Source of the DNA: Rhodobacter capsulatus
GTDB taxonomy: Bacteria; Pseudomonadota; Alphaproteobacteria; Rhodobacterales; Rhodobacteraceae
Assembly: GCF_003254295.1 (NCBI RefSeq)
Contig: NZ_QKZO01000002.1
Span: 1 to 64,000 of the forward strand
Direction of reading: 5' to 3'
DNA length: 64,000 nucleotides
Shown here: positions 1-64,000 of the stretch, in pieces
How the letters are laid out: each line of letters begins with the position of its first letter
How positions within the stretch are numbered: position 1 is the first letter of the stretch
The notes under the pieces: model-generated
Told to the model about the DNA's origin: nothing
The model's database searches: none
The model's input: the letters and a program-made list of their open reading frames with translations, nothing else
Program-made: the position numbers and the translations under genes

Positions 1-1
1 C

Positions 2-232
2 GCCACCGAAAGCTTCTCCGACGTGCCCCTGCGCCGCATCCCCGGCGGTTACGAGGCCGTTCTGGCGGGCAAGGCGCTCAAGCGCCTGATCGCCGCCGCC
101 TTCGAGGGCGCCTCGATCGAGGTCTGGGGCGGCGATCTGAGCGCGCATGGCCTCGATGTGACCGACATCCGCATGGCGGGCGCCACCACCACCGTCACGC
201 TGATGAGTTCGGGCGCGAAGGCGTTGCACTGA
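2..232 (+). CDS. C-terminal end of an unknown protein (5' truncated)
   Basis: An open frame enters from the left edge and ends at a TGA, leaving the last 76 residues of a protein. The tail reads as a plausible globular domain end (RRIPGGYEAV, then IEVWGGDL and a final VTLMSSGAKALH), with no motif I can assign to a family. Codon third positions are GC-rich like the genuine genes nearby, and a strong intrinsic terminator follows about 90 bp later, which supports a real gene end. The start, length and function cannot be judged from this window. Confidence 0.6.
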   Translation, partial: ATESFSDVPLRRIPGGYEAVLAGKALKRLIAAAFEGASIEVWGGDLSAHGLDVTDIRMAGATTTVTLMSSGAKALH

Positions 233-324
233 GATCCGGGGCAGGTGCGCTTGCCCCAGACGTCGAGAAGGCCCAGGCGAAACCTAAACCTCGGGCACCA
301 ATGAAGAGCCTGATCGACGAACCT

Positions 325-356
325 GGCCCCTGTCCGCAAGGACGGGGGCCTTTTCC
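325..356 (+). terminator. Rho-independent terminator after the left-edge gene
   Basis: GGCCCCTGTCC pairs with GGACGGGGGCC across a GCAA tetraloop (11-bp stem with one mismatch) and is followed directly by TTTT. It is the most canonical intrinsic terminator in the window and lies between the left-edge gene and the convergent ABC exporter operon, so it probably ends the left gene. The stem could also work on the other strand, but the T-run is on the plus strand. Confidence 0.8.
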
Positions 357-412
357 CTGACCGCCCGCCGGGGTGCGAGGGGGCGGGGGCGGGGCGGGCG
401 GTGGCGGGGGGC

Positions 413-1105
413 CTAGCTGCGGTCCTCGACCTTGACGATGCGGCCATCCTCCAGCGTCAGGATGCGATCGGCGCGATCCAGAATGCGGCTGTCATGGGTC
501 ACCAGCAGTGTCGTCGTGCCCCGCGCGCGGCCCATGCGCCGGAGCAGGTCGACCACCCCGGCGGCGCTGTCCTTGTCCAGCGCGGCGGTGGGTTCGTCGG
601 CCAGCACCAGCGCCGGATTGCCGACCAGCGCCCTCGCCACCGCGACGCGCTGCTTCTGCCCGCCCGAGAGCTTCGCGGGCAGGTAATCGACCCGGTCCGA
701 CAGCCCCACCAGCCCCAGCACCCGCGCCGCCGCCGCGCGTGCCGTGGCCTGGTCGATGCCCGGATGCACCTGCAGCCCCATCATCACATTCTGTGCCGCG
801 GTCAGGCTTTCGTGCAGGTTGTGCATCTGGAAGATGAAGCCCAGCCGGCGTCGCAGCGCCACCAGATGGGCCTCGGGGGCGCCGTGCAGCTCCTGCCCCA
901 AAAGCCGCACCGACCCCGCCTGCACCGACCGCAAGCAGCCAAGCAACGTCAGCACCGTGGTTTTCCCCGATCCCGAGGGCCCCATCAGCACGGTGAAAGA
1001 CCCCCGCGGCAAGGCCAGCGAGACATCGAACAGCGCCTGTTTGCGGGTCTCCTCCCGTCCGAACCAGTGGTTCAGCCCCGCGGCGGCAATGGTGATCCCG
1101 GTCAT
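413..1105 (-). CDS. devA: ABC exporter ATP-binding protein, DevA family
   Basis: A 230-residue cytoplasmic ATPase that would power export through the neighbouring FtsX-like permease. All nucleotide-binding motifs are intact: Walker A GPSGSGKTT at residues 42-50, Q-loop FQMHNL near 92, signature LSGGQ at 146-150, Walker B ALVLADEP at 165-172 and the switch histidine in LVTHD near 204. Length and motif spacing fit the MacB/LolD/DevA class. It is the last gene of a minus-strand operon (HlyD-like adaptor, permease, ATPase), starting 8 nt after the permease stop, the same order as cyanobacterial devBCA. The substrate is unknown; glycolipid export is the precedent in that family, but LolD- or MacB-like roles are possible. 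Confidence 0.88.
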   Translation of the reverse strand: MTGITIAAAGLNHWFGREETRKQALFDVSLALPRGSFTVLMGPSGSGKTTVLTLLGCLRSVQAGSVRLLGQELHGAPEAHLVALRRRLGFIFQMHNLHESLTAAQNVMMGLQVHPGIDQATARAAAARVLGLVGLSDRVDYLPAKLSGGQKQRVAVARALVGNPALVLADEPTAALDKDSAAGVVDLLRRMGRARGTTTLLVTHDSRILDRADRILTLEDGRIVKVEDRS

Positions 1106-1113
1106 CGCCCCCC

Positions 1114-2286
1114 TCAGAACAGATCGGCCGGATCGGCGGCGGCCAGACGGCGCGTCGCGATCGCCCCCGACAGCGCCGAAAACGCCACCGTGCCCAGAAA
1201 CACGCTGGCCGCCATCCCGGGTGTCATCCGCAGGGGCAGGGTGGTGACCTTGCCCATCAGCGCCAGAATGCCGCCGCCAAAGATCAGCCCCGGCAGGAAG
1301 CCAAGACAGCCCAGCACCAGCGCCTCTTCGAAGACCACGCCAAGAAAGAAGCCGGGCCGGTAGCCCATCGCCTTGAAGGTCGCATATTCGCGCAGATGGT
1401 CGGCCACGTCCGAGGACAGCACCTGATAGACGATGACCAGCCCGACCAGCACCCCGATCAGCACGCCGAAGCCGAAGATGACGCCGGTGGGGCGGCGGGT
1501 CTGCTGATAGCGCAGATCCTCGGCTTTGGCCTCGGCAAAGGTGCGGATCCGCAGCCCGGGGTCCGACAGCTGCGCCCGCAGCCGGGTCACCACCGCCGCG
1601 GCCTCGGCCCCGGGGACAAGGCGCAGCAGGATGTGGTCGGGCGCGCCCGCGCGGCGGGCGGGAAAGAGCCGCAGGAAGGTCTGGTCGGAGACCAGCATGT
1701 AGCCGTCCGCGCCGAAACCGCCGCCGCCCGCAAAGGTCGACCAGGCGGTCAGCGTGCGGTTCTCGGTCTCGAAGGACAGCGGCGTCGCCGGGCTGATCGC
1801 GGCGGCTTCAGTGCGTTTGAAGCCGCGCGCCAGACGGTCGAGCACCGCGCCGTCGCGCAGCTGCAGGAAGCCCGCCGTCGGGGCCAGCGCCGGGGCCAGG
1901 AACTGCGGCTGGAACGGATCGACGCCGAAGGTGGTCAGGCTGATGTCGGTCATGCCCCGGTCCCACGGCACGTTGGCGACGTAAAGCCCCATGCCCTCGG
2001 CCACCTCGGGGTCGGCCAGGGCCTGCCAAAGCCATTGCCGCGCGACATTGGCGCCATCGGTCAGGGTGTTGGCATCCGGGGCGGAAATCAGGATGTCGGC
2101 GGTGAAGAAGGCATAGGGGCGCACGGTGGCCGCGGACATCGAATTCATGATGCCAAGCTGCACGAAGACCAGCACATTGGCAAAGGCCACCCCCGCCAGC
2201 GCGGCGAAAAACCGGGTGCGATTGTGCGTCAGCTGCAGCCAGCCCACCGGCAGCCGCCCGAACAGGCGTTGCAGCAGCCAGCTCAT
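1114..2286 (-). CDS. devC: ABC exporter permease, DevC/FtsX type
   Basis: A 390-residue inner-membrane protein with the FtsX/MacB layout: one N-terminal helix (about residues 25-48), a large periplasmic domain (about 50-265), then three C-terminal helices containing the FtsX core (YATFKAMGYRPGFFLGVVFE near 300). The N-terminal pattern WLQLTHNRTRFFAALAGVAF resembles the DevC subfamily. Its ATG overlaps the stop of the upstream HlyD-type gene by 4 nt (ATGA), implying translational coupling, and the ATPase gene follows after 8 nt. Together the three genes encode a tripartite-type exporter missing only the outer-membrane channel, which would have to come from elsewhere. Confidence 0.85.
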   Translation of the reverse strand: MSWLLQRLFGRLPVGWLQLTHNRTRFFAALAGVAFANVLVFVQLGIMNSMSAATVRPYAFFTADILISAPDANTLTDGANVARQWLWQALADPEVAEGMGLYVANVPWDRGMTDISLTTFGVDPFQPQFLAPALAPTAGFLQLRDGAVLDRLARGFKRTEAAAISPATPLSFETENRTLTAWSTFAGGGGFGADGYMLVSDQTFLRLFPARRAGAPDHILLRLVPGAEAAAVVTRLRAQLSDPGLRIRTFAEAKAEDLRYQQTRRPTGVIFGFGVLIGVLVGLVIVYQVLSSDVADHLREYATFKAMGYRPGFFLGVVFEEALVLGCLGFLPGLIFGGGILALMGKVTTLPLRMTPGMAASVFLGTVAFSALSGAIATRRLAAADPADLF

Positions 2287-3464
2287 GGTGCCGCCCCCGC
2301 CGCCGCCTTTGGCGTCGCCGCGGCCCCGGAGCCGGGCGCGGTGTCGATATGGGCGATCACCTCGAGGCCGGTGAAGCGGGCGGCCCGCCGCGAGGCCTCG
2401 GGGTCGAGCGTGATCCGCACCTTGACCACCCGCGCATCGGTATTGGCGGCGCTGTCGTCAGAGATCAGCCCCTGCCGCCCCACGGTCAGCCCGATGCTGT
2501 CGACCCGGCCGGAGAGCGGCGCGGCAAAGGCGCGCGACAGCAGCGTGACCCGCTGCCCCGGCTGCACCAGGCCGATGCGATCCTGCCAGATCTCCGCCTC
2601 GGCGCGCATCCGGCCCAGATCGCCCATGGTCAGGATGCCCTCGGTTCCGGGCTTGCCGCCGGGCCGGGCGATCACCTCCAGCACCGTGCCCGAGATCGGC
2701 GCCACCACCAGCGCCCGCGCGAGGTCAAGCTCGGCGCGCGCCAGATTGGCCGCGGCGGCGGCCAGATTGCGCTCGGCCACCGTCACGTCTGGCTGCGCCG
2801 CCAGCGCCGCCGGGGTGAACCGCGCCAGCGTCGCCTCGGCCCGGATCACCGCCAGCCGCGTCGCCTCGGCGCTGGCGCGCACGGCCTCCAGCGTCGCCGT
2901 CGTCGCCACGCCGCGCCGGTGCAGGGCCTCGGTCCGGGTCAGGCTGGTCGCCGCTTCGGTCGCGGCCGAACGGGCCTGATCCAGCGCCGCCCGCGCCTCG
3001 TCGCGGCTCGAGGCGACCGTGGCCTTCACCTGCACCAGCGCCGCTTCGCGCACCGCAAGCTCGGCCCGTGCCGCCAGAACCGCGCTTTCAAGCGCCGCCT
3101 GATTGTCAAGCCGCGCCAGCGGCTGGCCCTTGCGCACCTGCGCGCCCTCGGCCACCAGCAGCTCCGCCACCCGCGCATCGCCCGAACCATAGGGCGCCGC
3201 CACCACCGCCACATCGCCCCGCGGCATCAGCCGCGCCAGCCCGACCACGTCCTGTGCGGCAAAGGGCGCCTCGGGCGCCACCGCCACCGCCGTCTCGGGC
3301 GCAGGCGCGCGGCGCGTGGCCAGGAAAGCCGCCGCCGCCGCCAGCACGATCAGCCCGGCCAGCGCCAGCCACCGCCCCCTGCCGGGACCGGGCGCGGGCA
3401 GATCAAGCCGCTCCGTGTCGGGGCCGGTCTGCATCGGCAATGTCGCGGCGCTGTCTTCGGTCAT
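2283..3464 (-). CDS. HlyD-family periplasmic adaptor of the Dev-type exporter
   Basis: A 393-residue membrane fusion protein. A single N-terminal helix (LALAGLIVLAAAAAFLA, about residues 35-51) is followed by a biotinyl-lipoyl-like half (VAELLVAEGAQVRKGQPLAR), a long alanine-rich alpha-helical hairpin (about 115-215), the second lipoyl half (ISGTVLEVIARPGGK) and a beta-barrel. It would link the permease to an outer-membrane channel. The start at MTEDS is chosen because an AAAGGA ribosome site lies 8 nt upstream; a TTG 17 codons earlier is possible but lacks this support. It is first in the operon and overlaps the permease gene by 4 nt. DevB is the nearest named relative, by context. Confidence 0.82.
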   Translation of the reverse strand: MTEDSAATLPMQTGPDTERLDLPAPGPGRGRWLALAGLIVLAAAAAFLATRRAPAPETAVAVAPEAPFAAQDVVGLARLMPRGDVAVVAAPYGSGDARVAELLVAEGAQVRKGQPLARLDNQAALESAVLAARAELAVREAALVQVKATVASSRDEARAALDQARSAATEAATSLTRTEALHRRGVATTATLEAVRASAEATRLAVIRAEATLARFTPAALAAQPDVTVAERNLAAAAANLARAELDLARALVVAPISGTVLEVIARPGGKPGTEGILTMGDLGRMRAEAEIWQDRIGLVQPGQRVTLLSRAFAAPLSGRVDSIGLTVGRQGLISDDSAANTDARVVKVRITLDPEASRRAARFTGLEVIAHIDTAPGSGAAATPKAAAGAAP

Positions 3465-3616
3465 GCTGCAGTCCTTTTGCCCGCCCCATTCGGCCCCCAA
3501 ATCCGGCCCGTGCAAGGGCCGGACCGTCGCGCCCCGGCCCGGCTCCTAGCGCAGAGCCGGTCCGCTGTCGGTGACGCAGTCACAAGCCCCGGGCACTTGA
3601 TGTCACGGCCGCGTGA

Positions 3617-4058
3617 TCCGCTTCGATCCGCGGGAAGGCGGGGCAGGGCAGGGCCGAGGCGGTTGCCCGCGCCGCGCTGTGGCGCGACAAGCAGGTGGAA
3701 TATTCCCGGCTGCGCACCATCACCGGGCATTACGAAAGCTTCTGGCAGATCACCCGCGATGCGCTTTGCGTCACGCTGGAACGGCTGGCGGGCGGGATCG
3801 AGCCCGCCGCGCAGGAACTTTTGCTGTCGGTCCATGCCGAGCTGCCGGCGCATCCGGAAACCGCCCGGGTTCTGGAACGGTTGCAGGGCGCGGGCCTGCC
3901 GCCGCGGATCCGGTCTTCGTGTCGTCGAACGGCCGGAACATCGGCTGCGCCGCCTGGTTCGGCGACCGCAGCTTCCGGGTCAGTCGCACCGCCGCCCCGC
4001 GGAGCGCATCGGCCGCTCTCTGCGCCATCTGGCCCGGCATCTGGGGCTTGCCGACTGA
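3617..4058 (+). pseudogene. Decayed type II haloacid dehalogenase gene
   Basis: Three reading frames in succession carry pieces of an L-2-haloacid dehalogenase of the HAD superfamily. Frame one (3617 to about 3900) gives the cap-domain signature LWRDKQVEYSRLRTITGHY then FWQITRDAL. A second frame (from about 3901) gives the motif-IV region FVSSNGRNIGCAAWFGDRSF. A third frame (from about 3993) gives PAERIGRSLRHLARHLGLAD and a stop. The N-terminal nucleophile segment (DxYGT type) is missing, and about 60 residues carrying motifs II and III are absent between pieces one and two. At least two frameshifts plus deletions make a functional product implausible. Family assignment rests on remembered patterns. 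Confidence 0.7.
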
Positions 4059-4109
4059 TCTTTCGGCGCAGGTTGCGCAACCGCACCGCCCTGCGCCGGA
4101 TTTGCCGGA

Positions 4110-5204
4110 TCACCGATCCGGCAGGCTGCGCCGGTAGGTCAGGCCGTTGGCTTCCAGCAGCTGCGCATAGACGACCCGGTTCTCTTCGCGCCGCTCGACA
4201 AAGGCGCCGACCTGCGCGTCGATATCCTCGGGCAATCGGACCGTGCCCTGATCCTCGTTCAGCAAGAGATCCGGATTGCCGGTCGGGATCTTCGCGAAGT
4301 CGATCAGCTCGTGGGTGCGCGAGTCATGCGGCAGCAAGGTTGCCCGCACCCCCGAGTTCAGCGCCAGGATCGCGCCGTGCAGCCGCGTGCCGATCACCCC
4401 GGCGCGCGACTTCAGGAACCCGGACCAGTCGTCGATCGAGGTGAAGACCTTGCCATGGGCGCGCAGATAATCCTGCAGCTCCGTCACGGTGGCTTTGCCG
4501 TAAAGCTTGTGCAGCCCGGCCTCCTCCGCGGCGCTGGCCCAGCCCTCGCCCATGGCGCCGTCGAACAGGCTGATTTCCAGCCGTTCGGACTGATAGATCA
4601 TGTCCATCTCTGCCCGGCCGGCGATCGAGAATATCTTCCGGTCCAGGGACCGCGTCCGCAGATACTGCGGCGACATGACATACCGCGTGCCCTGCAGGAT
4701 CAGATCCTCGCTCGGGGGGGGATCGATGTCTTTCGGCAGGTCCATGTAAAGCGAGGGGCAGCCCGTCACCACGGTATTGTGGCAGCCCAGATGCGCCAGC
4801 ACCTTGCGGGTGAATTCGCCGCGCACCGAAATATGCTTGCAGCGCTCGGTCAGGATTTTCGTCAGATCGATGGCGCCTTGCGACAGCTTGAGGCTGGACG
4901 GATCCGCCCCCGCCGAGGCGGCCTGCGCGCCAAGCCCGATGCAGGTGATCGGAATCTCGATCCTTTTCAGCAGATTGACAAGGCTGCCAAGGGTTTCGCC
5001 GCGGTCGATCCAGTTTGCCGCGGGCATGACGACATGATCGTATTCCGCGTTGATCTTGTCCGGATCGAAATTGAAACCGATCCAGGAGATGTCACCGGCG
5101 ATATTGCGATAGGTCGCCTCGGTGAACATGTAATTTCCGGTATTGGTCCGGATCGGAGAGCCGGGAACAGGCTTTCGCCGAATGGTGATCGCTGCAATTT
5201 TCAT
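4110..5204 (-). CDS. Polysaccharide pyruvyl transferase family protein
   Basis: A 364-residue protein of the CsaB/PssM-like pyruvyl transferase family, which transfers pyruvate from phosphoenolpyruvate to sugars in exopolysaccharide or cell-wall glycans. Recognisable segments are the N-terminal NTGNYMFTEA, the middle HISVRGEFTRKVLAHLGCHN followed by VVTGCPSLYMD, and the C-terminal GVIGTRLHGAILALNSGV, the usual family hallmark. It has no signal peptide and should be cytoplasmic. It stands alone, next to the dehalogenase pseudogene, with no other polysaccharide genes in view, so the glycan it modifies is unknown. The ATG is followed by a normal MKIAAITIR start. Confidence 0.82.
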   Translation of the reverse strand: MKIAAITIRRKPVPGSPIRTNTGNYMFTEATYRNIAGDISWIGFNFDPDKINAEYDHVVMPAANWIDRGETLGSLVNLLKRIEIPITCIGLGAQAASAGADPSSLKLSQGAIDLTKILTERCKHISVRGEFTRKVLAHLGCHNTVVTGCPSLYMDLPKDIDPPPSEDLILQGTRYVMSPQYLRTRSLDRKIFSIAGRAEMDMIYQSERLEISLFDGAMGEGWASAAEEAGLHKLYGKATVTELQDYLRAHGKVFTSIDDWSGFLKSRAGVIGTRLHGAILALNSGVRATLLPHDSRTHELIDFAKIPTGNPDLLLNEDQGTVRLPEDIDAQVGAFVERREENRVVYAQLLEANGLTYRRSLPDR

Positions 5205-5465
5205 GGTTCAGTCCCTGTTGCCCATTCCTTCACAAAGGCGACAGCCGAAACCCCGCAAGGGGGCGCGGCATGTCCGGAGTGCCTTCAGGGCGATCTGCAG
5301 GCCTTGCGCGCAAGCACAGTTCCGGATCGGTCCCGTTCCATCCCGAAAGGCCGGCCATTGCATTCGGGGGGCGTATCACGGTCCAACCTCTTTGTGTCAG
5401 AGGTCACTACCCCATCCCCGCGCGTGCTGTCGACAAGATTCTTGACCGGCCCCAAGGCCCGCCGC

Positions 5466-7112
5466 TCACGAGGCAAAACGGCTTTTCGGCATCCTGAGCG
5501 GCTCGAAAGTCTCGGCCGAGGCGCGGTTCCAGCGGTCCAGCCAGGCCTGCAGATCGGGGTGGGTCGAGCCGGTCAGCAAGAAGCCCTCGGGCAGATCCTC
5601 GAAGACTTCGTTGCCATCCTGAAAGGCATTGTCCTTTTCGCGGAACATGAAGTGATAGGGCAGGAATTCGGAGGGATGCGAGAGTCCGGCGGCCCCCACC
5701 AGCTCGCCCAGCGCCTTGAGCGTGTTGCGGTGAAACCGCGCGACGCGCTGGGTCTTGTCGGTGACATCGAGCGCCTTCATCCGGCGCGGATCCTGCGTCG
5801 CGATGCCCGCGGGGCAGCGGTTGGTGTGGCAGGATTGCGCCTGAATGCAGCCGATCGCGAACATGTAGCCGCGCGCCGAATTGCACCAATCCGCCCCCAG
5901 CGCCATCGCCCGCGCGATGTCATAGGCCGAGACGATCTTGCCCGCCGCGCCGATGCGGATGCGGTCCCGCAACCCCGCCCCGCGCAGCAGATTGTGGACG
6001 AAATGCAGCCCCTCGAGCATCGGCATGCCGACGCGGTTGACGAATTCCAAGGGCGCCGCCCCGGTGCCGCCCTCCTTGCCATCGACGACGATGAAATCGG
6101 GCGTCGTGCCGGTTTCCAGCATCGCCTTGACCAGACACATGAATTCGCGCCGATGCCCGATGCAGAGCTTGAAGCCCACCGGCTTGCCCCCCGACAATGC
6201 GCGCAGCTGCCGGATGAAGGCCATGAATTCCAAAGGCGTCGAAAATGCCGAATGCGCCGCGGGCGAGACGCAGTCGCGCCCCATCGGGATGCCGCGCGCC
6301 TCGGCGATCTCGGGCGAGATCTTGGAGGCGGGCAGCATCCCGCCATGGCCGGGCTTGGCGCCCTGGCTCAGCTTGATCTCGATCATCTTGATCTGCGGAT
6401 CGCGGGCCTGGGCGGCGAATTTCTCGGGCGAGAAGCTGCCATCATCATTGCGGCAGCCGAAATAGCCCGACGCCACCTGATAGACCAGATCGCCGCCACC
6501 CGCGCGGTGGTAGCGGCTGATGCCGCCCTCGCCGGTGTCATGGGCAAAGCCGCCCAGTTTCGCGCCCCGGTTCAGTGCCGAGATCGCATTGGCCGAGAGC
6601 GCGCCGAAGCTCATCGCCGAGATGTTGTAGACCGAGGCGTCATAGGGCTGGGCGCAGTCCGGCCCGCCGACGCGGACGCGGAAATCGGTGTCCTTGATCG
6701 TCTTTGGCACGATCGAATGCGTCAGCCAGTTGAAGCCCGAGGCATAGACGGATTCGACCGTGCCGAAGGGGCGCTTGTCCTCGACCCCCTTGGCGCGCTG
6801 ATAGACAAGAACGCGGGTCTGCCGGCTGAAGGGCACCTCGTCGCGGTCGGATTCAAAGAAATACTGCCGGAATTCCGGGCCGACGCTTTCGATCATGTAG
6901 CGCAGATGGCCGATCACCGGATAGTTGCGCAAGATCGCGTGGCGGCTCTGGCGCAGGTCGTAAAGGCCGACAAGGCTCAGCCCGGCCGCGATCCCGAAGA
7001 TCGCCAGCACCCAAAGCTGCGGCACGAAGATCAGCACAAGGCCGAAGATCCCGGTCAGAAGCAGGACCGCAAGGAAGGGAATGTAGCGGATGTTGAGGCG
7101 CAGCTTGGGCAT
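5466..7112 (-). CDS. Membrane-anchored FMN-binding glutamate synthase-like protein
   Basis: About 548 residues. Two hydrophobic N-terminal helices (about residues 10-50) are followed by an FMN-binding TIM barrel like the synthase domain of GltB: YNISAMSFGALSANAISALN, GGISRYHRAGGGDLVYQVAS, IKLSQGAKPGHGGMLP, FIVVDGKEGGTGAAP and the cysteine-rich CHTNRCPAGIATQDP. It lacks the N-terminal amidotransferase domain, so it is not a complete glutamate synthase; stand-alone relatives are common and their reaction is mostly unproven. The start is ambiguous: MPKLRL at 7112 or MPLIREP at 7136, neither with a strong ribosome site. It follows the LysR gene on the same strand after about 100 bp. Confidence 0.8.
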   Translation of the reverse strand: MPKLRLNIRYIPFLAVLLLTGIFGLVLIFVPQLWVLAIFGIAAGLSLVGLYDLRQSRHAILRNYPVIGHLRYMIESVGPEFRQYFFESDRDEVPFSRQTRVLVYQRAKGVEDKRPFGTVESVYASGFNWLTHSIVPKTIKDTDFRVRVGGPDCAQPYDASVYNISAMSFGALSANAISALNRGAKLGGFAHDTGEGGISRYHRAGGGDLVYQVASGYFGCRNDDGSFSPEKFAAQARDPQIKMIEIKLSQGAKPGHGGMLPASKISPEIAEARGIPMGRDCVSPAAHSAFSTPLEFMAFIRQLRALSGGKPVGFKLCIGHRREFMCLVKAMLETGTTPDFIVVDGKEGGTGAAPLEFVNRVGMPMLEGLHFVHNLLRGAGLRDRIRIGAAGKIVSAYDIARAMALGADWCNSARGYMFAIGCIQAQSCHTNRCPAGIATQDPRRMKALDVTDKTQRVARFHRNTLKALGELVGAAGLSHPSEFLPYHFMFREKDNAFQDGNEVFEDLPEGFLLTGSTHPDLQAWLDRWNRASAETFEPLRMPKSRFAS

Positions 7113-7213
7113 GGCGGGCTCGCGGATGAGGGGCATCGCCCAATTTGAAAGCACGCCGCCGGGCCGGTGACAAGCACGCGCTGTGTAAAGATGTGTCCGT
7201 TGCCGATGGTATC

Positions 7214-8155
7214 TTAGCCGCCGGTGCCGCTCTCGGTGCCGCGCCGGGCGGCTTCGGCCGCTTCGGCCGCCCGGGCGACATGGCCCAGCCAGTTGCGGAA
7301 CGCCGCCAGCGGCGGATGCGGGCCGCGGCCGCGCGGCGCGCACAGATAATAGGCCTCGTCCGAGCGCATCCGCGCCGCGAGCGGCACCACAAGCCGCCCC
7401 GAGGCGATCTCGTCCTCGATCAGGAACTCGGGCAGAAGCGCGACGCCCAGCCCCACCATCGCCGCCTGCGCTACGGTGGCGAACTGGTCGAACAGCATCC
7501 CGTGCAGCCGTTGCGGCGCCATCCCGGCGCGCGCGAAGAACTTTTCCCAGGCATCCGGGCGCGAGGTCAGATGCAGAAGCGGCGCCGCGCGCAGCTCTTC
7601 CAGCGTCGCAAAGCCATGCCGCGCCGCCAGATCGGGGGCGCAGGCGGGCACCACATGTTCGCCGCGCAGCCAGCTGCAGTCGGCCCCCGGCCAGTCCGGC
7701 ACGCCGAAATGGATCGCGGCATCGACGGCCTCGGTGGCGAAATCGAATTGCGTCAGCCGGGTCACAAGGTTCAGGGAGATCCCCGGATGGGCGTTCAGGA
7801 AATCGGGCAGCCGCGGCGCCAGCCAGCGCGTCCCGAACGTGGGCAGGATCGCCAGCGTCAGCGTGCCGCCGCCCGGATTGGCGCGCAGCGTCAGCGAGGC
7901 GGTGGAGATCTTCTGCAGCGCCGCCCGGATCTCGCGCGCATAGGCTTCGCCGCCCTGGGTCAGCCGGATCGTCTGCCTTTCGCGGTGGAACAGCTCGGTG
8001 CCCAGCTGCGTCTCCAGCGCCCGGATCTGCCGCGACACCGCGCTTTGCGTCAGCGACAGCTCCGCCGCCGCCGCGGTGATGCTTTGCCTGCGCGCGGCGG
8101 TCTCGAAGGCCTGCAACAGCGAGAGCGAGGGCAGGAAACGGCGCGGGGTCTTCAT
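7214..8155 (-). CDS. LysR-family regulator (GcvA-like)
   Basis: A 313-residue LysR-type regulator. Residues 1-65 form the winged helix-turn-helix (LSLLQAFETAARRQSITAAA then LSLTQSAVSRQIRALE), and the rest is the periplasmic-binding-like effector domain (LAILPTFGTRWLAPRLPDFL, VPACAPDLAARHG). The open frame extends far upstream as a shadow, but the start at 8155 is fixed by a GGAGG site 6 nt before the ATG. It diverges from the FAD oxidase gene at 8330, and a 25-bp perfect palindrome lies in the shared 174-bp control region, so it most likely regulates that amine-catabolic unit and perhaps itself. The inducer is unknown. Confidence 0.9.
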   Translation of the reverse strand: MKTPRRFLPSLSLLQAFETAARRQSITAAAAELSLTQSAVSRQIRALETQLGTELFHRERQTIRLTQGGEAYAREIRAALQKISTASLTLRANPGGGTLTLAILPTFGTRWLAPRLPDFLNAHPGISLNLVTRLTQFDFATEAVDAAIHFGVPDWPGADCSWLRGEHVVPACAPDLAARHGFATLEELRAAPLLHLTSRPDAWEKFFARAGMAPQRLHGMLFDQFATVAQAAMVGLGVALLPEFLIEDEIASGRLVVPLAARMRSDEAYYLCAPRGRGPHPPLAAFRNWLGHVARAAEAAEAARRGTESGTGG

Positions 8156-8229
8156 CTTTGCCTCCGGTCTTGCCTCTTTCTGCTGCCTCTCGCCCCGTTT
8201 CTCAAGGGTTTTCGCCTTGGTCCGCGAAA

Positions 8230-8254
8230 AGGTCATTCCGAAACGGAATGACCT
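8230..8254. promoter_or_regulatory. 25-bp perfect palindrome, likely LysR operator
   Basis: AGGTCATTCCG and its exact reverse complement CGGAATGACCT flank a 3-bp AAA centre, giving 22 paired bases with no mismatch. It contains ATTCCGAAACGGAAT, which fits the LysR-type T-N11-A rule. It sits about midway between the divergent starts of the LysR gene (8155) and the FAD oxidase gene (8330), the expected place for a shared recognition and activation site. Binding is inferred, not shown. Confidence 0.7.
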
Positions 8255-8329
8255 GAGACGCATCGCGAATTGGCCCTGGCGCGCGAAACCGGGCAGGAAG
8301 GGGCCGGAACAGCCCCGCAGGAAGGTTTG

Positions 8330-9613
8330 ATGCGCAACGATCCCCGCTCGCATGGTCTTTGGGAGGTCTCGGCGCCGCAAGCGCCGGTGACCGCGCCGCT
8401 CTCTGGCGCGGCCGAGGCCGATGTGGTGGTGATCGGCGCGGGCTTCACCGGGCTTTCCGCCGCGCTGCATCTGGCCGAGGCGGGCAAATCGGTGATCGTG
8501 CTCGAGGCCGATCAGATCGGCTTTGGCGCCTCGGGGCGCAATGTCGGGCTGGTCAATGCCGGGATGTGGGTGCTGCCCGAGGCGATGCCGCAGGCGCTGG
8601 GTCCGGTCTACGGGCCGCGATTGCTGGCGGTTCTGGGCGCGGCACCGGCCGAGGTCTTCGCGCTGGTGCGCCGTCACGGCATCGCCTGCGAGGCGGTCGC
8701 GCGCGGCACGCTGCACTGCGCGGTGGGCGCCGCGGGGTTGGCCGAGATCACCGAGCGCGCCCGGCAATGGGCGGCGCTGGGGGCACCGGTCGAGGTGCTC
8801 GATGCCTCTGATACGGCGCGGCGGCTGGGGGGCGGGCGCTATGCGGGGGCGCTGCTGGATCGGCGCGCGGGCACGCTGCAGCCCTTGGCCTATGTGCGCG
8901 GTCTGGCGCGGGCGGCGCGGATGGCGGGGGCGCGGATCTGCACCGAAAGCCCCGCGACCGGGGCCGGGCCGCAGGGCGCGGGCTGGCGGGTCACCACCCC
9001 GGAGGGTTCCGTGCAAGCCGCATGGCTGATCGTCGCCACCGACGCCTATAGCGGGGCGCTGTTTGCCGGGCTGCGCCGCGAACAGGTGGCGTTGCCCTAT
9101 TTCAACATGGCGACGCCGCCCTTGCCCGAAGGGGTCCGTGCCGGGATTTTGCCCGGGGGCGAGGGCTGCTGGGACACGCGCGCGGTGCTCTCCTCCTTTC
9201 GCATGGATGCGGCGGGGCGGCTGGTCTTCGGCTCGGTCGGGCGGCTGGGCTGGGCGGACCGCGCCATTCACCGCGCCTGGGCCTTGCGGGCGCTGCACCG
9301 GATCTTTCCGCAGCTGAGCGGCATCGGCTTTGAAAGCGACTGGTTCGGCCGCATCGGGATGACCGCCGACGCCCTGCCGCGCCTGCATCTGCTGGGGAAA
9401 AACGCTTTGGCGATCGCGGGCTACAATGGCCGCGGCATCGCCCCCGGCACCGTCCTCGGCAAGGCTTTGGCCGAGCATGTGCTGGGCGCGCGGGCGATCG
9501 AGGCGATGCCCTTGCCCGTCCGCCCCGTGACCCCGGCGCCGTTGCGCCTGGCTCACGAGGCCGGATACAGCATCGGCGCGGCGGCGGCGCATCTGCTGGC
9601 CGACCGGATCTGA
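8330..9613 (+). CDS. FAD-dependent oxidase, possibly L-pipecolate oxidase (AmaA-like)
   Basis: A 427-residue DAO-family flavoprotein. The N-terminal dinucleotide motif VVVIGAGFTGLSAALHLAEA is complete, followed by the glutamate-ended strand VIVLEADQIGFGASGRN typical of this family, and a C-terminal GYNGRGIAPGTVLGKALAEH closing the FAD site. The start at 8330 has an AGGAAGG ribosome site. It leads a plus-strand set: oxidase, membrane protein, ALDH7-type dehydrogenase, aminotransferase, under a divergent LysR gene. The pairing of such an oxidase with an ALDH7 enzyme and LysR recalls Pseudomonas amaA-amaB, which convert L-pipecolate to aminoadipate in lysine catabolism. The substrate is an inference; other secondary or primary amines remain possible. 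Confidence 0.75.
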   Translation: MRNDPRSHGLWEVSAPQAPVTAPLSGAAEADVVVIGAGFTGLSAALHLAEAGKSVIVLEADQIGFGASGRNVGLVNAGMWVLPEAMPQALGPVYGPRLLAVLGAAPAEVFALVRRHGIACEAVARGTLHCAVGAAGLAEITERARQWAALGAPVEVLDASDTARRLGGGRYAGALLDRRAGTLQPLAYVRGLARAARMAGARICTESPATGAGPQGAGWRVTTPEGSVQAAWLIVATDAYSGALFAGLRREQVALPYFNMATPPLPEGVRAGILPGGEGCWDTRAVLSSFRMDAAGRLVFGSVGRLGWADRAIHRAWALRALHRIFPQLSGIGFESDWFGRIGMTADALPRLHLLGKNALAIAGYNGRGIAPGTVLGKALAEHVLGARAIEAMPLPVRPVTPAPLRLAHEAGYSIGAAAAHLLADRI

Positions 9614-9622
9614 GGAATGACG

Positions 9623-11053
9623 ATGCCCATCCGCCCCCGTTTTCGCCTGCCTTTCGGCCCGCAAACCACGATGGCCGCCGCAGGCGTGCTGTCGCTTGTG
9701 CTGCTGGCCAGCCTTGTCGCGGGCAGGATCGGCGGGGCCTGGCTGCCGGGGGCAGGGGGGCTCTTGATGCTTTCGGCGATCACCGCCATCGTTCTGGCGC
9801 TGGTGCGCCTGCCCCGCGTCTCGCGCATCGCGCAGGTGTTTCTGGCGGGCGCCATTCTGGCCACGCTGACCGTTGCGGTCTTTCTGCCCAAGGCGCTGCC
9901 CGCGATGCAGGCGGCGCTGATGCAGGGCACCGCCTTTTCCGCCTTTCTGACCGCGCTCGGGCTGATCCGCGCCCCGGTGCGGCGCTCAACCCTGATCGCC
10001 CGCGCGGCCGAGGGGCTTTTCGCCCATTCCGCCCGCGCCCGGGTTTTCGCCGTCTCGCTGGGCGCGCAGGGGATTTCGGTGCTGTTCAACATCGGCACCA
10101 TCGGGATGATCTCCGACATCGCGCGCAACCATGATGCGGCGCGCAAGGCGGCGGGCAAGCGCGGCATCGACAGCCGCGCGATGACGCTTGCGGCGCTGCG
10201 CGGCACGCTGCTGATGACGGTCTGGTCGCCGATCGGGCTGGGCTTTGCCATCGTCACCAGCGCCATCCCGACGCTGGATCCGGTGCGCTTCTTCGGCCTT
10301 GCCTTTGGCATCGTCGCCGTCCTGTCGCTTGCCGCCGCGCTGCTGGACGCCGCCGCCACCCCGGTTCCGCAGGGCCCGCGCCCGCAAGATCCCGCCCCCG
10401 AGGGGGCGGGCCGGGCGCTGGCGCTGGTGCTGGCCGCGATCGCCGGGCTGATCGCGCTGACCCTTGCCGCGCATCGGCTGCTTGACGTCAGCTTCCTGAT
10501 CGCCGCCTGTCTGGTGCTGCCGCTTCTCGCCGCGCTCTGGCCGCGGCTGGAGCCGGGGTTGCGCGGGGCGGGCACGGACGGCGCCCTGACCCGGCTTTCG
10601 GCGGCCTCCGAGGGGATGGCGACCGAAAGCACGATCTTTCTGGCCGCGGCGGTGATCGGCGCGGCCGTGGCGGCGGCGGCACAGGCGGCGGGGATCGACG
10701 CGCTGATCGCGGGCGGCCAGATTCCGGCGCTGGGCGTGATCCTCGCCTGCCTTGTCGTCATCCCGGCCGTCGGCGCGGTGATGATCCCGCACACCATCGT
10801 GATGATCATGGCGGCAAGCCTTTTCGGGCCCGGGCCGGTTGGCGCCGATCACCCCTATGCGCTTGGTCTTGCGCTGCTTTTCGCCTGGGCGCTGGCCATC
10901 GCCGCCTCGCCGATCTCGGCGATGTCGATCATCACCGGGCGCGAACTCGGCGTCACGCCGCAGCGCGTCACCTTTGCGCTGAACCTGCGCTTCACCCTGG
11001 GACTGATGGCCGCCGCGGCGCTGGTCGTCGGTCTTGTTTACAGCTTCGACTGA
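9623..11053 (+). CDS. Polytopic membrane transporter-like protein in amine catabolic operon
   Basis: A 476-residue integral membrane protein with about 11-13 hydrophobic segments and a cytoplasmic stretch near residues 115-180. I do not recognise the family with certainty; the paired hydrophobic halves, with polar loops such as TVWSPIGLGFAIVTSAIPTL and AVMIPHTIVMIMAAS, recall ion-transporter-superfamily permeases (Na+/H+ antiporter, DctM or ArsB-like). The ATG at 9623 lies 6 nt after a TGAGGA site; an earlier ATG at 9617 touches that site and is less likely. It lies 9 nt after the oxidase gene and 16 nt before the dehydrogenase gene, so it probably imports their substrate. Confidence 0.68.
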   Translation: MPIRPRFRLPFGPQTTMAAAGVLSLVLLASLVAGRIGGAWLPGAGGLLMLSAITAIVLALVRLPRVSRIAQVFLAGAILATLTVAVFLPKALPAMQAALMQGTAFSAFLTALGLIRAPVRRSTLIARAAEGLFAHSARARVFAVSLGAQGISVLFNIGTIGMISDIARNHDAARKAAGKRGIDSRAMTLAALRGTLLMTVWSPIGLGFAIVTSAIPTLDPVRFFGLAFGIVAVLSLAAALLDAAATPVPQGPRPQDPAPEGAGRALALVLAAIAGLIALTLAAHRLLDVSFLIAACLVLPLLAALWPRLEPGLRGAGTDGALTRLSAASEGMATESTIFLAAAVIGAAVAAAAQAAGIDALIAGGQIPALGVILACLVVIPAVGAVMIPHTIVMIMAASLFGPGPVGADHPYALGLALLFAWALAIAASPISAMSIITGRELGVTPQRVTFALNLRFTLGLMAAAALVVGLVYSFD

Positions 11054-11069
11054 CCCGAAAGGACGCCCG

Positions 11070-12581
11070 ATGACCCTGCGCGACGAGACCCGGACCCTGC
11101 TGTCCCGCCTTGGCGTTCCCGCCTCTGCCCATGAGGGCGGGCCGATGGCGAGCTTCTCGCCGCTGACCGGCGCGCAGATCGGCGCGCTGACGCCCGAGAC
11201 GGCCAAAACCACCGCTGCCGCGATCGGGCGCGCCGCCGCCGCCTTTCGCAGCTGGCGGCTGGTGCCCGCGCCCAGACGCGGCGAACTCGTCCGGCTCTGG
11301 GCCGAGGAGCTGCGCGCCGCCAAGGCCGATCTGGGCCGTCTTGTCGCGATCGAGGCGGGCAAGACCCTCTCCGAAGGGCTGGGCGAGGTGCAGGAGATGA
11401 TCGACATCTGCGATTTCGCGGTGGGTCTCTCGCGGCAGCTTTACGGGCTGACCATCGCGACCGAGCGGCCGGGGCATCGGATGATGGAAAGCTGGCACCC
11501 TTTGGGGGTCGTCGGCGTGATTTCGGCCTTCAACTTCCCCGTCGCGGTCTGGGCCTGGAACGCGGCGCTGGCGCTGGTCTGCGGCGATCCGGTGCTTTGG
11601 AAACCTTCGGAGAAAACCCCGCTGACCGCGCTTGCCGCGCAGGCGGTGCTGGAGCGCGCGCTGGCGCGGTTCGGCGCCGCGCCCGAGGGGCTGGCGCAGC
11701 TCTTGATCGGCGGGCCGGAGGTCGGCGAAGCGCTGGTCGAAAGCCCGAAAGTGGCGCTTATTTCCGCCACCGGCTCGACCCGGATGGGGCGGATCGTCGG
11801 CCCGAAAGTGGCGGCGCGGTTCGGCCGGTCGATCCTCGAACTGGGCGGCAACAATGCGGGCATCGTCTGCGCCTCGGCCGATCTTGACATGACCCTGCGC
11901 GCGGTGGCCTTTGGCGCCATGGGCACGGCGGGGCAGCGCTGCACGACGCTGCGGCGCCTGTTCGTGCATGACAGCCTTTATGAAGCGCTGGTGTCGCGGC
12001 TGATCCGCGCCTATGCCTCGGTTTCGGTCGGCAACCCGTTGGAAACGCAGGCGCTTGTCGGCCCGCTGATCGATGGCGCGGCCTATGCGGCGATGTGCTC
12101 GGCGCTTGATGCCGCGCAGGCCGCGGGGGGCATCGTGCATGGCGGCACCCGCGTCGCCTGCGGCCCCGACACGGCCTATTACGTCCGCCCGGCGCTGGTC
12201 GAGATGCAGGCGCAGATCGGCCCGGTGCTGGAGGAAACCTTCGCGCCGATCCTTTATGTCATGCGGTTCTCCAGCCTGCAGGCGGTGATCGAGGACCATA
12301 ATGCCGTCGCTGCGGGTCTGTCCTCGTCGATCTTCACGCTGAATCTGCGCGAAATGGAGCTGTTCCTCTCGGCCGCGGGCTCGGATTGCGGCATTGCGAA
12401 CGTCAACATCGGCACCTCGGGCGCCGAGATCGGCGGCGCCTTCGGCGGCGAAAAGGAGACCGGCGGCGGGCGCGAAAGCGGCTCGGACGCCTGGAAGGGC
12501 TACATGCGCCGCGCCACCAACACCATCAACTATTCCCGCGACCTGCCCTTGGCGCAGGGCGTGGTTTTCGACATCGCATGA
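11070..12581 (+). CDS. amaB: ALDH7-family semialdehyde dehydrogenase (AmaB-like)
   Basis: A 503-residue NAD(P)-dependent aldehyde dehydrogenase of the ALDH7/antiquitin type. Seen in the sequence: the substrate-channel segment VVGVISAFNFPVAVWAWN, the general-base glutamate in ILELGGNNAGIV, the catalytic cysteine in GTAGQRCTTLRRL at residue 291, and the ALDH7-typical C-terminus FGGEKETGGGRESGSDAWKG. Such enzymes oxidise alpha-aminoadipate semialdehyde/piperideine-6-carboxylate to aminoadipate. An AAAGGA site precedes the ATG at 11070. It lies 16 nt after the membrane-protein gene, and with the FAD oxidase it would complete pipecolate to aminoadipate conversion. The ALDH7 call is firm; the exact substrate is inferred from the pairing. 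Confidence 0.87.
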   Translation: MTLRDETRTLLSRLGVPASAHEGGPMASFSPLTGAQIGALTPETAKTTAAAIGRAAAAFRSWRLVPAPRRGELVRLWAEELRAAKADLGRLVAIEAGKTLSEGLGEVQEMIDICDFAVGLSRQLYGLTIATERPGHRMMESWHPLGVVGVISAFNFPVAVWAWNAALALVCGDPVLWKPSEKTPLTALAAQAVLERALARFGAAPEGLAQLLIGGPEVGEALVESPKVALISATGSTRMGRIVGPKVAARFGRSILELGGNNAGIVCASADLDMTLRAVAFGAMGTAGQRCTTLRRLFVHDSLYEALVSRLIRAYASVSVGNPLETQALVGPLIDGAAYAAMCSALDAAQAAGGIVHGGTRVACGPDTAYYVRPALVEMQAQIGPVLEETFAPILYVMRFSSLQAVIEDHNAVAAGLSSSIFTLNLREMELFLSAAGSDCGIANVNIGTSGAEIGGAFGGEKETGGGRESGSDAWKGYMRRATNTINYSRDLPLAQGVVFDIA

Positions 12582-12588
12582 GGATCGG

Positions 12589-13821
12589 ATGACCTTGCAA
12601 GACCAGACCGCCGCTTTCCGCCCGGCGGACCGCATCGCCGCCCTGGGCGTGTCCGAAATCCTGCAGATCGGCGCGAAGGCCGCGGCGATGCAGCGGGCGG
12701 GGCGGCCGGTGATCATCCTTGGCGCGGGCGAGCCCGATTTCGACACGCCCGAGCATGTCAAACAGGCTGCCGCCGAAGCGATGGCGCGGGGCGAGACGAA
12801 ATACACCGCGCTGGACGGCACCCCGGCGCTGAAGGCGGCGATCGTGGAAAAGTTCAGGCGCGAGAATGGCCTGGACTACAAAGTTGCGGAAATCACCGTG
12901 GCCACGGGCGCCAAGCAGGTGCTTTACAATGCGATGATGGCGACGCTTGATCCGGGCGACGAGGTGATCATCCCGACCCCGTGCTGGACGTCTTACTTCG
13001 ACATCGTCCGCATCGCGGGCGGTGTGCCGGTGGCCGTGCCCTGCGACGGCGCGCAGGGTTTCAAGCTGCGGGCCGAGGCGCTTGCCGCCGCGATCACGCC
13101 GAAGACGCGCTGGCTGATGCTCAATTCGCCCTCGAACCCGACCGGGGCGGCCTATGCGGAGGCCGATTACCGCCCGCTGCTGGAGGTGCTTTTGGCCCAT
13201 CCGCAGGTCTGGCTGCTGGTCGACGACATGTATGAGCACATCTGTTACGAGGGCTTTCGTTTCACCACCCCCGCCGCGCTGGAGCCGCGGCTGAAGGGGC
13301 GGATCCTGACGGTGAATGGCGTTTCGAAAGCCTATGCGATGACCGGCTGGCGGATCGGCTATGCCGGTGGGCCCGAGGCGCTGATCAAGGCGATGGCGGT
13401 GGTGCAGAGCCAGTCAACCTCTTGCCCCTCCTCGATTTCGCAGGCCGCGGCGCTGGCGGCGCTGAGCGGGCCGCAGGATCTGCTGGCCCTTCGCGCCGCC
13501 GATTTCCAGCGCCGCCGCGATCTGGTGGTGGCGGGGTTGAACGCGATCCCGGGGATCACCTGCCGGGTGCCGGAAGGGGCGTTCTACACCTTTGCCGATT
13601 GTTCCGGCCTGATCGGCGCGACCACGCCCGAGGGCGGCACGATCACCACCGACCGCGATCTCTGCGCCTGGTTGCTGGAAACCGCCGAGGTGGCGATGGT
13701 GCCCGGCGCGGCCTTTGGCCTCTCGCCCTATTTCCGCATCTCCTACGCGACCTCCGAGGCCGAGCTGCGCGAAGCCTTGGCGCGGATCAGCGCCGCCTGC
13801 GCCCGGCTGCGCCCCGCCTAA
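12589..13821 (+). CDS. Class I/II pyridoxal phosphate aminotransferase
   Basis: A 410-residue fold-type I aminotransferase. Motifs: [18 protein letters not shown] near the start, the Asn-Pro-Thr loop [11 protein letters not shown], the cofactor aspartate in [13 protein letters not shown], the Schiff-base lysine in [14 protein letters not shown] (K247) and the carboxylate-binding arginine in PYFRISYA. It resembles the gamma branch of aspartate aminotransferases. It begins 7 nt after the ALDH7 stop with AGGA just upstream, so it is the last gene of the amine operon; there it may deaminate aminoadipate to oxoadipate, though aspartate or aromatic amino acids are also possible. It converges with aroQ, the two ends overlapping by 4 nt. 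Confidence 0.87.
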
Positions 13822-14261
13822 GCCTTTGACAGCAGCGAACAGGCCCGGCGCAGGCAGAGCTCGTAGCCCTCGGTGCCAAAGCCCGCCATCACGCCATCGG
13901 CCCGGCCCGAGACATAGCTGTGATGGCGGAAGGGCTCGCGCTTGTGCACGTTCGAGATGTGGCATTCGAACACCAGCCCGTCATAGGCGTTCAGCGCGTC
14001 AAGGATCGCGACCGAGGTATGGGTGAAGGCGCCCGGGTTGATCACGATCGCGGCGGCCTCGTCGCGGGCGCGGTGGATCGTGTCGATGATCACGCCTTCA
14101 TGGTTCGACTGAAAGAACTCCACCGTGACACCAAGGCTTTCGGCCAGCGCCCGGCACCGGGCCTCGACATCGGCCAGCGTCTCGGCACCGTAGATTTCCG
14201 GCTGGCGCTTGCCCAGAAGGTTCAGGTTCGGGCCGTTCAGGATGAAGATTTTGTGCGACAC
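13818..14261 (-). CDS. aroQ: Type II 3-dehydroquinate dehydratase
   Basis: A 147-residue cytoplasmic enzyme that dehydrates 3-dehydroquinate to 3-dehydroshikimate in the shikimate pathway. The family is unmistakable: [19 protein letters not shown] (with the active-site tyrosine on the lid that follows), [29 protein letters not shown] and the catalytic-histidine segment [20 protein letters not shown]. Length is normal for this dodecameric family. It lies 71 bp downstream of the AraC-type gene on the same strand and is convergent with the aminotransferase. Nothing in the DNA suggests it belongs functionally to either neighbour; it is probably a separately placed housekeeping gene. Confidence 0.96.
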
Positions 14262-14332
14262 GGGCGGTCTCCTGCGATTTGCGCCAAACTAGCCCGCGGC
14301 GGGGGCAAGGGCCACCGAAAACCGGCCCGGCG

Positions 14333-15358
14333 TCATTTCGGGGCGGGGCGGCTGGGCGCCTCACCGGTCCAGCTGCGCCAGGCCCGCCAGAACACCGTGC
14401 CATCGGCGTAGCCAAGCGCCTGCGCCACCGCCTCGACCGAAAGGCCGCGTTCGCGCAAGAGCACTTCGGCCCGGCGTTGCCGCTGCCGGCGCAGAAGCCC
14501 GCTCAGGCTCTGCCCCTCGGCGGCCAAGCGGCGTTGCAGGCTGCGCGGCGCCATCCGCAGCGCCGCCGCAATGGTTGGCAGATCGATCGGCCGCACCCCC
14601 AGATACAGGTCGATCAGCGCCTCGACCTGGGTGACAAGGTTTTCGGCGCGGCCCGCATCGGCGGTCAGATCCTGCAGATGCCGCTCGATCAGCGCGATCA
14701 TGTCGGGGTCTTCGGCGCGGTGCACCCGGTCGGCCTCGGCGGCGGAAAGGACGATGGCATTGACGGGCTGCGAATGCCGCACCGGGGCGCGGAAGAGCGC
14801 CTCGAGCCGCGGCTTCTCGGCGATCGGCGGATGGGTGAAGCGGATCTCCAGCGGCCGCCAGCGCGGATCAAAGGCGCCGCGGATCAGCCGCGAGACCGCC
14901 GCCAGACTGAATTCCGTATCCTGACGCGAGGCGATCAGCACCGGCGCCGTCAGCCGGTAGGTGAAGACCAGCTGATCGTCCTCGGTGGTCAGGTTCGATT
15001 GCGTGGCGCTTTGCAGCGCCCCCGACCAGCGCGCGAAAGCCGAAAGCGCGCTGCGGATCGTGCCCGCCTGCACCGCGCGCAGCCCGATCGGCGCCAGATT
15101 GCCCGGTCGCATCCCGAAGCCCAAGCGTGCGCCAAAGAGCGGATCCCCCGCCAATTCCGCCGCAGTCTCGAAAATCGAGAGATAACTTTGCAAGGGAATC
15201 GCTTCGTAAGGGTCGGCCAGCACCTCGGGCGAGAGCTGCTCGCGGGAAAGCAGAGTTTTCAACTTGCCCGGATCATCGGCAAAGTATTCCAGAATTGGCC
15301 CAAAAATCAGGGCCCTGACAGACAGCATTCCGGGCAGCGGGGTGCTGATCGTGGACAT
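14333..15358 (-). CDS. AraC-family transcriptional regulator
   Basis: A 341-residue regulator. The first ~200 residues form the Arabinose_bd-type ligand domain seen in OruR/ArgR-like proteins (SYLSIFETAAELAGDPLFGA then LGFGMRPGNLAPIGLRAVQA). The C-terminal ~100 residues carry the double helix-turn-helix of AraC: LPTIAAALRMAPRSLQRRLA and VEAVAQALGYADGTVFWRAW. The protein diverges from the permease / cyclodeaminase-like / RidA / oxidase operon starting at 15489, and two TTGGCGC copies 21 bp apart lie between them, so it is the likely activator of that operon. Relatives of this subtype often respond to amino acids or amines, which fits the neighbours. Confidence 0.88.
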   Translation of the reverse strand: MSTISTPLPGMLSVRALIFGPILEYFADDPGKLKTLLSREQLSPEVLADPYEAIPLQSYLSIFETAAELAGDPLFGARLGFGMRPGNLAPIGLRAVQAGTIRSALSAFARWSGALQSATQSNLTTEDDQLVFTYRLTAPVLIASRQDTEFSLAAVSRLIRGAFDPRWRPLEIRFTHPPIAEKPRLEALFRAPVRHSQPVNAIVLSAAEADRVHRAEDPDMIALIERHLQDLTADAGRAENLVTQVEALIDLYLGVRPIDLPTIAAALRMAPRSLQRRLAAEGQSLSGLLRRQRQRRAEVLLRERGLSVEAVAQALGYADGTVFWRAWRSWTGEAPSRPAPK

Positions 15359-15388
15359 TTTTCCTCATTTCCCCGCCTTGGGGGTGCA

Positions 15389-15416
15389 TTGGCGCAAACT
15401 ATCGGATTTTTGGCGC
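15389..15416. promoter_or_regulatory. Direct repeat, candidate AraC-type operator
   Basis: TTGGCGC occurs at 15389 and again at 15410, a 21-bp period that places both copies on the same face of the helix. Each is followed by a short A/T-rich run (AAAC and GTTTTG). Same-direction half-sites about two turns apart are what AraC-family proteins usually bind. It lies in the 130-bp divergent region between the AraC gene and the permease gene. The binding protein is inferred. Confidence 0.5.
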
Positions 15417-15488
15417 GTTTTGCAATGGCCGCTCTTGTCCTGCCGCCTGCAGACCGGTTCCAAAGAAACCGAAACAGGGATCGGTAAA

Positions 15489-16919
15489 ATGGAAAATCAA
15501 CCGGGCGCAAACCGCCTGCAGGCCAATTCGATCGGGCTTGCGCATATCATCTTCTTTGTCGTCGCGGCCGCCGCGCCGATGACCGCGGTCGTCGGCGCGA
15601 CCCCGCCCGCCTTTGCTTTCGGCAATGGCGCGGGGGTGCCGGGCGCCTTCATTCTGGCGGGGATCCTTTACCTGCTCTTCTCCGTCGGCTTCACCGCGAT
15701 GACCCGCCACATCAGCGGCGCCGGGGCGTTTTACGCCTATATCACCCGCGGTCTGGGCAGCCCGGCGGGCATCGGCGGCGCGCTGACGGCGCTTCTGGCC
15801 TATTTCGCCATCCAGATCTCGGTCTTTGCGCTGTTCGCCGTCTTCGTCTCGGGCTTTGCCGCCTCGCTCGGCCTCGATCTGCCCTGGTGGGTCTGGGCCT
15901 TTGCCGGGCTGGCCATCGTCGTCGCTCTCGGGCGGCGTCACATCGCCGTTTCGGGGGTGATCCTTGGCCTGTGCATGATCGCGGAGCTGGTGATCCTTCT
16001 TGTCCTTGATCTCGCGATCCTCGCCCATGGCGGCGGCGAGGCGGGGATCTCGGTCTCGGGCTTCCGGCTCTCCGAGGTCTTCGGCCCCGGCCTTGGCGTC
16101 ACCATGGTCTTCGTGCTGGGATCTTACGTCGGCTTCGAGGCCACCGCGATCTTCGGAGAGGAAGCCTCGAACCCCGACCGCACCATCCCGCGGGCGACCT
16201 ATATCGCCGTGATCCTGATCACCGCCTTCTATGCCTTTTCCACCTGGGCGATCGTGCAATATTACGGCCCCGACAAGGCGCAGGCCGCAGCCGCCGCCTC
16301 GCTCGAAGGGTTCTATTTCGCCCCGATGCAGGCGCTTCTGGGCGGCTGGGTGGTGAAACTGGCCAATATCCTCCTCATCACCAGCCTTTTTGCCTGCCTG
16401 CTCTCGTTTCACAACACGCTCAACCGCTATTTCTACGCGCTGGGGCATGAGGGGCTGCTCTCGTCGCATGTGACGAAAGTGCATGACGATCACGGCTCGC
16501 CGCATGTGGCGGGGCTGGTGCAGGCGGCGCTGGTGGCGACGATCCTGGGCCTCTTCGCGCTGATCGGCGCCGACCCTTATGGCGTCGTCTTTTCCTGGAT
16601 GTCGGCGCTGGCCGTGCTCTCCATCGTCGCGGTGCAGATCATGGTCTCGGTCGCCGTCATCGCCTTTTTCCGCCGCGACAGCTTTGGCCGCTCCCCCCTT
16701 GTCACCCTTGTCGCGCCGGTGCTGGCGACGCTTGGCCTGATGACCGCCTTTGGTCTGGTCTGGTCGAACCTCTCGATGCTGACCGGGTCCGAAAGCCCGA
16801 TCGTGCAGGCCTTCCCGGTGATCGTCGTCTGCGTCGCCGCCTCGGGCTCGCTTCTTGCCCTGCGCATCAAGCGCGTCCAGCCCGAGCTTTACGCCCGCCT
16901 TGGCCGCGCCTTCGACTGA
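15489..16919 (+). CDS. APC-family amino acid/amine permease
   Basis: A 476-residue inner-membrane transporter with about 12 helices. The APC-superfamily signature is clear: an N-terminal LAHIIFFVVAAAAPMTAVVG in helix 1, then GAGAFYAYITRGLG in the early helices, and the conserved loop GFEATAIFGEEASNPDRTIP in the middle. The ATG at 15489 follows CAGGGATCGG, a usable ribosome site; the open frame upstream is a shadow. It heads an operon with a cyclodeaminase-like protein, RidA and an FAD oxidase, so it probably imports the amine or amino acid they use. The AraC gene diverges upstream. The substrate is not visible from sequence. Confidence 0.87.
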   Translation: MENQPGANRLQANSIGLAHIIFFVVAAAAPMTAVVGATPPAFAFGNGAGVPGAFILAGILYLLFSVGFTAMTRHISGAGAFYAYITRGLGSPAGIGGALTALLAYFAIQISVFALFAVFVSGFAASLGLDLPWWVWAFAGLAIVVALGRRHIAVSGVILGLCMIAELVILLVLDLAILAHGGGEAGISVSGFRLSEVFGPGLGVTMVFVLGSYVGFEATAIFGEEASNPDRTIPRATYIAVILITAFYAFSTWAIVQYYGPDKAQAAAAASLEGFYFAPMQALLGGWVVKLANILLITSLFACLLSFHNTLNRYFYALGHEGLLSSHVTKVHDDHGSPHVAGLVQAALVATILGLFALIGADPYGVVFSWMSALAVLSIVAVQIMVSVAVIAFFRRDSFGRSPLVTLVAPVLATLGLMTAFGLVWSNLSMLTGSESPIVQAFPVIVVCVAASGSLLALRIKRVQPELYARLGRAFD

Positions 16920-16928
16920 GCCTTTCCC

Positions 16929-16948
16929 GCCCTGCCACGCGGCAGGGC
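16929..16948. other. Perfect hairpin between permease and cyclodeaminase-like genes
   Basis: GCCCTGCC and GGCAGGGC form an 8-bp perfect stem around the loop ACGC, 9 nt after the permease stop. No T-run follows, so it is not a textbook terminator. It may stabilise the upstream message or partly reduce read-through within the operon. Confidence 0.5.
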
Positions 16949-16976
16949 ATCCCTTCCCAAACCAGTGAGAAATTCC

Positions 16977-18116
16977 ATGAACGCCGAAACGCGTATCGAC
17001 TTTCTGTACCTTTCCGAACCCGACATGATCAAGGCGGGCGTCACCGACATGGCCGCTTGCGTCGATTGCATGGAGGAGATGTTCGGCCTGCTGCATGTGG
17101 GCGATTACCGCATGGCCGGGCCGAACAATGACAGCCACGGCGCGATGGTGGTCTTCCCGGCGGAAAGCCCGTTCCCGACGATGCCGAAACCCACCGCCGA
17201 CCGCCGTTTCATGGCGATGCCCGCCTATCTGGGCGGCCGGTTCTGCACCACCGGGATGAAATGGTATGGCTCGAATATCGCGAACCGGGACAAGGGCCTG
17301 CCGCGCTCGATCCTGATGTTCACGCTGAACGACACCGAGACCGGGGCGCCGCTCGCGCATATGTCGGCCAACCTCTTGTCGGCCTATCGCACCGGGGCGG
17401 TGCCCGGCGTCGGCGCGCGCCATCTGGCGCGGCCCGATTCAAAGGTCGTCGGCATCCTTGGACCCGGCGTGATGGCGAAAACCACGCTTTCCGCCTTCAT
17501 GGTCGCCTGTCCGGGCATCGACACGCTGAAGGTGAAAGGCCGCGGCGAGAAGAGCCTGCAGACCTTCCTTGCCTGGGTGGGCGAGACCTATCCGCAGATC
17601 ACCTCGGTCACGGTCGTTGACAGCATCGAAGAGGTCGTGCGCGGCTCGGATCTGTTCAGCTATTGCAACTCGGGCGAGACGGGCGATCCCTCGACCTATC
17701 CGATCGTCAAGCGCGAGTGGGTGAAACCCGGCGCCTTCATGGCGATGCCCGCGGTGTGCAACATCGACGACGGGATGCAGGCCCCCGACGTGCGAAAAGT
17801 CCTTGATAACACCGGGCTTTACGAGGCCTGGTATGAGGAGGTGCCAAAGCCCGCGCACAACACCATCCCCGTCATCGGCGTCAAGTTCATGGACATGATC
17901 GCCGAGGGGAAACTGACCCATGACGATCTGGAAGACCTTGGCGCTATCGTCGCGGGGGATGCGCCGGGGCGCAAGAACGATCAGGAAATCATCATCATGT
18001 CGGTGGGCGGCATGCCGGTCGAAGATGTCGCTTGGGGCACGGTGCTGTATCGCAACGCGCTGGAGCGCGGCATCGGCGTCAAGCTGAACCTTTGGGACGA
18101 ACCCGTCCTGCGCTGA
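16977..18116 (+). CDS. Ornithine cyclodeaminase/mu-crystallin family protein (tyramine oxidase subunit B-like)
   Basis: A 379-residue protein of the ornithine cyclodeaminase/mu-crystallin superfamily, whose members bind NAD(P) and act on amino acids or cyclic imines. Seen: the N-terminal LYLSEPDMIKAGVTDM, the strand-loop NLLSAYRTGAVPGVGARHLA typical of the family, and the Rossmann loop VVGILGPGVMAKTTL. The C-terminal half (KNDQEIIIMSVGGMPVEDVA) also fits. Similar proteins are sometimes annotated as tyramine oxidase subunit B, a name recalled from annotation practice and not tested here. It lies 57 bp after the permease and is followed by RidA and an FAD oxidase, suggesting amine oxidation with imine handling. 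Confidence 0.78.
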   Translation: MNAETRIDFLYLSEPDMIKAGVTDMAACVDCMEEMFGLLHVGDYRMAGPNNDSHGAMVVFPAESPFPTMPKPTADRRFMAMPAYLGGRFCTTGMKWYGSNIANRDKGLPRSILMFTLNDTETGAPLAHMSANLLSAYRTGAVPGVGARHLARPDSKVVGILGPGVMAKTTLSAFMVACPGIDTLKVKGRGEKSLQTFLAWVGETYPQITSVTVVDSIEEVVRGSDLFSYCNSGETGDPSTYPIVKREWVKPGAFMAMPAVCNIDDGMQAPDVRKVLDNTGLYEAWYEEVPKPAHNTIPVIGVKFMDMIAEGKLTHDDLEDLGAIVAGDAPGRKNDQEIIIMSVGGMPVEDVAWGTVLYRNALERGIGVKLNLWDEPVLR

Positions 18117-18120
18117 CCTT

Positions 18121-18142
18121 TCGGGGGGCCAAGGCCCCCCGA
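18121..18142. other. Long GC hairpin before ridA
   Basis: TCGGGGGGCC and GGCCCCCCGA form a perfect 10-bp stem around AA, 4 nt after the cyclodeaminase-like stop. A second partial copy (AGGGGGCGCAGGCCCCCCGA) follows within 40 bp. There is no T-run. Such C/G hairpins recur in this genome between cotranscribed genes (also near 59370) and may act in mRNA processing or partial termination. Confidence 0.5.
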
Positions 18143-18196
18143 ATCCTTGCGCTGACCCACAGGGGGCGCAGGCCCCCCGAACCTTCAGGAAAATCC

Positions 18197-18616
18197 ATGA
18201 CAAAGATCGTGAAACTGAAATCCGGCGCGGTGCTGGAGGAGAAAAGCAGCTATTCCCGTCTGGTCGCCGTGGGCGACTGGATCCATGTCTCGAACACCGC
18301 CGGGCGCAACCCCGAGACGAAGCTGATCCCCGAGGATGTGGCCGCGCAGACCCATCAGGTCTTCGCCAACATCTCCCGCGCGCTTGCGGCCGTGGGCTCG
18401 GGTCTGGGCGACGTGATCGCCGCCCGCGTCTTCATTCAGGACCCCGCCGACACGCCCGCGGTGATGGAGATCTTCGCCGAGGTCTTCCGCGGCGTCGATC
18501 CGGCGCTGACCGTCACCTGCCCGCCGCTCGGCTCGACTGTCTACAAGGTGGAGATCGAAGTGACCGCCTGGCGCGGCGCGGCGCAGGGCGCCGAAGTGAT
18601 CCGGCTGGGGGTGTAA
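18197..18616 (+). CDS. RidA-family reactive imine/enamine deaminase
   Basis: A 139-residue member of the YjgF/YER057c/UK114 family. These small trimeric cytoplasmic proteins hydrolyse reactive 2-aminoacrylate-type enamines or related imines. Seen: the N-terminal VGDWIHVSNTAGRNPET, the middle HQVFANISRALAAVGSGLGD and the arginine-bearing DVIAARVFIQDPAD, which holds the substrate carboxylate in active RidA. The start follows CAGGAAAATCC. It sits between the cyclodeaminase-like gene and an FAD oxidase (3-nt gap), the expected place for an enzyme that clears imine products of amine oxidation. The specific imine is unknown, and not all subgroup members are deaminases. Confidence 0.87.
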   Translation: MTKIVKLKSGAVLEEKSSYSRLVAVGDWIHVSNTAGRNPETKLIPEDVAAQTHQVFANISRALAAVGSGLGDVIAARVFIQDPADTPAVMEIFAEVFRGVDPALTVTCPPLGSTVYKVEIEVTAWRGAAQGAEVIRLGV

Positions 18617-18619
18617 GCC

Positions 18620-19912
18620 ATGGAACCGCTTGCCATTCTGCCGCCCTCCACCGCCGACATTCCGGCGCAAACCACCGTCGTCGTGATCGGTGCGGGCATC
18701 GTGGGCTTGTCCGCCGCGCTGACGCTGATCGAGCGCGGCATCCCGGTGACGGTACTGGAAAAGGGCCGCATCGGCGCCGAACAGTCGGGCCGCAATCTGG
18801 GCTGGGTGCGCAAGACCTCGCGCGCGCCCACCGATGTGCCGCTCGCACAGGCCGCCGACCGGCTTTGGGCCGAGATGCCGGCCCGGATCGGCGCCGATTG
18901 CGGCTATCGCGCGGCGGGGATCCTGTTCGTCACGCGGTCGCAAAAGCAGATGGGGATCTACGAGGACTGGCTGAAGGCGGTTTCGGCCCTTGATCTGGGC
19001 GCCAGCCTGCTCTCGCCCAAGGACATCGACCGGCTTGTGCCCGGCGGGCAGGGCGACTGGCTGGGGGGCGTGCACACGCCTTCGGACGGGCGGGCGGAGC
19101 CCTCGCTCGCCTGCGCCGCACTGGCCCGGGCGGTGCTGGCGAAGGGCGGCCAGATCGTCGAAAACTGTGCCGTGCGCAGCCTGTCGACGGCGGCGGGCAA
19201 GGTCTCTGGCGTCATCACCGAACGCGGCGAGATCGGCTGCGAAAAGGTGATCCTGGCCGCCGGGCTCTGGTCGCGCCGGTTTCTGGGCAATCAGGGCATT
19301 TTCCTGCCGACGCTGCCCTTGATCTGCTCGGTCCTGCGCACCGCGCCGATGGAAGGCCCCTGTGACACCGCCGTGGGCGGGCCGGATTTTTCCTTCCGCA
19401 AGCGTCAGGATGGCGGCTTCACCATCACCCAGCGCGGCCGGCTCGATGCGCCCCTGACGCCCGATCACCTGCGGCTGGGCCTGCGTTACCTGCCGGTTCT
19501 GCGGGCGCAGAAAGGCGCGACGCAGGTGGGATTGGGTCGTCACTTCCTGCATGAACTTCTGTCGGCAAGGCGCTGGAAAGACGATCAGATCACACCCTTC
19601 GAGCGCTGCCGGATCATCGACCCCGACGTCAACCCGGCCCTGAATGCCGAGGCGATGGCGGCGCTGCGCAAGGCCTGGCCCGTCTTCGATCAGGCCCGCG
19701 TCGCCGCCGCCTGGGCCGGGATGATCGACGTCACCCCCGACAGCGATCCGGTGATCGACACCGTGGCCGCGCTGCCCGGGCTGATCCTGGCCACCGGCTT
19801 TTCGGGCCACGGTTTCGGCACCGGCCCGGCGGCGGGGCAGCTGGCGGCCGATCTGGCGACGGATCACGCGCCGATCGTCGATCCCGCGCCCTATCGGCTG
19901 GCGCGGTTCTGA
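18620..19912 (+). CDS. FAD-dependent amine/D-amino acid oxidoreductase (DAO family)
   Basis: A 430-residue flavoprotein with the N-terminal dinucleotide fold TTVVVIGAGIVGLSAALTLI, followed by VTVLEKGRIGAEQSGRNLGW, and the C-terminal FAD-closing loop LILATGFSGHGFGTGPAAGQ. The AEQSGRN segment places it with sarcosine/D-amino-acid dehydrogenase-like enzymes. It is last in the operon of permease, cyclodeaminase-like protein and RidA, beginning 3 nt after ridA, so it would oxidise the imported amine to an imine. It shares architecture, but not close sequence, with the FAD oxidase at 8330, so the window holds two separate amine-oxidation operons 5 kb apart. The substrate is unknown. Confidence 0.82.
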   Translation: MEPLAILPPSTADIPAQTTVVVIGAGIVGLSAALTLIERGIPVTVLEKGRIGAEQSGRNLGWVRKTSRAPTDVPLAQAADRLWAEMPARIGADCGYRAAGILFVTRSQKQMGIYEDWLKAVSALDLGASLLSPKDIDRLVPGGQGDWLGGVHTPSDGRAEPSLACAALARAVLAKGGQIVENCAVRSLSTAAGKVSGVITERGEIGCEKVILAAGLWSRRFLGNQGIFLPTLPLICSVLRTAPMEGPCDTAVGGPDFSFRKRQDGGFTITQRGRLDAPLTPDHLRLGLRYLPVLRAQKGATQVGLGRHFLHELLSARRWKDDQITPFERCRIIDPDVNPALNAEAMAALRKAWPVFDQARVAAAWAGMIDVTPDSDPVIDTVAALPGLILATGFSGHGFGTGPAAGQLAADLATDHAPIVDPAPYRLARF

Positions 19913-19916
19913 CCCG

Positions 19917-19961
19917 GGGGGCCATGAAACCGCTGGCCAAACGCCGGATTTCATGGTCCCC
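19917..19961. terminator. Inverted repeat after the FAD oxidase operon
   Basis: GGGGGCCATGAAA (19917-19929) is nearly complementary to TTTCATGGTCCCC (19949-19961), with one mismatch and a 19-nt loop. It starts a few bases after the operon's last stop codon and before the next gene's ribosome site. A factor-independent terminator is not certain because no T-run follows. Confidence 0.4.
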
Positions 19962-19990
19962 TGCCTGCATCGCAACCTTGGGAGGGGTCG

Positions 19991-20572
19991 ATGCGCAGGC
20001 TTTCATCCCTTGTCCTGTCGCTGGCGCTCGGGCTTGCCGCGGTGCTGCCCGCGCTGGCCGCCGACACCGTGCCCGGCACCGTGCCCGGCACCGTGATCGA
20101 GGATTTCACCATGCAGCCCGAAACCCGCTGGCGTTTCTTCACCGATGCCGTGATGGGCGGCGTCTCGACCGGGCGGCTGGAGATGGTTTCGGGCGAGGGG
20201 CCGCCACATGCCCGGATGACCGGCCATGTCAGCACCGAAAACAACGGCGGCTTCATCCAGATGCGGCTCGATCTGGCCGCGCCGCCGCCCGCGGGCACGA
20301 CCGGGCTGCGGCTGATCGTGCGCGGCAATGGCCAGCGTTACTTCGCGCATCTGCGCAATGGCGCGACGCTGATGCCCTGGCAATACTATCAGGCGCCCTT
20401 TGAGGTCACCCCAGACTGGGCCGAGATCCGGCTGCCCTTCACCGCCTTTCGCGCCTCGGGGCGGCTGATGCCGGGCACGCCCGCGGTGAAAAGCCTGCGC
20501 TCGGTCGGGGTTGTCGCCTATGGCCGCGCGCATGACGCGGAGATCGAGGTCCGCGAGGTCGGTTTCTACTGA
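19991..20572 (+). CDS. Exported CIA30-family protein
   Basis: A 193-residue protein with a clear Sec signal peptide (SLVLSLALGLAAVLPALAAD, cleavage near residue 24) and a CIA30 domain: FFTDAVMGGVSTGRLEM near the start, GLRLIVRGNGQRYFAHLRN in the middle and WAEIRLPFTAFRASGR later. In mitochondria CIA30 (NDUFAF1) helps assemble complex I; bacterial family members are mostly uncharacterised and many, like this one, are predicted to be exported, so a direct complex I role should not be assumed even though nuoA appears 43 kb to the right. A GGGAGG site precedes the ATG. The start of the mature part contains a 12-bp repeat encoding PGTVPGTV. Confidence 0.82.
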   Translation: MRRLSSLVLSLALGLAAVLPALAADTVPGTVPGTVIEDFTMQPETRWRFFTDAVMGGVSTGRLEMVSGEGPPHARMTGHVSTENNGGFIQMRLDLAAPPPAGTTGLRLIVRGNGQRYFAHLRNGATLMPWQYYQAPFEVTPDWAEIRLPFTAFRASGRLMPGTPAVKSLRSVGVVAYGRAHDAEIEVREVGFY

Positions 20573-20635
20573 CCTTGCCGGACTGGCCACACCGGACTGG
20601 CCGCGACGGGTTTGCCCGCCACGGCCGGAACCGCC

Positions 20636-20902
20636 TCACTCCCAGCCGGTCAGGCCGGTGGCGGTGGTGCCGGTGGCCCAGATCCGCCGCGCCCAGATCG
20701 AATGTTGCCCGACCGGCAGCGGTCCGGTGGTGCAAAGGGCGCCGGTGCGGGCATGGGTGTATTTCACCACCCCCCCGGCAGTGCCGATGGTCACCGCGCG
20801 TACCGGCACCGGCAGATCGGTGCTGTCCGAGGGCGTGACGGCAAAGGCGGACAGGGCCGGGCCGGTGATGCCGGGGGCACTGGCGCTGAAATGATCGGGC
20901 AT
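20636..20902 (-). CDS. Orphan GTA head-spike-base-like small protein (RCAP_rcc01079 family)
   Basis: An 88-residue protein starting at 20902, with AAAGGAA upstream. The pattern SAFAVTPSDSTDLPVPVRAV, then TIGTAGGVVKYTHA, then a C-terminal ARRIWATGTTATGLTGW matches, from memory, the spike base protein family named after R. capsulatus gene rcc01079. Its founder forms the base of the fibre-like head spikes of the gene transfer agent. Related short proteins with the D-S/A-D-L-P and T-x-A-L/V-T/x-V-G-T motifs occur in Rhodobacterales phages. Here there is no adjacent spike-fibre or phage gene; neighbours are CIA30 (convergent) and an exported protein. It could be a paralogue or a prophage relic. 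The match is remembered, not computed. Confidence 0.62.
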   Translation of the reverse strand: MPDHFSASAPGITGPALSAFAVTPSDSTDLPVPVRAVTIGTAGGVVKYTHARTGALCTTGPLPVGQHSIWARRIWATGTTATGLTGWE

Positions 20903-21195
20903 CGGGTGTTCCTTTCCTGAATGCGACCGGCACGGCGGCGCGGTCCGAAGCGCTTGGCGCGACCGCGCCCCCGGCACGCAAAGGCGCCGACAGGGCCGAA
21001 GTCCCGCAGCCGGAACTCTAGGCGCGGCGGGCTTAGGAAAGGGTAGGTCCGGCGCGCGCTGCCCCGGCCCCGGAAAAGCCCCGGAAAACCTCTGAAACGG
21101 CGCGAAAAATCCCCCGGGCGCCGGTGCGGATTAGGCTTTCCTTCAGCGCTTGGCCTCATGCTGCGCCAGACCGCGGCTTCCGCAAAGGCCACCGC

Positions 21196-22020
21196 ATGAC
21201 AGCTCTGCCCCGCTTCCTTGTCGCCTTCGGCTCTGCGCTCGGCCTGCTTTGGGCCGCGGCGGCGCCGGGGCTCGGCTCCGATCTTCCCTATGCGGGCGCC
21301 TGCGAGCTGACGCGCGACGGCGGCGTCTATTACCGCGGCATCTGCGCCATCCGCCGCGCCCCGATCCCCCCGGACCCCGGCTGCACCGGCGAGCTGATCT
21401 CGCTGCAGATCCCCGGTCGCGGCGGCGCCGATCTTCTGCGCGGCACCGGGCCCGGCTGCGCCTCCGATTTCCTCGGCAGCCCCGTCACCTTCATCGCCGA
21501 GGATGTCGAGGGCTGGCTGGTCATCACCACCGAGGCGGGCAGGATCTTCCGCGTCGATCCGGGGCCGGACCCGGCCTTGCCCGCGCTGGATGCGGTTCTG
21601 GCGGGAATGGAGCTTTGCGCCCCCGCGGCCCCCGCCCGCGCCCTCCTTGCCAGCCTGCGCGACCGCTTCCCGCAGGCCGCCACCGCGCCCGAGGGGCCGC
21701 TTGCCATGGACGACCTGCCGCTGCCCTGGCCCGCGGGCGGCTGGCTTGCCCCCGAACAGATCCGCGCCGAAAAACGCGGCGCCACGCTCCGGATCGAGCT
21801 GCAGCTGCAGGGCAGCTTTCTCGGCCTGCCGCTGTCGCGGCTGCACCTCGGCTTCGGGCCCGATGGCGCGCTTCTGACGCAAGATCTGGTCTTTGCCGTG
21901 CCCCGCGCCCGGCTGGGCAAGCTGCGCGATCTGCCCGAGCGACCGCGTCCGGCCGCGCCCGGCGGCCCCTTTCTCGCCCCGGGCGAGCCGGGCACGCTGG
22001 CCTGCCGCCCCGCCCGCTGA
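21196..22020 (+). CDS. Exported protein of unknown function
   Basis: A 274-residue protein I do not recognise. It begins with a Sec-type signal peptide (FLVAFGSALGLLWAAAAPGLGS). The mature N-terminal ~90 residues contain several cysteines (GACELTRDGGVYYRGICAIR, DPGCTGELISL, GPGCASDF) spaced as if in disulfides, and a GWLVITTEAGRIFRVDPG beta segment. The later half is rich in proline and alanine. The start is chosen for the AAAGG site just before the ATG at 21196 and for the signal peptide. It lies alone between the spike-base-like gene (divergent) and the PACE-like transporter. A periplasmic role is likely; nothing more can be claimed. Confidence 0.65.
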   Translation: MTALPRFLVAFGSALGLLWAAAAPGLGSDLPYAGACELTRDGGVYYRGICAIRRAPIPPDPGCTGELISLQIPGRGGADLLRGTGPGCASDFLGSPVTFIAEDVEGWLVITTEAGRIFRVDPGPDPALPALDAVLAGMELCAPAAPARALLASLRDRFPQAATAPEGPLAMDDLPLPWPAGGWLAPEQIRAEKRGATLRIELQLQGSFLGLPLSRLHLGFGPDGALLTQDLVFAVPRARLGKLRDLPERPRPAAPGGPFLAPGEPGTLACRPAR

Positions 22021-22170
22021 GCCCGCCCGCTCAAGCCGCTTGCCCCTTGACCCCGCCGCCCGCGGCGCCATACTGGGCGGGCCGGGCGCGGAAACCGTGG
22101 CGCCAAGGGGCGAATGCAACTGTCGGGACGGTCCGATCGAAAATCGGGACGCCACGGGCGACACTTTGCC

Positions 22171-22602
22171 ATGTTCACCTTTTCTGCGCCGCTGCGGCGG
22201 CTGATCTATGTTCTCGCCTTCGAAGCGGGGGCCATCGCGCTCTCGACGGCTTTGCTGACCCGGCTCAGCGAGGGCCCGGCGGCCGAGTCGCTTGGTGTCT
22301 CCGTCCTCGTGACGGTGATCGCGCTGATCTGGAACCTCGTCTTCAACACCGGCTTCGAGGCGGCCGAACACCGCTTCCGGCTGCGCCGCACCCTTTGGCT
22401 GCGCGCGCTGCATGCGCTGGGCTTCGAGGGCGGGCTCTTCCTGTTCACCGTGCCGCTCTACATGGGCTTTTACGGCGTCACCTTCACAGAGGCCGTCGCG
22501 ATGGAGGCGGTGCTGCTGCTGTGCTTCCTGATCTACACCTTCTTCTTCACCTGGGGCTTCGACCGGCTCTTCCCGCGCCCGCCGCTGCCCGCCCGGGGCT
22601 GA
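22171..22602 (+). CDS. PACE-family (bacterial transmembrane pair) efflux transporter
   Basis: A 143-residue protein with four predicted helices arranged as two tandem pairs. The first pair contains RLIYVLAFEAGAIALST and VTVIALIWNLVFNTGFEAAE; the second contains RALHALGFEGGLFLFTVPLY and CFLIYTFFFTWGFDRLFP. The repeated pattern (aromatic-rich helix, then W-N-x-x-F-N/D in the following helix) is that of proteobacterial antimicrobial compound efflux (PACE) proteins such as AceI, which export chlorhexidine and, probably physiologically, short diamines. The start at the internal ATG 22171 puts the first helix at the N-terminus as in the family. It stands alone. Confidence in the family is good; the substrate is unknown. 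Confidence 0.8.
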   Translation: MFTFSAPLRRLIYVLAFEAGAIALSTALLTRLSEGPAAESLGVSVLVTVIALIWNLVFNTGFEAAEHRFRLRRTLWLRALHALGFEGGLFLFTVPLYMGFYGVTFTEAVAMEAVLLLCFLIYTFFFTWGFDRLFPRPPLPARG

Positions 22603-22640
22603 CCCGCTGGGCTGCCCGGCCCTTGTTTCCAAGGCTTGCG

Positions 22641-22669
22641 TTGACGCCCGCCCGGCTTCGCCTCTAAAT
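22641..22669 (+). promoter_or_regulatory. Candidate sigma-70 promoter for murE
   Basis: TTGACG at 22641-22646 and CTAAAT at 22664-22669 are separated by 17 bp, ending about 30 bp before the murE ATG. The -35 is close to consensus; the -10 is weak but its A/T content stands out in this GC-rich region. It would drive murE-murF-mraY. Visual match only. Confidence 0.4.
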
Positions 22670-22698
22670 GGCGCAGGAACTGAACAAGGACACAAGAT

Positions 22699-24183
22699 AT
22701 GGCCCTCACGGCGAAGCCTTTGAGTGCATTGGGGCTGACCGCCCGCCCGGGAAGCGACGTTGCGGTGACGGGCCTTGCGGTGGACAGCCGCCTCGTCAAG
22801 CCCGGGCATCTGTTCGCGGCGCTGCCCGGCACCAAGCTGCATGGCGCAACCTTCGTGACGGCAGCGCTGGAGCGCGGCGCGGGCGCGGTGCTGACCGACC
22901 GCGCGGGCGAAGACATCGCGCGGCAGGCGCTGGCGGGCAGCGCCGTGCCGCTGCTTGTCGTCGAGGATGCGCGGCTGGCGCTTTCCTGTGCCGCGGCGCT
23001 GTTCTTCGGCGCGCAGCCCGCGACGATGGTGGCGGTGACCGGCACGAACGGCAAGACCTCGGTTGCGACCTTCACCCGGATGATCTGGCAGGCGCTTGGC
23101 CTTGACGCCGCCAACATCGGCACCACCGGGGTCGAGGGCGCCTTTGCCGCGCCCTCCAGCCACACCACGCCCGAGCCGATCACCCTGCACCGGCTTCTGG
23201 CCGAGATGGCGGCGGCGGGCGTCACCCATGCGGCGATGGAGGCAAGCTCGCACGGGCTGGCGCAGCGGCGTCTGGATGGCGTGATGCTGAAAGCCGCCGC
23301 CTTCACCAATTTCACCCAGGATCACCTCGATTACCACGCCAGCTTTGACGAGTATTTCGACGCCAAGGCCGGTCTCTTTACCCGCGTCCTGCCCGAGGAG
23401 GCGACCGCGGTGATCAACACCGACGATCCGAAGGGGCCGGGGCTCGCGGCGCTGGCGCAGGCGCGCGGGCAAAAGCTGATCCGGGTCGGGCATGGCACTG
23501 TCTGCGAGATCCAGCTGCAGGGGCAGCGTTTCGACGCGGGCGGGCAGGATGTGCGGTTTCTCTGGCAGGGCGGGCCGCAGATGGTGCGCCTGCCGCTGAT
23601 TGGCGGCTTTCAGGCGATGAACGTGCTGACCGCGGCGGGGCTGGTGATCGCCTGCGGCGCCGAGCCGAAAGCGGTCTTTGACGCACTGGGGCAACTTGCG
23701 ACGGTGCGCGGCCGGATGCAGCTGGCCGCGACGCGCACGAACGGCGCCACCGTCTTCGTCGATTTCGCCCATACGCCCGATGCGGTCGAAACCGCGCTCC
23801 GGGCGCTGCGCCCGCATGTGCTGGGCCGCATCATTGCCATCGTCGGCGCGGGGGGCGACCGGGACCGCAGCAAACGGCCGCTGATGGGCGCGGCCGCCGC
23901 GGCCCATGCCGATGCGGTCATCGTCACCGACGACAACCCCCGCACCGAAGACCCGGCCTTGATCCGCGCCGCGGTGATGGCGGGGGCGGGGCCGGAGGCT
24001 GCCGAAGTGGGCGACCGCGCCGAGGCGATCTTGCGCGGTGTCGATGCGCTGGGCCCGGGCGATGCGCTGTTGATCATGGGCAAGGGGCACGAACGCGGCC
24101 AGGTCATCGGCACCGATGTCTTCCCCTTTGACGATGCCGAACAGGCCTCGATCGCCGTGGCTGCCTTGGATGGGACGATCTGA
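22699..24183 (+). CDS. murE: UDP-MurNAc-L-Ala-D-Glu:meso-DAP ligase
   Basis: A 494-residue Mur ligase that adds meso-diaminopimelate to the peptidoglycan precursor in the cytoplasm. The ATP loop TGTNGKTSVATF (about residue 115), the central motif FTNFTQDHLDYHASFDEYF with its metal-binding residues, the ADP-contacting RGRMQ and the C-terminal VTDDNPRTEDP are all present; DNPR is the meso-DAP specificity motif, as expected for a Gram-negative. AAGGA precedes the ATG. murF follows after 1 nt and mraY overlaps murF, so the three form one operon. In most alphaproteobacteria ftsI precedes murE; here a PACE transporter gene does. Confidence 0.96.
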   Translation: MALTAKPLSALGLTARPGSDVAVTGLAVDSRLVKPGHLFAALPGTKLHGATFVTAALERGAGAVLTDRAGEDIARQALAGSAVPLLVVEDARLALSCAAALFFGAQPATMVAVTGTNGKTSVATFTRMIWQALGLDAANIGTTGVEGAFAAPSSHTTPEPITLHRLLAEMAAAGVTHAAMEASSHGLAQRRLDGVMLKAAAFTNFTQDHLDYHASFDEYFDAKAGLFTRVLPEEATAVINTDDPKGPGLAALAQARGQKLIRVGHGTVCEIQLQGQRFDAGGQDVRFLWQGGPQMVRLPLIGGFQAMNVLTAAGLVIACGAEPKAVFDALGQLATVRGRMQLAATRTNGATVFVDFAHTPDAVETALRALRPHVLGRIIAIVGAGGDRDRSKRPLMGAAAAAHADAVIVTDDNPRTEDPALIRAAVMAGAGPEAAEVGDRAEAILRGVDALGPGDALLIMGKGHERGQVIGTDVFPFDDAEQASIAVAALDGTI

Positions 24184-24184
24184 C

Positions 24185-25636
24185 ATGGCTGTTTTGTGGA
24201 CCTCGATCGATGCGGCCGTCGCCACCGGCGGGCGCGCCACACGGCCGTTCATGGCGACGGGGCTCTCGATCGACACCCGCTCGATCCGCCCGGGCGAAAT
24301 GTTCGTGGCGCTGAAAGACGCGCGCGACGGCCATGATTTCGTGGCGGACGCGCTGAAAAAGGGCGCCGCCTGCGCGCTGGTCAGCCGCATCCCCGAGGGC
24401 TGCTCCGAGGAAGACCCGCTGCTGCTCGTGTCCGATGTGCTGACGGCGCTCGAAGATCTGGGCCGCGCCGGGCGGGCGCGCACGCGTGCGCAGGTGATCG
24501 CGGTGACAGGCTCTGTCGGCAAGACCTCGACCAAGGAGATGCTGCGCGCGGTGCTCTCGGCGCAGGGCCGCGTTCATGCCGCCGAGGCCAGCTTCAACAA
24601 TCACTGGGGCGTGCCGATCACGCTGGCCCGGATGCCCGCCGAGGCCGATTTCGCGGTGATCGAGATCGGCATGAACCACCCGGGGGAGATTTCGCCGCTG
24701 GTCAAGATGGCGCGACCCCATGCCGCGATGATCACCACGGTCGCCGCGGCGCATCTGGAGGCCTTCGAAACCCTCGACGACATCGCCCATGAGAAGGCCG
24801 CGATCTTCGACGGGCTGGAGCCCGGCGGCACCGCCGTCGTGCCCACCGGCCTTGCCGCGACGGAGATCCTTTTGGCTGCGGCAAAGGCGCGCGCCGGGCA
24901 GGTGGTGACCTTTGGTCCGGCGCCCGGATCGGACTACCGTCTGGTCAGTGCCAAGATCGCGGGCGACGCCACGATCGTGCAGGCCGAACAGGCCGGAAAG
25001 CCCATGCTTTTCAAGGTGATGACGCCCGGAAAACACTTTGCGAACAATGCCTTGGGGGTTCTTGCCCTGGCGCGCGCGGTGGGCGCCGATCCGGCCGTGG
25101 CGGCGCTGGACATCGCGCTTTGGGCGCCCCCCGCCGGGCGCGGCACGCGCGAGCGGATCTGGCTTGATCTGATTGACGAAGCGCAAAGCTTCGATCTCTT
25201 CGACGATGCCTTCAACGCCAATCCCGCCTCGATGGAAGCGGGTCTCGAGGTGCTCGCCGGACAGGTTCCGCGCGACGGGGTGGGGCGGGTCAAACGCGGC
25301 CGTCGGGTGGCCATTCTGGGCGACATGCTGGAGCTTGGCGCGGGGGAGGCGCGGCTTCATGCCGCGATTGCCGAACTGCCCGCAATGGTATCGATAGACA
25401 TCGTGCATCTGGCCGGACCGCGGATGCGGGCGCTTCACGAAGCGCTGCCGCGGGAGAAGCGGGGCGAATGGGTCGAGACCGCCAGGGATCTGGCCGCCCG
25501 CGCGCCGCATCTGGTCGATGCAGGGGATGTGGTGCTGGTAAAAGGATCGAAAGGCTCGAAGGTTTCGCTCGTGGTTGACGCGCTCAGAAAACTCGGTCAG
25601 CCCGGCGCGGCAGAGGCCTTCAAGGGAAAAGAATAA
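24185..25636 (+). CDS. murF: UDP-MurNAc-tripeptide:D-Ala-D-Ala ligase
   Basis: A 483-residue Mur ligase that completes the pentapeptide precursor of peptidoglycan by adding D-alanyl-D-alanine. Motifs: the ATP loop [29 protein letters not shown], the nucleotide/metal segment [10 protein letters not shown] and [18 protein letters not shown] in the C-terminal domain. The ATG lies 1 nt after the murE stop, and the murF TAA overlaps the mraY ATG (TAATG), so the three are translationally coupled. An upstream extension of the frame overlaps murE and is rejected. Size is typical of the family (450-490). Confidence 0.96.
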
Positions 25637-26718
25637 TGCTTTACTGGCTTGCGAACCTTTCGGACGGGGGCGATTTCTTCAACCTCTTCCGCTACATCAC
25701 CTTCCGCGCCGGTGGGGCCTTCTTCACCGCGCTGATCTTCGGCTTCCTGTTCGGGCGGCCCTTGATCGACATGCTGCGCCGCAAGCAGGGCAAGGGCCAG
25801 CCGATCCGCAACGACGGCCCTGCCACTCATTTCGCCAAGGCGGGCACGCCGACGATGGGGGGCTTGCTGATCCTCTCGGCGCTGCTTTTCGCGACGCTGC
25901 TTTGGGCGCGGCTCGACAATGGCTATGTCTGGATCGTGCTGGGCGTCACCTATGGCTATGCCGCGATCGGCTTTGCCGATGATTACGCCAAGGTGACGAA
26001 GCAGAACGTCAAGGGCGTCTCGGGGCGCACCCGCATGGCGCTGGGCCTCGCACTGGCCGCGCTGGCGGCGGTCTTTGCCGCGCTGATGCATCCGCCGGAA
26101 CTGACCAACATGCTGGCGCTGCCGGTGTTCAAGGACGTGCTGATCAACCTTGGCATCTTCTTCGTGCCCTTCGCGATGTTCGTGATCGTCGGCGCCGCCA
26201 ATGCGGTGAACCTGACCGACGGGCTGGATGGTCTGGCGATCATGCCGGTGATGATCGCGGCCGGAACGCTGGGCGGCATCGCCTATGTCGTGGGTCGGGC
26301 CGACTTCACGCAATATCTGGGCGTCAATTTCGTGCCCGGCACCGGCGAGCTGTTCGTCTTCACCGCCGCGCTGATCGGCGGCGGGCTCGGCTTCCTGTGG
26401 TACAACGCGCCGCCCGCGGCGGTGTTCATGGGCGACACCGGCAGCCTTGCCCTGGGCGGTGCGCTGGGCGCGATTGCCGTTTGCACGAAGCACGAGCTTG
26501 TCCTCGGCGTCGTCGGCGGGCTTTTTGTCGTCGAGGCGCTCTCGGTCATCATTCAGGTGGCTTACTTCAAGGCCACCGGCAAACGGGTGTTCCTGATGGC
26601 ACCCATCCACCACCACTTCGAGAAGAAGGGCTGGGCCGAACCGCAGATCGTGATCCGTTTCTGGATCGTTTCGCTGATCCTTGCGCTGATAGGCCTTGCC
26701 ACGCTGAAGATCCGCTGA
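25636..26718 (+). CDS. mraY: Phospho-MurNAc-pentapeptide translocase
   Basis: A 360-residue integral membrane enzyme with ten predicted helices that moves phospho-MurNAc-pentapeptide onto undecaprenyl phosphate to make lipid I. The catalytic aspartates are present in [13 protein letters not shown] and [10 protein letters not shown], and the C-terminal HHHFEKKGW loop and [15 protein letters not shown] are diagnostic. The ATG overlaps the murF stop as TAATG. A 117-residue membrane protein follows after 25 bp, then a probable terminator; murD is not contiguous, being separated by 440 bp of repeats. Confidence 0.97.
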
Positions 26719-26743
26719 CCCTTGAAAAGGAAGGAAGACCCGC

Positions 26744-27097
26744 ATGATCAAGAACTTCACGGACCCGCTGAAAGTCACGGCGCTGCTGCTGCCGTGCCTC
26801 GTGTTCTTTGCCAACCTGACCGGCATGAGCAATCTGACGCTGGGCTGGGGCCCGGTTTTCGCGCTGACCGTCGGCACGCTGGCGCTGTGCAAGTTCCTCG
26901 ACGTGATCGTCGGCGCCGATACCCGGCCGATGACCGCCGAGCGCGCCCGGACCTCGGTCTGGGTGTTCCTCGCGCTTCTGAACGTCGTGGCGCTGATCTT
27001 CGCGATGACGCAGCCGGGCCTTGCGCCGGTGGCCTTCGCGGGCGCCGTCGTGCTCTGCTTCGTCTCGATCGCGGGCTATGCGCTGAAGAAGCGCTGA
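26744..27097 (+). CDS. Small membrane protein of unknown function after mraY
   Basis: A 117-residue protein with three to four predicted helices: VTALLLPCLVFFANLTG, LGWGPVFALTVGTLAL, VWVFLALLNVVALIFAM and FAGAVVLCFVSIAGYAL, ending in KKR. I do not recognise a family. The start has AAGGAAG about 9 nt upstream, a good ribosome site, and codon use matches its neighbours. It lies 25 bp after mraY and before a long hairpin, so it should be cotranscribed with murE-murF-mraY. A role in envelope biogenesis is a reasonable guess from position only. Confidence 0.75.
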   Translation: MIKNFTDPLKVTALLLPCLVFFANLTGMSNLTLGWGPVFALTVGTLALCKFLDVIVGADTRPMTAERARTSVWVFLALLNVVALIFAMTQPGLAPVAFAGAVVLCFVSIAGYALKKR

Positions 27098-27106
27098 GAC
27101 CCTGAC

Positions 27107-27133
27107 ATCGGCGGGGGCGCAAGCGCCCCCGAT
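27107..27133 (+). terminator. Hairpin ending the murE-mraY operon
   Basis: GGGGGCGC and GCGCCCCC pair perfectly around AA, and flanking bases (ATCG on the left, CGAT on the right) extend the helix with one bulge. It begins about 10 nt after the stop of the small membrane gene. No T-run follows, so termination efficiency is uncertain. Confidence 0.55.
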
Positions 27134-27418
27134 GCGGCCGCCGGGCCTTGCCGCCCGGCACCCGATACGTCCTGCGGGCGCCGGATCGGGTGTTTCGCCG
27201 CGCTGCCCGCGCTTTGGCCGCCGCGCCCCAGAACGCGCGCCCCGGCCCCTCAAGGATGTGCGGCGGCCCGGGAATGCGGGCAGACCGGGCCGACCGCCGC
27301 CTTTCCTCCCACGCCGTCCGTCAGGTTCCGCTTTTGACAAAGCGGGTTGCGCCGCCTGCGGCGTCGCCCGAAAGGGGGGCTGCGCGCCCCCCTCTTGGTC
27401 CGCTGGCGCGGCCCAATT
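27134..27418. other. Non-coding part of the mraY-murD gap
   Basis: This stretch between the hairpin and the inverted repeat before murD carries no credible gene. It is GC-rich with several short C/G hairpins (for example GGGGGGCTGCGCGCCCCCC around 27375). A possible TTGACA-like hexamer occurs near 27334 with no good -10 partner. I see no RNA gene in it. Confidence 0.5.
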
Positions 27419-27522
27419 CACCCCCGCGGGATATTTCGGCCAAGGTGAAACGGGAAGAAGGGCTTTTCCTTTCATCTTGGCTCAAATATCCCACGGGGGT
27501 GCGGGGGTGTGAAACCCCCGCA
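27419..27522. repeat. Intergenic inverted repeat of the ATATTT...CAAG-TGAAA family
   Basis: A 32-nt left arm (27419-27450; CACCCCCG..GGGATATTT..GCCAAGGTGAAA) is complementary at 28 of 32 positions to the right arm (27470-27501), with a 19-nt loop. A second hairpin (TGCGGGGG / CCCCCGCA, 27500-27522) follows directly, then the murD ribosome site. The same core recurs at 59303-59357, and one arm at 43211. It looks like a dispersed intergenic palindromic element of this genome, able to form a long RNA hairpin upstream of murD. Confidence 0.7.
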
Positions 27523-27539
27523 GCTTACGGAGGTCGCGG

Positions 27540-28940
27540 ATGATACCGGTTCAGGGATATGAGGGCGCGCGCGTCGCGGTGCTGGGGCTCGGGCGCTCGG
27601 GTCTGGCGACGGCGGCGGCGCTGAAGGCAGGGGGCGCGCAGCCCGTGCTGTGGGACGACAGCCCCGAGGCCCGCGCCAAGGCCGAGGCCGCGGGCTACAG
27701 CTGCACCGATCTGACCCGGCAGGGCGCCTTTGAGGGCATCGCGGCGCTGATCACCTCGCCCGGCATTCCGCATCTTTACCCGCGCCCCAATCCGGTCATC
27801 GCCGCGGCGATGGCGGCAGGCGTTCCGGTCGACAATGACATCGGGCTGTTCTTCCGCTCCTGGGCGACGGCGGGCTGGGACGATTTCGACGTCACGCCGC
27901 GCAGCATCTGCATCACCGGCTCGAACGGCAAATCGACGACGACGGCGCTGATCCACCACATCCTGAAACACGCAGGGCGCCCGACCCAGATGGCGGGCAA
28001 CATCGGCCGTGGTGTCCTTGACCTTGATCCGCCCGTCGATGGCGAGGTGGTGGTGCTGGAACTGTCGAGCTACCAGACCGATCTGGCCCGCGCGCTGACC
28101 CCCGACATCGCGGTTTTCACCAATCTTTCGCCCGACCACATGGACCGCCATTCCGGCATGGGCGGCTATTTCGCCGCCAAGCGTCGTCTGTTCGCCGAAG
28201 GCGCGCCCGACCGCGCGGTGATCGGCATCGACGAGCCTGAGGGCGTCTATCTGGCCAATCAGATGGCGATGGGGCGCGAGGATGACCGGGTGATCCGGGT
28301 TTCCGCCGCGCAGAAACTGGGCGATTTCGGCTGGTCGGTCTTTGCGCGCAAGGGGTTTTTGGCGGAGTGGCGCAAGGGGCGGCAGGTCGCCTCGATCGAT
28401 CTGCGCGCCGTCAAGGCGCTGCCCGGCGCGCATAACCACCAGAACGCCTGCGCCGCCTATGCCGCCTGCCGCAGCCTTGGCCTGGCGCCGAAGCTGATCG
28501 AGGAGGCCTTTCACAGTTTCGGCGGGCTGCCGCACCGCAGCCAGACCATCGCGGAAAAGCGCGGCGTGCGCTATGTCAACGACAGCAAGGCCACCAATGT
28601 CGACAGCGCGGCGAAGGCGCTGGAGGCGTTCCAGAACATCCGCTGGATCGTCGGCGGCATGGGCAAGGAGGGCGGCGTTGCGGCGCTGAAACCGCTTTTG
28701 GGCACTGTGAAGAAGACCTATTTCATCGGCCATTCGGGGCGCGATTTCGCGCTGGAACTGGCCCCGCTCGCGCATGAGATCTGCGAGACGATGGAACGCG
28801 CCGTGGCCCGCGCCGCGGAGGAGGCCGAGCCCGGCGATACCGTGCTTCTGGCCCCCGCCGCGGCCAGTTTCGACCAATATCCGAATTTCGAAAAGCGCGG
28901 CGAGCATTTCACCGCGCTGGCGCAGGCGCTGCCCGACTGA
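27540..28940 (+). CDS. murD: UDP-MurNAc-L-alanine:D-glutamate ligase
   Basis: A 466-residue cytoplasmic Mur ligase that adds D-glutamate to UDP-MurNAc-L-alanine. Motifs: N-terminal uracil-binding [17 protein letters not shown], the ATP loop [50 protein letters not shown] and the C-terminal [17 protein letters not shown]. An ACGGAGG site precedes the ATG. It is separated from mraY by 440 bp of repeats and is followed by a sulfotransferase-like gene, not by ftsW or murG, so this cluster is broken compared with the classic dcw order. Confidence 0.96.
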
Positions 28941-29010
28941 GGCGGCGCTTGCGGGGGGCCGCGCGGGCGGCCATACTCGTCCCGAACCCGCAACAGGCGA
29001 GAGCGCAGCG

Positions 29011-29589
29011 ATGATGGTGTTTCCCCGCGAGAACCTCGTGTTCTTCGCGGTTCCGAAAACCGGCACCACCGCGATCGAGGCGGCGCTGGACGCCCGCGCC
29101 GCGATCGTGCTGCGCGATCCGCCGCAGATGAAGCACCTGACCGTGGCCAGCTATGCCCGGGTGCTGCAGCCGCTTCTGAAGGCCGATTACGAGATGATGG
29201 CGGTGATCCGCCATCCGCTCGACTGGCACGGCTCGCAGTATCGCTATCGCAGCCGCCCGGCGCTGAAGGGCACGGCGCGCTCGACCGCAGAGGTCAGTTT
29301 CGCCGATTTCATCGCGCGGATGCTGACGCCCGGCAACCCCGAGGCCGAAGGGTCGCAATCGCGGTTTCTTTGCCTGAAGGACGGCAGCTGCCCGGTGCGG
29401 CATCTGTTCCGCTACGAGGCGCAAGACCGCATTCTGGCCTTTCTGGCCGAGCGCTTCGGCGGCCCGGTGGCGCTGCCCGTCGTCAATGTCTCGCCCCGCC
29501 GCGCGCTCGATCTGCCCGAGGCGCTGCGCGCGGCGCATGAAACCCGGTTTGCCCGCTGCTATCACATGTGGGAGACGGCGCAGCATTGA
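29011..29589 (+). CDS. Sulfotransferase-like P-loop protein
   Basis: A 192-residue protein with a sulfotransferase-type 5'-phosphosulfate loop near the N-terminus: NLVFFAVPKTGTTAIEAAL (about residues 8-26), where K-T-G-T-T matches the PAPS-binding loop of carbohydrate sulfotransferases. VIRHPLDWHGSQYRYRS further on matches the 3'-phosphate-binding segment (R-x-P with a downstream S). It is shorter than typical (250-300), so it may be a minimal or divergent member. Start: tandem ATGs at 29011/29014 with a weak purine-rich site. It lies 70 bp after murD and 10 bp before the GFA gene. The acceptor is unknown. Confidence 0.7.
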   Translation: MMVFPRENLVFFAVPKTGTTAIEAALDARAAIVLRDPPQMKHLTVASYARVLQPLLKADYEMMAVIRHPLDWHGSQYRYRSRPALKGTARSTAEVSFADFIARMLTPGNPEAEGSQSRFLCLKDGSCPVRHLFRYEAQDRILAFLAERFGGPVALPVVNVSPRRALDLPEALRAAHETRFARCYHMWETAQH

Positions 29590-29599
29590 GGAGGAACGC

Positions 29600-30076
29600 A
29601 TGACCGAAAGCCTGACCGGCCGTTGCCCCTGCGGGCAGGTGAGCTACCACCTGACCGCGGCGCCGATGATCACCCATGCCTGTCATTGCAGCTGGTGCCA
29701 GCGCGAGACCGGCACCGCCTTCGCGCTCAACGCGATGATCGAGACCGACCGGCTGCAGGTCACGGGCGCGGTCGATTACGTGCTGACGCCCTCGGCCTCG
29801 GGTAAGGGGCAGGAGATCGCGCGCTGTCCCAGCTGCCGCGTCGCCGTTTTCAGCCATTATGCCGGGGCAGGGCGGGCGCTGGCCTTCGTGCGCGTCGGCA
29901 CGCTGGACAGCCCCGCCGCCTGTCCGCCCGATGTGCATATCTTTACCGCGACGAAACAGCCCTGGGTGGTGCTACCCGCAGGCGCGCAGGTGTTCGAAGA
30001 ATATTACAAAAGCGCCGAGGTCTGGTCGCCCGAAGCGCTGGAGCGGCGCCGCGCGGCGCTCTCACGGGTGGGCTGA
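29600..30076 (+). CDS. GFA family zinc-binding protein
   Basis: A 158-residue cytoplasmic protein of the GFA (glutathione-dependent formaldehyde-activating enzyme) fold. The zinc ligands are in place: GRCPCGQVSY near residue 8, HACHCSWCQRETGTAF near 27, and RCPSCRVAVFSHY near 75. Founding members bind S-hydroxymethylglutathione, but most family members, including this one, have no proven substrate. GAGGA precedes the ATG, and it starts 10 nt after the sulfotransferase-like gene, so the two may be cotranscribed. Nothing nearby points to formaldehyde metabolism. Confidence 0.85.
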   Translation: MTESLTGRCPCGQVSYHLTAAPMITHACHCSWCQRETGTAFALNAMIETDRLQVTGAVDYVLTPSASGKGQEIARCPSCRVAVFSHYAGAGRALAFVRVGTLDSPAACPPDVHIFTATKQPWVVLPAGAQVFEEYYKSAEVWSPEALERRRAALSRVG

Positions 30077-30154
30077 GCCCGCCCGCCACGCGGTGCTTTT
30101 CAACCGGCCCCCTTTGCGCTAGGGCTTCGCACGACGAATCCGACGGAGACAGCG

Positions 30155-31201
30155 ATGACCGAGCGCAAGAATGGCCTGACCTATGCCGATGCAGGCGTGG
30201 ATATCGACGCGGGCAATGCGCTCGTCGAACGGATCAAACCGGCGGCGAAACGCACCAGCCGCCCCGGCACTGTCTCGGGGCTGGGTGGCTTCGGCGCGCT
30301 GTTTGATCTCAAGGCCGCGGGCTACAATGACCCGATCCTTGTCGCCGCGACCGATGGCGTCGGCACCAAGCTGCGCATCGCCATCGACACCGGCGTCGTC
30401 GATACGATCGGCATCGACCTTGTGGCGATGTGCGTGAACGATCTGGTCTGTCAGGGCGCCGAGCCCTTGTTCTTCCTGGATTATTTCGCGACCGGCAAGC
30501 TTGAGGTCGCGCAGGCCGCCACCATCATCGAGGGCATCGCCGAGGGCTGCGCGCAATCGGGCTGCGCGCTGATTGGCGGCGAAACCGCCGAAATGCCGGG
30601 CATGTATGCGAAGGACGATTTCGATCTGGCGGGCTTTGCCGTCGGCGCGATGGAACGCGGCTCGGATCTGCCCGCGGGGGTCGTGGCGGGCGACGTGCTG
30701 TTGGGCCTTGGCTCGAACGGCGTGCATTCGAACGGCTACAGCTTCGTGCGCAAAGTGGTGGAACTGTCGGGCCTTGGCTGGGATGCGGCCTCGCCGTTTT
30801 CCGAGGGCACGCTGGGGCAGGCGCTGCTCGCGCCGACCCGGCTTTACGTGAAACAGGCGCTTTCGGCGATCCGCGCGGGGGGCGTGCATGCGCTCGCCCA
30901 TATCACCGGCGGCGGGCTGACGGAAAACCTGCCGCGCGTGCTGCCGGAAGGGCTGGGTGCGACGATCGATCTGTCCTCCTGGCCGCTGCCGCCGGTCTTC
31001 CGCTGGCTGGCCGAGACCGCGAACATGGCCGAGCCGGAACTGCTCAAGACCTTCAACTGTGGCATCGGCATGATCTGCGTTGTCGATGCGGCGCAGGCCC
31101 CGGCGCTGAAGGCGCTTCTGGAAGCCGCGGGCGAAACCGTGACCGTGATCGGCACCGTGACCGAGGGGCAGGGCGTCGCCTATACGGGCAAGCTGTTGTG
31201 A
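30155..31201 (+). CDS. purM: Phosphoribosylformylglycinamidine cyclo-ligase (AIR synthetase)
   Basis: A 348-residue cytoplasmic enzyme of purine synthesis that closes the imidazole ring to form aminoimidazole ribonucleotide using ATP. Signatures: [19 protein letters not shown] at the N-terminus, [46 protein letters not shown] and [16 protein letters not shown]. It overlaps purN by 4 nt (GTGA), the common purM-purN arrangement in proteobacteria. No obvious operator or riboswitch was found in the 78 bp upstream. Confidence 0.97.
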
Positions 31202-31788
31202 CCACCCGCGTCGCGATCCTGATTTCGGGCAGCGGGTCGAACATGATCCGTCTGGTCGAGGACATGCAGGGCCTGGGCCATGCGACGCCGGTTCTGGTCG
31301 CCTCGAACGACCCGACGGCGGCGGGGATCGACCGCGCCGCGCGTCTGGGCGTGGCGACGGCGGTGATCGATCACCGCCCTTTCGGTAAGGATCGCGCGGC
31401 GTTTGAGGCGGAACTGCTGAAACCGATCCTGATGGCCGAGCCCGATGTTCTGTGCCTTGCGGGCTTCATGCGCGTGCTGACGCCCGAGTTCGTGACGCGC
31501 TTTGCCGGTCGGATGCTGAACATCCACCCGTCGCTTTTGCCGAAATATCCGGGGCTGCACACGCATCAGCGCGCGATCGAGGCGGGCGATGCCGAGGCGG
31601 GCTGCACCGTGCATGAGGTGACACCGGTTCTGGATGACGGCCCGATCCTCGGTCAGGCGCGGGTGCCGGTCGTGGCGGGGGACACCGCCGAAACCCTGGC
31701 TGCCAGGGTTCTGGCGCAGGAACACAAGCTTTACCCCGCCGTGCTGCGCCGCTTCGTGACCGGCAACCGCAGCCGTCTGGATCTCTAG
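31198..31788 (+). CDS. purN: Phosphoribosylglycinamide formyltransferase
   Basis: A 196-residue folate-dependent enzyme that formylates GAR in purine synthesis. Motifs: [33 protein letters not shown], the catalytic Asn/His loop [20 protein letters not shown] and the aspartate in [17 protein letters not shown]. It starts with GTG overlapping the purM stop by 4 nt, so it depends on translational coupling. A ~206-nt structured element begins 16 nt after its TAG, the same distance at which a second copy follows rnd. Confidence 0.97.
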
Positions 31789-31804
31789 GCAGCCAAGCCC
31801 TGTT

Positions 31805-32010
31805 CGGGCGGAGCAGGAAAGGCACGGCCTTTCCCCGCCCGTATCGCAACAGCCGCCGCAAGACCGTTTCCCCAAGCGCAACAGAGGCCAGCGCCCGTCC
31901 CGGCGGGCGAGAAGCGCCCGCCATGGGCGGGGCGGGCGCTGGCCGAGTGCCTGATGCACTCGGCGGTCACGGGGCTGATGTGCCACGTGACCTCGGCGAT
32001 GGCCTCGGTC
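31805..32010 (+). ncRNA. Structured 206-nt element, copy 1 (after purN)
   Basis: No convincing gene occupies the 354-bp purN-rnd gap; its first half is this element. Helices visible on the plus strand: CGGGCGG with CCGCCCG enclosing GGAAAGGC/GCCTTTCC (31805-31841); GGCCAGCGCCCG/CGGGCGCTGGCC (31886-31897 with 31933-31944) enclosing GGCGGGCG/CGCCCGCC around AGAAG; CCGAGTGC/GCACTCGG (31943-31963); GGTCACG/CGTGACC (31965-31992). A second copy at 33314-33520 is about 86 percent identical by hand alignment, with changes that preserve pairing. It could be a stand-alone RNA, a 3'-UTR element or a mobile palindromic repeat; strand and function are inferred. Confidence 0.6.
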
Positions 32011-32142
32011 AAGACGGCGTTGCCTGCCGCCCGGCTCACAACCTTTTGTGCATTCCTGCAACGACACGCTTTCCTTTGTGCGGACAAATGCCTAAACCGA
32101 AGACATGGGCGGGATGACCCCGCGATCCCCGGGAAAGGCACG
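32011..32142. other. Leader region upstream of rnd
   Basis: About 130 bp between element copy 1 and the rnd ATG. It is less GC-rich than its surroundings and contains CTTTTGTGCATT and CTTTGTGCGGA, two similar 11-mers about 31 bp apart. Some promoter activity for rnd is expected here, but I cannot place a -35/-10 pair with confidence. Confidence 0.4.
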
Positions 32143-33297
32143 ATGCAGACGATTACCACCACCGACGCACTGGAGCAGTTCTGCACCCGCGCCAAGGCTG
32201 CCCCCTATGTGACGGTCGATACCGAGTTCCTGCGTGAACGCACCTACTGGTCGAAGCTCTGTCTGGTGCAGATGGCGCTTCCCGGCAAGGACGGCGAGGC
32301 GGTTCTGCTCGATCCGCTGGTCGAAGGCCTGTCGCTCGAACCGCTTTACGACCTCTTTCGCCACCCGGGCACGGTCAAGGTCTTCCACGCCGCCCGGCAG
32401 GATCTGGAGATTTTCTTCACCGAGGCCGGGGTCTTCCCGCTGCCGCTGTTTGACACCCAGGTCGCGGCGATGGTCTGCGGCTTTGGCGAGCAGGTCGGCT
32501 ACGAGACGCTGGTGAAGAAGATCGCCAAGCAATCGCTCGACAAGACCTCGCGCTTCACCGACTGGTCGCGTCGCCCGCTGACCGATGCGCAAAAGGCCTA
32601 TGCGCTGGCCGATGTCACCCATCTGCGAGTGATCTACGAATTCCTCTCGAAAGAGCTGAAGAAATCGGGCCGCGAGCAATGGGTCGAGGAGGAAGAGGCG
32701 ATCCTTCTGAACCCCGAGACCTATATCACCCGCCCCGAGGAAGCCTGGGAACGGGTGAAGACGCGGACGAATTCGGGGCGGTTCATGGCGGTCGTGCGCG
32801 AACTGGCCCGCTTCCGCGAAGCTTACGCGCAGGGCAAGAACATCCCGCGCTCGCGCGTCTTCAAGGATGATGCGCTTTTGGAGCTGGCCTCGACGAAGCC
32901 GGTGTCGCTGGAGGAGCTGGGCAAGTCGCGGCTTTTGCTGCGCGAGGCGCGGCGGGGTGACATTGCCGAGGGCATCATCGCGGCGGTGAAGGCCGGGCTT
33001 GAAACCAAGCCCGAGGATTTCCCGCGCGTGCCCGATGAAGATGCGCAGCTGCAGGTGAACACGGCGCTCGCCGATCTGCTGCGGGTGCTTTTGAAGGCGA
33101 AATCCGAAGAGGCCGGGGTGGCGGCGAAGCTGATCGCCACCGCCTCGGATCTGGACCGGATCGCCGCGGGCAAGCGCGATGTCGGCGCGCTGACCGGCTG
33201 GCGGCTCGATGTCTTTGGCAATGACGCGCTGCGGCTGGCCAAGGGCGAGATCGCGCTGACTGCTGCGGGCGGCTCGGTGCGGGTGGTGCAGGTCTGA
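32143..33297 (+). CDS. rnd: Ribonuclease D
   Basis: A 384-residue 3'-5' exoribonuclease of the DEDD-y class involved in tRNA 3' maturation and RNA turnover. The exonuclease domain shows all motifs: VTVDTEFLRERTYW (DxE), VKVFHAARQDLEIF (second Asp), and ALADVTHLRVIYEFL (final Asp, tyrosine-type). A HRDC-like helical part follows (KTRTNSGRFMAVVRELARFR, then NIPRSRVFKDDALLELASTK). The start at 32143 is preceded by GGGAAAGG; the frame upstream overlaps the structured element and is not used. A structured element lies on each side of the gene, the downstream one 16 nt after the stop. Confidence 0.95.
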   Translation: MQTITTTDALEQFCTRAKAAPYVTVDTEFLRERTYWSKLCLVQMALPGKDGEAVLLDPLVEGLSLEPLYDLFRHPGTVKVFHAARQDLEIFFTEAGVFPLPLFDTQVAAMVCGFGEQVGYETLVKKIAKQSLDKTSRFTDWSRRPLTDAQKAYALADVTHLRVIYEFLSKELKKSGREQWVEEEEAILLNPETYITRPEEAWERVKTRTNSGRFMAVVRELARFREAYAQGKNIPRSRVFKDDALLELASTKPVSLEELGKSRLLLREARRGDIAEGIIAAVKAGLETKPEDFPRVPDEDAQLQVNTALADLLRVLLKAKSEEAGVAAKLIATASDLDRIAAGKRDVGALTGWRLDVFGNDALRLAKGEIALTAAGGSVRVVQV

Positions 33298-33313
33298 ACC
33301 TGCCACGGTTTTT

Positions 33314-33520
33314 CGGGCGGAGAAGGAAAGGCAGCGCCTTTCCCCGCCCGTGTCGTAACCGCTGCAGCACGACCGTTTCCCCAGGCACGACAGAGGCCGG
33401 CGCCTGACCCGGCGGGCGAGAAGCGCCCGCCGAGGGCGGGGCGGGCGCTGGCCGGGGACCTTTGGGCCCCCGGCGGTCCCGGGGCTGATGTGTCGCGTGA
33501 CCTCGGCGATGGCCTCGGTC
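33314..33520 (+). ncRNA. Structured 206-nt element, copy 2 (after rnd)
   Basis: Second copy of the element after purN, again starting 16 nt past a stop codon. The first hairpin is identical except in the bulge (AGAA) and loop (AGC). The large helix has GGCCGGCGCCTG opposite CGGGCGCTGGCC: both changes from copy 1 (A to G opposite T, C to T opposite G) keep wobble pairs if the plus strand is transcribed. The next hairpin has a largely different sequence (CCGGGGACC-TTT-GGGCCCCCGG, 33452-33473) in the same position. A 1-nt indel relative to copy 1 lies in this hairpin, which argues against coding. It ends 17 bp before the uvrD stop on the other strand. Confidence 0.6.
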
Positions 33521-33536
33521 AGATCAGACGGCCGCG

Positions 33537-35888
33537 TCAGAACGGCACGTCGTCGAGCCCCACGGCGGGTTTCAGGAACCCGGCCTTGACATGTTTCGAC
33601 CCGGCTTTCTCGAATTCGATCAAGGCGGTATCGCCTTCAAGGTCGATCACCTCGCCATAGCCGAACTTGACATGGAACACCCGGTCGCCAATGCCGAAGG
33701 CGAGGCTGTCCACCGTCGTCACCGTGCGCGCTTTGAGGCGCGGCGGCGTGCTGGCGCGGCTTTCCATCCGCTTCCAGCCCGGGGAATTGTAGACATCGGC
33801 CTTGGTCGCGCGGCTCTCCAGACTGCCAAAGCCGGTCTGCGTCGCCGCGCCGAAGCCGCCGCCGTAAAGCCCGGGCGGGGTCAGGATTTCGACATGACGG
33901 ACAGGCAATTCATCGATGAAGCGCGAGGGCAGCTGCGACTGCCATTGCCCGTAAACCCGGCGGTTGCCCGCGAAGGAAATCGTGCAAAGCGCCTCGGCCC
34001 GGGTGATGCCCACGTAAGCCAGCCGGCGTTCTTCCTCCAAGGCGCGCAAGCCGCCCTCGTCCAGCGCGCGCTGGCTCGGAAACAGCCCATCTTCCCAGCC
34101 GGGCAGGAAAACCGCGGGAAATTCAAGGCCCTTCGCAGCGTGAAGGGTCATGATCGAGACCTTGTCCTCGGACTGGTCCTTGTCATTGTCCATGATCAGC
34201 GCGACGTGTTCGAGGAAGCCCTGCAGATTCTCGAAGCCTTCCAGCGCCTTGACCAGTTCCTTGAGGTTTTCCAGCCGCCCCGGCGCCTCGGGCGTCTTGT
34301 CGGCCAGCCACATGTCGGTATAACCGCTGTCCTCCAGAATGGTTTCGGCCAGCCGCACATGATCGGCGTTTTCCAGCACCGCCGCATGCCAGCGCCCGAT
34401 GCCGTCGAGGAACGCGCGCAACGCGCCTGCCGCCTTGCCGCCAATCGCGCCCTGTTGCAGCGCGGCTTTCGCGCCCATGACCAGACCGGCTTCGGCCTGA
34501 CGGGCGCAGGTCCGGATCATCGCCTGTGCCTTGTCGCCCAGACCCCGTTTGGGCAGGTTCACCACCCGCTCGAAGGCCAGATCGTCATCGGGGGAAACGG
34601 CGAGGCGGAAATAGGCCATCGCATCGCGGATTTCCTGCCGTTCATAAAACCGCGGTCCGCCGATGACGCGATAGGGCAGGCCGATGGTCAGGAACCGGTC
34701 TTCGAAAGCCCGCATCTGATGGCTGGCGCGGACCAGAATCGCCTGTCCGTTCAACGGGATGGGATCAAGGCCGCGGGTGCCGCGCGACAGGCTCTCGACC
34801 TCTTCGCCGATCCAGCGCGCTTCCTCGTCGCCGTCCCAATGGCCGATCAGTCGCAGCTTTTCGCCGCCCTTTTCCGCCGTCCACAGCTCCTTGCCCAGCC
34901 GGTCGCGGTTGGCGGCGATCAGGCCGGAGGCAGCCGCCAGAATATGTTCGGTCGAGCGGTAGTTCTGTTCCAGCCGCACCACCACCGCGCCGGGAAAATC
35001 CTTTTCGAACCGCAGGATATTGCCCACCTCGGCGCCGCGCCAGCCGTAGATCGACTGGTCGTCATCGCCCACACAGCAGATGTTGCGATGCCCCTGCGCC
35101 AAGAGCCGCAGCCACAGATATTGCGCGGTGTTGGTGTCCTGATATTCGTCGACAAGGATATATTTGAAGCGCCGCTGATAGTCGGCAAGCACGTCGGGGT
35201 GACGCTGAAAGATCGTCACCATGTGAAGCAGCAGATCGCCGAAATCGACGGCGTTCAGCGTGCGCAGGCGGTCCTGATAGGCGGCGTAAAGCTCGGAGCC
35301 GCGGTTGTCGAAATGCGCCGTCTCCTCGCCGCGGACATGCTCGGGCGTCCAGGCGCGGTTCTTCCAGCTGTCGATCAGCCCGGCCAGCTGCCGCGCTGGC
35401 CAGCGTTTTTCGTCCATGTTCGCGGCGATGATCAGCTGTTTCAAAAGCCGGATCTGGTCGTCGGTATCCAGAATCGTGAAGTTCGAGCGCAGCCCGACCA
35501 GTTCCGCGTGACGGCGCAGCTGCTTGACGCAGACCGAGTGGAAGGTGCCCAGCCACGGCATGCCTTCGAGCGTCTGCCCCATCAGACGGCCGATGCGGTC
35601 TTTCATTTCCCGCGCCGCCTTGTTGGTGAAGGTGACGGCCAGAACCTCGTTCGGCCGGGCGCGGCCGGAATGGATCAGATGCGCGATGCGCGAGGTCAGC
35701 GCCTTGGTCTTGCCGGTGCCCGCGCCCGCAAGCATCAGAACGGGGCCGTCGAGCGCCTCGACTGCCCGCCGCTGCGCGTCGTTCAAGCCATCCAGCCAGG
35801 GCGTGCCAACCGGCCCCCGCGCCGCCATCATGGCGCGTTGCGACAGGCTCAGCCCGCCGAAATCGTCATCATCAAGGATACTGCTCAT
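33537..35888 (-). CDS. uvrD: ATP-dependent DNA helicase UvrD/PcrA
   Basis: A 783-residue superfamily I 3'-5' helicase acting in nucleotide-excision and mismatch repair. Motifs: Q/Walker A LNDAQRRAVEALDGPVLMLA then GAGTGKTKAL, KAAREMKDRI (Ia), ILVDEYQDTN (II), CVGDDDQSIYGWRGAE (III), VVRLEQNYRSTEHIL (IV), SIMTLHAAKGLEFPAVFLPG (V) and YVGITRAE (VI). The C-terminus VFHVKFGYGEVIDLEGDTAL is the PcrA-type tail with a Tudor-like fold. An alphaproteobacterial LexA-type box lies about 42 bp upstream of the ATG, so SOS induction is expected. It converges with rnd and element copy 2. Confidence 0.95.
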   Translation of the reverse strand: MSSILDDDDFGGLSLSQRAMMAARGPVGTPWLDGLNDAQRRAVEALDGPVLMLAGAGTGKTKALTSRIAHLIHSGRARPNEVLAVTFTNKAAREMKDRIGRLMGQTLEGMPWLGTFHSVCVKQLRRHAELVGLRSNFTILDTDDQIRLLKQLIIAANMDEKRWPARQLAGLIDSWKNRAWTPEHVRGEETAHFDNRGSELYAAYQDRLRTLNAVDFGDLLLHMVTIFQRHPDVLADYQRRFKYILVDEYQDTNTAQYLWLRLLAQGHRNICCVGDDDQSIYGWRGAEVGNILRFEKDFPGAVVVRLEQNYRSTEHILAAASGLIAANRDRLGKELWTAEKGGEKLRLIGHWDGDEEARWIGEEVESLSRGTRGLDPIPLNGQAILVRASHQMRAFEDRFLTIGLPYRVIGGPRFYERQEIRDAMAYFRLAVSPDDDLAFERVVNLPKRGLGDKAQAMIRTCARQAEAGLVMGAKAALQQGAIGGKAAGALRAFLDGIGRWHAAVLENADHVRLAETILEDSGYTDMWLADKTPEAPGRLENLKELVKALEGFENLQGFLEHVALIMDNDKDQSEDKVSIMTLHAAKGLEFPAVFLPGWEDGLFPSQRALDEGGLRALEEERRLAYVGITRAEALCTISFAGNRRVYGQWQSQLPSRFIDELPVRHVEILTPPGLYGGGFGAATQTGFGSLESRATKADVYNSPGWKRMESRASTPPRLKARTVTTVDSLAFGIGDRVFHVKFGYGEVIDLEGDTALIEFEKAGSKHVKAGFLKPAVGLDDVPF

Positions 35889-35929
35889 GGGACGCCACTA
35901 TAGCTTGCGTTCCGGCAAAGCCAAGATCC

Positions 35930-35944
35930 GTTCGACTTTTGTTC
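35930..35944. promoter_or_regulatory. LexA (SOS) box upstream of uvrD
   Basis: GTTCGACTTTTGTTC matches the alphaproteobacterial LexA consensus GTTC-N7-GTTC exactly. It lies 42-56 bp before the uvrD ATG on the divergent strand, the usual position for repression of an SOS gene. It is also about 160 bp upstream of the YcxB-like gene, which could be affected. Confidence 0.75.
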
Positions 35945-35968
35945 GCATGGGGGCGGGTTGATTTTTCC

Positions 35969-35998
35969 TTGAGAGTGATGCAACCTTGGGTTGATAAT
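35969..35998 (+). promoter_or_regulatory. Candidate promoter for the YcxB-like gene
   Basis: TTGAGA (35969-35974) and GATAAT (35993-35998) lie 18 bp apart in an A/T-rich stretch that is unusual for this genome and point toward the YcxB-like gene. Both hexamers are close to sigma-70 consensus. Visual match only. Confidence 0.4.
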
Positions 35999-36105
35999 GT
36001 GAATTTTTTAGATGAGGCCGAGTTGTGTTGACGAACTCCTGCGCGAAGTTTTCCTTTCTTCTCAGCCGGGCCGATGCTCTCGCATGGGAGCATCTTCCGA
36101 ACCGG

Positions 36106-36543
36106 ATGAACGGGTTTCAGCGGTTTCTTTTGACGGCTTGGTTGATCTCTGCAGCGTTCTGGGTGCTGGTGCTGCCCTTGGGCGTGCAAGCTCCCTGGGG
36201 GATGATACTGCTGGAGCTGCTGCCGTTTTTTCTTTTGCATTATGGACTTGCTGCTGTCGTGCTGTCGGCTTGGGCTCGGATACAGGCAAAGCGACGTATC
36301 CCGGTACCCGTCGAGGCCCAGCTGGAAGACCTTGGGGAAAGTCTGGTTTGGACGCTTGGTATGCGCCCATCTGTCATGATTGCGCCTGAGGCGATCCGCC
36401 AGGTGCGTCTGGGGCCCGGCCATGTCTTCATCGAAGCGCCGCCAGAGCTGATCATCATCCCGAGGCCCGTCTTCGGAACGGCGCAGGCTGCGGAAGACTT
36501 CGCGATGCGATGGGAAGAGCGTCGCACCATGTGTTTTCTGTAA
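36106..36543 (+). CDS. Membrane protein with a YcxB-like C-terminal domain
   Basis: About 145 residues from the ATG at 36106. Two hydrophobic segments (FLLTAWLISAAFWVLVLPL and MILLELLPFFLLHYGLAAVV) precede a cytoplasmic tail with GPGHVFIEAPPELIIIPRPV, the beta-rich pattern of YcxB-like domains, ending FGTAQAAEDFAMRWEER. The function of YcxB proteins is unknown. An in-frame GTG at 36025 would add 27 residues; neither start has a strong ribosome site, so the N-terminus is uncertain. The gene and its upstream region are visibly less GC-rich than the neighbours, which may indicate acquired DNA. Confidence 0.62.
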   Translation: MNGFQRFLLTAWLISAAFWVLVLPLGVQAPWGMILLELLPFFLLHYGLAAVVLSAWARIQAKRRIPVPVEAQLEDLGESLVWTLGMRPSVMIAPEAIRQVRLGPGHVFIEAPPELIIIPRPVFGTAQAAEDFAMRWEERRTMCFL

Positions 36544-36645
36544 CTCAAACCCCCCGGGCGATCCCGCGCGGCAAACCCGATGCCGATGCGCGATCCCCCG
36601 GGGGGCGCGGGTCACACGGGCGGAAGGGGCGCCTTCCGCACCGCG

Positions 36646-37737
36646 TCACCCGGCATGCACAAGCGATGCGAACAATTTCGGATCAAGGCTCGCGCTGGCG
36701 AAAGTGGGGCCTTCCGTCAGCACGGCCACCGCATCGTGGCTGTGCAGGCTTTCCTGATGGCTGGCGATGACGCGGAAATCCGCCACCCGCGGCTCGGCCA
36801 TCAGCCCCGCCGCGAAAGAGCGCACCGCATCTTCGACAAAGATCGGATTGGCGGCGTTCAACTCGGCAAAGGCCTGTTCGTCCTCGCGCTTCACCATCAC
36901 CTGGGTTTCCGTCGGCACATTCGCCCGGGCAATCTCGATCAGGTCTTCGAACCAGAGTGTCTTGCCCGGCTCGATCACCACCGAGATCCGCGCCACCGAG
37001 CGTTGCGAATGCGGCGTCGCCAGCCGCCCGCGGCGGATCCGGGCATCTTCGCTGAGTTCGAGCGAGCAGGGGCAGGTCGAGGAATAGACGTAATCGAGAT
37101 GCACGATCTTGGTGCGCACCCCCGCCTGTTCGACCAGCTCCAGCGCGATGTCGTAATATTGCCAGCCGCGCAGGCCGGACCGCAGGCTGTCGACCTGCAA
37201 GGGCAGCGAAAACCGCATCATCAGCCGCGCGTCGAAGCTTTCCAGATGGTCGATATAGTCATCCAGCGCCGCCGCCATCACCTCGAAGGAAAATTCGCTT
37301 TCCGAATGGGCATAGAAGCTGCGCAGGATGCGCGACATGTTGATGCCCTTCTTTTCCGCCTCAAGGCTGACGGTGCCGGTGACCGAGGTTTCCAGCATCA
37401 CATCGCCACCATCCCGCAGCTTGTAGCGGATCGGCAGGCGGAAATTCGAGATGCCGACATGCTCGATCCGGGTCTTCGCGCCGCGGATCAGCGAGGACGG
37501 CCCGTTCTGCAGATCGGGCATCGCGGCCTTGTAGGCGTCATCGGGGCGGAATTCGGCGTCATAGACGCGGGCCAGCTCCGGATAGGGGCCGGGCACCGGG
37601 GTGAAAAGACGGGCAATCGCCGGGTCAAGCGCCGCCACCTCGGCGGGATGCGCCTGTGCCACAAAGGCCCGCAGCAGCTCAAGCGCGGCCTTGGCTTCTG
37701 CCGTGTCGGGCGTGTCGATGCGTCCGTGGATATTCAT
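36646..37737 (-). CDS. folE2: GTP cyclohydrolase FolE2 (type IB)
   Basis: A 363-residue enzyme converting GTP to 7,8-dihydroneopterin triphosphate, the first step of folate (and queuosine) synthesis, in the T-fold class that can work with metals other than zinc. Signature segments: VGISNFRLPIRYKLRDGG, GINMSRILRSFYAH, YSSTCPCSLELSEDARI with the metal-site cysteine, and ATPHSQRSVARI. The start at 37737 is set by AAAGGGAGA just upstream; the longer frame is rejected. It lies downstream of metZ on the same strand, separated by a strong hairpin, so it probably has its own promoter. No second GTP cyclohydrolase is in view. Confidence 0.94.
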   Translation of the reverse strand: MNIHGRIDTPDTAEAKAALELLRAFVAQAHPAEVAALDPAIARLFTPVPGPYPELARVYDAEFRPDDAYKAAMPDLQNGPSSLIRGAKTRIEHVGISNFRLPIRYKLRDGGDVMLETSVTGTVSLEAEKKGINMSRILRSFYAHSESEFSFEVMAAALDDYIDHLESFDARLMMRFSLPLQVDSLRSGLRGWQYYDIALELVEQAGVRTKIVHLDYVYSSTCPCSLELSEDARIRRGRLATPHSQRSVARISVVIEPGKTLWFEDLIEIARANVPTETQVMVKREDEQAFAELNAANPIFVEDAVRSFAAGLMAEPRVADFRVIASHQESLHSHDAVAVLTEGPTFASASLDPKLFASLVHAG

Positions 37738-37868
37738 GGCGTCTCCCTTTCGCCTGTCGCGCAAAATTCGATATGGGAGTGAGACGCGGAAAGTCCAACC
37801 GAAGTTGCACAAGAAACGACGAAAGCGCCGGGAAAATCTTCTAAACTGCAATGCAATTCGCGTCAGGG

Positions 37869-37907
37869 TTGAAAGCGGAGGGGCGCATAGCGTCCCTCTG
37901 CTTTCAA
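37869..37907 (-). terminator. Hairpin terminator after metZ
   Basis: TTGAAAGCGGAGGG (37869-37882) pairs with CCCTCTGCTTTCAA (37894-37907) over 14 bp with one G-T wobble and an 11-nt loop. It lies about 40 bp after the metZ stop and about 130 bp before the folE2 start, both on the minus strand. A strong T-run is lacking, but the stem's A/T-rich base mimics one. Confidence 0.65.
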
Positions 37908-37945
37908 GATCCCAGCAATTTCAGGGCCTTGCGCCTGATCCGCGC

Positions 37946-39145
37946 TCAGCCCGCCTCGCCGCATTCGCCCAAAGCGACTTCCAGCGCCGAGCGGATGTCC
38001 TCGACCAGATCGGCCGTATCCTCGATGCCGAAGGAAATCCGCACCAGACCGGGGGTGATGCCGATCAGGGCCCGGTCCTCATCGGTCAGGTTCTTGTGCG
38101 TCGTCGTCGCCGGATGCGTCGCGATCGATTTCGCATCGCCGAGGTTGTTCGAGATCGACACCACATCGAGCGCGTCCAGGAAGCGGAAGGCGACCTCCTT
38201 GCCGCCCTCGAAATCGATCCCGAGCATCGTGCCGCCCGCGCCCATCTGCGCCATCGCCAGCGCATGTTGCGGGTGGCTGGCCAGCCCCGGATAGATCACC
38301 CGGTTCACATGCGGATGGCCGTCGATCGCCTCGGCGACCGCCTTGGCCGAAGCCGCCTGCGCCCGCACCCGCAGATCCAGCGTCTGCAGGCCATTGAGCA
38401 GCAGCCAGGCATGAAACGGGCTCATCGCGCCGCCGGTGTGCTTGACGTAGGTTTCCAGCGGGCCGCGGATGAAGTCGCGCGTGCCGCAGACGACCCCGCC
38501 CAGCACCCGGCCGCCGCCGTCGATGTGCTTCGTCGCCGAATAGACGATGACATCGGCGCCAAGATCGACCGCGCGCGAAAAGATGGGCGAGGCAAAGGCG
38601 TTGTCGACCACGACGAGGGCGCCGACCGCATGGGCGATTTCCGCCACGCCCTTGATGTCGATCACCTCAAGCCCCGGATTGGACACGCTTTCGAAGAAGC
38701 AGATCTTTGTCGTGGCCTTGACCGCCGCGCGCCAGTTTTCAAGATCGGCGCCGTCGATCAGCGTCACCTCGACGCCGAAGCCCGCCAGCACCTTGAGCAC
38801 ATGCAGGCAGGACCCGAACATCTGCCGCGCCGCGACGACATGATCGCCGGTCTTCAGACAGCAGCTCAGCGCGCCGTTGATCGCCGCCATGCCCGAGGCG
38901 CAGGCAAAGGCATCCTCGGTGCCCTCGATCGCGGCCATCCGGTCTTCGAACATCCGCGTCGTCGGGTTGCCGTAACGGGCATAGATGAATTCATCCTCGC
39001 CGGCCTCGATGAACCGCGCCTCGGCGGCCCCGGCCGAGGGGTAGATGAACCCCTGTGTCAGAAACAGCGCCTCGGCCATTTCGCCGAACTGGCTGCGCCG
39101 GATCCCCTCGTGGACCAGTTTCGTGCGTGTGCGCCACTCGCTCAT
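37946..39145 (-). CDS. metZ: O-succinylhomoserine sulfhydrylase
   Basis: A 399-residue PLP enzyme of the Cys/Met metabolism family that makes homocysteine directly from O-succinylhomoserine and sulfide. Seen: YARYGNPTTRMFEDRMAAIE, the serine/aspartate cofactor region VVVDNAFASPIFSRA, the Schiff-base lysine in YSATKHIDGGGRVLGG (K206) and VRISFGIEDTADLVEDI near the end. The start at 39145 has GGGGAGA upstream. MetZ is preferred over cystathionine gamma-synthase or MetY from overall pattern; that distinction is not certain by eye. It diverges from the EF-G-like gene. Confidence 0.88.
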   Translation of the reverse strand: MSEWRTRTKLVHEGIRRSQFGEMAEALFLTQGFIYPSAGAAEARFIEAGEDEFIYARYGNPTTRMFEDRMAAIEGTEDAFACASGMAAINGALSCCLKTGDHVVAARQMFGSCLHVLKVLAGFGVEVTLIDGADLENWRAAVKATTKICFFESVSNPGLEVIDIKGVAEIAHAVGALVVVDNAFASPIFSRAVDLGADVIVYSATKHIDGGGRVLGGVVCGTRDFIRGPLETYVKHTGGAMSPFHAWLLLNGLQTLDLRVRAQAASAKAVAEAIDGHPHVNRVIYPGLASHPQHALAMAQMGAGGTMLGIDFEGGKEVAFRFLDALDVVSISNNLGDAKSIATHPATTTHKNLTDEDRALIGITPGLVRISFGIEDTADLVEDIRSALEVALGECGEAG

Positions 39146-39178
39146 CGTCGTCTCCCCGGGATCTTGCGGAATTTCTTC

Positions 39179-39206
39179 GGATAAGCCGCTGTTTGGCATG
39201 GGTCAA
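39179..39206 (-). promoter_or_regulatory. Candidate metZ promoter
   Basis: On the minus strand TTGACC (39206-39201) and TTATCC (39184-39179) are spaced by 16 bp, about 34 bp upstream of the metZ ATG. I looked for a SAM-II riboswitch in the short leader and could not find its core. Confidence 0.35.
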
Positions 39207-39286
39207 GGCCGGGACCCGTTCAAACCTTTAAGAGAATCACATGCGCCCGGAAAATGACCAGCGCAACAGACCCGAGGAGGTGCCCA

Positions 39287-41167
39287 ATGAAAGTCGTATC
39301 CATCGTAGGCCCATCGCAGGCCGGCAAGACCACGCTTGCCGAGGCGTTGGCCACGCTCGAAGGGGCCAAACCGCGCAAACATGTGCTTTTCGGCGAGACC
39401 GCCGTGACGCGCTTCGCTTTCATGGGGGAAGACTGGGCGCTTCTGGACGCGCCCGGAGGGGCCGACCATCTGCCGCAGCTTGGCCCGATGCTTGCAGCCT
39501 CGGATGCCGTCGTTTTGTGCATTCCCGCCGAGACCGAGGCGGCGGTGCTCTGCGCGCCCTATCTGCGGCTGGTCGAGGCCGCGGCCCTGCCGACCTTCAT
39601 CTTCATCAACAAGATCGACATCGCGCAGGATCGCACCAGTGAAATCGTGGCGGCGTTGCAGAATTTCTGCCCGCATGGAATCGTGCTGCGGCAGATCCCG
39701 ATCCGCAAGGACGGTCAGGTGATCGGCGCGGTCGATCTGATTTCCGAACGCGCCTGGGAATATCACGATCATGCGCGCTCCTCGCTGATGGAACTGCCCG
39801 CCGAAATCCGCGACCGCGAGGCCGAGGCGCGGGCGGAACTGCTCGAACATCTGGCCGATTTCGACGAGGCGCTTTTGACCGAGCTGATCGAGGATCAGGC
39901 CCCGATGACCGACGAGGTCTATGAGGTCTCGACCAAGGTCTTGCAACATCACGATCTTCTGCCCGCGCTGCTGGGTTCGGCCGGGCATGGCAACGGCATG
40001 ATGCGGCTGATGAAAAGCCTGCGTCACGAAGTGCCGGACGTGGCGGAAACCCGCGCGCGCATCGGCGCGCTGGCGGTGGGCGCCTTGGCCGATACGGTCA
40101 AGCATCTGGGCAAGACGGTGCTGATCCGCGCGCTGTCCGAGGGGGTCGCGCCCGGGGCGAAGCTCTGCGGCGCGGCCGTGGGCTCGATCGTCGATGTCGA
40201 TGGCAAGACCCCGCTTGGGGCGCTGAAGGCCGGCGAGATCGGGCTGACGGTGAAGACCGATCACCTCAGCCTGACCGGCCCGCTTTACACCGGCGAAGGT
40301 ATCCTGCCCAATCCCGACTGGATGGCGCCGCATGCGGCGAACCACCGGCTGATCCTGGAACCCGAAAACGAGCGCGACGAGACCCGGCTGGCCGCGGCCC
40401 TGCCGAAATTGCTGGAAATCGACCCGGGGCTGAGCCTTGGCACCGATCCCGCGACCGGCAAGACCGTGCTGGGCACGCAGGGCCCGCTGCATCTGCGCCG
40501 GGTGCTGGAAAAGCTCGAGGCCGATTTCGGGCTGAAACTGGCCACGGCACCGCTGGTCGCGGCTTTGTGCGAAACCATCACCGGCACGGCGCAGAAACAA
40601 TATCGCCACCGCAAGCAATCGGGCGGCGCGGGGCAATTCGCCGATGTGGTGATCGAGGTCAGCCCGCTGCCCCGCGGCGAGGGCTTCCGCTTCACCGAAA
40701 CCGTCAAGGGCGGCGCGGTGCCGCGCAATTACATCCCCTCGGTCGAGGCGGGCGCGCGCGAGGCTTTGGCGGCCGGGCCGAAGGGGCATCCGGTGGTGGA
40801 TCTGGCGGTGAACCTGTCGGACGGCAAGCATCACGCGGTCGACAGTTCCGATCACGCTTTCCGCACCGCGGGCAAGATGGCGCTGCGCGAGGCGCTGGCG
40901 GAAATCGGCACCGTCGTTCTGCAGCCGGTCAGCAAGGTGGTGATCTCGGTGCCCGCGACCTATGCGGGCGGGCTTTCGCCGCTCGTGTCCGGGCTCAAGG
41001 GGCAGGTGCTGGGCTTTGCGGCCGATCCGGCCGCCAAGGGCTGGGATCTGTTCGAGGCGCTGATGCCCGCGTCGTCGCTGCCCGAGCTCTTCCAGTCGCT
41101 CGGCGGCGCCACCCGCGGCACGGCCAGCTTCACCGCCACGCTCGATCACTACGAAGAGCAGTATTGA
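39287..41167 (+). CDS. Divergent EF-G-like GTPase (short switch I)
   Basis: A 626-residue protein with the five-domain EF-G plan, but not a normal elongation factor. G1 (VGPSQAGKTT) and G4 (FINKIDIAQ) are intact. The segment between G1 and the DxxG motif is only about 50 residues, so most of switch I, including the threonine that holds magnesium, is missing. DxxG reads DAPGGADH, replacing the catalytic histidine of DTPGH with glycine. Domains III-V are recognisable (KQSGGAGQFADVVIEVSPLP, VKGGAVPRNYIPSVEAGARE, and the C-terminal SLGGATRGTASFTATLDHYE). GAGGAGG precedes the ATG. It is probably a ribosome-binding factor without ordinary GTPase cycling; EF-G2-type proteins are the nearest group. 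Confidence 0.8.
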   Translation: MKVVSIVGPSQAGKTTLAEALATLEGAKPRKHVLFGETAVTRFAFMGEDWALLDAPGGADHLPQLGPMLAASDAVVLCIPAETEAAVLCAPYLRLVEAAALPTFIFINKIDIAQDRTSEIVAALQNFCPHGIVLRQIPIRKDGQVIGAVDLISERAWEYHDHARSSLMELPAEIRDREAEARAELLEHLADFDEALLTELIEDQAPMTDEVYEVSTKVLQHHDLLPALLGSAGHGNGMMRLMKSLRHEVPDVAETRARIGALAVGALADTVKHLGKTVLIRALSEGVAPGAKLCGAAVGSIVDVDGKTPLGALKAGEIGLTVKTDHLSLTGPLYTGEGILPNPDWMAPHAANHRLILEPENERDETRLAAALPKLLEIDPGLSLGTDPATGKTVLGTQGPLHLRRVLEKLEADFGLKLATAPLVAALCETITGTAQKQYRHRKQSGGAGQFADVVIEVSPLPRGEGFRFTETVKGGAVPRNYIPSVEAGAREALAAGPKGHPVVDLAVNLSDGKHHAVDSSDHAFRTAGKMALREALAEIGTVVLQPVSKVVISVPATYAGGLSPLVSGLKGQVLGFAADPAAKGWDLFEALMPASSLPELFQSLGGATRGTASFTATLDHYEEQY

Positions 41168-41183
41168 GCGGCTGATCCGACCG

Positions 41184-41213
41184 AAAAAGGGCGGTCCCCC
41201 GGGGCCGCCCCTT
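41184..41213. terminator. Bidirectional terminator between EF-G-like and lipoprotein genes
   Basis: AAAAAGGGCGG and CCGCCCCTT form a GC-rich stem across TCCCCCGGGG, with A/T-rich bases outside (AAAA left, TTGCGATTT right). It starts 16 bp after the EF-G-like stop and serves two convergent genes. Confidence 0.6.
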
Positions 41214-41230
41214 GCGATTTCCCGCCGCGC

Positions 41231-41274
41231 TCAGCGGCTGATCGCGTTTGACCGCCGCGGTCAGCGGCTGATCG
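41231..41274. repeat. Short direct repeat at the 3' end of the lipoprotein gene
   Basis: TCAGCGGCTGATCG occurs at 41231 and at 41261, the second copy containing the lipoprotein's stop codon. A near copy (TGAGCGGCTGATCC) lies at 41164 over the EF-G-like stop. It suggests small local duplications of the SISR-stop coding end; no function is obvious. Confidence 0.4.
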
Positions 41275-41749
41275 AGCGCTGGCTGTCGGCGCCGATCACC
41301 ACGACCTTCGTCACCTCGGCCAGCACGACATTGTCGATGAAGGCCGCCGCCGTCACTTCGCGCGATTGCGCGGTGCTGACGCGGGTTGCCGCCGGGCTGC
41401 CCGGATCGGGCCAGGCGACGACGAAGCGATAGGTCATCACGCCCTCGACCGGCTTGCCGTCGTTCTCCGCCAGAAGCTTCGCCCCCCACCAGCCCTGTGT
41501 CGGCGTCAGGCCGGTGGCGGCGACGATCGCGCCGCCCTGGGTCTGTTTCACTTCGATCGCGGTGACCTGGGCGATCAGCTCGCGCGGGTCTTTCTTGACG
41601 TCGGGGTAGCCGTCCTTCGGCGCGAGCGTCATCACCTCTTCATGCTTGAACCAGTTCCACGGGTTCAGCTTCGACTGTCCGCAGCCCGCAAGCGCCACGG
41701 CCAGCGCAAGCGAAAGGGCCACGGGGGCGGGGCGGAGACGCAGGAACAT
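41261..41749 (-). CDS. Lipoprotein of unknown function
   Basis: A 162-residue protein with a lipoprotein signal: a positively charged start (MFLRLRP), a hydrophobic core and the lipobox LALAGC with cysteine near residue 23. The mature part (NPWNWFKHEEVMTLAPKDGY, then DPRELIAQVTAIEVKQTQGG) has a beta-sandwich look, and the end reads VVVIGADSQRSISR. I do not recognise a family with certainty. The start at 41749 is chosen for GAGGTG upstream and for placing the signal at the N-terminus. It is divergent from sufE; no co-operon partner is evident. It is likely anchored in the inner leaflet of the outer membrane. Confidence 0.72.
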   Translation of the reverse strand: MFLRLRPAPVALSLALAVALAGCGQSKLNPWNWFKHEEVMTLAPKDGYPDVKKDPRELIAQVTAIEVKQTQGGAIVAATGLTPTQGWWGAKLLAENDGKPVEGVMTYRFVVAWPDPGSPAATRVSTAQSREVTAAAFIDNVVLAEVTKVVVIGADSQRSISR

Positions 41750-41906
41750 CGGGCACCTCGGGAGGCTTGGGTCGGGTCTTGCCTTGGGTAGCCGATCCGG
41801 CCCGGTTTGAAAAGCGGCGTTTGGCCCGGCGCTTGCGCGCGCCGCCGCGCAGCTCTTGCCGCGCCGCCGCATGAAGGCTAGGCAAGGGAAAACGCAGGAG
41901 TTTCCC

Positions 41907-42335
41907 ATGGCCAGCCCCGCCTTTGAAGAGATCGCCGAAACCTTCGACTTCCTCGACGATTGGGAGGAGCGCTACCGCCATGTGATCGAACTGGGCAAGG
42001 CGCTTCCCGCGCTCGATGACGCGCTGAAAGTGCCCGCGACCAAGGTCGAGGGCTGCGCCAGCCAGGTCTGGCTGATGCCGCGGATTGCGGGCACCGGGCC
42101 GGGGGCGGTCTTCGATTTCGAGGGCGCCTCGGATGCGATGATCGTGCAGGGGCTGATCGCGCTGTTGCACGCGCTTTACGCCGGTCTGATCGTCGCCGAA
42201 GTGGGCGCCATCGATGCGAAGGCGGAACTCGGTCGGCTGGGTCTGAACGAACATCTGTCCAGCCAGCGCTCGAACGGTCTGGCGGCGATGGTCGAGCGCA
42301 TCCGCAAGCTGGCCGCCGAGGCCGCCGCCGCCTGA
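41907..42335 (+). CDS. sufE: SufE-type sulfur acceptor
   Basis: A 142-residue cytoplasmic protein that accepts persulfide sulfur from a cysteine desulfurase (SufS type) for iron-sulfur cluster assembly. The active-site segment KVEGCASQVWLMP places the acceptor cysteine at residue 50 in the usual loop. N-terminal helix ASPAFEEIAETFDFLDDWEE and ERYRHVIELGKALP are typical, and the C-terminal half ends NGLAAMVERIRKLA. AGGAG precedes the ATG at 41907. It is not next to other suf genes, as is frequent in alphaproteobacteria. Confidence 0.93.
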   Translation: MASPAFEEIAETFDFLDDWEERYRHVIELGKALPALDDALKVPATKVEGCASQVWLMPRIAGTGPGAVFDFEGASDAMIVQGLIALLHALYAGLIVAEVGAIDAKAELGRLGLNEHLSSQRSNGLAAMVERIRKLAAEAAAA

Positions 42336-42429
42336 GCCCTGACCCTGCACATCCGCACAGATCCTGCGCGGGCCTTCCCCCTTTGCGCAAGGACGTGGCT
42401 TTGCTACGTTTTCGCGAAAGGAGCATGAC

Positions 42430-43197
42430 ATGGACAAGAGCGGACATCGCCCGGTCGTGGGGATCATCGGCAACCGCGGGCTGATCAACGACCGCTATCC
42501 GATCCACGAGGGCGGGCAGATGAATTCCTGCGCCGTGGCCAATGTCGCGGGCTGTCTGCCGCTGCTGATCCCCGCCGATCCGACGATGGTCTCGGTCGCG
42601 GAGCTGATGCGGGTCTGCGACGGGTTTCTGCTGACCGGCGGGCGGCCGAACATCCATCCGTCGGAATATGGTCACGCGGAAACCGACAGGCACGGCACCT
42701 TTGATCGCGCCCGCGATGCGATCACGCTGCCGCTGGTGCGGGCCTGCGTTGCGGCGGGGCAGCCGTTTTTCGGCATCTGCCGCGGCTTTCAGGAGGTGAA
42801 TGTGGCGATGGGTGGCACGCTGCATCCCGAAATCCGCGAATTGCCGGGGCGGATGAACCACCGCATGCCGCCCGAGGGCACGCTGGAAGAGGCCTTCGCG
42901 CTGCGCCATCGGGTGGTGCTGACCCCCGGCGGGCGCTTTGCGCGGCTCTTCGGCACCGAAGAGGTGATGACCAACACCCTGCACGGGCAGGGAATTTGCC
43001 AGCCCGGGGCGCGCATCGTGATCGAGGGTCGGGCCGAGGATGGCACGCCCGAGGCAATTTTCGTGGACGGCGCGGCGGGGTTCACGCTGGCCGTGCAATG
43101 GCATCCCGAGTGGAATGCGGCGAGTGATCCGGTCTCGCGGCCGTTGTTTCAGGCTTTTGGCGAGGCGGTGCGGGATTTTGCCGCCGCGCGCCGGTGA
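42430..43197 (+). CDS. Class I glutamine amidotransferase, gamma-Glu-GABA hydrolase-like
   Basis: A 255-residue peptidase C26-type protein. The catalytic cysteine lies in FFGICRGFQEVNVAMGG (C117), and the His/Glu pair in VQWHPEWNA (about residues 221-226), as in PuuD. The N-terminal GGRPNIHPSEYG is a PuuD-family hallmark. PuuD hydrolyses gamma-glutamyl-GABA in putrescine use; other family members act on related gamma-glutamyl amides, so the substrate is open. No other puu genes are nearby, though two amine-catabolic operons lie 25-35 kb to the left. AAAGGAG precedes the ATG. Confidence 0.85.
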   Translation: MDKSGHRPVVGIIGNRGLINDRYPIHEGGQMNSCAVANVAGCLPLLIPADPTMVSVAELMRVCDGFLLTGGRPNIHPSEYGHAETDRHGTFDRARDAITLPLVRACVAAGQPFFGICRGFQEVNVAMGGTLHPEIRELPGRMNHRMPPEGTLEEAFALRHRVVLTPGGRFARLFGTEEVMTNTLHGQGICQPGARIVIEGRAEDGTPEAIFVDGAAGFTLAVQWHPEWNAASDPVSRPLFQAFGEAVRDFAAARR

Positions 43198-43210
43198 CGG
43201 GCGGCGCAAG

Positions 43211-43232
43211 GGCGTATTTGGACCAAGAAAAA
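43211..43232. repeat. Single arm of the dispersed TATTT...CAAG element
   Basis: GGCGTATTTGGACCAAGAAA lies between the convergent ends of the amidotransferase and AlkD-like genes. It matches one arm of the inverted repeats at 27419 and 59303 (core TATTT, a few bases, CAAG, then A-rich). No second arm is present here. Confidence 0.45.
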
Positions 43233-43239
43233 GCGGAAG

Positions 43240-44079
43240 CTATTTCAGGTATTTCGAGGCTTCCTTGCGGGCAAAGGGCTTGAGCGTTGTGCCGTGCTCG
43301 GCCAGCCAGTCGCGGACCGCCGCGGCATCGTGTTTCGACAGCTCGCGCAGCCACCAGCCGATGGCTTTCTGGATGAACCAGTCGCGGTCGGGGGCGAGGC
43401 GGAGGCACCAGCCCAGCACGCGGGCGCGGGCGGCCTGTTCGGCGGCGTCGGGGTGGTTCGATTTCGTGAAGGGCAGGGTGATCACCAGCGCGGCGCGGCG
43501 GGTCCACATGTTTTCCGCGTCCAGCCAGGTCTCGATCTCGTCGAGCCGTTCGGGCGCGCCCGCCAGCCGCCGCCCGCCCGCATTGCAGGCGTGATCGGCC
43601 GCGGCCCAGGCGTCGAAGCCGGGCACCCAAGCAGCGATGGTGCGCCAGACCGCGTCATCGGGGCGGATGCGCGCCTGTGTCAGCAGTTTCGCCGCCGCGA
43701 TCTTCGCCTCGTGAATGTCGCTGTGCCAGAGCCCGTCGGCCAAGGCGATGCGTTCCTCCAAGGTCGCCTGTGCCCGCCAGAGCCGCGCCATATCCTCGAT
43801 CAGCGGCACCGACACGCCCAGATAACGCCGGTCCACTTTATGATAAGCTGCGGCCCCCAAAGCCTTTTCCGCATCGCCGCAGGCTTCGAGCGCGGCAATC
43901 GCCTCGGCCAGACTGGGGGGCGGGCCAAGGTCGTCTGCCGCCGCCGCTTCCTCGTATTGCGTGTAATCGGCATCCGAGGCGGCATAGGCCGCGGCTTCGG
44001 CGGCAAGGGCCGCTTCCTCCTCGGTCAGCGGCCGGTCTTCGGCGACGATCACCCGGGTTCCGCGTTTGCGTCCCATCAT
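43240..44079 (-). CDS. AlkD-like DNA alkylation repair protein
   Basis: A 279-residue protein made of HEAT-like helical repeats, as in AlkC/AlkD glycosylases: KALGAAAYHKVDRRYLGVSV, then DGLWHSDIHEAKIAAAKLL, DNM-like segments (AENMWTRRAALVITLPFTKS) and the closing PDRDWFIQKAIGWWLRELSK. These enzymes remove N3- and N7-alkylpurines without base flipping; the family call is good, activity is inferred. An acidic alanine-rich N-terminal extension of about 50 residues is unusual. Its ATG overlaps the glmS stop (ATGATG/TGA), so it is the third gene of a glmU-glmS operon, an unexpected partner for a repair gene. Confidence 0.8.
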   Translation of the reverse strand: MMGRKRGTRVIVAEDRPLTEEEAALAAEAAAYAASDADYTQYEEAAAADDLGPPPSLAEAIAALEACGDAEKALGAAAYHKVDRRYLGVSVPLIEDMARLWRAQATLEERIALADGLWHSDIHEAKIAAAKLLTQARIRPDDAVWRTIAAWVPGFDAWAAADHACNAGGRRLAGAPERLDEIETWLDAENMWTRRAALVITLPFTKSNHPDAAEQAARARVLGWCLRLAPDRDWFIQKAIGWWLRELSKHDAAAVRDWLAEHGTTLKPFARKEASKYLK

Positions 44080-45890
44080 TCCACCGTCACGGATTTCGCC
44101 AGATTGCGCGGCTGATCGACATCCGTCCCCTTGGCGATGGCGGTGTGATAGGCGAGCAGTTGCGCGGGCAGCGCATAGAGGATCGGCGCGAAGGGCTCGG
44201 CCACTTCGGGCAGGCGCAGGCTGGCCCAGGTGCCCTCGGCCGCGGTGGCGATGCCCCGCCCGTCGGTGATCAGAAGCACCTTGCCGTGCCGCGCCATCAC
44301 CTCCTGCATGTTCGAGACGGTCTTGTCGAACAGCCGGTCATGCGGGGCGAGAACGATCACCGGAACCATCCGGTCGATGAGCGCGATCGGCCCGTGCTTG
44401 AGCTCGCCCGAGGCATAGCCCTCGGCGTGGATGTAGCTGATTTCCTTGAGTTTCAAGGCGCCTTCCAGCGCCAGCGGATACATCGGCCCGCGTCCGAGGA
44501 AGAGGATGTCCTGCGCCTCGGCGAGCTGGCCCGCAAGTTTCGCGATCTCGTCGGAGGTGGAGAGCGCCGCATTCATCAGCCCGGGCAGGGCGCGCAGCGT
44601 TTCCAGATGGCCCGCCAGCTGATCGGGGCTCAGATGGCCGCGGTCGATCCCCGCCTTCAGCGCCATCACGGCGAGCGCCAGAAGCTGGCAGGTGAAGGCC
44701 TTGGTCGAGGCGACACCGACTTCGACGCCCGCCAGGATCGGCAGCGCCAGATCGGCCTCGCGCGCGATCGAGGAGGTGGGCACGTTCACCACGGCGATGG
44801 TTTTTTGAACCTTTTCCGTGCAATAGCGCAAAGCGGCCAAGGTGTCCGCGGTCTCGCCCGATTGGCTGACGAAGATCGCATAGCTGTTTGCGGGCAGCGG
44901 CGGCTCGCGGTAGCGGAACTCGGAGGCCACGTCGATTTCGCAGGGCAGGCCCGCCAGTTGCTCGAACCAGTATTTCGCCACCGAACAGGCGTAGAACGCC
45001 GTGCCGCAGGCCACCAGCGTCAGCCGCTCAAGGCCGGAAAAATCCAGCTCGGCCGGAAGGTTGACGCCATCTTGCGTCAGGTAATGGCGCAGCGCATCGC
45101 CCAGAACCACCGGCTGTTCGGCGATTTCCTTGGCCATGAAATGCTTGTAGCCCGCCTTTTCGACCCGAGTCGAGGACAGGTCGATCCGGGTTTCTTCCCG
45201 GTTCGCCCGCCGCCCCTCGGCGTCGAAGATCTCGGCCCCCCGACGGGTGACGAAGGCATGATCGCCCTCGGCCAGATAGGTGATACGGTCGGTGAAGGGC
45301 GAGAGCGCGATCGCATCGGAGCCCACGAACATCTCGCCGTCCCCGTGCCCGATGGCCAGGGGCGAGCCCTTGCGGGCAGCGATCATCAGATCGTCCTCGC
45401 CCTCGAAGAGCCACAAGAGCGCGAAGGCGCCCTCGAGCTTTTGCAGCGTTGCCACCGCGGCCTCGCGCACCGACAGGCCGCGGTCGATGAAGAGCCGCGT
45501 CATCAGCGCCACGGTCTCGGTGTCGGTCTGGGTTTCGGGCGCGATCCCGGCCTTGGCCAGTTCGGCGCGCAGCGCGCGGAAATTCTCGATGATGCCGTTA
45601 TGCACCACCGCCACCGGCCCCGAGCGATGCGGATGCGCATTGACCGTGGTGGCCGCCCCATGCGTCGCCCAGCGGGTGTGACCGATGCCCGCCTTGCCCG
45701 CGAGCGGTTCATGCACCAGAAGATCGGAGAGGTTCACCAGCTTGCCCACGGCGCGGCGCCGGTCAAGTTTGCCGTCGTTTACCGTGGCGATGCCCGCCGA
45801 GTCATAGCCGCGATATTCCAGCCGCTTGAGGCTTTCCACCAGCAGCGGCGCCACTTCGTGATTGCCCAGAACGCCAATGATCCCGCACAT
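44076..45890 (-). CDS. glmS: Glutamine:fructose-6-phosphate aminotransferase
   Basis: A 604-residue cytoplasmic enzyme that makes glucosamine-6-phosphate, feeding peptidoglycan and LPS. The catalytic N-terminal cysteine is Cys2 in MCGIIGVLG, followed by LEYRGYDSAGIA and the glutaminase residues GHTRWATHGAAT. Two SIS domains follow (LVACGTAFYACSVAKYWFE, and FVSQSGETADTLAALR), ending with the canonical KSVTVE tail. The ATG directly abuts the glmU TAA (no gap), and the AlkD-like gene overlaps the 3' end. I saw no GlmY/GlmZ-like or ribozyme structure in the DNA available around it. Confidence 0.97.
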   Translation of the reverse strand: MCGIIGVLGNHEVAPLLVESLKRLEYRGYDSAGIATVNDGKLDRRRAVGKLVNLSDLLVHEPLAGKAGIGHTRWATHGAATTVNAHPHRSGPVAVVHNGIIENFRALRAELAKAGIAPETQTDTETVALMTRLFIDRGLSVREAAVATLQKLEGAFALLWLFEGEDDLMIAARKGSPLAIGHGDGEMFVGSDAIALSPFTDRITYLAEGDHAFVTRRGAEIFDAEGRRANREETRIDLSSTRVEKAGYKHFMAKEIAEQPVVLGDALRHYLTQDGVNLPAELDFSGLERLTLVACGTAFYACSVAKYWFEQLAGLPCEIDVASEFRYREPPLPANSYAIFVSQSGETADTLAALRYCTEKVQKTIAVVNVPTSSIAREADLALPILAGVEVGVASTKAFTCQLLALAVMALKAGIDRGHLSPDQLAGHLETLRALPGLMNAALSTSDEIAKLAGQLAEAQDILFLGRGPMYPLALEGALKLKEISYIHAEGYASGELKHGPIALIDRMVPVIVLAPHDRLFDKTVSNMQEVMARHGKVLLITDGRGIATAAEGTWASLRLPEVAEPFAPILYALPAQLLAYHTAIAKGTDVDQPRNLAKSVTVE

Positions 45891-47237
45891 TTACGCGCCT
45901 TTCTTCTGCGCGGCCTTTTTCGCGCGCAGCATCTCGAACAGTTTTACCGCCAGTCCCGGTTTCGTCACCTGCTTCGCCCGCCCCAGCGCGACGGCGCCCG
46001 GCGGCACATCCTCGGTGATCGTCGAGCCCGAGCCCGTCAGCGCGCCATCGCCCACCGTCACCGGCGCCACCAGCATCGTATCCGAGCCGATGAAGACATT
46101 GGCGCCGATCGTCGTGCGGTGCTTGAACACGCCGTCATAATTGCAGGTGATCGTGCCCGCGCCGATATTGGTGCATTCGCCCACATCGGCATCGCCCAGA
46201 TAGCTCAGATGCCCGGCCTTGACGCCCTCGCCGAGGATCGAATTCTTCACCTCGACGAAATTGCCGATATGCACATCCTCGGCCAGTTCCGTCCCGCCGC
46301 GCAGCCGCGCAAAGGGCCCGACAGAGGCCCCGCGCGAGATGTGGCAATCTTCCAGATGACAGAAAGCCTCGATCGTGGCCCCGCTTTCGATCGTCACATC
46401 GGGGCCGAAGACGATGTTCGGCCCCAGCACGACATCGCGGCCGATGCAGGTGTTCAGCGCGAAATAAACCGTGGACGGATCGACCATCGTCACGCCGGTT
46501 TCCAGCGCCTCGGCGCGGGCGCGGGCCTGAAAGGCGGCCTCGGCGGCGGCCAGTTCGGCGCGGGTGTTGATGCCCAGCGTCTCGGCCTCGTCGCAGCGCA
46601 CCACCTCGGCCACATGGCCCTTGGCGCGGGCATTGGCCACGATGTCGGTCAGGTAATATTCCCCCGCCGCATTGTCGTTGGAAAGCGCGCGCACAAGGCT
46701 TGCCAAAAGCCCGGCATCGCAGCAGATCACCCCGGAATTGCAAAGGGTTATCGCGCGTTCTTCCGCCGTTGCATCCTTGAATTCGACGATCCGCTCCAGC
46801 CGGTCGCCCGTTGCGATCAGCCGCCCGTAGCGGCCCGGATCGGCGGCCTCGAAGCCCAGAACGACGACATCGGCCGTGCTTTCGACCAGCCGTTCCAGCG
46901 TTTCCGCCGCGATGAAGGGGGTGTCGCCGTAAAGCACGACCACCTTGCCCTCGAAGGTCGCCAGCTGCGCCAGCGCCTGCGCCACCGCATGGCCGGTGCC
47001 CAGCTGTTCGGCCTGCAGCGCGATCTCGGCCTCGGGTTCGATCTTGCGCGCGGCCTTTTCGACCAGATCGGCGCCATGGCCGACGACGACCACCACCCGC
47101 TCGGGATCAAGCCTGCGCCCGGCCGCCAGCGCATGTGCCAGAAGCGGCGCGCCGCCCAGACGGTGCAGCACCTTCGGCAAGTCGGAATTCATCCGGGTTC
47201 CTTGCCCGGCGGCAAGGACAATCAGGGCAATGGCCAT
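45891..47237 (-). CDS. glmU: Bifunctional GlcNAc-1-P uridyltransferase / GlcN-1-P acetyltransferase
   Basis: A 448-residue two-domain enzyme making UDP-GlcNAc. The N-terminal nucleotidyltransferase has VLAAGQGTRMNSDLPKVLHR and VLYGDTPFIAAETL; the C-terminal left-handed beta-helix shows hexapeptide repeats (VVLGPNIVFGPDVTIESGAT) and the acetyltransferase residues in FVEVKNSILGEGVKAGHLSY and GTITCNYDGVFKHRT. The TAA stop touches the glmS ATG, giving tight coupling of the two steps toward UDP-GlcNAc. It diverges from gph, sharing a 115-bp region with a 21-bp tandem repeat. Confidence 0.97.
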   Translation of the reverse strand: MAIALIVLAAGQGTRMNSDLPKVLHRLGGAPLLAHALAAGRRLDPERVVVVVGHGADLVEKAARKIEPEAEIALQAEQLGTGHAVAQALAQLATFEGKVVVLYGDTPFIAAETLERLVESTADVVVLGFEAADPGRYGRLIATGDRLERIVEFKDATAEERAITLCNSGVICCDAGLLASLVRALSNDNAAGEYYLTDIVANARAKGHVAEVVRCDEAETLGINTRAELAAAEAAFQARARAEALETGVTMVDPSTVYFALNTCIGRDVVLGPNIVFGPDVTIESGATIEAFCHLEDCHISRGASVGPFARLRGGTELAEDVHIGNFVEVKNSILGEGVKAGHLSYLGDADVGECTNIGAGTITCNYDGVFKHRTTIGANVFIGSDTMLVAPVTVGDGALTGSGSTITEDVPPGAVALGRAKQVTKPGLAVKLFEMLRAKKAAQKKGA

Positions 47238-47311
47238 GGGAACGCCTTTTCTTCTGCTCTCGCCTGTTTTACCGATACCCTATCTCGCTGCAAGAGGGCG
47301 AGGATCACGCA

Positions 47312-47353
47312 ATCTTTCGCGGGCGTAACAGTATCTTTCGGGGGCGCATAGAG
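47312..47353. repeat. 21-bp tandem repeat in the glmU-gph divergent region
   Basis: ATCTTTCGCGGGCGTAACAG is followed at a 21-bp period by ATCTTTCGGGGGCGCATAG, about 80 percent identical, immediately upstream of the gph GTG start. The two-turn period could place two protein-binding sites on one face of the helix, or reflect a chance duplication in the leader. Confidence 0.45.
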
Positions 47354-48027
47354 TGGCAACGGTGGTTTTCGATCTGGACGGCACGCTGGCCGATACCTCG
47401 GCCGATCTGATCGCGGCGGCGAATGCCTGTTTCGTCGCCCGGGGCCTCGAGCCGGTGCTTGACCCGGTGGCGGATGCGCTGACCGCCTTTCAGGGCGGGC
47501 GGGCGATGCTGGCGCTTGGCCATGCACGGCTTGGCACGCCAGATCCCGCACCGCTGGTGAACGAGGATTACTTCCGCCTGCTTCTGCATTACGGCGAGAA
47601 TATCTGCGTGCACTCAAGGCTTTATCCGGGGGCCGCCGGGGCGGTGGCAACGCTCAGGGCGGCCGGTTACCGCACCGCGATCTGCACCAACAAGCCCGAG
47701 GCGCTGGCGGTGCAGCTGCTGGATGCTTTGGGGGTCGCGTCGCTTTTCGATGCGCTGGTCGGCGCCGACACGCTGCCCACGCGCAAGCCCGATCCCGCGC
47801 CCTATCACGCCGCGGTGACGCGGGCGGGCGGCACGGTCGCGCGATCCTTGCTCGTGGGCGACACCGTGACCGATCGCGAGACCGCCCGCGCCGCGGGCGT
47901 GCCCTGTCTGCTTGTGGCTTTCGGTCCCGAGGGCCGGGCGATCGAACGCCTTGCCCCCGAGGCGATGCTGGACAGTTTCGCCGATCTGGCCCTGCGCGTG
48001 GCGCAATTCCTGCCGCGCCATGGCTGA
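47353..48027 (+). CDS. gph: Phosphoglycolate phosphatase (HAD family)
   Basis: A 224-residue HAD-superfamily phosphatase that removes 2-phosphoglycolate, a by-product of Rubisco oxygenation and DNA repair. Motif I VVFDLDGTLAD (nucleophile D7), motif II ICTNKPEAL, motif III KPDPAPYHAAV and motif IV VGDTVTDRETARAAG are all present, with a helical cap (about residues 15-85). The start is GTG at 47353, directly downstream of a 21-bp tandem repeat, and no strong ribosome site is visible. The MFS exporter gene overlaps its 3' end by 8 nt. Gph fits; related HAD phosphatases with other sugar-phosphate substrates remain possible. Confidence 0.87.
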   Translation: MATVVFDLDGTLADTSADLIAAANACFVARGLEPVLDPVADALTAFQGGRAMLALGHARLGTPDPAPLVNEDYFRLLLHYGENICVHSRLYPGAAGAVATLRAAGYRTAICTNKPEALAVQLLDALGVASLFDALVGADTLPTRKPDPAPYHAAVTRAGGTVARSLLVGDTVTDRETARAAGVPCLLVAFGPEGRAIERLAPEAMLDSFADLALRVAQFLPRHG

Positions 48028-49231
48028 CGTGCCAAACCCCCGCCGCGCGACGGTCTTCATCCTGATCGTCGTCTTCTTCGACATGGCCGGGCTCGGGTTG
48101 ATCCTGCCGGTCCTGCCGCATCTGATCGAGGATGTGGGCGGGCTGCAGCTGCAGGATGCGGCGCAGGTCGGGGGCTGGCTCTATGCGGTCTATTCGCTGG
48201 CGCTGTTCCTGACGGCGCCGCTTCTGGGGGCGCTCTCCGACCGTTTCGGACGGCGGCCGCTTCTGCTTTTGTCGCTGGCCGGGCTTTGCGTCGATTACGT
48301 CCTTTGCGCGCTGGCGCCCTCGCTGTTGTGGCTTTTCCTTGCGCGGATCGTGGCGGGGATCTGCGGCGCGACGCAGGGCATCGCCAATGCCTATGTCGCC
48401 GATTTCACCGCGCCCGAAGACCGCGCCCGCGCCTTTGGCTGGCTTGGCGCGGCGCTGGGGCTGGGCTTCGTGCTCGGCCCGGCGTTGGGCGGGTTGCTCG
48501 GCGCCTTTGGGCCGCGGGTGCCGTTCTGGGCCGCCGCGGCGCTGGCGGCGCTCAATTTGCTCTGGGGTCTCAGGGCCTTGCCCGAAACCCTTGCGCCCGA
48601 GAACCGCCGCGCCGTGGTCTGGCGCGAGGCGAACCCGTTCGGCATCCTCACCGTCTTTCGCCGCCACAAGGGGGTGCTGCCGCTCGTCGCGATCTACGGG
48701 CTCTATTTCTTCGCCTCGGCGGTCTATCCGGCGGTCTGGTCCTATTGGGGGATCGCGAAATTCGGCTGGTCCGAACTGACCATCGGCGTCTCGCTGGCCG
48801 CTTTCGGCATCGTCTGGGCGCTGTTTCAGGGGCTTTTCACCGGCCCCGTGGTCGCGCGCATCGGCGAGCGGCGGGCGGCGCTTCTGGGCCTTGCCATCGC
48901 CGCTCTGGCCGCCGCCGGCTACGGGCTTGTGCCCGGGATCATCGGCGTCGTCGTGCTGTTGATCTTCCACGGCCCCGAGGGATTTGCGCAACCGGCGCTG
49001 ACCGCGATGATGTCGGCGCGGGTGCCCGAAGGTGAACAGGGCGCGCTGCAGGGCGGGCTGGGCGCGGTCACCAACCTGATGATGCTGGCCGGAACGCTGT
49101 TCTTCGCCCAGGTCTTCGGCTATTTCCTTTCGGATGCGGCGCCGGTGCGAAGCCCCGATGCCGCCTATTTCGCCGCGGCGGCGCTGCTGGCGGTGCCCTT
49201 CGTGATGCTGCTGCGCAGGAAAGAGACATGA
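48020..49231 (+). CDS. MFS drug/metabolite exporter, TetA-like
   Basis: A 403-residue major facilitator with 12 helices. The helix 2-3 loop GALSDRFGRRPLLLLSLAG is the MFS signature, and helix 5 contains GAALGLGFVLGPALGGLLGA, the antiporter motif. N-terminal ATVFILIVVFFDMAGLGLIL is typical of the TetA/tetracycline-exporter-like branch (DHA1). The start is the ATG at 48020, overlapping the gph stop by 8 nt; the longer upstream frame is a shadow. The DegT-type gene overlaps its stop by 4 nt, so gph, the exporter and the PLP enzyme form one coupled operon. The substrate is unknown; tetracycline should not be assumed. Confidence 0.87.
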   Translation: MADVPNPRRATVFILIVVFFDMAGLGLILPVLPHLIEDVGGLQLQDAAQVGGWLYAVYSLALFLTAPLLGALSDRFGRRPLLLLSLAGLCVDYVLCALAPSLLWLFLARIVAGICGATQGIANAYVADFTAPEDRARAFGWLGAALGLGFVLGPALGGLLGAFGPRVPFWAAAALAALNLLWGLRALPETLAPENRRAVVWREANPFGILTVFRRHKGVLPLVAIYGLYFFASAVYPAVWSYWGIAKFGWSELTIGVSLAAFGIVWALFQGLFTGPVVARIGERRAALLGLAIAALAAAGYGLVPGIIGVVVLLIFHGPEGFAQPALTAMMSARVPEGEQGALQGGLGAVTNLMMLAGTLFFAQVFGYFLSDAAPVRSPDAAYFAAAALLAVPFVMLLRRKET

Positions 49232-50424
49232 CGGACACGGTCTTCACCGGCAATTTCACCCAGCAGGAACCGATCGACGAGGCCGCCATCGCCGCCGCCG
49301 TCGCCCTGCTGCGTTCGGGGCGGCTGCATCGCTACAATGTCGCGCCCGGCGAGATCGGTGCGGCGGCGGCGCTGGAGGTTGAATTCGCCGCCTTTACCGG
49401 GGCGAAATACTGCCTCGCCGTCGCATCGGGCGGCTATGCGATGGGCTGCGCTTTGCGCGCCGCGGGGGTTGGCCCGGGGGATCGCGTCTTGACGAATGCC
49501 TTCACGCTGGCGCCGGTGCCCGGGGCGATTGCGGCGCTTGGCGCCGAGCCGGTTTTCGTGGAAGTCACCGAGGATCTGGTGATCGACCTTGAAGACCTTG
49601 ATCTGAAAGCCAAAACCACAGGCGCGCGGGTGCTTTTGCTGTCACACATGCGCGGCCATATCTGCGACATGGACCGGCTGATGGAGAGTGCGACCGCCGC
49701 CGGGCTTCTGGTGATCGAGGATTGCGCCCATACGATGGGGGCGCGCTGGCGCGGCGTGCAATCCGGGCGGCATGGGGCGGTGGGCTGTTATTCGACGCAG
49801 ACCTACAAGCACATGAATTCGGGCGAGGGCGGGCTGATCGTCTCGGACGATCCCGTCATGATGGCGAAAATGATCCTGCTTTCAGGGTCTTACATGCTTT
49901 ATTCCCGCCATGCCGCCGCCCCGCCGCCCGAGGTCTTCGAAGGGCTGAAATATGACACGCCCAATGTCTCGGGGCGGATGGACAACCTGCGCGCGGCGAT
50001 CTTGCGGCCGCAGATCCCGACGCTGCCGGACCGGATCGGGCGCTGGAATGCGCTGTACCGGGCGCTGGAGGCGGGGCTTTTTGCCACGCCGGGGCTGCGG
50101 CTGATCGCCCGGCCCCAGGCCGAAGCCTTTGTCGGCTCGTCCTTCCAGTTCCTTTTGCCCGGCTGGGCGGGCGATCGCATTCTTTCCCTCGTGAAGGCTT
50201 GCGCCGCGCGGGGGGTGGAGCTGAAATGGTTCGGGGCAAAGGAGCCCGTCGCCTTCACCTCGCGCCATCAAAGCTGGCGCTTTGCCCCCGCGCAGGCGCT
50301 GCCGCGCACCGATGCGGTGCTGGCCGGGCTGCTCGATCTGCGGCTGCCGCTCACCTTCTGCGAGGCCGATGCGGCGCTGATTGCCCGTATTGTCGATGAC
50401 GAAGTCCGCCGTCTTCAGCGCTGA
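49228..50424 (+). CDS. DegT/DnrJ/EryC1/StrS-family PLP enzyme
   Basis: A 398-residue fold-type I PLP protein of the sugar-aminotransferase family. The Schiff-base lysine is in GCYSTQTYKHMNSGEGGLIV, the cofactor aspartate/histidine segment is VIEDCAHTMGARWRG, and AFTGAKYCLAVASGGYAMGC holds the phosphate loop. Usual members aminate nucleotide keto-sugars for LPS or antibiotics, but no other sugar-biosynthesis genes lie here; the gene follows the MFS exporter with a 4-nt overlap. The substrate is therefore open, possibly a metabolite that the exporter then secretes. Its 3' end overlaps the convergent pseudo-receiver gene by 10 nt. Confidence 0.84.
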   Translation: MTDTVFTGNFTQQEPIDEAAIAAAVALLRSGRLHRYNVAPGEIGAAAALEVEFAAFTGAKYCLAVASGGYAMGCALRAAGVGPGDRVLTNAFTLAPVPGAIAALGAEPVFVEVTEDLVIDLEDLDLKAKTTGARVLLLSHMRGHICDMDRLMESATAAGLLVIEDCAHTMGARWRGVQSGRHGAVGCYSTQTYKHMNSGEGGLIVSDDPVMMAKMILLSGSYMLYSRHAAAPPPEVFEGLKYDTPNVSGRMDNLRAAILRPQIPTLPDRIGRWNALYRALEAGLFATPGLRLIARPQAEAFVGSSFQFLLPGWAGDRILSLVKACAARGVELKWFGAKEPVAFTSRHQSWRFAPAQALPRTDAVLAGLLDLRLPLTFCEADAALIARIVDDEVRRLQR

Positions 50425-51167
50425 TCGCCCAGCAGCCGCTCCTGCCAGGCGGCATTGTTGATCGGCGCCTCGACCAGCGCGAATTCGAAACTGGCGAAAG
50501 CGCAGGGCAGGCGCAGCGTGATATCGGCCAGCACCAGCCGCTCGGTGCCGAAATCATGCGTCTCGACCTCTTCGCTCAGCAGCACCACCGCGATGTCGGG
50601 GCGGCCAAGCCGCAGCCGCATCAGCGGCTCCGTCATCTCCGAGATCCCGCCCAGCGTGTCTAGATCGACCAGCAAAAGCGCGCCCTGCGGTGCCGACCAG
50701 ACCGGCGCGGTCGGGTGCAGCGCGCCGATGCGGCGGAACGGCAGGCCGTGATCGGCCAGCCAGTCAAGGCAGGAAAGCCCCGCGCCGCCGCGATGCGACA
50801 GGACATAGACGACCGAGACCGCGTCTTCGTCGAGGCCGTAAAAGCGGGCGGCGGCGGGGGCGACCGCGACCGGCACCGGCGCGAAGCCCCGCAGGGCGGC
50901 GGTGGGGGTGATCGCCGGAGCCGTGGCGGACCGGTGCCGGGCCGGCGCCGCTGCGGCGGCGCGACCGATGCGCTGAAGGCCGATGCCGGGCGCGATGCCC
51001 GCGGTCCCGAGCGGCTGATCGGCGGCGGCGATCACCGCGGCGGGCCAACCCGGGGCGCTCGGCGCCGGGCTCAGCGCGGCACGCAGCCGGACCAGGACCC
51101 GGCCCAGCCAGGGCCCGAAAACCGCAGCCGCCGCAACGGGTTGCGAGGATGTATGCGTCCAGACCAT
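50415..51167 (-). CDS. Pseudo-receiver domain protein near the hybrid kinase
   Basis: A 250-residue protein. Residues 1-105 are low-complexity, alanine- and proline-rich. Residues 115-250 look like a response-regulator receiver that has lost its chemistry: the acidic pair expected after the first strand is replaced (VVYVLSHRGGAG), the phosphoacceptor position is kept in ALLLVDLDTLGG, the conserved Thr/Ser is VVLLSEE, and the lysine is replaced (DITLRLP). NNAAWQERLL closes it. GGGAGG precedes the ATG. A palindrome and one copy of the shared 12-mer lie in its upstream region. A regulatory binding partner of the adjacent kinase is a plausible but untested role. Confidence 0.65.
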   Translation of the reverse strand: MVWTHTSSQPVAAAAVFGPWLGRVLVRLRAALSPAPSAPGWPAAVIAAADQPLGTAGIAPGIGLQRIGRAAAAAPARHRSATAPAITPTAALRGFAPVPVAVAPAAARFYGLDEDAVSVVYVLSHRGGAGLSCLDWLADHGLPFRRIGALHPTAPVWSAPQGALLLVDLDTLGGISEMTEPLMRLRLGRPDIAVVLLSEEVETHDFGTERLVLADITLRLPCAFASFEFALVEAPINNAAWQERLLGDQR

Positions 51168-51183
51168 GCGGCCCTCCCAGTGC

Positions 51184-51204
51184 TTAACCTGAGTGCAAGG
51201 TTAA
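51184..51204. promoter_or_regulatory. TTAACCT palindrome upstream of the pseudo-receiver gene
   Basis: TTAACCT and AGGTTAA flank 7 bp (GAGTGCA), a perfect 7-7-7 inverted repeat ending about 17 bp upstream of the pseudo-receiver ATG, just before its ribosome site. It may be an operator or, in RNA, a small leader hairpin. Confidence 0.5.
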
Positions 51205-51252
51205 TTGCCGTTAGGGAATCCGGGCAATGTGTCGGAGGGATGACAGCGCACG

Positions 51253-51264
51253 CGAAAGGATAGG
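51253..51264 (-). promoter_or_regulatory. Shared 12-mer CCTATCCTTTCG, copy A
   Basis: Read along the minus strand toward the pseudo-receiver gene, CCTATCCTTTCG lies about 85 bp before its ATG, with GG upstream of it. Copies B (54661) and C (55910) have the same orientation toward genes starting at 54572 and 56023. Candidate regulator binding site or sigma-factor element. Confidence 0.5.
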
Positions 51265-51281
51265 TCCGTGGCCTCGGGCGC

Positions 51282-53972
51282 TCAGCCCTGGGACGCGGGG
51301 GCCGCTTCAAGCCGGGTCCGGGTCTCGGTCCAAAGCGCGTCAAGCGCGTCAAGGGCGGCACCCGTCGCCGCATCGGGGGCCGTTCCCGGCGTGGCGGGTC
51401 GCAACGCGACCTCGATCGTCTTGAGCCGATGATGTAGCCGTTCCGCCCCGAGCAGCGCCGCCGAACCGGCGAATTTATGCGCCAGCGCTGCGGTTTCCGC
51501 GGGGCGCTCCTGCGCCGTCGCCCGTGTCAGCGCCGCGACCATCGCCGCGCCCTCGGTCAGGAAGCGCTGCAGCGTCTGCGCCATCATCTCGGGGCCCAGC
51601 GACTGCGCCAGCTCGGCCCGGGTCTCGGCCTGCACCAGCGGCAGCTCGGCCTCCGCGGCGGGCGCGGGCGGGGCCGCCAGCGGCCGTTGGCGCAGCCGCG
51701 GGCACAGTTCCTCGGCCAGCACCTGATCCAGCATCTTGCGGGTGATCGGCTTCGAGATCACCCGGCAGACCCCGGCCGCTTCCAGACTGTGGCGCGCCTC
51801 GGGCAGGACATTCGCCGTGATCGCGATGATCGGCGTCTCGTGGTTCGGCCCGGTCCCGGCCCGGATCGCCTCGGTCGCATCGACGCCGTTCATCCGCGGC
51901 ATGTTCAGGTCGATCAGGATCACGTCATAGCGACGCTCCGCCGCCTTTTCGACCGCCTCGACGCCGTCGCGGGCCTCGGCGATGCTGTGTCCGGCCCGGC
52001 GCAGCATTTCGCACAGCACGACGCGGTTGATGTCATTGTCCTCAACCACCAGCACCTCGACCGAGGTTGACAGACGCAGCGCCGGGCCATCATCGGCGGA
52101 ACAGGGCGCCGCACCGGGCGCCGCAGCGTTGGGCGCAAGTGGAGCGGGGGGCGCGGGCGCCTTCACCACCGGCATCGGCGCCACCGGGGCTTGCAGGCTC
52201 AGCACCACCGGCGCGGGCAGGCTGATCCAGAAGGCCGACCCCTGTCCGACGTCGCTTTCCACCCCGATCTGGCCGCGCATCGCCCGCATCAGCCGCCGCG
52301 CGATCGACAGGCCCAGCCCCGACCCCGTCGCCTCGCGCGAAAGCTCGGGATCAAGCGTGACGAAATCGTCGAAGATCCGCTCGGTCTCGGCCGCGGGAAT
52401 GCCGATGCCGGTGTCGATGACCCGGTATTCCAGCTGGCCCTGATCGCGGTGATAGTCCGCTTCAAGGGTGATCGTGCCGTCGCGGGTGAACTTGATCGCA
52501 TTGCCGACGAGGTTGAGCAGCACCTGCCGGATCCGCATCGCATCGCCCTCGACCGCCTCAGGCAGGCGTCCCGCGGTGCGCGTCGACAGCCGGTTGCCGC
52601 GCGCCGCCGCCGCCCCCGCCTGCATCTGCACGATCTCGTCGAGCACCGACATCGGCGCGAAGGGCTCGCGCGTCAGCGACAGCTTGCCCGCGTCGAGCCG
52701 TTCGACATCCAGCGTGTCGTTGACATGCGACAGCAGGATTTCGCCCGCCTTCTGCATCGAAGCGAGCAGCGCGGTCTGGCTGGCATCAAGCGGGGTTTCG
52801 CGCAAGAGTTCCAGCGTGCCGAGCAGCCCGTTCAGCGGCGTGCGCATTTCGTGGCTCATCACCGCGACGAATTCCGCCTGCGCCTGTTCGCCCGCCATCG
52901 CGGCGTCGCGCGCGTCGATCAGCTCCTTTTCGGCGGCGACGCGGTCGGTGATGTCGCGCATGTAGCCGACGAAGATCTCCTTGCGGCCGATCCGGGTGGC
53001 GGTCACCGAAATCTCGGCCGGGAAGACCGAGCCATCCTTGCGCCGCGCCTGCAGCCCGATCAGCCCGTGTCCGGCAATCCGCGGCACGCCGCCGGTGCGG
53101 TAGCGCTTGAACCCCGCCACTTTCGCCGCTTTCATCGCCTCGGGCACGATCAGGTCGTTGAGATTCCGCCCCACCGCCTCGTCGTGGCTGTAGCCGAAGA
53201 CCCGTTCGGCGGCGCCGTTGAATTCCAGCACCTTGCCCTCGTGATCGACGACGATCACCGCGTCGAAGGAGGTGCCGATCACCGCCTCGAGCCGGGCCTT
53301 GGCCGCCGAGAGCGAGCCGGTCTGCCGCATCCCGAAGCGCCAGAGCGACCAGGTGATCACCAGCCCCGCGGTGATCGCGGCCAAAAGCGCCGTGGTCAGC
53401 GAGGCGAGCAGCATCAGCGAAGAGAACACCCTTTCGCGCTGTGCCATCGCCCGGCTGGCGAATTCGCGCACGCCTTCGAGCGAGATCTTGCGGACGTCGT
53501 CTTCAAGCGCCCCGGCGCGGTCGCGCAGCGCGGGCAGGGCGGGGGCAAGCGCCTCGGGGCCGGCATCGACCAGCTCTGCCGTCTCGTGCAGGAAGGCGTC
53601 GATGCGGCCGATCTCGGGGCCTGCGACCTCGGGGGTGACGATGGACGCAAAGCCGCGCCCCTCGAGGATCGTGTGCACGCGGCTGTAGAAGACATCGAAG
53701 CTGCGGCCGAATTCCGCCATCGTTTCAGGGGCGTCGGGGCGGGCGCGCAACAGCGCCCCGTCCATGTGGAAATATTCCACCTCAAGCTGGGCCAGTGTCC
53801 ATTGCAGGCTGTCGGAATTGGCGATGGCGAGATTGTCGATTTCCGACTGCACCATCACGCCGTAGCGGTAAAGCGCCCCCACCGCGCCAAGGAACACCAC
53901 GACGAGCCCTGCGAACAGGAACGGGCGCAGGCGTCGCCGAGAGCCGAGAAACGGGGGGAAACTGTCCGACAT
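51282..53972 (-). CDS. Membrane hybrid sensor histidine kinase (PAS-HisKA-HATPase-REC-Hpt)
   Basis: An 896-residue phosphorelay kinase. N-terminal helix about residues 17-37, a periplasmic sensor of about 150 residues, second helix about 188-210, a PAS domain (about 225-345, ending GYMRDITDRV), HisKA with the phospho-histidine in VMSHEMRTPLNGLLG, HATPase with NLVGNAIKFTRDG, DTGIGIP and GSGLGLSIARRL, a receiver with LVVEDNDINRV and ILIDLNMPRMNGVD, and a C-terminal Hpt with AHKFAGSAALLGAERL. It can therefore run a full relay to a separate regulator, presumably the LuxR-type protein encoded divergently at 54821. An exported protein gene lies upstream on the same strand. Confidence 0.92.
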   Translation of the reverse strand: MSDSFPPFLGSRRRLRPFLFAGLVVVFLGAVGALYRYGVMVQSEIDNLAIANSDSLQWTLAQLEVEYFHMDGALLRARPDAPETMAEFGRSFDVFYSRVHTILEGRGFASIVTPEVAGPEIGRIDAFLHETAELVDAGPEALAPALPALRDRAGALEDDVRKISLEGVREFASRAMAQRERVFSSLMLLASLTTALLAAITAGLVITWSLWRFGMRQTGSLSAAKARLEAVIGTSFDAVIVVDHEGKVLEFNGAAERVFGYSHDEAVGRNLNDLIVPEAMKAAKVAGFKRYRTGGVPRIAGHGLIGLQARRKDGSVFPAEISVTATRIGRKEIFVGYMRDITDRVAAEKELIDARDAAMAGEQAQAEFVAVMSHEMRTPLNGLLGTLELLRETPLDASQTALLASMQKAGEILLSHVNDTLDVERLDAGKLSLTREPFAPMSVLDEIVQMQAGAAAARGNRLSTRTAGRLPEAVEGDAMRIRQVLLNLVGNAIKFTRDGTITLEADYHRDQGQLEYRVIDTGIGIPAAETERIFDDFVTLDPELSREATGSGLGLSIARRLMRAMRGQIGVESDVGQGSAFWISLPAPVVLSLQAPVAPMPVVKAPAPPAPLAPNAAAPGAAPCSADDGPALRLSTSVEVLVVEDNDINRVVLCEMLRRAGHSIAEARDGVEAVEKAAERRYDVILIDLNMPRMNGVDATEAIRAGTGPNHETPIIAITANVLPEARHSLEAAGVCRVISKPITRKMLDQVLAEELCPRLRQRPLAAPPAPAAEAELPLVQAETRAELAQSLGPEMMAQTLQRFLTEGAAMVAALTRATAQERPAETAALAHKFAGSAALLGAERLHHRLKTIEVALRPATPGTAPDAATGAALDALDALWTETRTRLEAAPASQG

Positions 53973-54005
53973 GAAACCGATGCGAAAGGGGGCAGGCTCC
54001 CCGGG

Positions 54006-54572
54006 TTAAGGCAGAACCTCGATCCGGTCGACCTGCCAGACGGACCGGGAATAGACGACTTCGTTTCTGAACTCTGGGGCGGAATCATAGGGATAGACAA
54101 GCCAGAGCGGGCCCTTGTCGCGCACCTTCATCGGCTTGCCGTCGCGCAGGTCGGCCAGCAACGCGCCGCCCGCGACCACTTCGGAAACCGGGATCTGCAC
54201 CGAATAATCATTGACCGCGGTGATCTTCAGCGTGCCGCCCGTGACCCCCAGATGATCGATCAGGCTGCGCAATTCCACCCCCGAGAAGCTTTGCACGCCC
54301 TCGGTCCAGATCGTCGAGGTGGCGAACTCCCGGCGCGGCAGCGCGGCCAGCATCGCCGCGTCGAATCTGGCCATCCCGATGCCGTCGGTCCCCGCGATCC
54401 GGCCGGTGACGGTCAGCATCACGGGCCCTGTGGGCGCGGGCAGCGCGGCTGCAGGAGCCGGGGCCGCAGACTCGGCCAGCGCGGATTGCGCCGGAAGGGC
54501 AAGCCCCGCGGCGACAAGCAGGAAGCGGCTCAGGATAAGCACGGCCTTGGCCGTCTTGGTGAAGATAGGCAT
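54006..54572 (-). CDS. Exported protein resembling molybdopterin-binding folds, kinase partner candidate
   Basis: A 188-residue protein with a signal peptide (LILSRFLLVAAGLALPAQSA) and a beta-rich mature domain: VTGRIAGTDGIGMARFDAAM, SFSGVELRSLIDHLGVTGGT, ALLADLRDGKPMKVRDKGPL, WLVYPYDSAPEF. This recalls the sulfite-oxidase-type molybdopterin-binding domain, but the protein has no cysteine, so it cannot ligate Mo as those enzymes do. It lies 33 bp upstream of the hybrid kinase on the same strand. A ligand-sensing periplasmic partner of the kinase is a reasonable inference. The family link is from memory. Confidence 0.68.
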   Translation of the reverse strand: MPIFTKTAKAVLILSRFLLVAAGLALPAQSALAESAAPAPAAALPAPTGPVMLTVTGRIAGTDGIGMARFDAAMLAALPRREFATSTIWTEGVQSFSGVELRSLIDHLGVTGGTLKITAVNDYSVQIPVSEVVAGGALLADLRDGKPMKVRDKGPLWLVYPYDSAPEFRNEVVYSRSVWQVDRIEVLP

Positions 54573-54654
54573 GTCTTTCCCCCGTTGGATCCTGCACGAT
54601 CGCGGGATTGTCGCATAGCCCTCCGGTCAAGCCATGCGGAATTAAGTATGTTTA

Positions 54655-54672
54655 CCTATCCGAAAGGATAGG
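54655..54672. promoter_or_regulatory. Palindrome containing the shared 12-mer, copy B
   Basis: CCTATCC-GAAA-GGATAGG is a perfect 7-4-7 inverted repeat in the divergent region between the exported-protein/kinase operon and the LuxR-type regulator gene. Copies A and C each hold one half of it. This is the most complete site, at the position expected for an autoregulator. Confidence 0.6.
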
Positions 54673-54820
54673 AGTACCCTTCGATGGGGGACCTCTGCAG
54701 CGCTTAGGGCGAGCGCGTCAGAAACTTCCCGTCGCGGTCTTGAAATAGCCCGCTTTCTTTAAGATTACCTTTCCGCAACCCCTGCGGGAGAGGCTTGGGC
54801 CGAGATTTTCGGAGGTGAAG

Positions 54821-55435
54821 GTGAGATTGCTGATTGCCGACGACCATGATCTCGTGCGCGATGCGATCGCGGCGCTGTTGCGCGCGGGCGGCTGCGACGA
54901 GGTTGCCGTGGCCGGAACCCTGCCCGCGGCGCTGGCGGCGGTGCAGGCCGCGGTGCAGTCCGGGGGCGGCTACGATCTGGTGCTGCTCGATTACGACATG
55001 CCGGGGATGGACGGGCTTGAGGGCCTTGCGCAGATGAAACGCGCCTTTCCCGCCCAGGCAGTGGCGATCATCTCGGGCGTCGCCCGGCCCGCCGCCGCGC
55101 GTGAGGCGCTGGAGGCCGGGGCGATCGGCTTCGTGCCGAAGGCGATGCCCGCGCGCTCGATCATCGGGGCGGTGACCTTGATGGCCTCGGGCTCGGTCTT
55201 TGCGCCCTTCGACTTTCTCAAGCAGGAGGAGCCGCCGGTGCAGGGCGGGCTGACGGCGCGCGAAACCGAGGTGTTGCGCGGCCTCTGCGCCGGGCGGACG
55301 AACAAGGAAATCGCCCGCGAGATGGATCTGCAGGAGGTCACGGTGAAGCTGCATGTGCGCACGCTGACGCGCAAGATCGGCGCGCGCAACCGCACCCATG
55401 CGGCGATGATCGCCCGCGAAAACGGCTGGTTCTAA
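54821..55435 (+). CDS. LuxR-type response regulator (REC-HTH)
   Basis: A 204-residue regulator. Receiver residues 1-120: acidic pair D7-D8 in LLIADDHDLV, phosphoacceptor D57 in LVLLDYDMPGMDG, and the lysine in GFVPKAMPARS. LuxR/FixJ-type HTH near the C-terminus: LTARETEVLRGLCAGRTNKE, then IAREMDLQEVTVKLHVRTLT. The start is GTG at 54821, 5 nt after GGAGG; an upstream GTG at 54815 would overlap the site. It is divergent from the kinase operon, and a 7-4-7 palindrome lies between them. It is the obvious phosphate acceptor for the hybrid kinase, by position. A strong terminator follows. Confidence 0.88.
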   Translation: MRLLIADDHDLVRDAIAALLRAGGCDEVAVAGTLPAALAAVQAAVQSGGGYDLVLLDYDMPGMDGLEGLAQMKRAFPAQAVAIISGVARPAAAREALEAGAIGFVPKAMPARSIIGAVTLMASGSVFAPFDFLKQEEPPVQGGLTARETEVLRGLCAGRTNKEIAREMDLQEVTVKLHVRTLTRKIGARNRTHAAMIARENGWF

Positions 55436-55460
55436 GGGGCAAGCCCCTGTTTTACATTGT

Positions 55461-55486
55461 AAAGGCGGTGCCGAAGCACCGCCTTT
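55461..55486 (+). terminator. Terminator after the LuxR-type regulator
   Basis: AAAGGCGGTGC and GCACCGCCTTT pair perfectly over 11 bp around CGAA, 25 bp after the stop. The A/T pairs at the stem base give a bidirectional intrinsic-type terminator for this gene and for the small gene ending at 55561. Confidence 0.8.
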
Positions 55487-55560
55487 CGCCGCCGGATCGA
55501 GTGGGTCGGCGGCGCGCCGGTCCGCCTATGATTGGGTCAGGCGCGGACCGGCTTGTCCTG

Positions 55561-55809
55561 TCAACGGCGCGTGGGGAAGGGCAGCACCTGCGCCGGTTGC
55601 ACGCGCTCGGCGCGTGCGGAAAAGGGCGAGACCCGGCGCGGCCGTTGCGCCGTGGCGGCCTGCGGAAACACCACCGGTTCCATCCGCTCGATCGCCCGGG
55701 TGAGGGCGGCGGACACCTCGCCAAGCCCCTCGTTGCGGCAATAATCGTTCATCTCGATCAGCACGGCATAGATCCAGGCGTGCTGACCGGCAGTGGCGAT
55801 CGGGCTCAT
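55561..55809 (-). CDS. Small hypothetical protein (82 aa)
   Basis: An 82-residue protein I do not recognise. The first half is helical (HAWIYAVLIEMNDYCRNEGL, then EVSAALTRAIERM); the second half is basic and proline/arginine-rich (PRRVSPFSARAERVQPAQVL, ending PFPTRR). There is no signal peptide. The ATG at 55809 has only a weak purine-rich ribosome site (AGAGAG); a longer upstream frame is rejected. It lies between two transcription units, its 3' end facing the terminator of the LuxR-type gene. Coding potential is moderate; it may be a lineage-specific small protein. Confidence 0.5.
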   Translation of the reverse strand: MSPIATAGQHAWIYAVLIEMNDYCRNEGLGEVSAALTRAIERMEPVVFPQAATAQRPRRVSPFSARAERVQPAQVLPFPTRR

Positions 55810-55909
55810 GGCGCGGCTCTCTGTCGTTATCCTTGACAAGATATTTACCAACTCCCGCCGCCCTTGGCGCCTGCGCGGAAGGCCAGCGGCCCTGCGCGAA
55901 AGCGTGCGA

Positions 55910-55921
55910 CCTATCCTTTCG
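55910..55921 (+). promoter_or_regulatory. Shared 12-mer CCTATCCTTTCG, copy C
   Basis: Identical to copies A and B, oriented toward ivd, about 100 bp before its ATG. It could link the leucine-degradation operon to the signalling block, or mark a common promoter class. Confidence 0.45.
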
Positions 55922-55989
55922 TATGCACGCCCCGCCGAAGTGACGTTGCGGCACCTCGGCTTGACGGAATCGCCCGGCACGGGAATAAA

Positions 55990-56003
55990 TGAACAAACGT
56001 TCA
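55990..56003. promoter_or_regulatory. TetR-type palindrome upstream of ivd
   Basis: TGAAC-AAAC-GTTCA is a 5-4-5 inverted repeat lying 19-33 bp before the ivd ATG, where a bound repressor would block initiation. Its form resembles operators of TetR-family regulators of acyl-CoA metabolism (PsrA, FadR, LiuQ types). No TetR gene lies in this window, so the repressor would be encoded elsewhere. Confidence 0.5.
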
Positions 56004-56022
56004 ATAATCCGGGGAGGGGAAG

Positions 56023-57183
56023 ATGTTCGCAGGCTCGATGCGGTTCGATCTGGGGGAAGACATCGGCGCGCTGCGCGACATGGTGCAGGCTTGGGCGCGC
56101 GACCGGCTGGCGCCGATCGCCGCCGCGGTCGATCGCGACAACCTGTTCCCGAACGAGCTTTGGGCAGAGATGGGGGCGCTGGGTCTTCTGGGCATCACCG
56201 TGCCCGAGGAATACGGCGGCTCCGGCATGGGGTATCTGGCCCATGTGGTGGCGACTGAGGAGATCGCCCGGGTCTCGGCCTCGATCTCGCTCTCATACGG
56301 GGCGCATTCGAACCTCTGCGTCAACCAGCTGAAGCTGAACGGCACGGTGGAGCAGAAACGCAAATACCTGCCCGATCTGGTCTCGGGGGCGAAGATCGGC
56401 GCCCTGGCGATGAGCGAAAGCGGTGCGGGCTCGGACGTGGTGGGGATGAAGCTGCGGGCGGAAAAGCGCGGCGACGTTTACGTGCTCAACGGCCACAAAT
56501 ATTGGATCACCAACGGCTGCGATGCCGATACGCTGGTGGTCTATGCGAAAACCGATCCGGCGGCAGGCTCGAAGGGGATTACCGCCTTCATCGTCGAAAA
56601 GGGGATGAAGGGGTTCTCGACTTCGGCGCATTTCGACAAGCTCGGTATGCGCGGCTCGAACACGGCGCAGCTCTTTTTCGACGATTGCGAGGTGCCCGCG
56701 GAAAACGTGCTCGGCGCCGAGGGCAAGGGCGTGCGGGTGCTGATGTCGGGGCTGGATTACGAGCGCGTGGTGCTCTCGGGGATCGGGACGGGCATCCTGA
56801 TGGCCTGTCTGGACGAGGTCGTGCCCTATGCGCAGACGCGCGAGCAATTCGGCCAGCCGATCGGGACTTTCCAGCTGATGCAGGCGAAGATCGCCGACAT
56901 GTATGTCGCCGCGAACACCGCCCGCGCCTATACCTACGAGGTGGCGAAAGCCTGCGACCGCGGCGAGGTCACCCGGCAAGATGCCGCCGCGACGGTGCTT
57001 TATGCCTCCGAACAGGCGATGGTGCAGGCGCATCAGGCGGTGCAAGCGCTGGGCGGGGCCGGTTTCCTCAATGACTCGACCGTGTCGCGGCTTTTCCGCG
57101 ACGCCAAGCTGATGGAAATCGGCGCTGGCACCAGCGAAATTCGGCGTATGCTGATCGGACGTGAACTGATGGAGAAATCATGA
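56023..57183 (+). CDS. ivd: Isovaleryl-CoA dehydrogenase
   Basis: A 386-residue acyl-CoA dehydrogenase that oxidises isovaleryl-CoA to 3-methylcrotonyl-CoA in leucine degradation. The FAD-binding [20 protein letters not shown] and [18 protein letters not shown] are family signatures; [11 protein letters not shown] carries the catalytic glutamate (E247) in the position typical of isovaleryl-CoA dehydrogenases, not the C-terminal one of medium- and short-chain enzymes. It begins with GGGGAGGGG upstream of the ATG and is the first gene of the leucine operon; the LprI-like gene overlaps its stop (ATGATG). Confidence 0.94.
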
Positions 57184-57683
57184 TGCGTTCCGAACCGATT
57201 GTCTTTGCCCTTGCTTTTGCCCTTTCCGTTCCGCTTGGTCTCGCGCCCCATGGCGTGCGCGCGCAAGATCTGCCGACCGCTGCCACGGCAGACATTCCCG
57301 AGACGGTGAAAGAGTGTTTTGTCGATTACGACCCCCGCGCCGAGGGGCCAAGCTGCCTTGGTCAGGCCGCGCAGGGCTGCACCGCCGCCGCCACGGACTC
57401 GACGCGTGACATCATTGCTTGCATCGACGCCGAGACCGCCGCCTGGGACGGGCTTCTGAACGCCGAATATAAGGCCCGCCGGGCCGAGATGACCGCGCCG
57501 GGCCTGGCCGAGCGGTTGCAGACCGCCCAACGCGCCTGGATCGCCTATCGCGACGCCGAATGCGGGCTCGAGGTGGCGCGCTGGGGCGATGCCACGCTGT
57601 CGGGCGTGGTGGGGGCGAATTGCCGGATGGAGATGACTGCCACCCGCGCGTCGGAACTGCGTGACAAGAAGGCTGATCCATGA
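57180..57683 (+). CDS. Exported LprI-like (DUF1311) protein inside the leucine operon
   Basis: A 167-residue protein with a signal peptide ([20 protein letters not shown], cut near residue 28) and a DUF1311/LprI-type C-terminal domain: cysteine-bearing [40 protein letters not shown] and [19 protein letters not shown]. Members of this family include periplasmic lysozyme inhibitors; function here is unknown. It is an odd guest between ivd and the carboxylase beta gene, overlapping both (4 nt at each end), so it is clearly part of the operon. Confidence 0.8.
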
Positions 57684-59284
57684 AGCTGACCTCTTCTGTG
57701 CTGTCCGGTTCGGACAGCTTTCGCGCCAATCGCGCCGCGCATCTGGCGCTTTTGGACACCGTGCGCGAGGCCGCCGCCCAGGCGGCCGCGGGCGGCGGGC
57801 CTGAGGCGACGAAGCGCCACACCGCGCGCGGCAAGATGGCGCCGCGGGAACGGGTGGCGGCGCTTCTGGACCCGGGCAGCCCGTTTCTGGAAATCGGCGC
57901 CACCGCGGCGCATGGGATGTATCACGGCGCGGCACCCTGCGCCGGGGTGATCGCGGGCATCGGTCGGGTGAGCGGGCAGGAGGTCATGGTGGTGGCGAAC
58001 GACGCCACCGTGAAGGGCGGCACCTATTACCCGATGACGGTGAAGAAACACCTGCGCGCGCAGGAGATTGCGGAAGACTGCGCGCTGCCCTGCGTCTATC
58101 TGGTGGACTCGGGCGGCGCCAACCTGCCCAATCAGGACGAGGTTTTCCCCGACCGCGACCATTTCGGCCGCATCTTCTACAATCAGGCGCGGATGTCGGC
58201 CAAGGGCATTCCCCAGATCGCCGTCGTCATGGGCTCCTGCACGGCGGGGGGCGCCTATGTGCCCGCGATGTCGGATGTGACGATCATCGTCAAGGATCAG
58301 GGCACGATCTTTCTCGCCGGTCCGCCCCTGGTGAAAGCCGCCACCGGCGAGGTTGTCTCGGCCGAGGATCTGGGCGGCGGCGAGGTGCACACGCGGCTTT
58401 CCGGCGTGGCGGATTATCTGGCCGAGGATGACGCCCATGCGCTGGCGCTGGCGCGCCGTGCCGTGAGCCACCTCAACCGCGCCAAACCCGCGACGGTGCA
58501 ATGGCAGGCGCCCGAAGACCCGGCCCATGACCCCGAAGAGATCCTCGGCGTCGTTCCCGCGGATCTGCGCACGCCCTATGACATCCGCGAGGTGATCGCG
58601 CGCGTGGTTGACGGCTCGCGCTTTGACGAATTCAAACCCCGCTTCGGCGAGACGATCGTGACCGGGTTTGCGCATGTGAAGGGCTGCCCGGTGGGGATCA
58701 TCGCCAACAACGGGGTGATCTTTTCGGAAGCCGCGCAAAAGGCCGCGCATTTCGTCGAACTGTGCTCGATGCGAAACATCCCCTTGGTGTTCTTGCAAAA
58801 TGTCACCGGCTTCATGGTCGGGCGCAAATATGAAAACGAGGGCATCGCCCGGCATGGGGCCAAGATGGTGACCGCCGTCGCCACGACGAACGTGCCGAAG
58901 ATCACGATGCTGGTGGGCGGTTCCTTTGGCGCGGGCAATTACGGCATGGCGGGCCGGGCCTATTCGCCCCGGTTCCTCTGGAGCTGGCCGAATTCGCGCA
59001 TCTCGGTGATGGGCGGCGAGCAGGCGGCGGGGGTCCTTGCCACGGTCAGGCGCGAGGGGATCGAGCGCAAGGGCGGGCATTGGTCGGCCGAGGAAGAGGC
59101 CGAATTCAAACGCCCGACGCTCGAGATGTTCGAGCGCCAGAGCCAGCCGCTTTACGCCTCGGCGCGGCTTTGGGATGACGGCATCGTCGATCCGCGCAAG
59201 ACCCGCGAGGTGCTGGCGCTCTCGCTCTCCGCCAGCCTTTGCGCGCCGATCGAACTCCCCCGCTTCGGGATCTTCCGCATGTAA
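57680..59284 (+). CDS. Methylcrotonyl-CoA carboxylase beta subunit
   Basis: A 534-residue carboxyltransferase that moves CO2 from biotin to 3-methylcrotonyl-CoA. It has the crotonase-fold halves of biotin-dependent carboxyltransferases: [20 protein letters not shown] at the N-terminus, [60 protein letters not shown], and [20 protein letters not shown] with [26 protein letters not shown] and the overall pattern fit MccB (LiuB), and the ivd/HMG-lyase neighbours support this. The alpha subunit gene follows after 151 bp containing an inverted repeat. Confidence 0.94.
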
Positions 59285-59291
59285 CTTTCAA

Positions 59292-59385
59292 TGCCTCCGG
59301 CGGAGGTATTTGCAGCAAGATGAAACCCCATACCTTTCATCTTGCGAAAAATACCTCGGGGGGCCCGGGGGGCAGCGCCCCCCGA
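59292..59385. repeat. Intergenic inverted repeat of the TATTT...CAAGATGAAA family, plus C/G hairpin
   Basis: GAGGTATTTGCAGCAAGATGAAA (59303-59325) pairs at 20 of 23 positions with TTTCATCTTGCGAAAAATAC (59335-59354 and on to CTC). A GGGGGG-CAGCG-CCCCCC hairpin follows at 59367-59384, and GGGGCAGCGCCCCCC again near 59399. It matches the element before murD. Lying between two carboxylase subunit genes of one operon, it may modulate expression of the distal genes. Confidence 0.65.
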
Positions 59386-59435
59386 ACGCTCGAGACATGG
59401 GGCAGCGCCCCCCGCCGCAGACCAAGGAGACCGCC

Positions 59436-61358
59436 ATGTTCGCCAAGATCCTGATCGCCAACAGGGCCGAGATCGCCTGCCGGGTGATCGACACCGCCCG
59501 CCGTCTGGGCGTCGCCACGGTCGCGGTCTATTCCGATGCCGATGCGGGGGCGCGCCATGTCGCGATGGCCGACGAGGCCGTGCCTATCGGCGGGCCGCGC
59601 CCGGCCGAGAGCTACCTGCGCGGCGCGGCGATCATCGACGCGGCGCTGAAAACCGGGGCCGAGGCGATCCATCCGGGCTACGGGTTCCTCTCGGAAAACC
59701 CCGATTTCGTCGATGCCGTTCAGGCGGCGGGGCTCGTTTTCATCGGCCCCTCGGGCGATGCGATCCGGGCGATGGGGCTCAAGGATGCTGCCAAGGCGCT
59801 GATGGCAGAGGCGGGCGTGCCCGTCGTGCCGGGCTATCATGGTGACAATCAGGACCCGGAGCATCTGGCGGGCGCGGCCGAGGCGCTGGGTTATCCCGTT
59901 CTGATCAAGGCGGTGGCGGGCGGCGGCGGCAAGGGGATGCGCCGCGTTGACCGCGCCGCGGATTTCGCCGCAGCCCTTCTCAGCGCGCAGGGCGAGGCGC
60001 AGACCGCCTTTGGCAACCCCGCCGTGCTGATCGAGAAATATGTCGAAAAGCCCCGCCATATCGAGGTGCAGGTCTTTGGCGACGGCACCCGCGCCGTGCA
60101 TCTTTATGAGCGCGATTGTTCGCTGCAACGCCGCCATCAGAAGGTGATCGAGGAGGCCCCGGCGCCGGGCATGACGTCTGAGATGCGCGCCGCCATGGGC
60201 CAGGCCGCCGTCCGCGCCGCCGAGGCGATCGGCTACAGGGGCGCGGGCACGGTCGAATTCATCATCGATGCCTCGGACGGGCTGCGCCCGGATCGGTTCT
60301 GGTTCATGGAGATGAACACCCGCCTGCAGGTCGAGCATCCGGTCACCGAGGTGATCACCGGCGTCGATCTGGTGGAATGGCAGCTGCGCGTCGCCTCTGG
60401 CGAGCCCTTGCCCGCGCGGCAGGAAGACCTGACCATACGGGGCCATGCGTTTGAGGCCCGGCTTTACGCCGAGGATGTGCCCGCAGGCTTCCTGCCCGCG
60501 ACGGGAACCTTGAAACATTTGCACTTCCCCCCCGGGGTGCGCGTCGAAACCGGGGTGCGGCCGGGCGATACGATCAGCCCCTGGTATGACCCGATGATCG
60601 CCAAGGTGATCACCCACGGCCCGACCCGCGCCGCCGCCTTGAATGCGCTGGCCCGGGCGCTGGAGGCCACGCAGGTGGCGGGCACGGTGACGAATCTCGG
60701 CTTCCTCGCCCGGCTTGCCCGCCATCCGGGCTTTGGCGCGGGCGATGTCGACACCGGGCTGATCGCCCGCGATCTTCAGACCCTGACCGACCCGTTGCCG
60801 GTGCCGCCCGCCGCGCGCGCGCTCGCGGTAATCGCCGCCGCCGGGCTGCATCAGACCCCCGGCAGCGGCTTCACCCTTTGGGCACCCTTGCGCCGCCCGG
60901 TGCCGTTCGAGGAGCCCGCGCATTTGCAAGTCACCGGCCCGAACCGGATCCGCGTCGAGATCGGCGGGCAGGCGCAGGACTGCGTGCTGCACCCCGATGG
61001 CTGGTGGGTCGATGGCGCCAAGACCGGGGCGCAGATCCATGTCGCGGAAGACGAGATCACCGTCTTCCTGCAGGGCGCGCATCGCTTCGCCCGGCCCGAT
61101 CCGCTCGCCCGCGAAAGTGGCGCTGCCGCCTCGGGCCTCACGCTTGCGCCGATGCCCGGTCTGGTGAAAGCTGTCTTCGTCGCGCCCGGTGCGCAGGTGG
61201 TGGCGGGCGACCGGCTCGCCGTGCTCGAGGCGATGAAGATGGAACATACGCTTTGTGCCGCGCGGGCGGGCCTTGTGGCCGAGGTGCTGGCGGGCGCGGG
61301 CGATCAGGTGGAGGCCGGGGCGGCGCTGATCCGTCTGGCCGAGGAGGAAGCGGCATGA
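59436..61358 (+). CDS. Methylcrotonyl-CoA carboxylase alpha (biotin) subunit
   Basis: A 640-residue three-part protein: biotin carboxylase N-domain (FAKILIANRAEIACRVIDTA), ATP-grasp core (LIKAVAGGGGKGMRRVDRAA, and EMNTRLQVEHPVTEVITGVD), a BT-like middle, and a C-terminal biotinyl domain with VLEAMKMEHTLCA carrying the biotin lysine. It carboxylates biotin with bicarbonate and ATP; the beta subunit then carboxylates 3-methylcrotonyl-CoA. AAGGAGA precedes the ATG at 59436. The GST-like gene overlaps its stop by 4 nt. Propionyl- or geranyl-CoA carboxylases look similar, but ivd and HMG-lyase next door favour methylcrotonyl-CoA. Confidence 0.94.
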   Translation: MFAKILIANRAEIACRVIDTARRLGVATVAVYSDADAGARHVAMADEAVPIGGPRPAESYLRGAAIIDAALKTGAEAIHPGYGFLSENPDFVDAVQAAGLVFIGPSGDAIRAMGLKDAAKALMAEAGVPVVPGYHGDNQDPEHLAGAAEALGYPVLIKAVAGGGGKGMRRVDRAADFAAALLSAQGEAQTAFGNPAVLIEKYVEKPRHIEVQVFGDGTRAVHLYERDCSLQRRHQKVIEEAPAPGMTSEMRAAMGQAAVRAAEAIGYRGAGTVEFIIDASDGLRPDRFWFMEMNTRLQVEHPVTEVITGVDLVEWQLRVASGEPLPARQEDLTIRGHAFEARLYAEDVPAGFLPATGTLKHLHFPPGVRVETGVRPGDTISPWYDPMIAKVITHGPTRAAALNALARALEATQVAGTVTNLGFLARLARHPGFGAGDVDTGLIARDLQTLTDPLPVPPAARALAVIAAAGLHQTPGSGFTLWAPLRRPVPFEEPAHLQVTGPNRIRVEIGGQAQDCVLHPDGWWVDGAKTGAQIHVAEDEITVFLQGAHRFARPDPLARESGAAASGLTLAPMPGLVKAVFVAPGAQVVAGDRLAVLEAMKMEHTLCAARAGLVAEVLAGAGDQVEAGAALIRLAEEEAA

Positions 61359-62002
61359 CGATTCTGCATCACATCCCGGGCTCGCGCTCGCATCGGGTGC
61401 TGTGGTTTCTGGAGGAACTGGACGAAGAGGCCGAGATCCGGGTCTGGTCGCTGACCGATGGCAGCCTGCGCGGCCCGGAATTCCGCGCCCTGTCCCCGGC
61501 CGGGCGCATCCCGGCGCTGGAGATCGACGGCCGGGTGATCTTCGAATCCGGCGCCATCACGCAATATCTGACCGAGACCCGCGGGCGGCTTGCGCCGATG
61601 CCCGGCGACCCCGAGCGGGGGGCGTTCCTGGAATGGGTGCATTTCGCCGAAACCCAGGGCAACATCCTGCAAGCGCTCAACATTCATCACATCTTCCTGC
61701 GCCCCGAAAGCGCCCGCTCGCTGCCCTTGATGCGGCTCGATACGAAGCGGCTCGAAATCACCCTGCATGCGCTGGAAGCCCGGCTGAGCGGGCGGGACTG
61801 GATTTTGGGGCAATTCTCGGCTGCCGATTGCATGTTCGGCTTCAACATGGATGCGATGTTCCGCTTCGTCGCGCGCGAAAAATTCCCCGCCATCGTCGGC
61901 TGGATCGCCCGGGCGCAGGCGCGGCCCGCCCATGTCCGCGCCGTTGAACGCGGCGGGGCGACGATCTATGCCCGCGACTTCTACGAGTTGCCCGATGGCT
62001 GA
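61355..62002 (+). CDS. Glutathione S-transferase-like protein
   Basis: A 215-residue cytoplasmic GST fold: thioredoxin-like N-domain with HHIPGSRSHRVLWFLEEL (candidate serine for thiol activation), SPAGRIPALEIDGRVIFESG (cis-Pro and Glu-Ser-Gly glutathione pocket), and a helical C-domain containing RDWILGQFSAADCMFGFNMD (the N-capping box). It overlaps the carboxylase alpha gene (4 nt) and the HMG-lyase gene (8 nt), so it is coupled within the leucine operon. Its role in this pathway is unexplained; it could detoxify a reactive enoyl-CoA intermediate or act as an isomerase (both guesses). Confidence 0.87.
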   Translation: MTILHHIPGSRSHRVLWFLEELDEEAEIRVWSLTDGSLRGPEFRALSPAGRIPALEIDGRVIFESGAITQYLTETRGRLAPMPGDPERGAFLEWVHFAETQGNILQALNIHHIFLRPESARSLPLMRLDTKRLEITLHALEARLSGRDWILGQFSAADCMFGFNMDAMFRFVAREKFPAIVGWIARAQARPAHVRAVERGGATIYARDFYELPDG

Positions 62003-62858
62003 GCGGGTCGAGATCGTCGAAATGGCGCCGCGTGACGGGCTGCAGAACGAGGCCCGTTTCATCGCCACCCCCGCCAAGATCGCGCTGGTCGATGCGCTCT
62101 CGCAGGTGGGCTTTCCGCGGATCGAGGTGGCGTCCTTCGTCAGCCCGAAATGGGTGCCGCAGATGGCCGATGGCGCCGCCGTGCTGGCGGGGATCGCGCG
62201 GCGTCCGGGCACGCGCTATGCGGCGCTGACGCCCAATCTGCAGGGCTTTCAGGCGGCGCTCGCGGCGGGGGTGGACGAGGTGGCGATCTTCGCCTCGGCC
62301 TCGGAGGGGTTTTCGCGCGCCAATCTGAATTGCACCATCGCCGAAAGTCTGGCCCGCTTCGCCCCGGTGCTGCAGGCGGCGCAGGCCGGGCTGGTGCCGG
62401 TGCGGGGCTATGTCTCGATGGTCACCGATTGTCCGTTTGAGGGGCCGATACCGCCCGACAGGGTGGCGCGGGTGGTGGCGGCGCTGCGCGATCTGGGCTG
62501 CTACGAGGTCAGTCTGGGCGACACGATCGGGCAGGGGCGGCCGGAGACGGTCACGGCGATGCTGCGCGCGGTCTTGAACGAGATGCCGCCCGCGCGGCTG
62601 GCCGGGCATTTCCACGACACCGCGGGGCGGGCGCTGGAGAATGTCGAGGCGAGCCTTGCGCTGGGTCTGCGGGTTTTCGATGCCGCGGCGGGGGGCTTGG
62701 GCGGCTGTCCCTATGCGCCCGGCGCGGCGGGGAATGTGGCAACGGAAAAGCTGGCGGCGCGGCTTTTCGCGCTCGGGTTCGAGACCGGGCTTGATCCGGC
62801 GGCGCTGACCCGGGCGGCGGCCTTGGCGCGCAAGCTGAAGGGGGAACAGGATGTTTGA
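61995..62858 (+). CDS. mvaB: Hydroxymethylglutaryl-CoA lyase
   Basis: A 287-residue TIM-barrel lyase that cleaves HMG-CoA to acetoacetate and acetyl-CoA, the last step of leucine degradation. Diagnostic segments: VEMAPRDGLQNEARFI with catalytic Arg/Asp, EVASFVSPKWVPQMADG, YVSMVTDCPFEGPI, HFHDTAGRALENVEAS with the metal histidines and AAAGGLGGCPYAPGAAGN with the catalytic cysteine. The ATG overlaps the GST stop by 8 nt and its own stop is overlapped by the hydratase gene (8 nt). Confidence 0.95.
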   Translation: MAERVEIVEMAPRDGLQNEARFIATPAKIALVDALSQVGFPRIEVASFVSPKWVPQMADGAAVLAGIARRPGTRYAALTPNLQGFQAALAAGVDEVAIFASASEGFSRANLNCTIAESLARFAPVLQAAQAGLVPVRGYVSMVTDCPFEGPIPPDRVARVVAALRDLGCYEVSLGDTIGQGRPETVTAMLRAVLNEMPPARLAGHFHDTAGRALENVEASLALGLRVFDAAAGGLGGCPYAPGAAGNVATEKLAARLFALGFETGLDPAALTRAAALARKLKGEQDV

Positions 62859-63636
62859 GACGATCCGGATCGAGACCGATGCGCGCGGCGTGGCGTGGCT
62901 GTGGCTGGCGCGCGCGGCCAAGCACAATGCGCTGGATGCGCGGATGATTGCGGAAGTGAGCCGCGCCATCGGGCAGCTGGGCGCCGATCCCGCGGTGCGG
63001 GTCGTCGTGCTGGCGGCCGAGGGGGCGAGCTTTTGCGCGGGCGGCGATCTGCGCTGGATGCAGGCCAATATCACCGCCACGCCCGAAGACCGCGCCGCCA
63101 GTGCCCGCAGCCTGGCCGCGATGCTGGCCGCGCTGAACGACTGCCCCAAGCCGGTGATCGGGCGGGTGCAGGGCAATGCCTTTGGCGGCGGCATCGGCAT
63201 GATCTCGGTCTGCGATGTCGCGCTCGCCGTGCCCGAAGCGCGGTTCGGCCTGACCGAGACGAAGCTTGGCCTGACGCCCGCGACGATTTCGCCCTATGTC
63301 ATCGCCCGGATGAGCCCGGCCAAGGCGCGGGCGGTCTTCATGTCCTCGCGGCTGTTTTCGGCCACCGAAGCGGTGGGGCTGAACCTGCTCGCGCGCACCG
63401 TTCCGGCCGCCGATCTGGACGCCGCGATCGAGGCCGAAGTCACCCCCTATCTCGCCTGCGCGCCCGGCGCCGTGGCCGAGGCGAAGGCGCTGGTGCGCGC
63501 CTTGACGCCGGGGCTCGACTCGGAGGCGCAGGAGCGCACGATTGCCGCGCTTGTGGCGCGTTGGGAAAGCGCCGAGGCGCAGGAGGGTCTGGCGGCGTTC
63601 TTTGACCGGCGGGCGCCTCACTGGCTTGTGAACTGA
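62851..63636 (+). CDS. Methylglutaconyl-CoA hydratase (enoyl-CoA hydratase family)
   Basis: A 261-residue crotonase-fold protein. Oxyanion-hole segments are LAAEGASFCAGGDLRWMQAN and RVQGNAFGGGIGMISVCDVA; LGLTPATISPYVIARMSPAK follows, with glutamates in place for hydration. At the end of an operon with ivd, both carboxylase subunits and HMG-CoA lyase, it should hydrate 3-methylglutaconyl-CoA to HMG-CoA (LiuC role). The specific assignment rests on context; the fold alone says enoyl-CoA hydratase/isomerase. It overlaps the lyase gene by 8 nt and is the last gene before the nuo region. Confidence 0.88.
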   Translation: MFETIRIETDARGVAWLWLARAAKHNALDARMIAEVSRAIGQLGADPAVRVVVLAAEGASFCAGGDLRWMQANITATPEDRAASARSLAAMLAALNDCPKPVIGRVQGNAFGGGIGMISVCDVALAVPEARFGLTETKLGLTPATISPYVIARMSPAKARAVFMSSRLFSATEAVGLNLLARTVPAADLDAAIEAEVTPYLACAPGAVAEAKALVRALTPGLDSEAQERTIAALVARWESAEAQEGLAAFFDRRAPHWLVN

Positions 63637-63707
63637 CAGATTCGCAATATTATTTCGCGCATTGGCCGATTCGGCCCGGTCCTTGCCCCCGCCTTGGGGC
63701 GAGACAT

Positions 63708-63726
63708 GTTGCCGCATTGCGGCAAC
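63708..63726. other. Perfect hairpin/palindrome upstream of nuoA
   Basis: GTTGCCGC and GCGGCAAC pair perfectly around ATT, about 175 bp before nuoA and 70 bp after the leucine operon's last stop. No T-run follows. It may act as a terminator for the leucine operon or as a protein site in the nuo promoter region. The 264-bp gap otherwise shows no gene; TATACAAAAT at 63771 is a possible -10 region without a clear -35. Confidence 0.45.
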
Positions 63727-63899
63727 GCCTTGTCGCAGCGGCGAAACGTCTCAAATCCGGTGTGCATCGGTATACAAAATGCGACTCAAACCCAGAATCC
63801 GGGCCTCGCGATGTTGACCGGAGGGGGGGAGAGGGCTATTCCTCGCCTTGCCGCCCCCGCGCACGGGAAGGTGAGGTCGGGGGCAAAAGGGGTCAAAAG

Positions 63900-64000
63900 A
63901 TGCAAGACGCGCTCACGCATGGAATGTTGCGGGAATATCTTCCCATACTCGTCCTTCTGGCCATGGCGATCGGGCTTGGACTGATCCTGATCGGGGCCGC
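63900..64000 (+). CDS. nuoA: NADH-quinone oxidoreductase subunit A (3' truncated by window)
   Basis: The first 33 residues of a membrane protein. The hydrophobic N-terminus MLREYLPILVLLAMAIGLGL after a short leader (MQDALTHG) is typical of NuoA, the small three-helix subunit that starts complex I operons. The ATG at 63900 has AAAAGGGG upstream; an internal ATG at 63924 is another option. The rest of the gene and the following nuo genes lie beyond the window. Confidence is moderate because only one helix is visible. Confidence 0.75.
   Translation, partial: MQDALTHGMLREYLPILVLLAMAIGLGLILIGA

Follow-up and report, generated by a model that had tools for sequence, protein, structure and literature searches.

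The closest described systems to the element reported here are the REP and BIME palindromes, the REPINs, which are inverted REP doublets, and the HRC-8-4 motif of the Rhodobacterales. REP and BIME sequences (GTAG and CGTC families, in E. coli and Pseudomonas) are described in the accessible part of PMC3733652 as intergenic palindromes with units of 20–40 bp, located downstream of coding regions and mostly between convergent or unidirectional genes. The present element resembles them in being dispersed and extragenic and in its placement (99 convergent, 46 tandem and 4 divergent of 149 copies). It differs in that its unit is about 210 nt long with four different hairpins, its consensus ends carry neither GTAG nor CGTC, and the Y1 transposase gene of the REP/RAYT system was not found in the genus (0/18 genomes). 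REPINs, a form of repeated short extragenic bacterial DNA, are called a family of miniature mobile DNA in the accessible part of PMC3116915. Compared with REPINs by their description, the element occurs as isolated units, and no two of the 165 copies from four genomes of the Rhodobacter capsulatus group lie nearer to each other than 1.3 kb; orientation exchange at conserved sites was not mentioned in the available REPIN abstracts. HRC-8-4 is, in the available excerpts of PMC8632094, a structured, intergenic, Rhodobacterales-restricted motif that is generally an intrinsic terminator stem followed by a U-run, mainly between cco operons. The element is likewise structured and intergenic in Rhodobacterales, but it is dispersed and has no U-run. 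It is not described in those excerpts of the survey, which covers structured RNAs including Rhodobacterales motifs (PMC8632094), and the word Rhodobacter is absent from the main text of the RepRanger paper (PMC12306157). In the open-licence literature, as far as the available texts go and with the older R. capsulatus genome papers outside that scope, no paper described the element or an orientation exchange for any repeat family.

The window (the whole stretch of R. capsulatus DNA that was analysed, 64,000 nt) contains two copies, A and B, which flank an rnd-type gene (Table 1); AIR synthase (purM) was also identified by Pfam among the neighboring genes. Both are members of a dispersed, hairpin-rich family of ca. 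210 nt that has about 30 to 50 copies per genome in the R. capsulatus group. The first-pass annotation of the window had described twin elements of about 206 nt and about 86% identity, with a common end sequence, the same four helices and a 1-nt indel between them. All of this was borne out: the copies are about 210 nt long and 85–87% identical (85–86% over the element, with aligned blocks of 150 nt and 56 nt that are 87% and 91% identical, respectively), both contain GGCCTCGGTC (32001–32010 and 33511–33520), the four helices are present in each, and the indel is real. The segment holding the long helix and third hairpin of copy A (31881–31970) folded at -65.9 kcal/mol (z = -6.25, equaled by 0/200 shuffles), and the first stretch alone (31805–31880) was unremarkable (z = -1.35, 18/200 shuffles as good).

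Table 1. Positions of the two element copies, their predicted helices and the neighboring genes in the window.
Feature	Positions	Strand	Basis or remark
Element copy A	31803–32012	+	3' of the purN stop codon and 5' of rnd; model match 31805–32011
Hairpin H1, copy A	31805–31841	+	Outer 7 bp, inner 8 bp; fold and covariation
Long helix H2, copy A	31886–31944	+	16 bp enclosing an 8-bp inner hairpin (31902–31922); fold and covariation
Hairpin H3, copy A	31945–31961	+	Fold; just 70% of cells paired across genera
Terminal hairpin H4, copy A	31988–32011	+	Covariation
Element copy B	33312–33521	+	16 nt after the rnd stop codon, 15 nt from the convergent uvrD-type stop codon; model match 33314–33521
Hairpin H1, copy B	33314–33350	+	Covariation
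Long helix H2, copy B	33395–33453	+	Covariation
Terminal hairpin H4, copy B	33498–33521	+	Covariation
purN (formyl transferase), precedes copy A	31198–31788	+	Pfam PF00551
rnd-type ribonuclease (3'-5' exonuclease and HRDC), separates the copies	32143–33297	+	Pfam PF01612, PF00570
UvrD-type helicase, convergent to rnd	33537–35888	-	Pfam PF00580, PF13361

Further copies, which the annotation had proposed to seek in Rhodobacterales genomes, were found both in the same genome and in its relatives. With a cutoff of E 1e-6, a covariance model (R1), built from 32 copies and having its H3 register one column off, matched 43 copies in the genome of the window (G000) and 52, 41 and 32 in the sister species G010, G014 and G009, respectively. 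All but one of the matches listed in these four genomes span model positions 1–208. G014 is R. capsulatus SP108, as judged from identity over 3156 nt to NZ_SWJZ01000017.1. Blastn, with the best 40 of 211 candidates, gave 66 matches in G000: 40 at E 1.2e-30 or better (two covering just ca. 150 nt) and another 26 that were weak (E 0.03 or worse), most of them on the opposite strand of the same copies. At E 1e-5, blastn matches were present in 11 of 61 genomes (G000 and relatives). The element is multi-copy in just 4 of the 18 genomes of the genus, each with at least 13 blastn copies; a fifth, G005, holds one partial copy. In a sample of the bacterial family, at least 11 of 295 genomes matched the model at E 1e-10 (10 of them across the whole model), a lower bound obtained with stricter filters than the copy counts.

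A shorter core pattern was more widespread (at least 119 stretches). Among the 80 core matches listed, the sources are genera that we take to belong to the Rhodobacteraceae or Rhodobacterales, with one titled just Alphaproteobacteria; the core without the rest of the element occurred on two Leisingera plasmids. The exact core pattern had no match in IMG/VR, and the element had none in a phage collection. In other genera, core-only versions (H2 plus one hairpin; L037–L041, L047, L054–L056) were apparently intergenic, and H1 and H4 were not seen in them by eye. One core copy (L048, ca. 1380–1560) has an H2 loop enlarged by more hairpin-like sequence. In some Rhodobacter MAGs (L070, L071, L158, L078) the full element forms direct tandem arrays of 3–4 units with a period of ca. 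240 nt, and at G278:C20:44503-45315 three copies lie within 0.8 kb, the last inverted relative to the other two.

The element begins at its 5' end with H1, which has stems of 7 and 8 bp. A variable spacer separates it from H2, a 16-bp helix that encloses an 8-bp hairpin; H3 follows, and a second variable spacer leads to H4. Covariation was assessed on an alignment (A4) of 87 copies from several genera, for which 71 chosen sources were searched at E 1e-19; weak and cut copies were dropped, save one cut at its 3' end. In A4, 92.5% of cells were paired and double changes occurred in 28 of 61 pairs; aligning the copies to a model that already contained most of these helices biases the result toward them, and relatedness among the sequences raises such counts. 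The covariation score of 0.205 lay beyond both controls (0.086 in shuffles, of which 0/500 reached it, and at most 0.065 when slid). The two H1 helices were paired in 98.7% and 98.6% of cells and H4 in 95.6% while their stems changed; H3, in corrected register, was paired in 70% across genera. The inner stems of H1 were GGAAACGC/GCGTTTCC (34 copies), GGCGAGGC/GCCTCGCC (26), GGAAAGGC/GCCTTTCC (9) and others, and the stems of H4 were TGGCGAAGGC/GCCTTCGCCA (33), TGGCAGGGGC/GCCCCTGCCA (21) and others. In the R. capsulatus group H4 is mostly TGACCTCGGC/GCCTCGGTCA, with two stem mismatches; in many copies from other genera it is a perfect 10-bp stem. Within 32 copies of the R. capsulatus group (A2), doubly changed pairs showed no excess (5 vs. 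5.1 in shuffles), although cells (32 vs. 12.9) and score (0.091 vs. 0.060) did. On the cross-genus covariation, H1, H2 and H4 are well supported and H3 less so; a DNA hairpin would give the same signal as a structured RNA. A long-range helix (GACCG/CGGTC) was paired in just 79.5% of cells across genera and is not claimed.

The two strands folded about equally well (means of -131.2 and -128.3 kcal/mol, n = 40 copies). The annotation had read G-U pairs in the long helix as marking the plus strand as the RNA, an argument that does not generalize. Over the 165 copies, H2 favors G-T over A-C (184 vs. 19), H3 favors A-C over G-T (61 vs. 3), and the direction of the H2 preference does not change between copies that are sense to both neighbors (20:2) and copies that are antisense to both (29:7); the wobble pairs thus do not name an RNA strand. 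The idea of a structured RNA or 3'-UTR family stands insofar as the element is structured, repeated, covarying and located at gene 3' ends, and no match at gathering score was found for the window in Rfam (a permissive search of 31750–33560 gave two matches below that score, neither on the elements). The part that assumed a single transcribed plus strand is unsupported.

Placement was examined on the 165 copies (43 from G000, 51 from G010, 41 from G014 and 30 from G009, one weak G010 match and two weak G009 matches having been dropped), with genes called by a home-made caller that used open frames with GC3 bias. Both neighbors were called for 149 copies, of which 99 lie between convergent genes, 29 in antisense tandem, 17 in sense tandem and 4 in divergent contexts. 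Relative to a baseline of 5 convergent pairs among 42 neighboring gene pairs, which derives from one 64-kb window and the same caller, the convergent excess had a Fisher p of 2.5e-10 by copies and of 7e-7 by distinct sites (32/52 convergent; 18/52 tandem). A stop codon lay within 30 nt of an element end in 144/165 copies, and this held on both sides in 72/99 convergent copies; an overlap of more than 60 nt with a called gene was seen in 5/165. In a second genus (30 loci, four genomes), 12 of 23 copies with both neighbors called were convergent, with looser spacing. The start 16 nt after a stop codon, which the annotation had taken as strict, holds for the purN and rnd copies when counted from the helix starts at 31805 and 33314, and fails as a family rule. 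Most copies are 6–20 nt behind a stop codon; the distance to a neighboring stop has a median of 12 nt for the H1 side and of 13 nt for the H4 side, and its middle half is 9–20 nt (for the latter, n = 119 copies with a sense gene upstream); the exact agreement of the two copies is coincidence.

TTTTT occurred in 1/165 copies on each strand, and a scan of 31700–33650 for intrinsic terminators gave none inside the elements and a terminator-like match overlapping the rnd stop codon, just outside copy B. Lacking a U-tract, the element is not a classical intrinsic terminator. At G000:C3:19632 and G000:C2:92505, a GC hairpin carrying a T-run stands beside the element, so the element is not the sole candidate terminator there.

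Sites were compared among the four species by matching 900-nt flanks; in the genus of G029 (4 genomes, 2 copies) and that of G278 (11 genomes), shared copies were too few for an orientation comparison. The 165 copies fell into 56 sites, of which 23 were occupied in four species, 18 in three, 4 in two and 11 in one. Both orientations occurred at 35 of the 45 shared sites, a difference between species that the first-pass annotation could not see from the window alone. The rnd-uvrD site carries a plus copy in G000, G014 and G009 and an inverted one in G010. The purN-rnd site carries a plus copy in G000 and inverted ones in G010 and G014, and the element is dispensable there, G009 being without it. 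Convergent sites flipped about as often (23/29) as tandem sites (11/14). Among the 23 four-species sites, the eight possible orientation patterns occurred 3, 3, 3, 3, 4, 3, 2 and 2 times (chi-square p = 0.99); orientation ignores phylogeny.

Species pairs at shared sites numbered 100 in the same orientation and 96 inverted. Median element identity was 0.859 for the former, 0.775 for the latter and 0.756 for unrelated sites; 58/100 same-orientation pairs and 0/96 inverted pairs reached 0.85. Over 72 variable columns, 75/100 same-orientation pairs exceeded the 95th percentile of the null, compared with 2/96 inverted pairs. Of the 25 low same-orientation pairs, which may be real replacements or much diverged orthologs, 18 involve G009. 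As judged from these identities, same-orientation copies at a site are mostly orthologs, and inverted ones are unrelated in sequence. Same-orientation similarity dropped with species distance, from 0.825 (G000-G014) to 0.652 (G000-G009), as for ordinary descent. Pairs of unrelated alleles at a site were opposite in 43 cases and in the same orientation in 9 at a threshold of 0.625 (37:3 at 0.55, 38:4 at 0.58 and 46:15 at 0.66), and 24 to 33 of the 45 shared sites, depending on the threshold, had exactly two sequence lineages, one of them plus and the other minus.

The difference between orientations ended close to the element. Flank identity for same-orientation and inverted pairs, respectively, was 0.739 and 0.356 at 1–10 nt, 0.814 and 0.707 at 11–20 nt, 0.889 and 0.887 at 21–40 nt, 0.926 and 0.922 at 41–100 nt, 0.928 and 0.926 at 101–200 nt, and 0.903 and 0.889 at 201–400 nt; in same-orientation copies the sequence directly next to the element is conserved on both sides. 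The unit exchanged would thus be the element plus ca. 10–20 nt. In the median same-orientation pair, conservation is higher in the flanks (0.917) than in the element itself (0.861). At one site, the G000 and G010 elements are 0.99 identical with flanks at 0.94, which suggests a recent exchange at element scale; six other pairs, at the top of the 100, have a larger excess of element over flank (up to 0.938 vs. 0.807).

Several routes to this pattern were tried and rejected. Flipping of the same DNA in place is contradicted by the inverted pairs, none of which reached 0.85 and whose variable columns were at null level. No partial or collinear homology was seen between opposite alleles, spacers copied from neighboring genes showed no excess over the control, and elements swapped between sites showed none over the null. 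Ancestral inverted doublets that lost one arm are disfavored by the conserved immediate flanks, by the similar flip rates at tandem and convergent sites and by the 0 doublets in 165 copies. Introgression of elements along with their flanks is opposed by flank identities that, past 20 nt, are almost the same for either orientation, and the species sharing an orientation were the closest flank pair in just 18 of 59 cases. Flank sites also conflict among themselves (604:390:321).

The explanation that we prefer, with about even confidence, is that these are dispersed, hairpin-rich gene-end elements, REP/BIME-like though outside that family, that function in either orientation and whose occupant is exchangeable at fixed sites. 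An element a few nucleotides behind a stop codon, mostly between convergent genes, would present strong hairpins on either strand and so could mark or protect the transcript 3' end of one or both genes, whichever way it points. With orientation immaterial, a different member of the family, pointing either way, could take the place of the occupant without leaving the site empty; gene ends would gain from a hairpin element irrespective of its direction. The occupants of a site do differ between species in orientation and sequence; a function at transcript ends, the replacement of one occupant by another and its mechanism, and selection that keeps sites occupied are what we infer from this. A target hotspot would also yield shared sites. 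Plain random turnover would not lead one to expect two lineages per site, and the preferred explanation leaves unaccounted for both the excess of opposite over unrelated same-orientation alleles and the survival of both lineages in several species. Random-orientation replacement followed by homogenization of same-orientation alleles through ordinary recombination could produce the same pattern with nothing new needed, as could shared ancestral polymorphism under high local recombination. Tentatively, and with well under even confidence, each gene end may instead have two alternative alleles that are long-lived, unrelated in sequence and inverted relative to each other, and that are exchanged as units of element size (the element plus 10–20 nt) independently of the flanking genes and of the species tree. 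If true, such two-allele exchange would be a novel kind of local DNA exchange, or a balanced polymorphism, driven by hairpin DNA.

The mobile palindromic repeat of the annotation is compatible with these data, and it is possible, if rather doubtful, that the family is a selfish, non-autonomous MITE-like repeat that targets gene 3' ends without a host function, its shared sites being hotspots filled independently. The dispersal of the copies, the short consensus in the flanks at either end of the element, the unrelated sequences of inverted copies at one site and the multi-copy state in so few genus genomes are all consistent with this. The search for a Y1 transposase (PF01797, RAYT) was nevertheless negative in all 18 genus genomes (this class only; the control search was positive in 5/14 known genomes, including E. 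coli), and direct repeats across 163 copies did not exceed those of mispaired controls in length (mean 3.28 vs. 3.25; repeats of at least 5 nt in 17/163 copies vs. 8.5%), so no target duplication was visible. Some transposons make no target duplication. The same-orientation copies further diverge with species distance as by descent, and independent random insertion predicts about equal numbers of unrelated same-orientation and opposite alleles where 9 and 43 were found (3:37 to 15:46 across the thresholds used). A two-state switch, with a plus and a minus occupant taking turns at each site, would explain the sites with exactly one lineage of each orientation, the occurrence of all eight orientation patterns and the small exchanged unit. 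The absent allele, however, was not present elsewhere in the genome as a recognized element (its best match lay above 0.75 in 7/192 cases vs. 8/200 in the null), which leaves the cell without a visible store to switch from, and we regard this reading as very unlikely.

A topological or protein-site role has been proposed for E. coli BIMEs, and a DNA-level site for a nucleoid protein, gyrase or another topological factor between convergent genes would fit the convergent bias, the use of both orientations and wobble pairs that favor no single strand. It is unlikely given the tandem contexts of 18/52 classified sites and stems that change in sequence with pairing kept, which suggests structure rather than sequence recognition. 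Least probable is a family of independently transcribed, trans-acting small RNAs: the strong conserved structure speaks for it, but the spacers vary freely between copies, the elements are placed behind stop codons, and no promoter-like site was found by sigma-70 consensus in 31700–33650, a weak test in this organism.

The family adds a large structured repeat, tied to gene 3' ends, to a model photosynthetic bacterium; to our knowledge, terminators of Rhodobacter are poorly described. Orientation exchange at conserved sites offers a countable system for studying the movement or replacement of short repeats where no transposase is known, and it bears on whether selection at gene ends favors hairpins whatever their direction.

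The purN-rnd interval was also inspected in the 14 other members of the genus: 13 had no blastn match to the element, and in G003 the two genes are on different contigs. Element-less members (L185, L186, L191, L194, L195) have another inverted-repeat-like stretch at this position, common to several species, that consists of variants of GGATATTTGC ... AAATATCCCCGCCGGAGGC and is perhaps a second dispersed repeat family.
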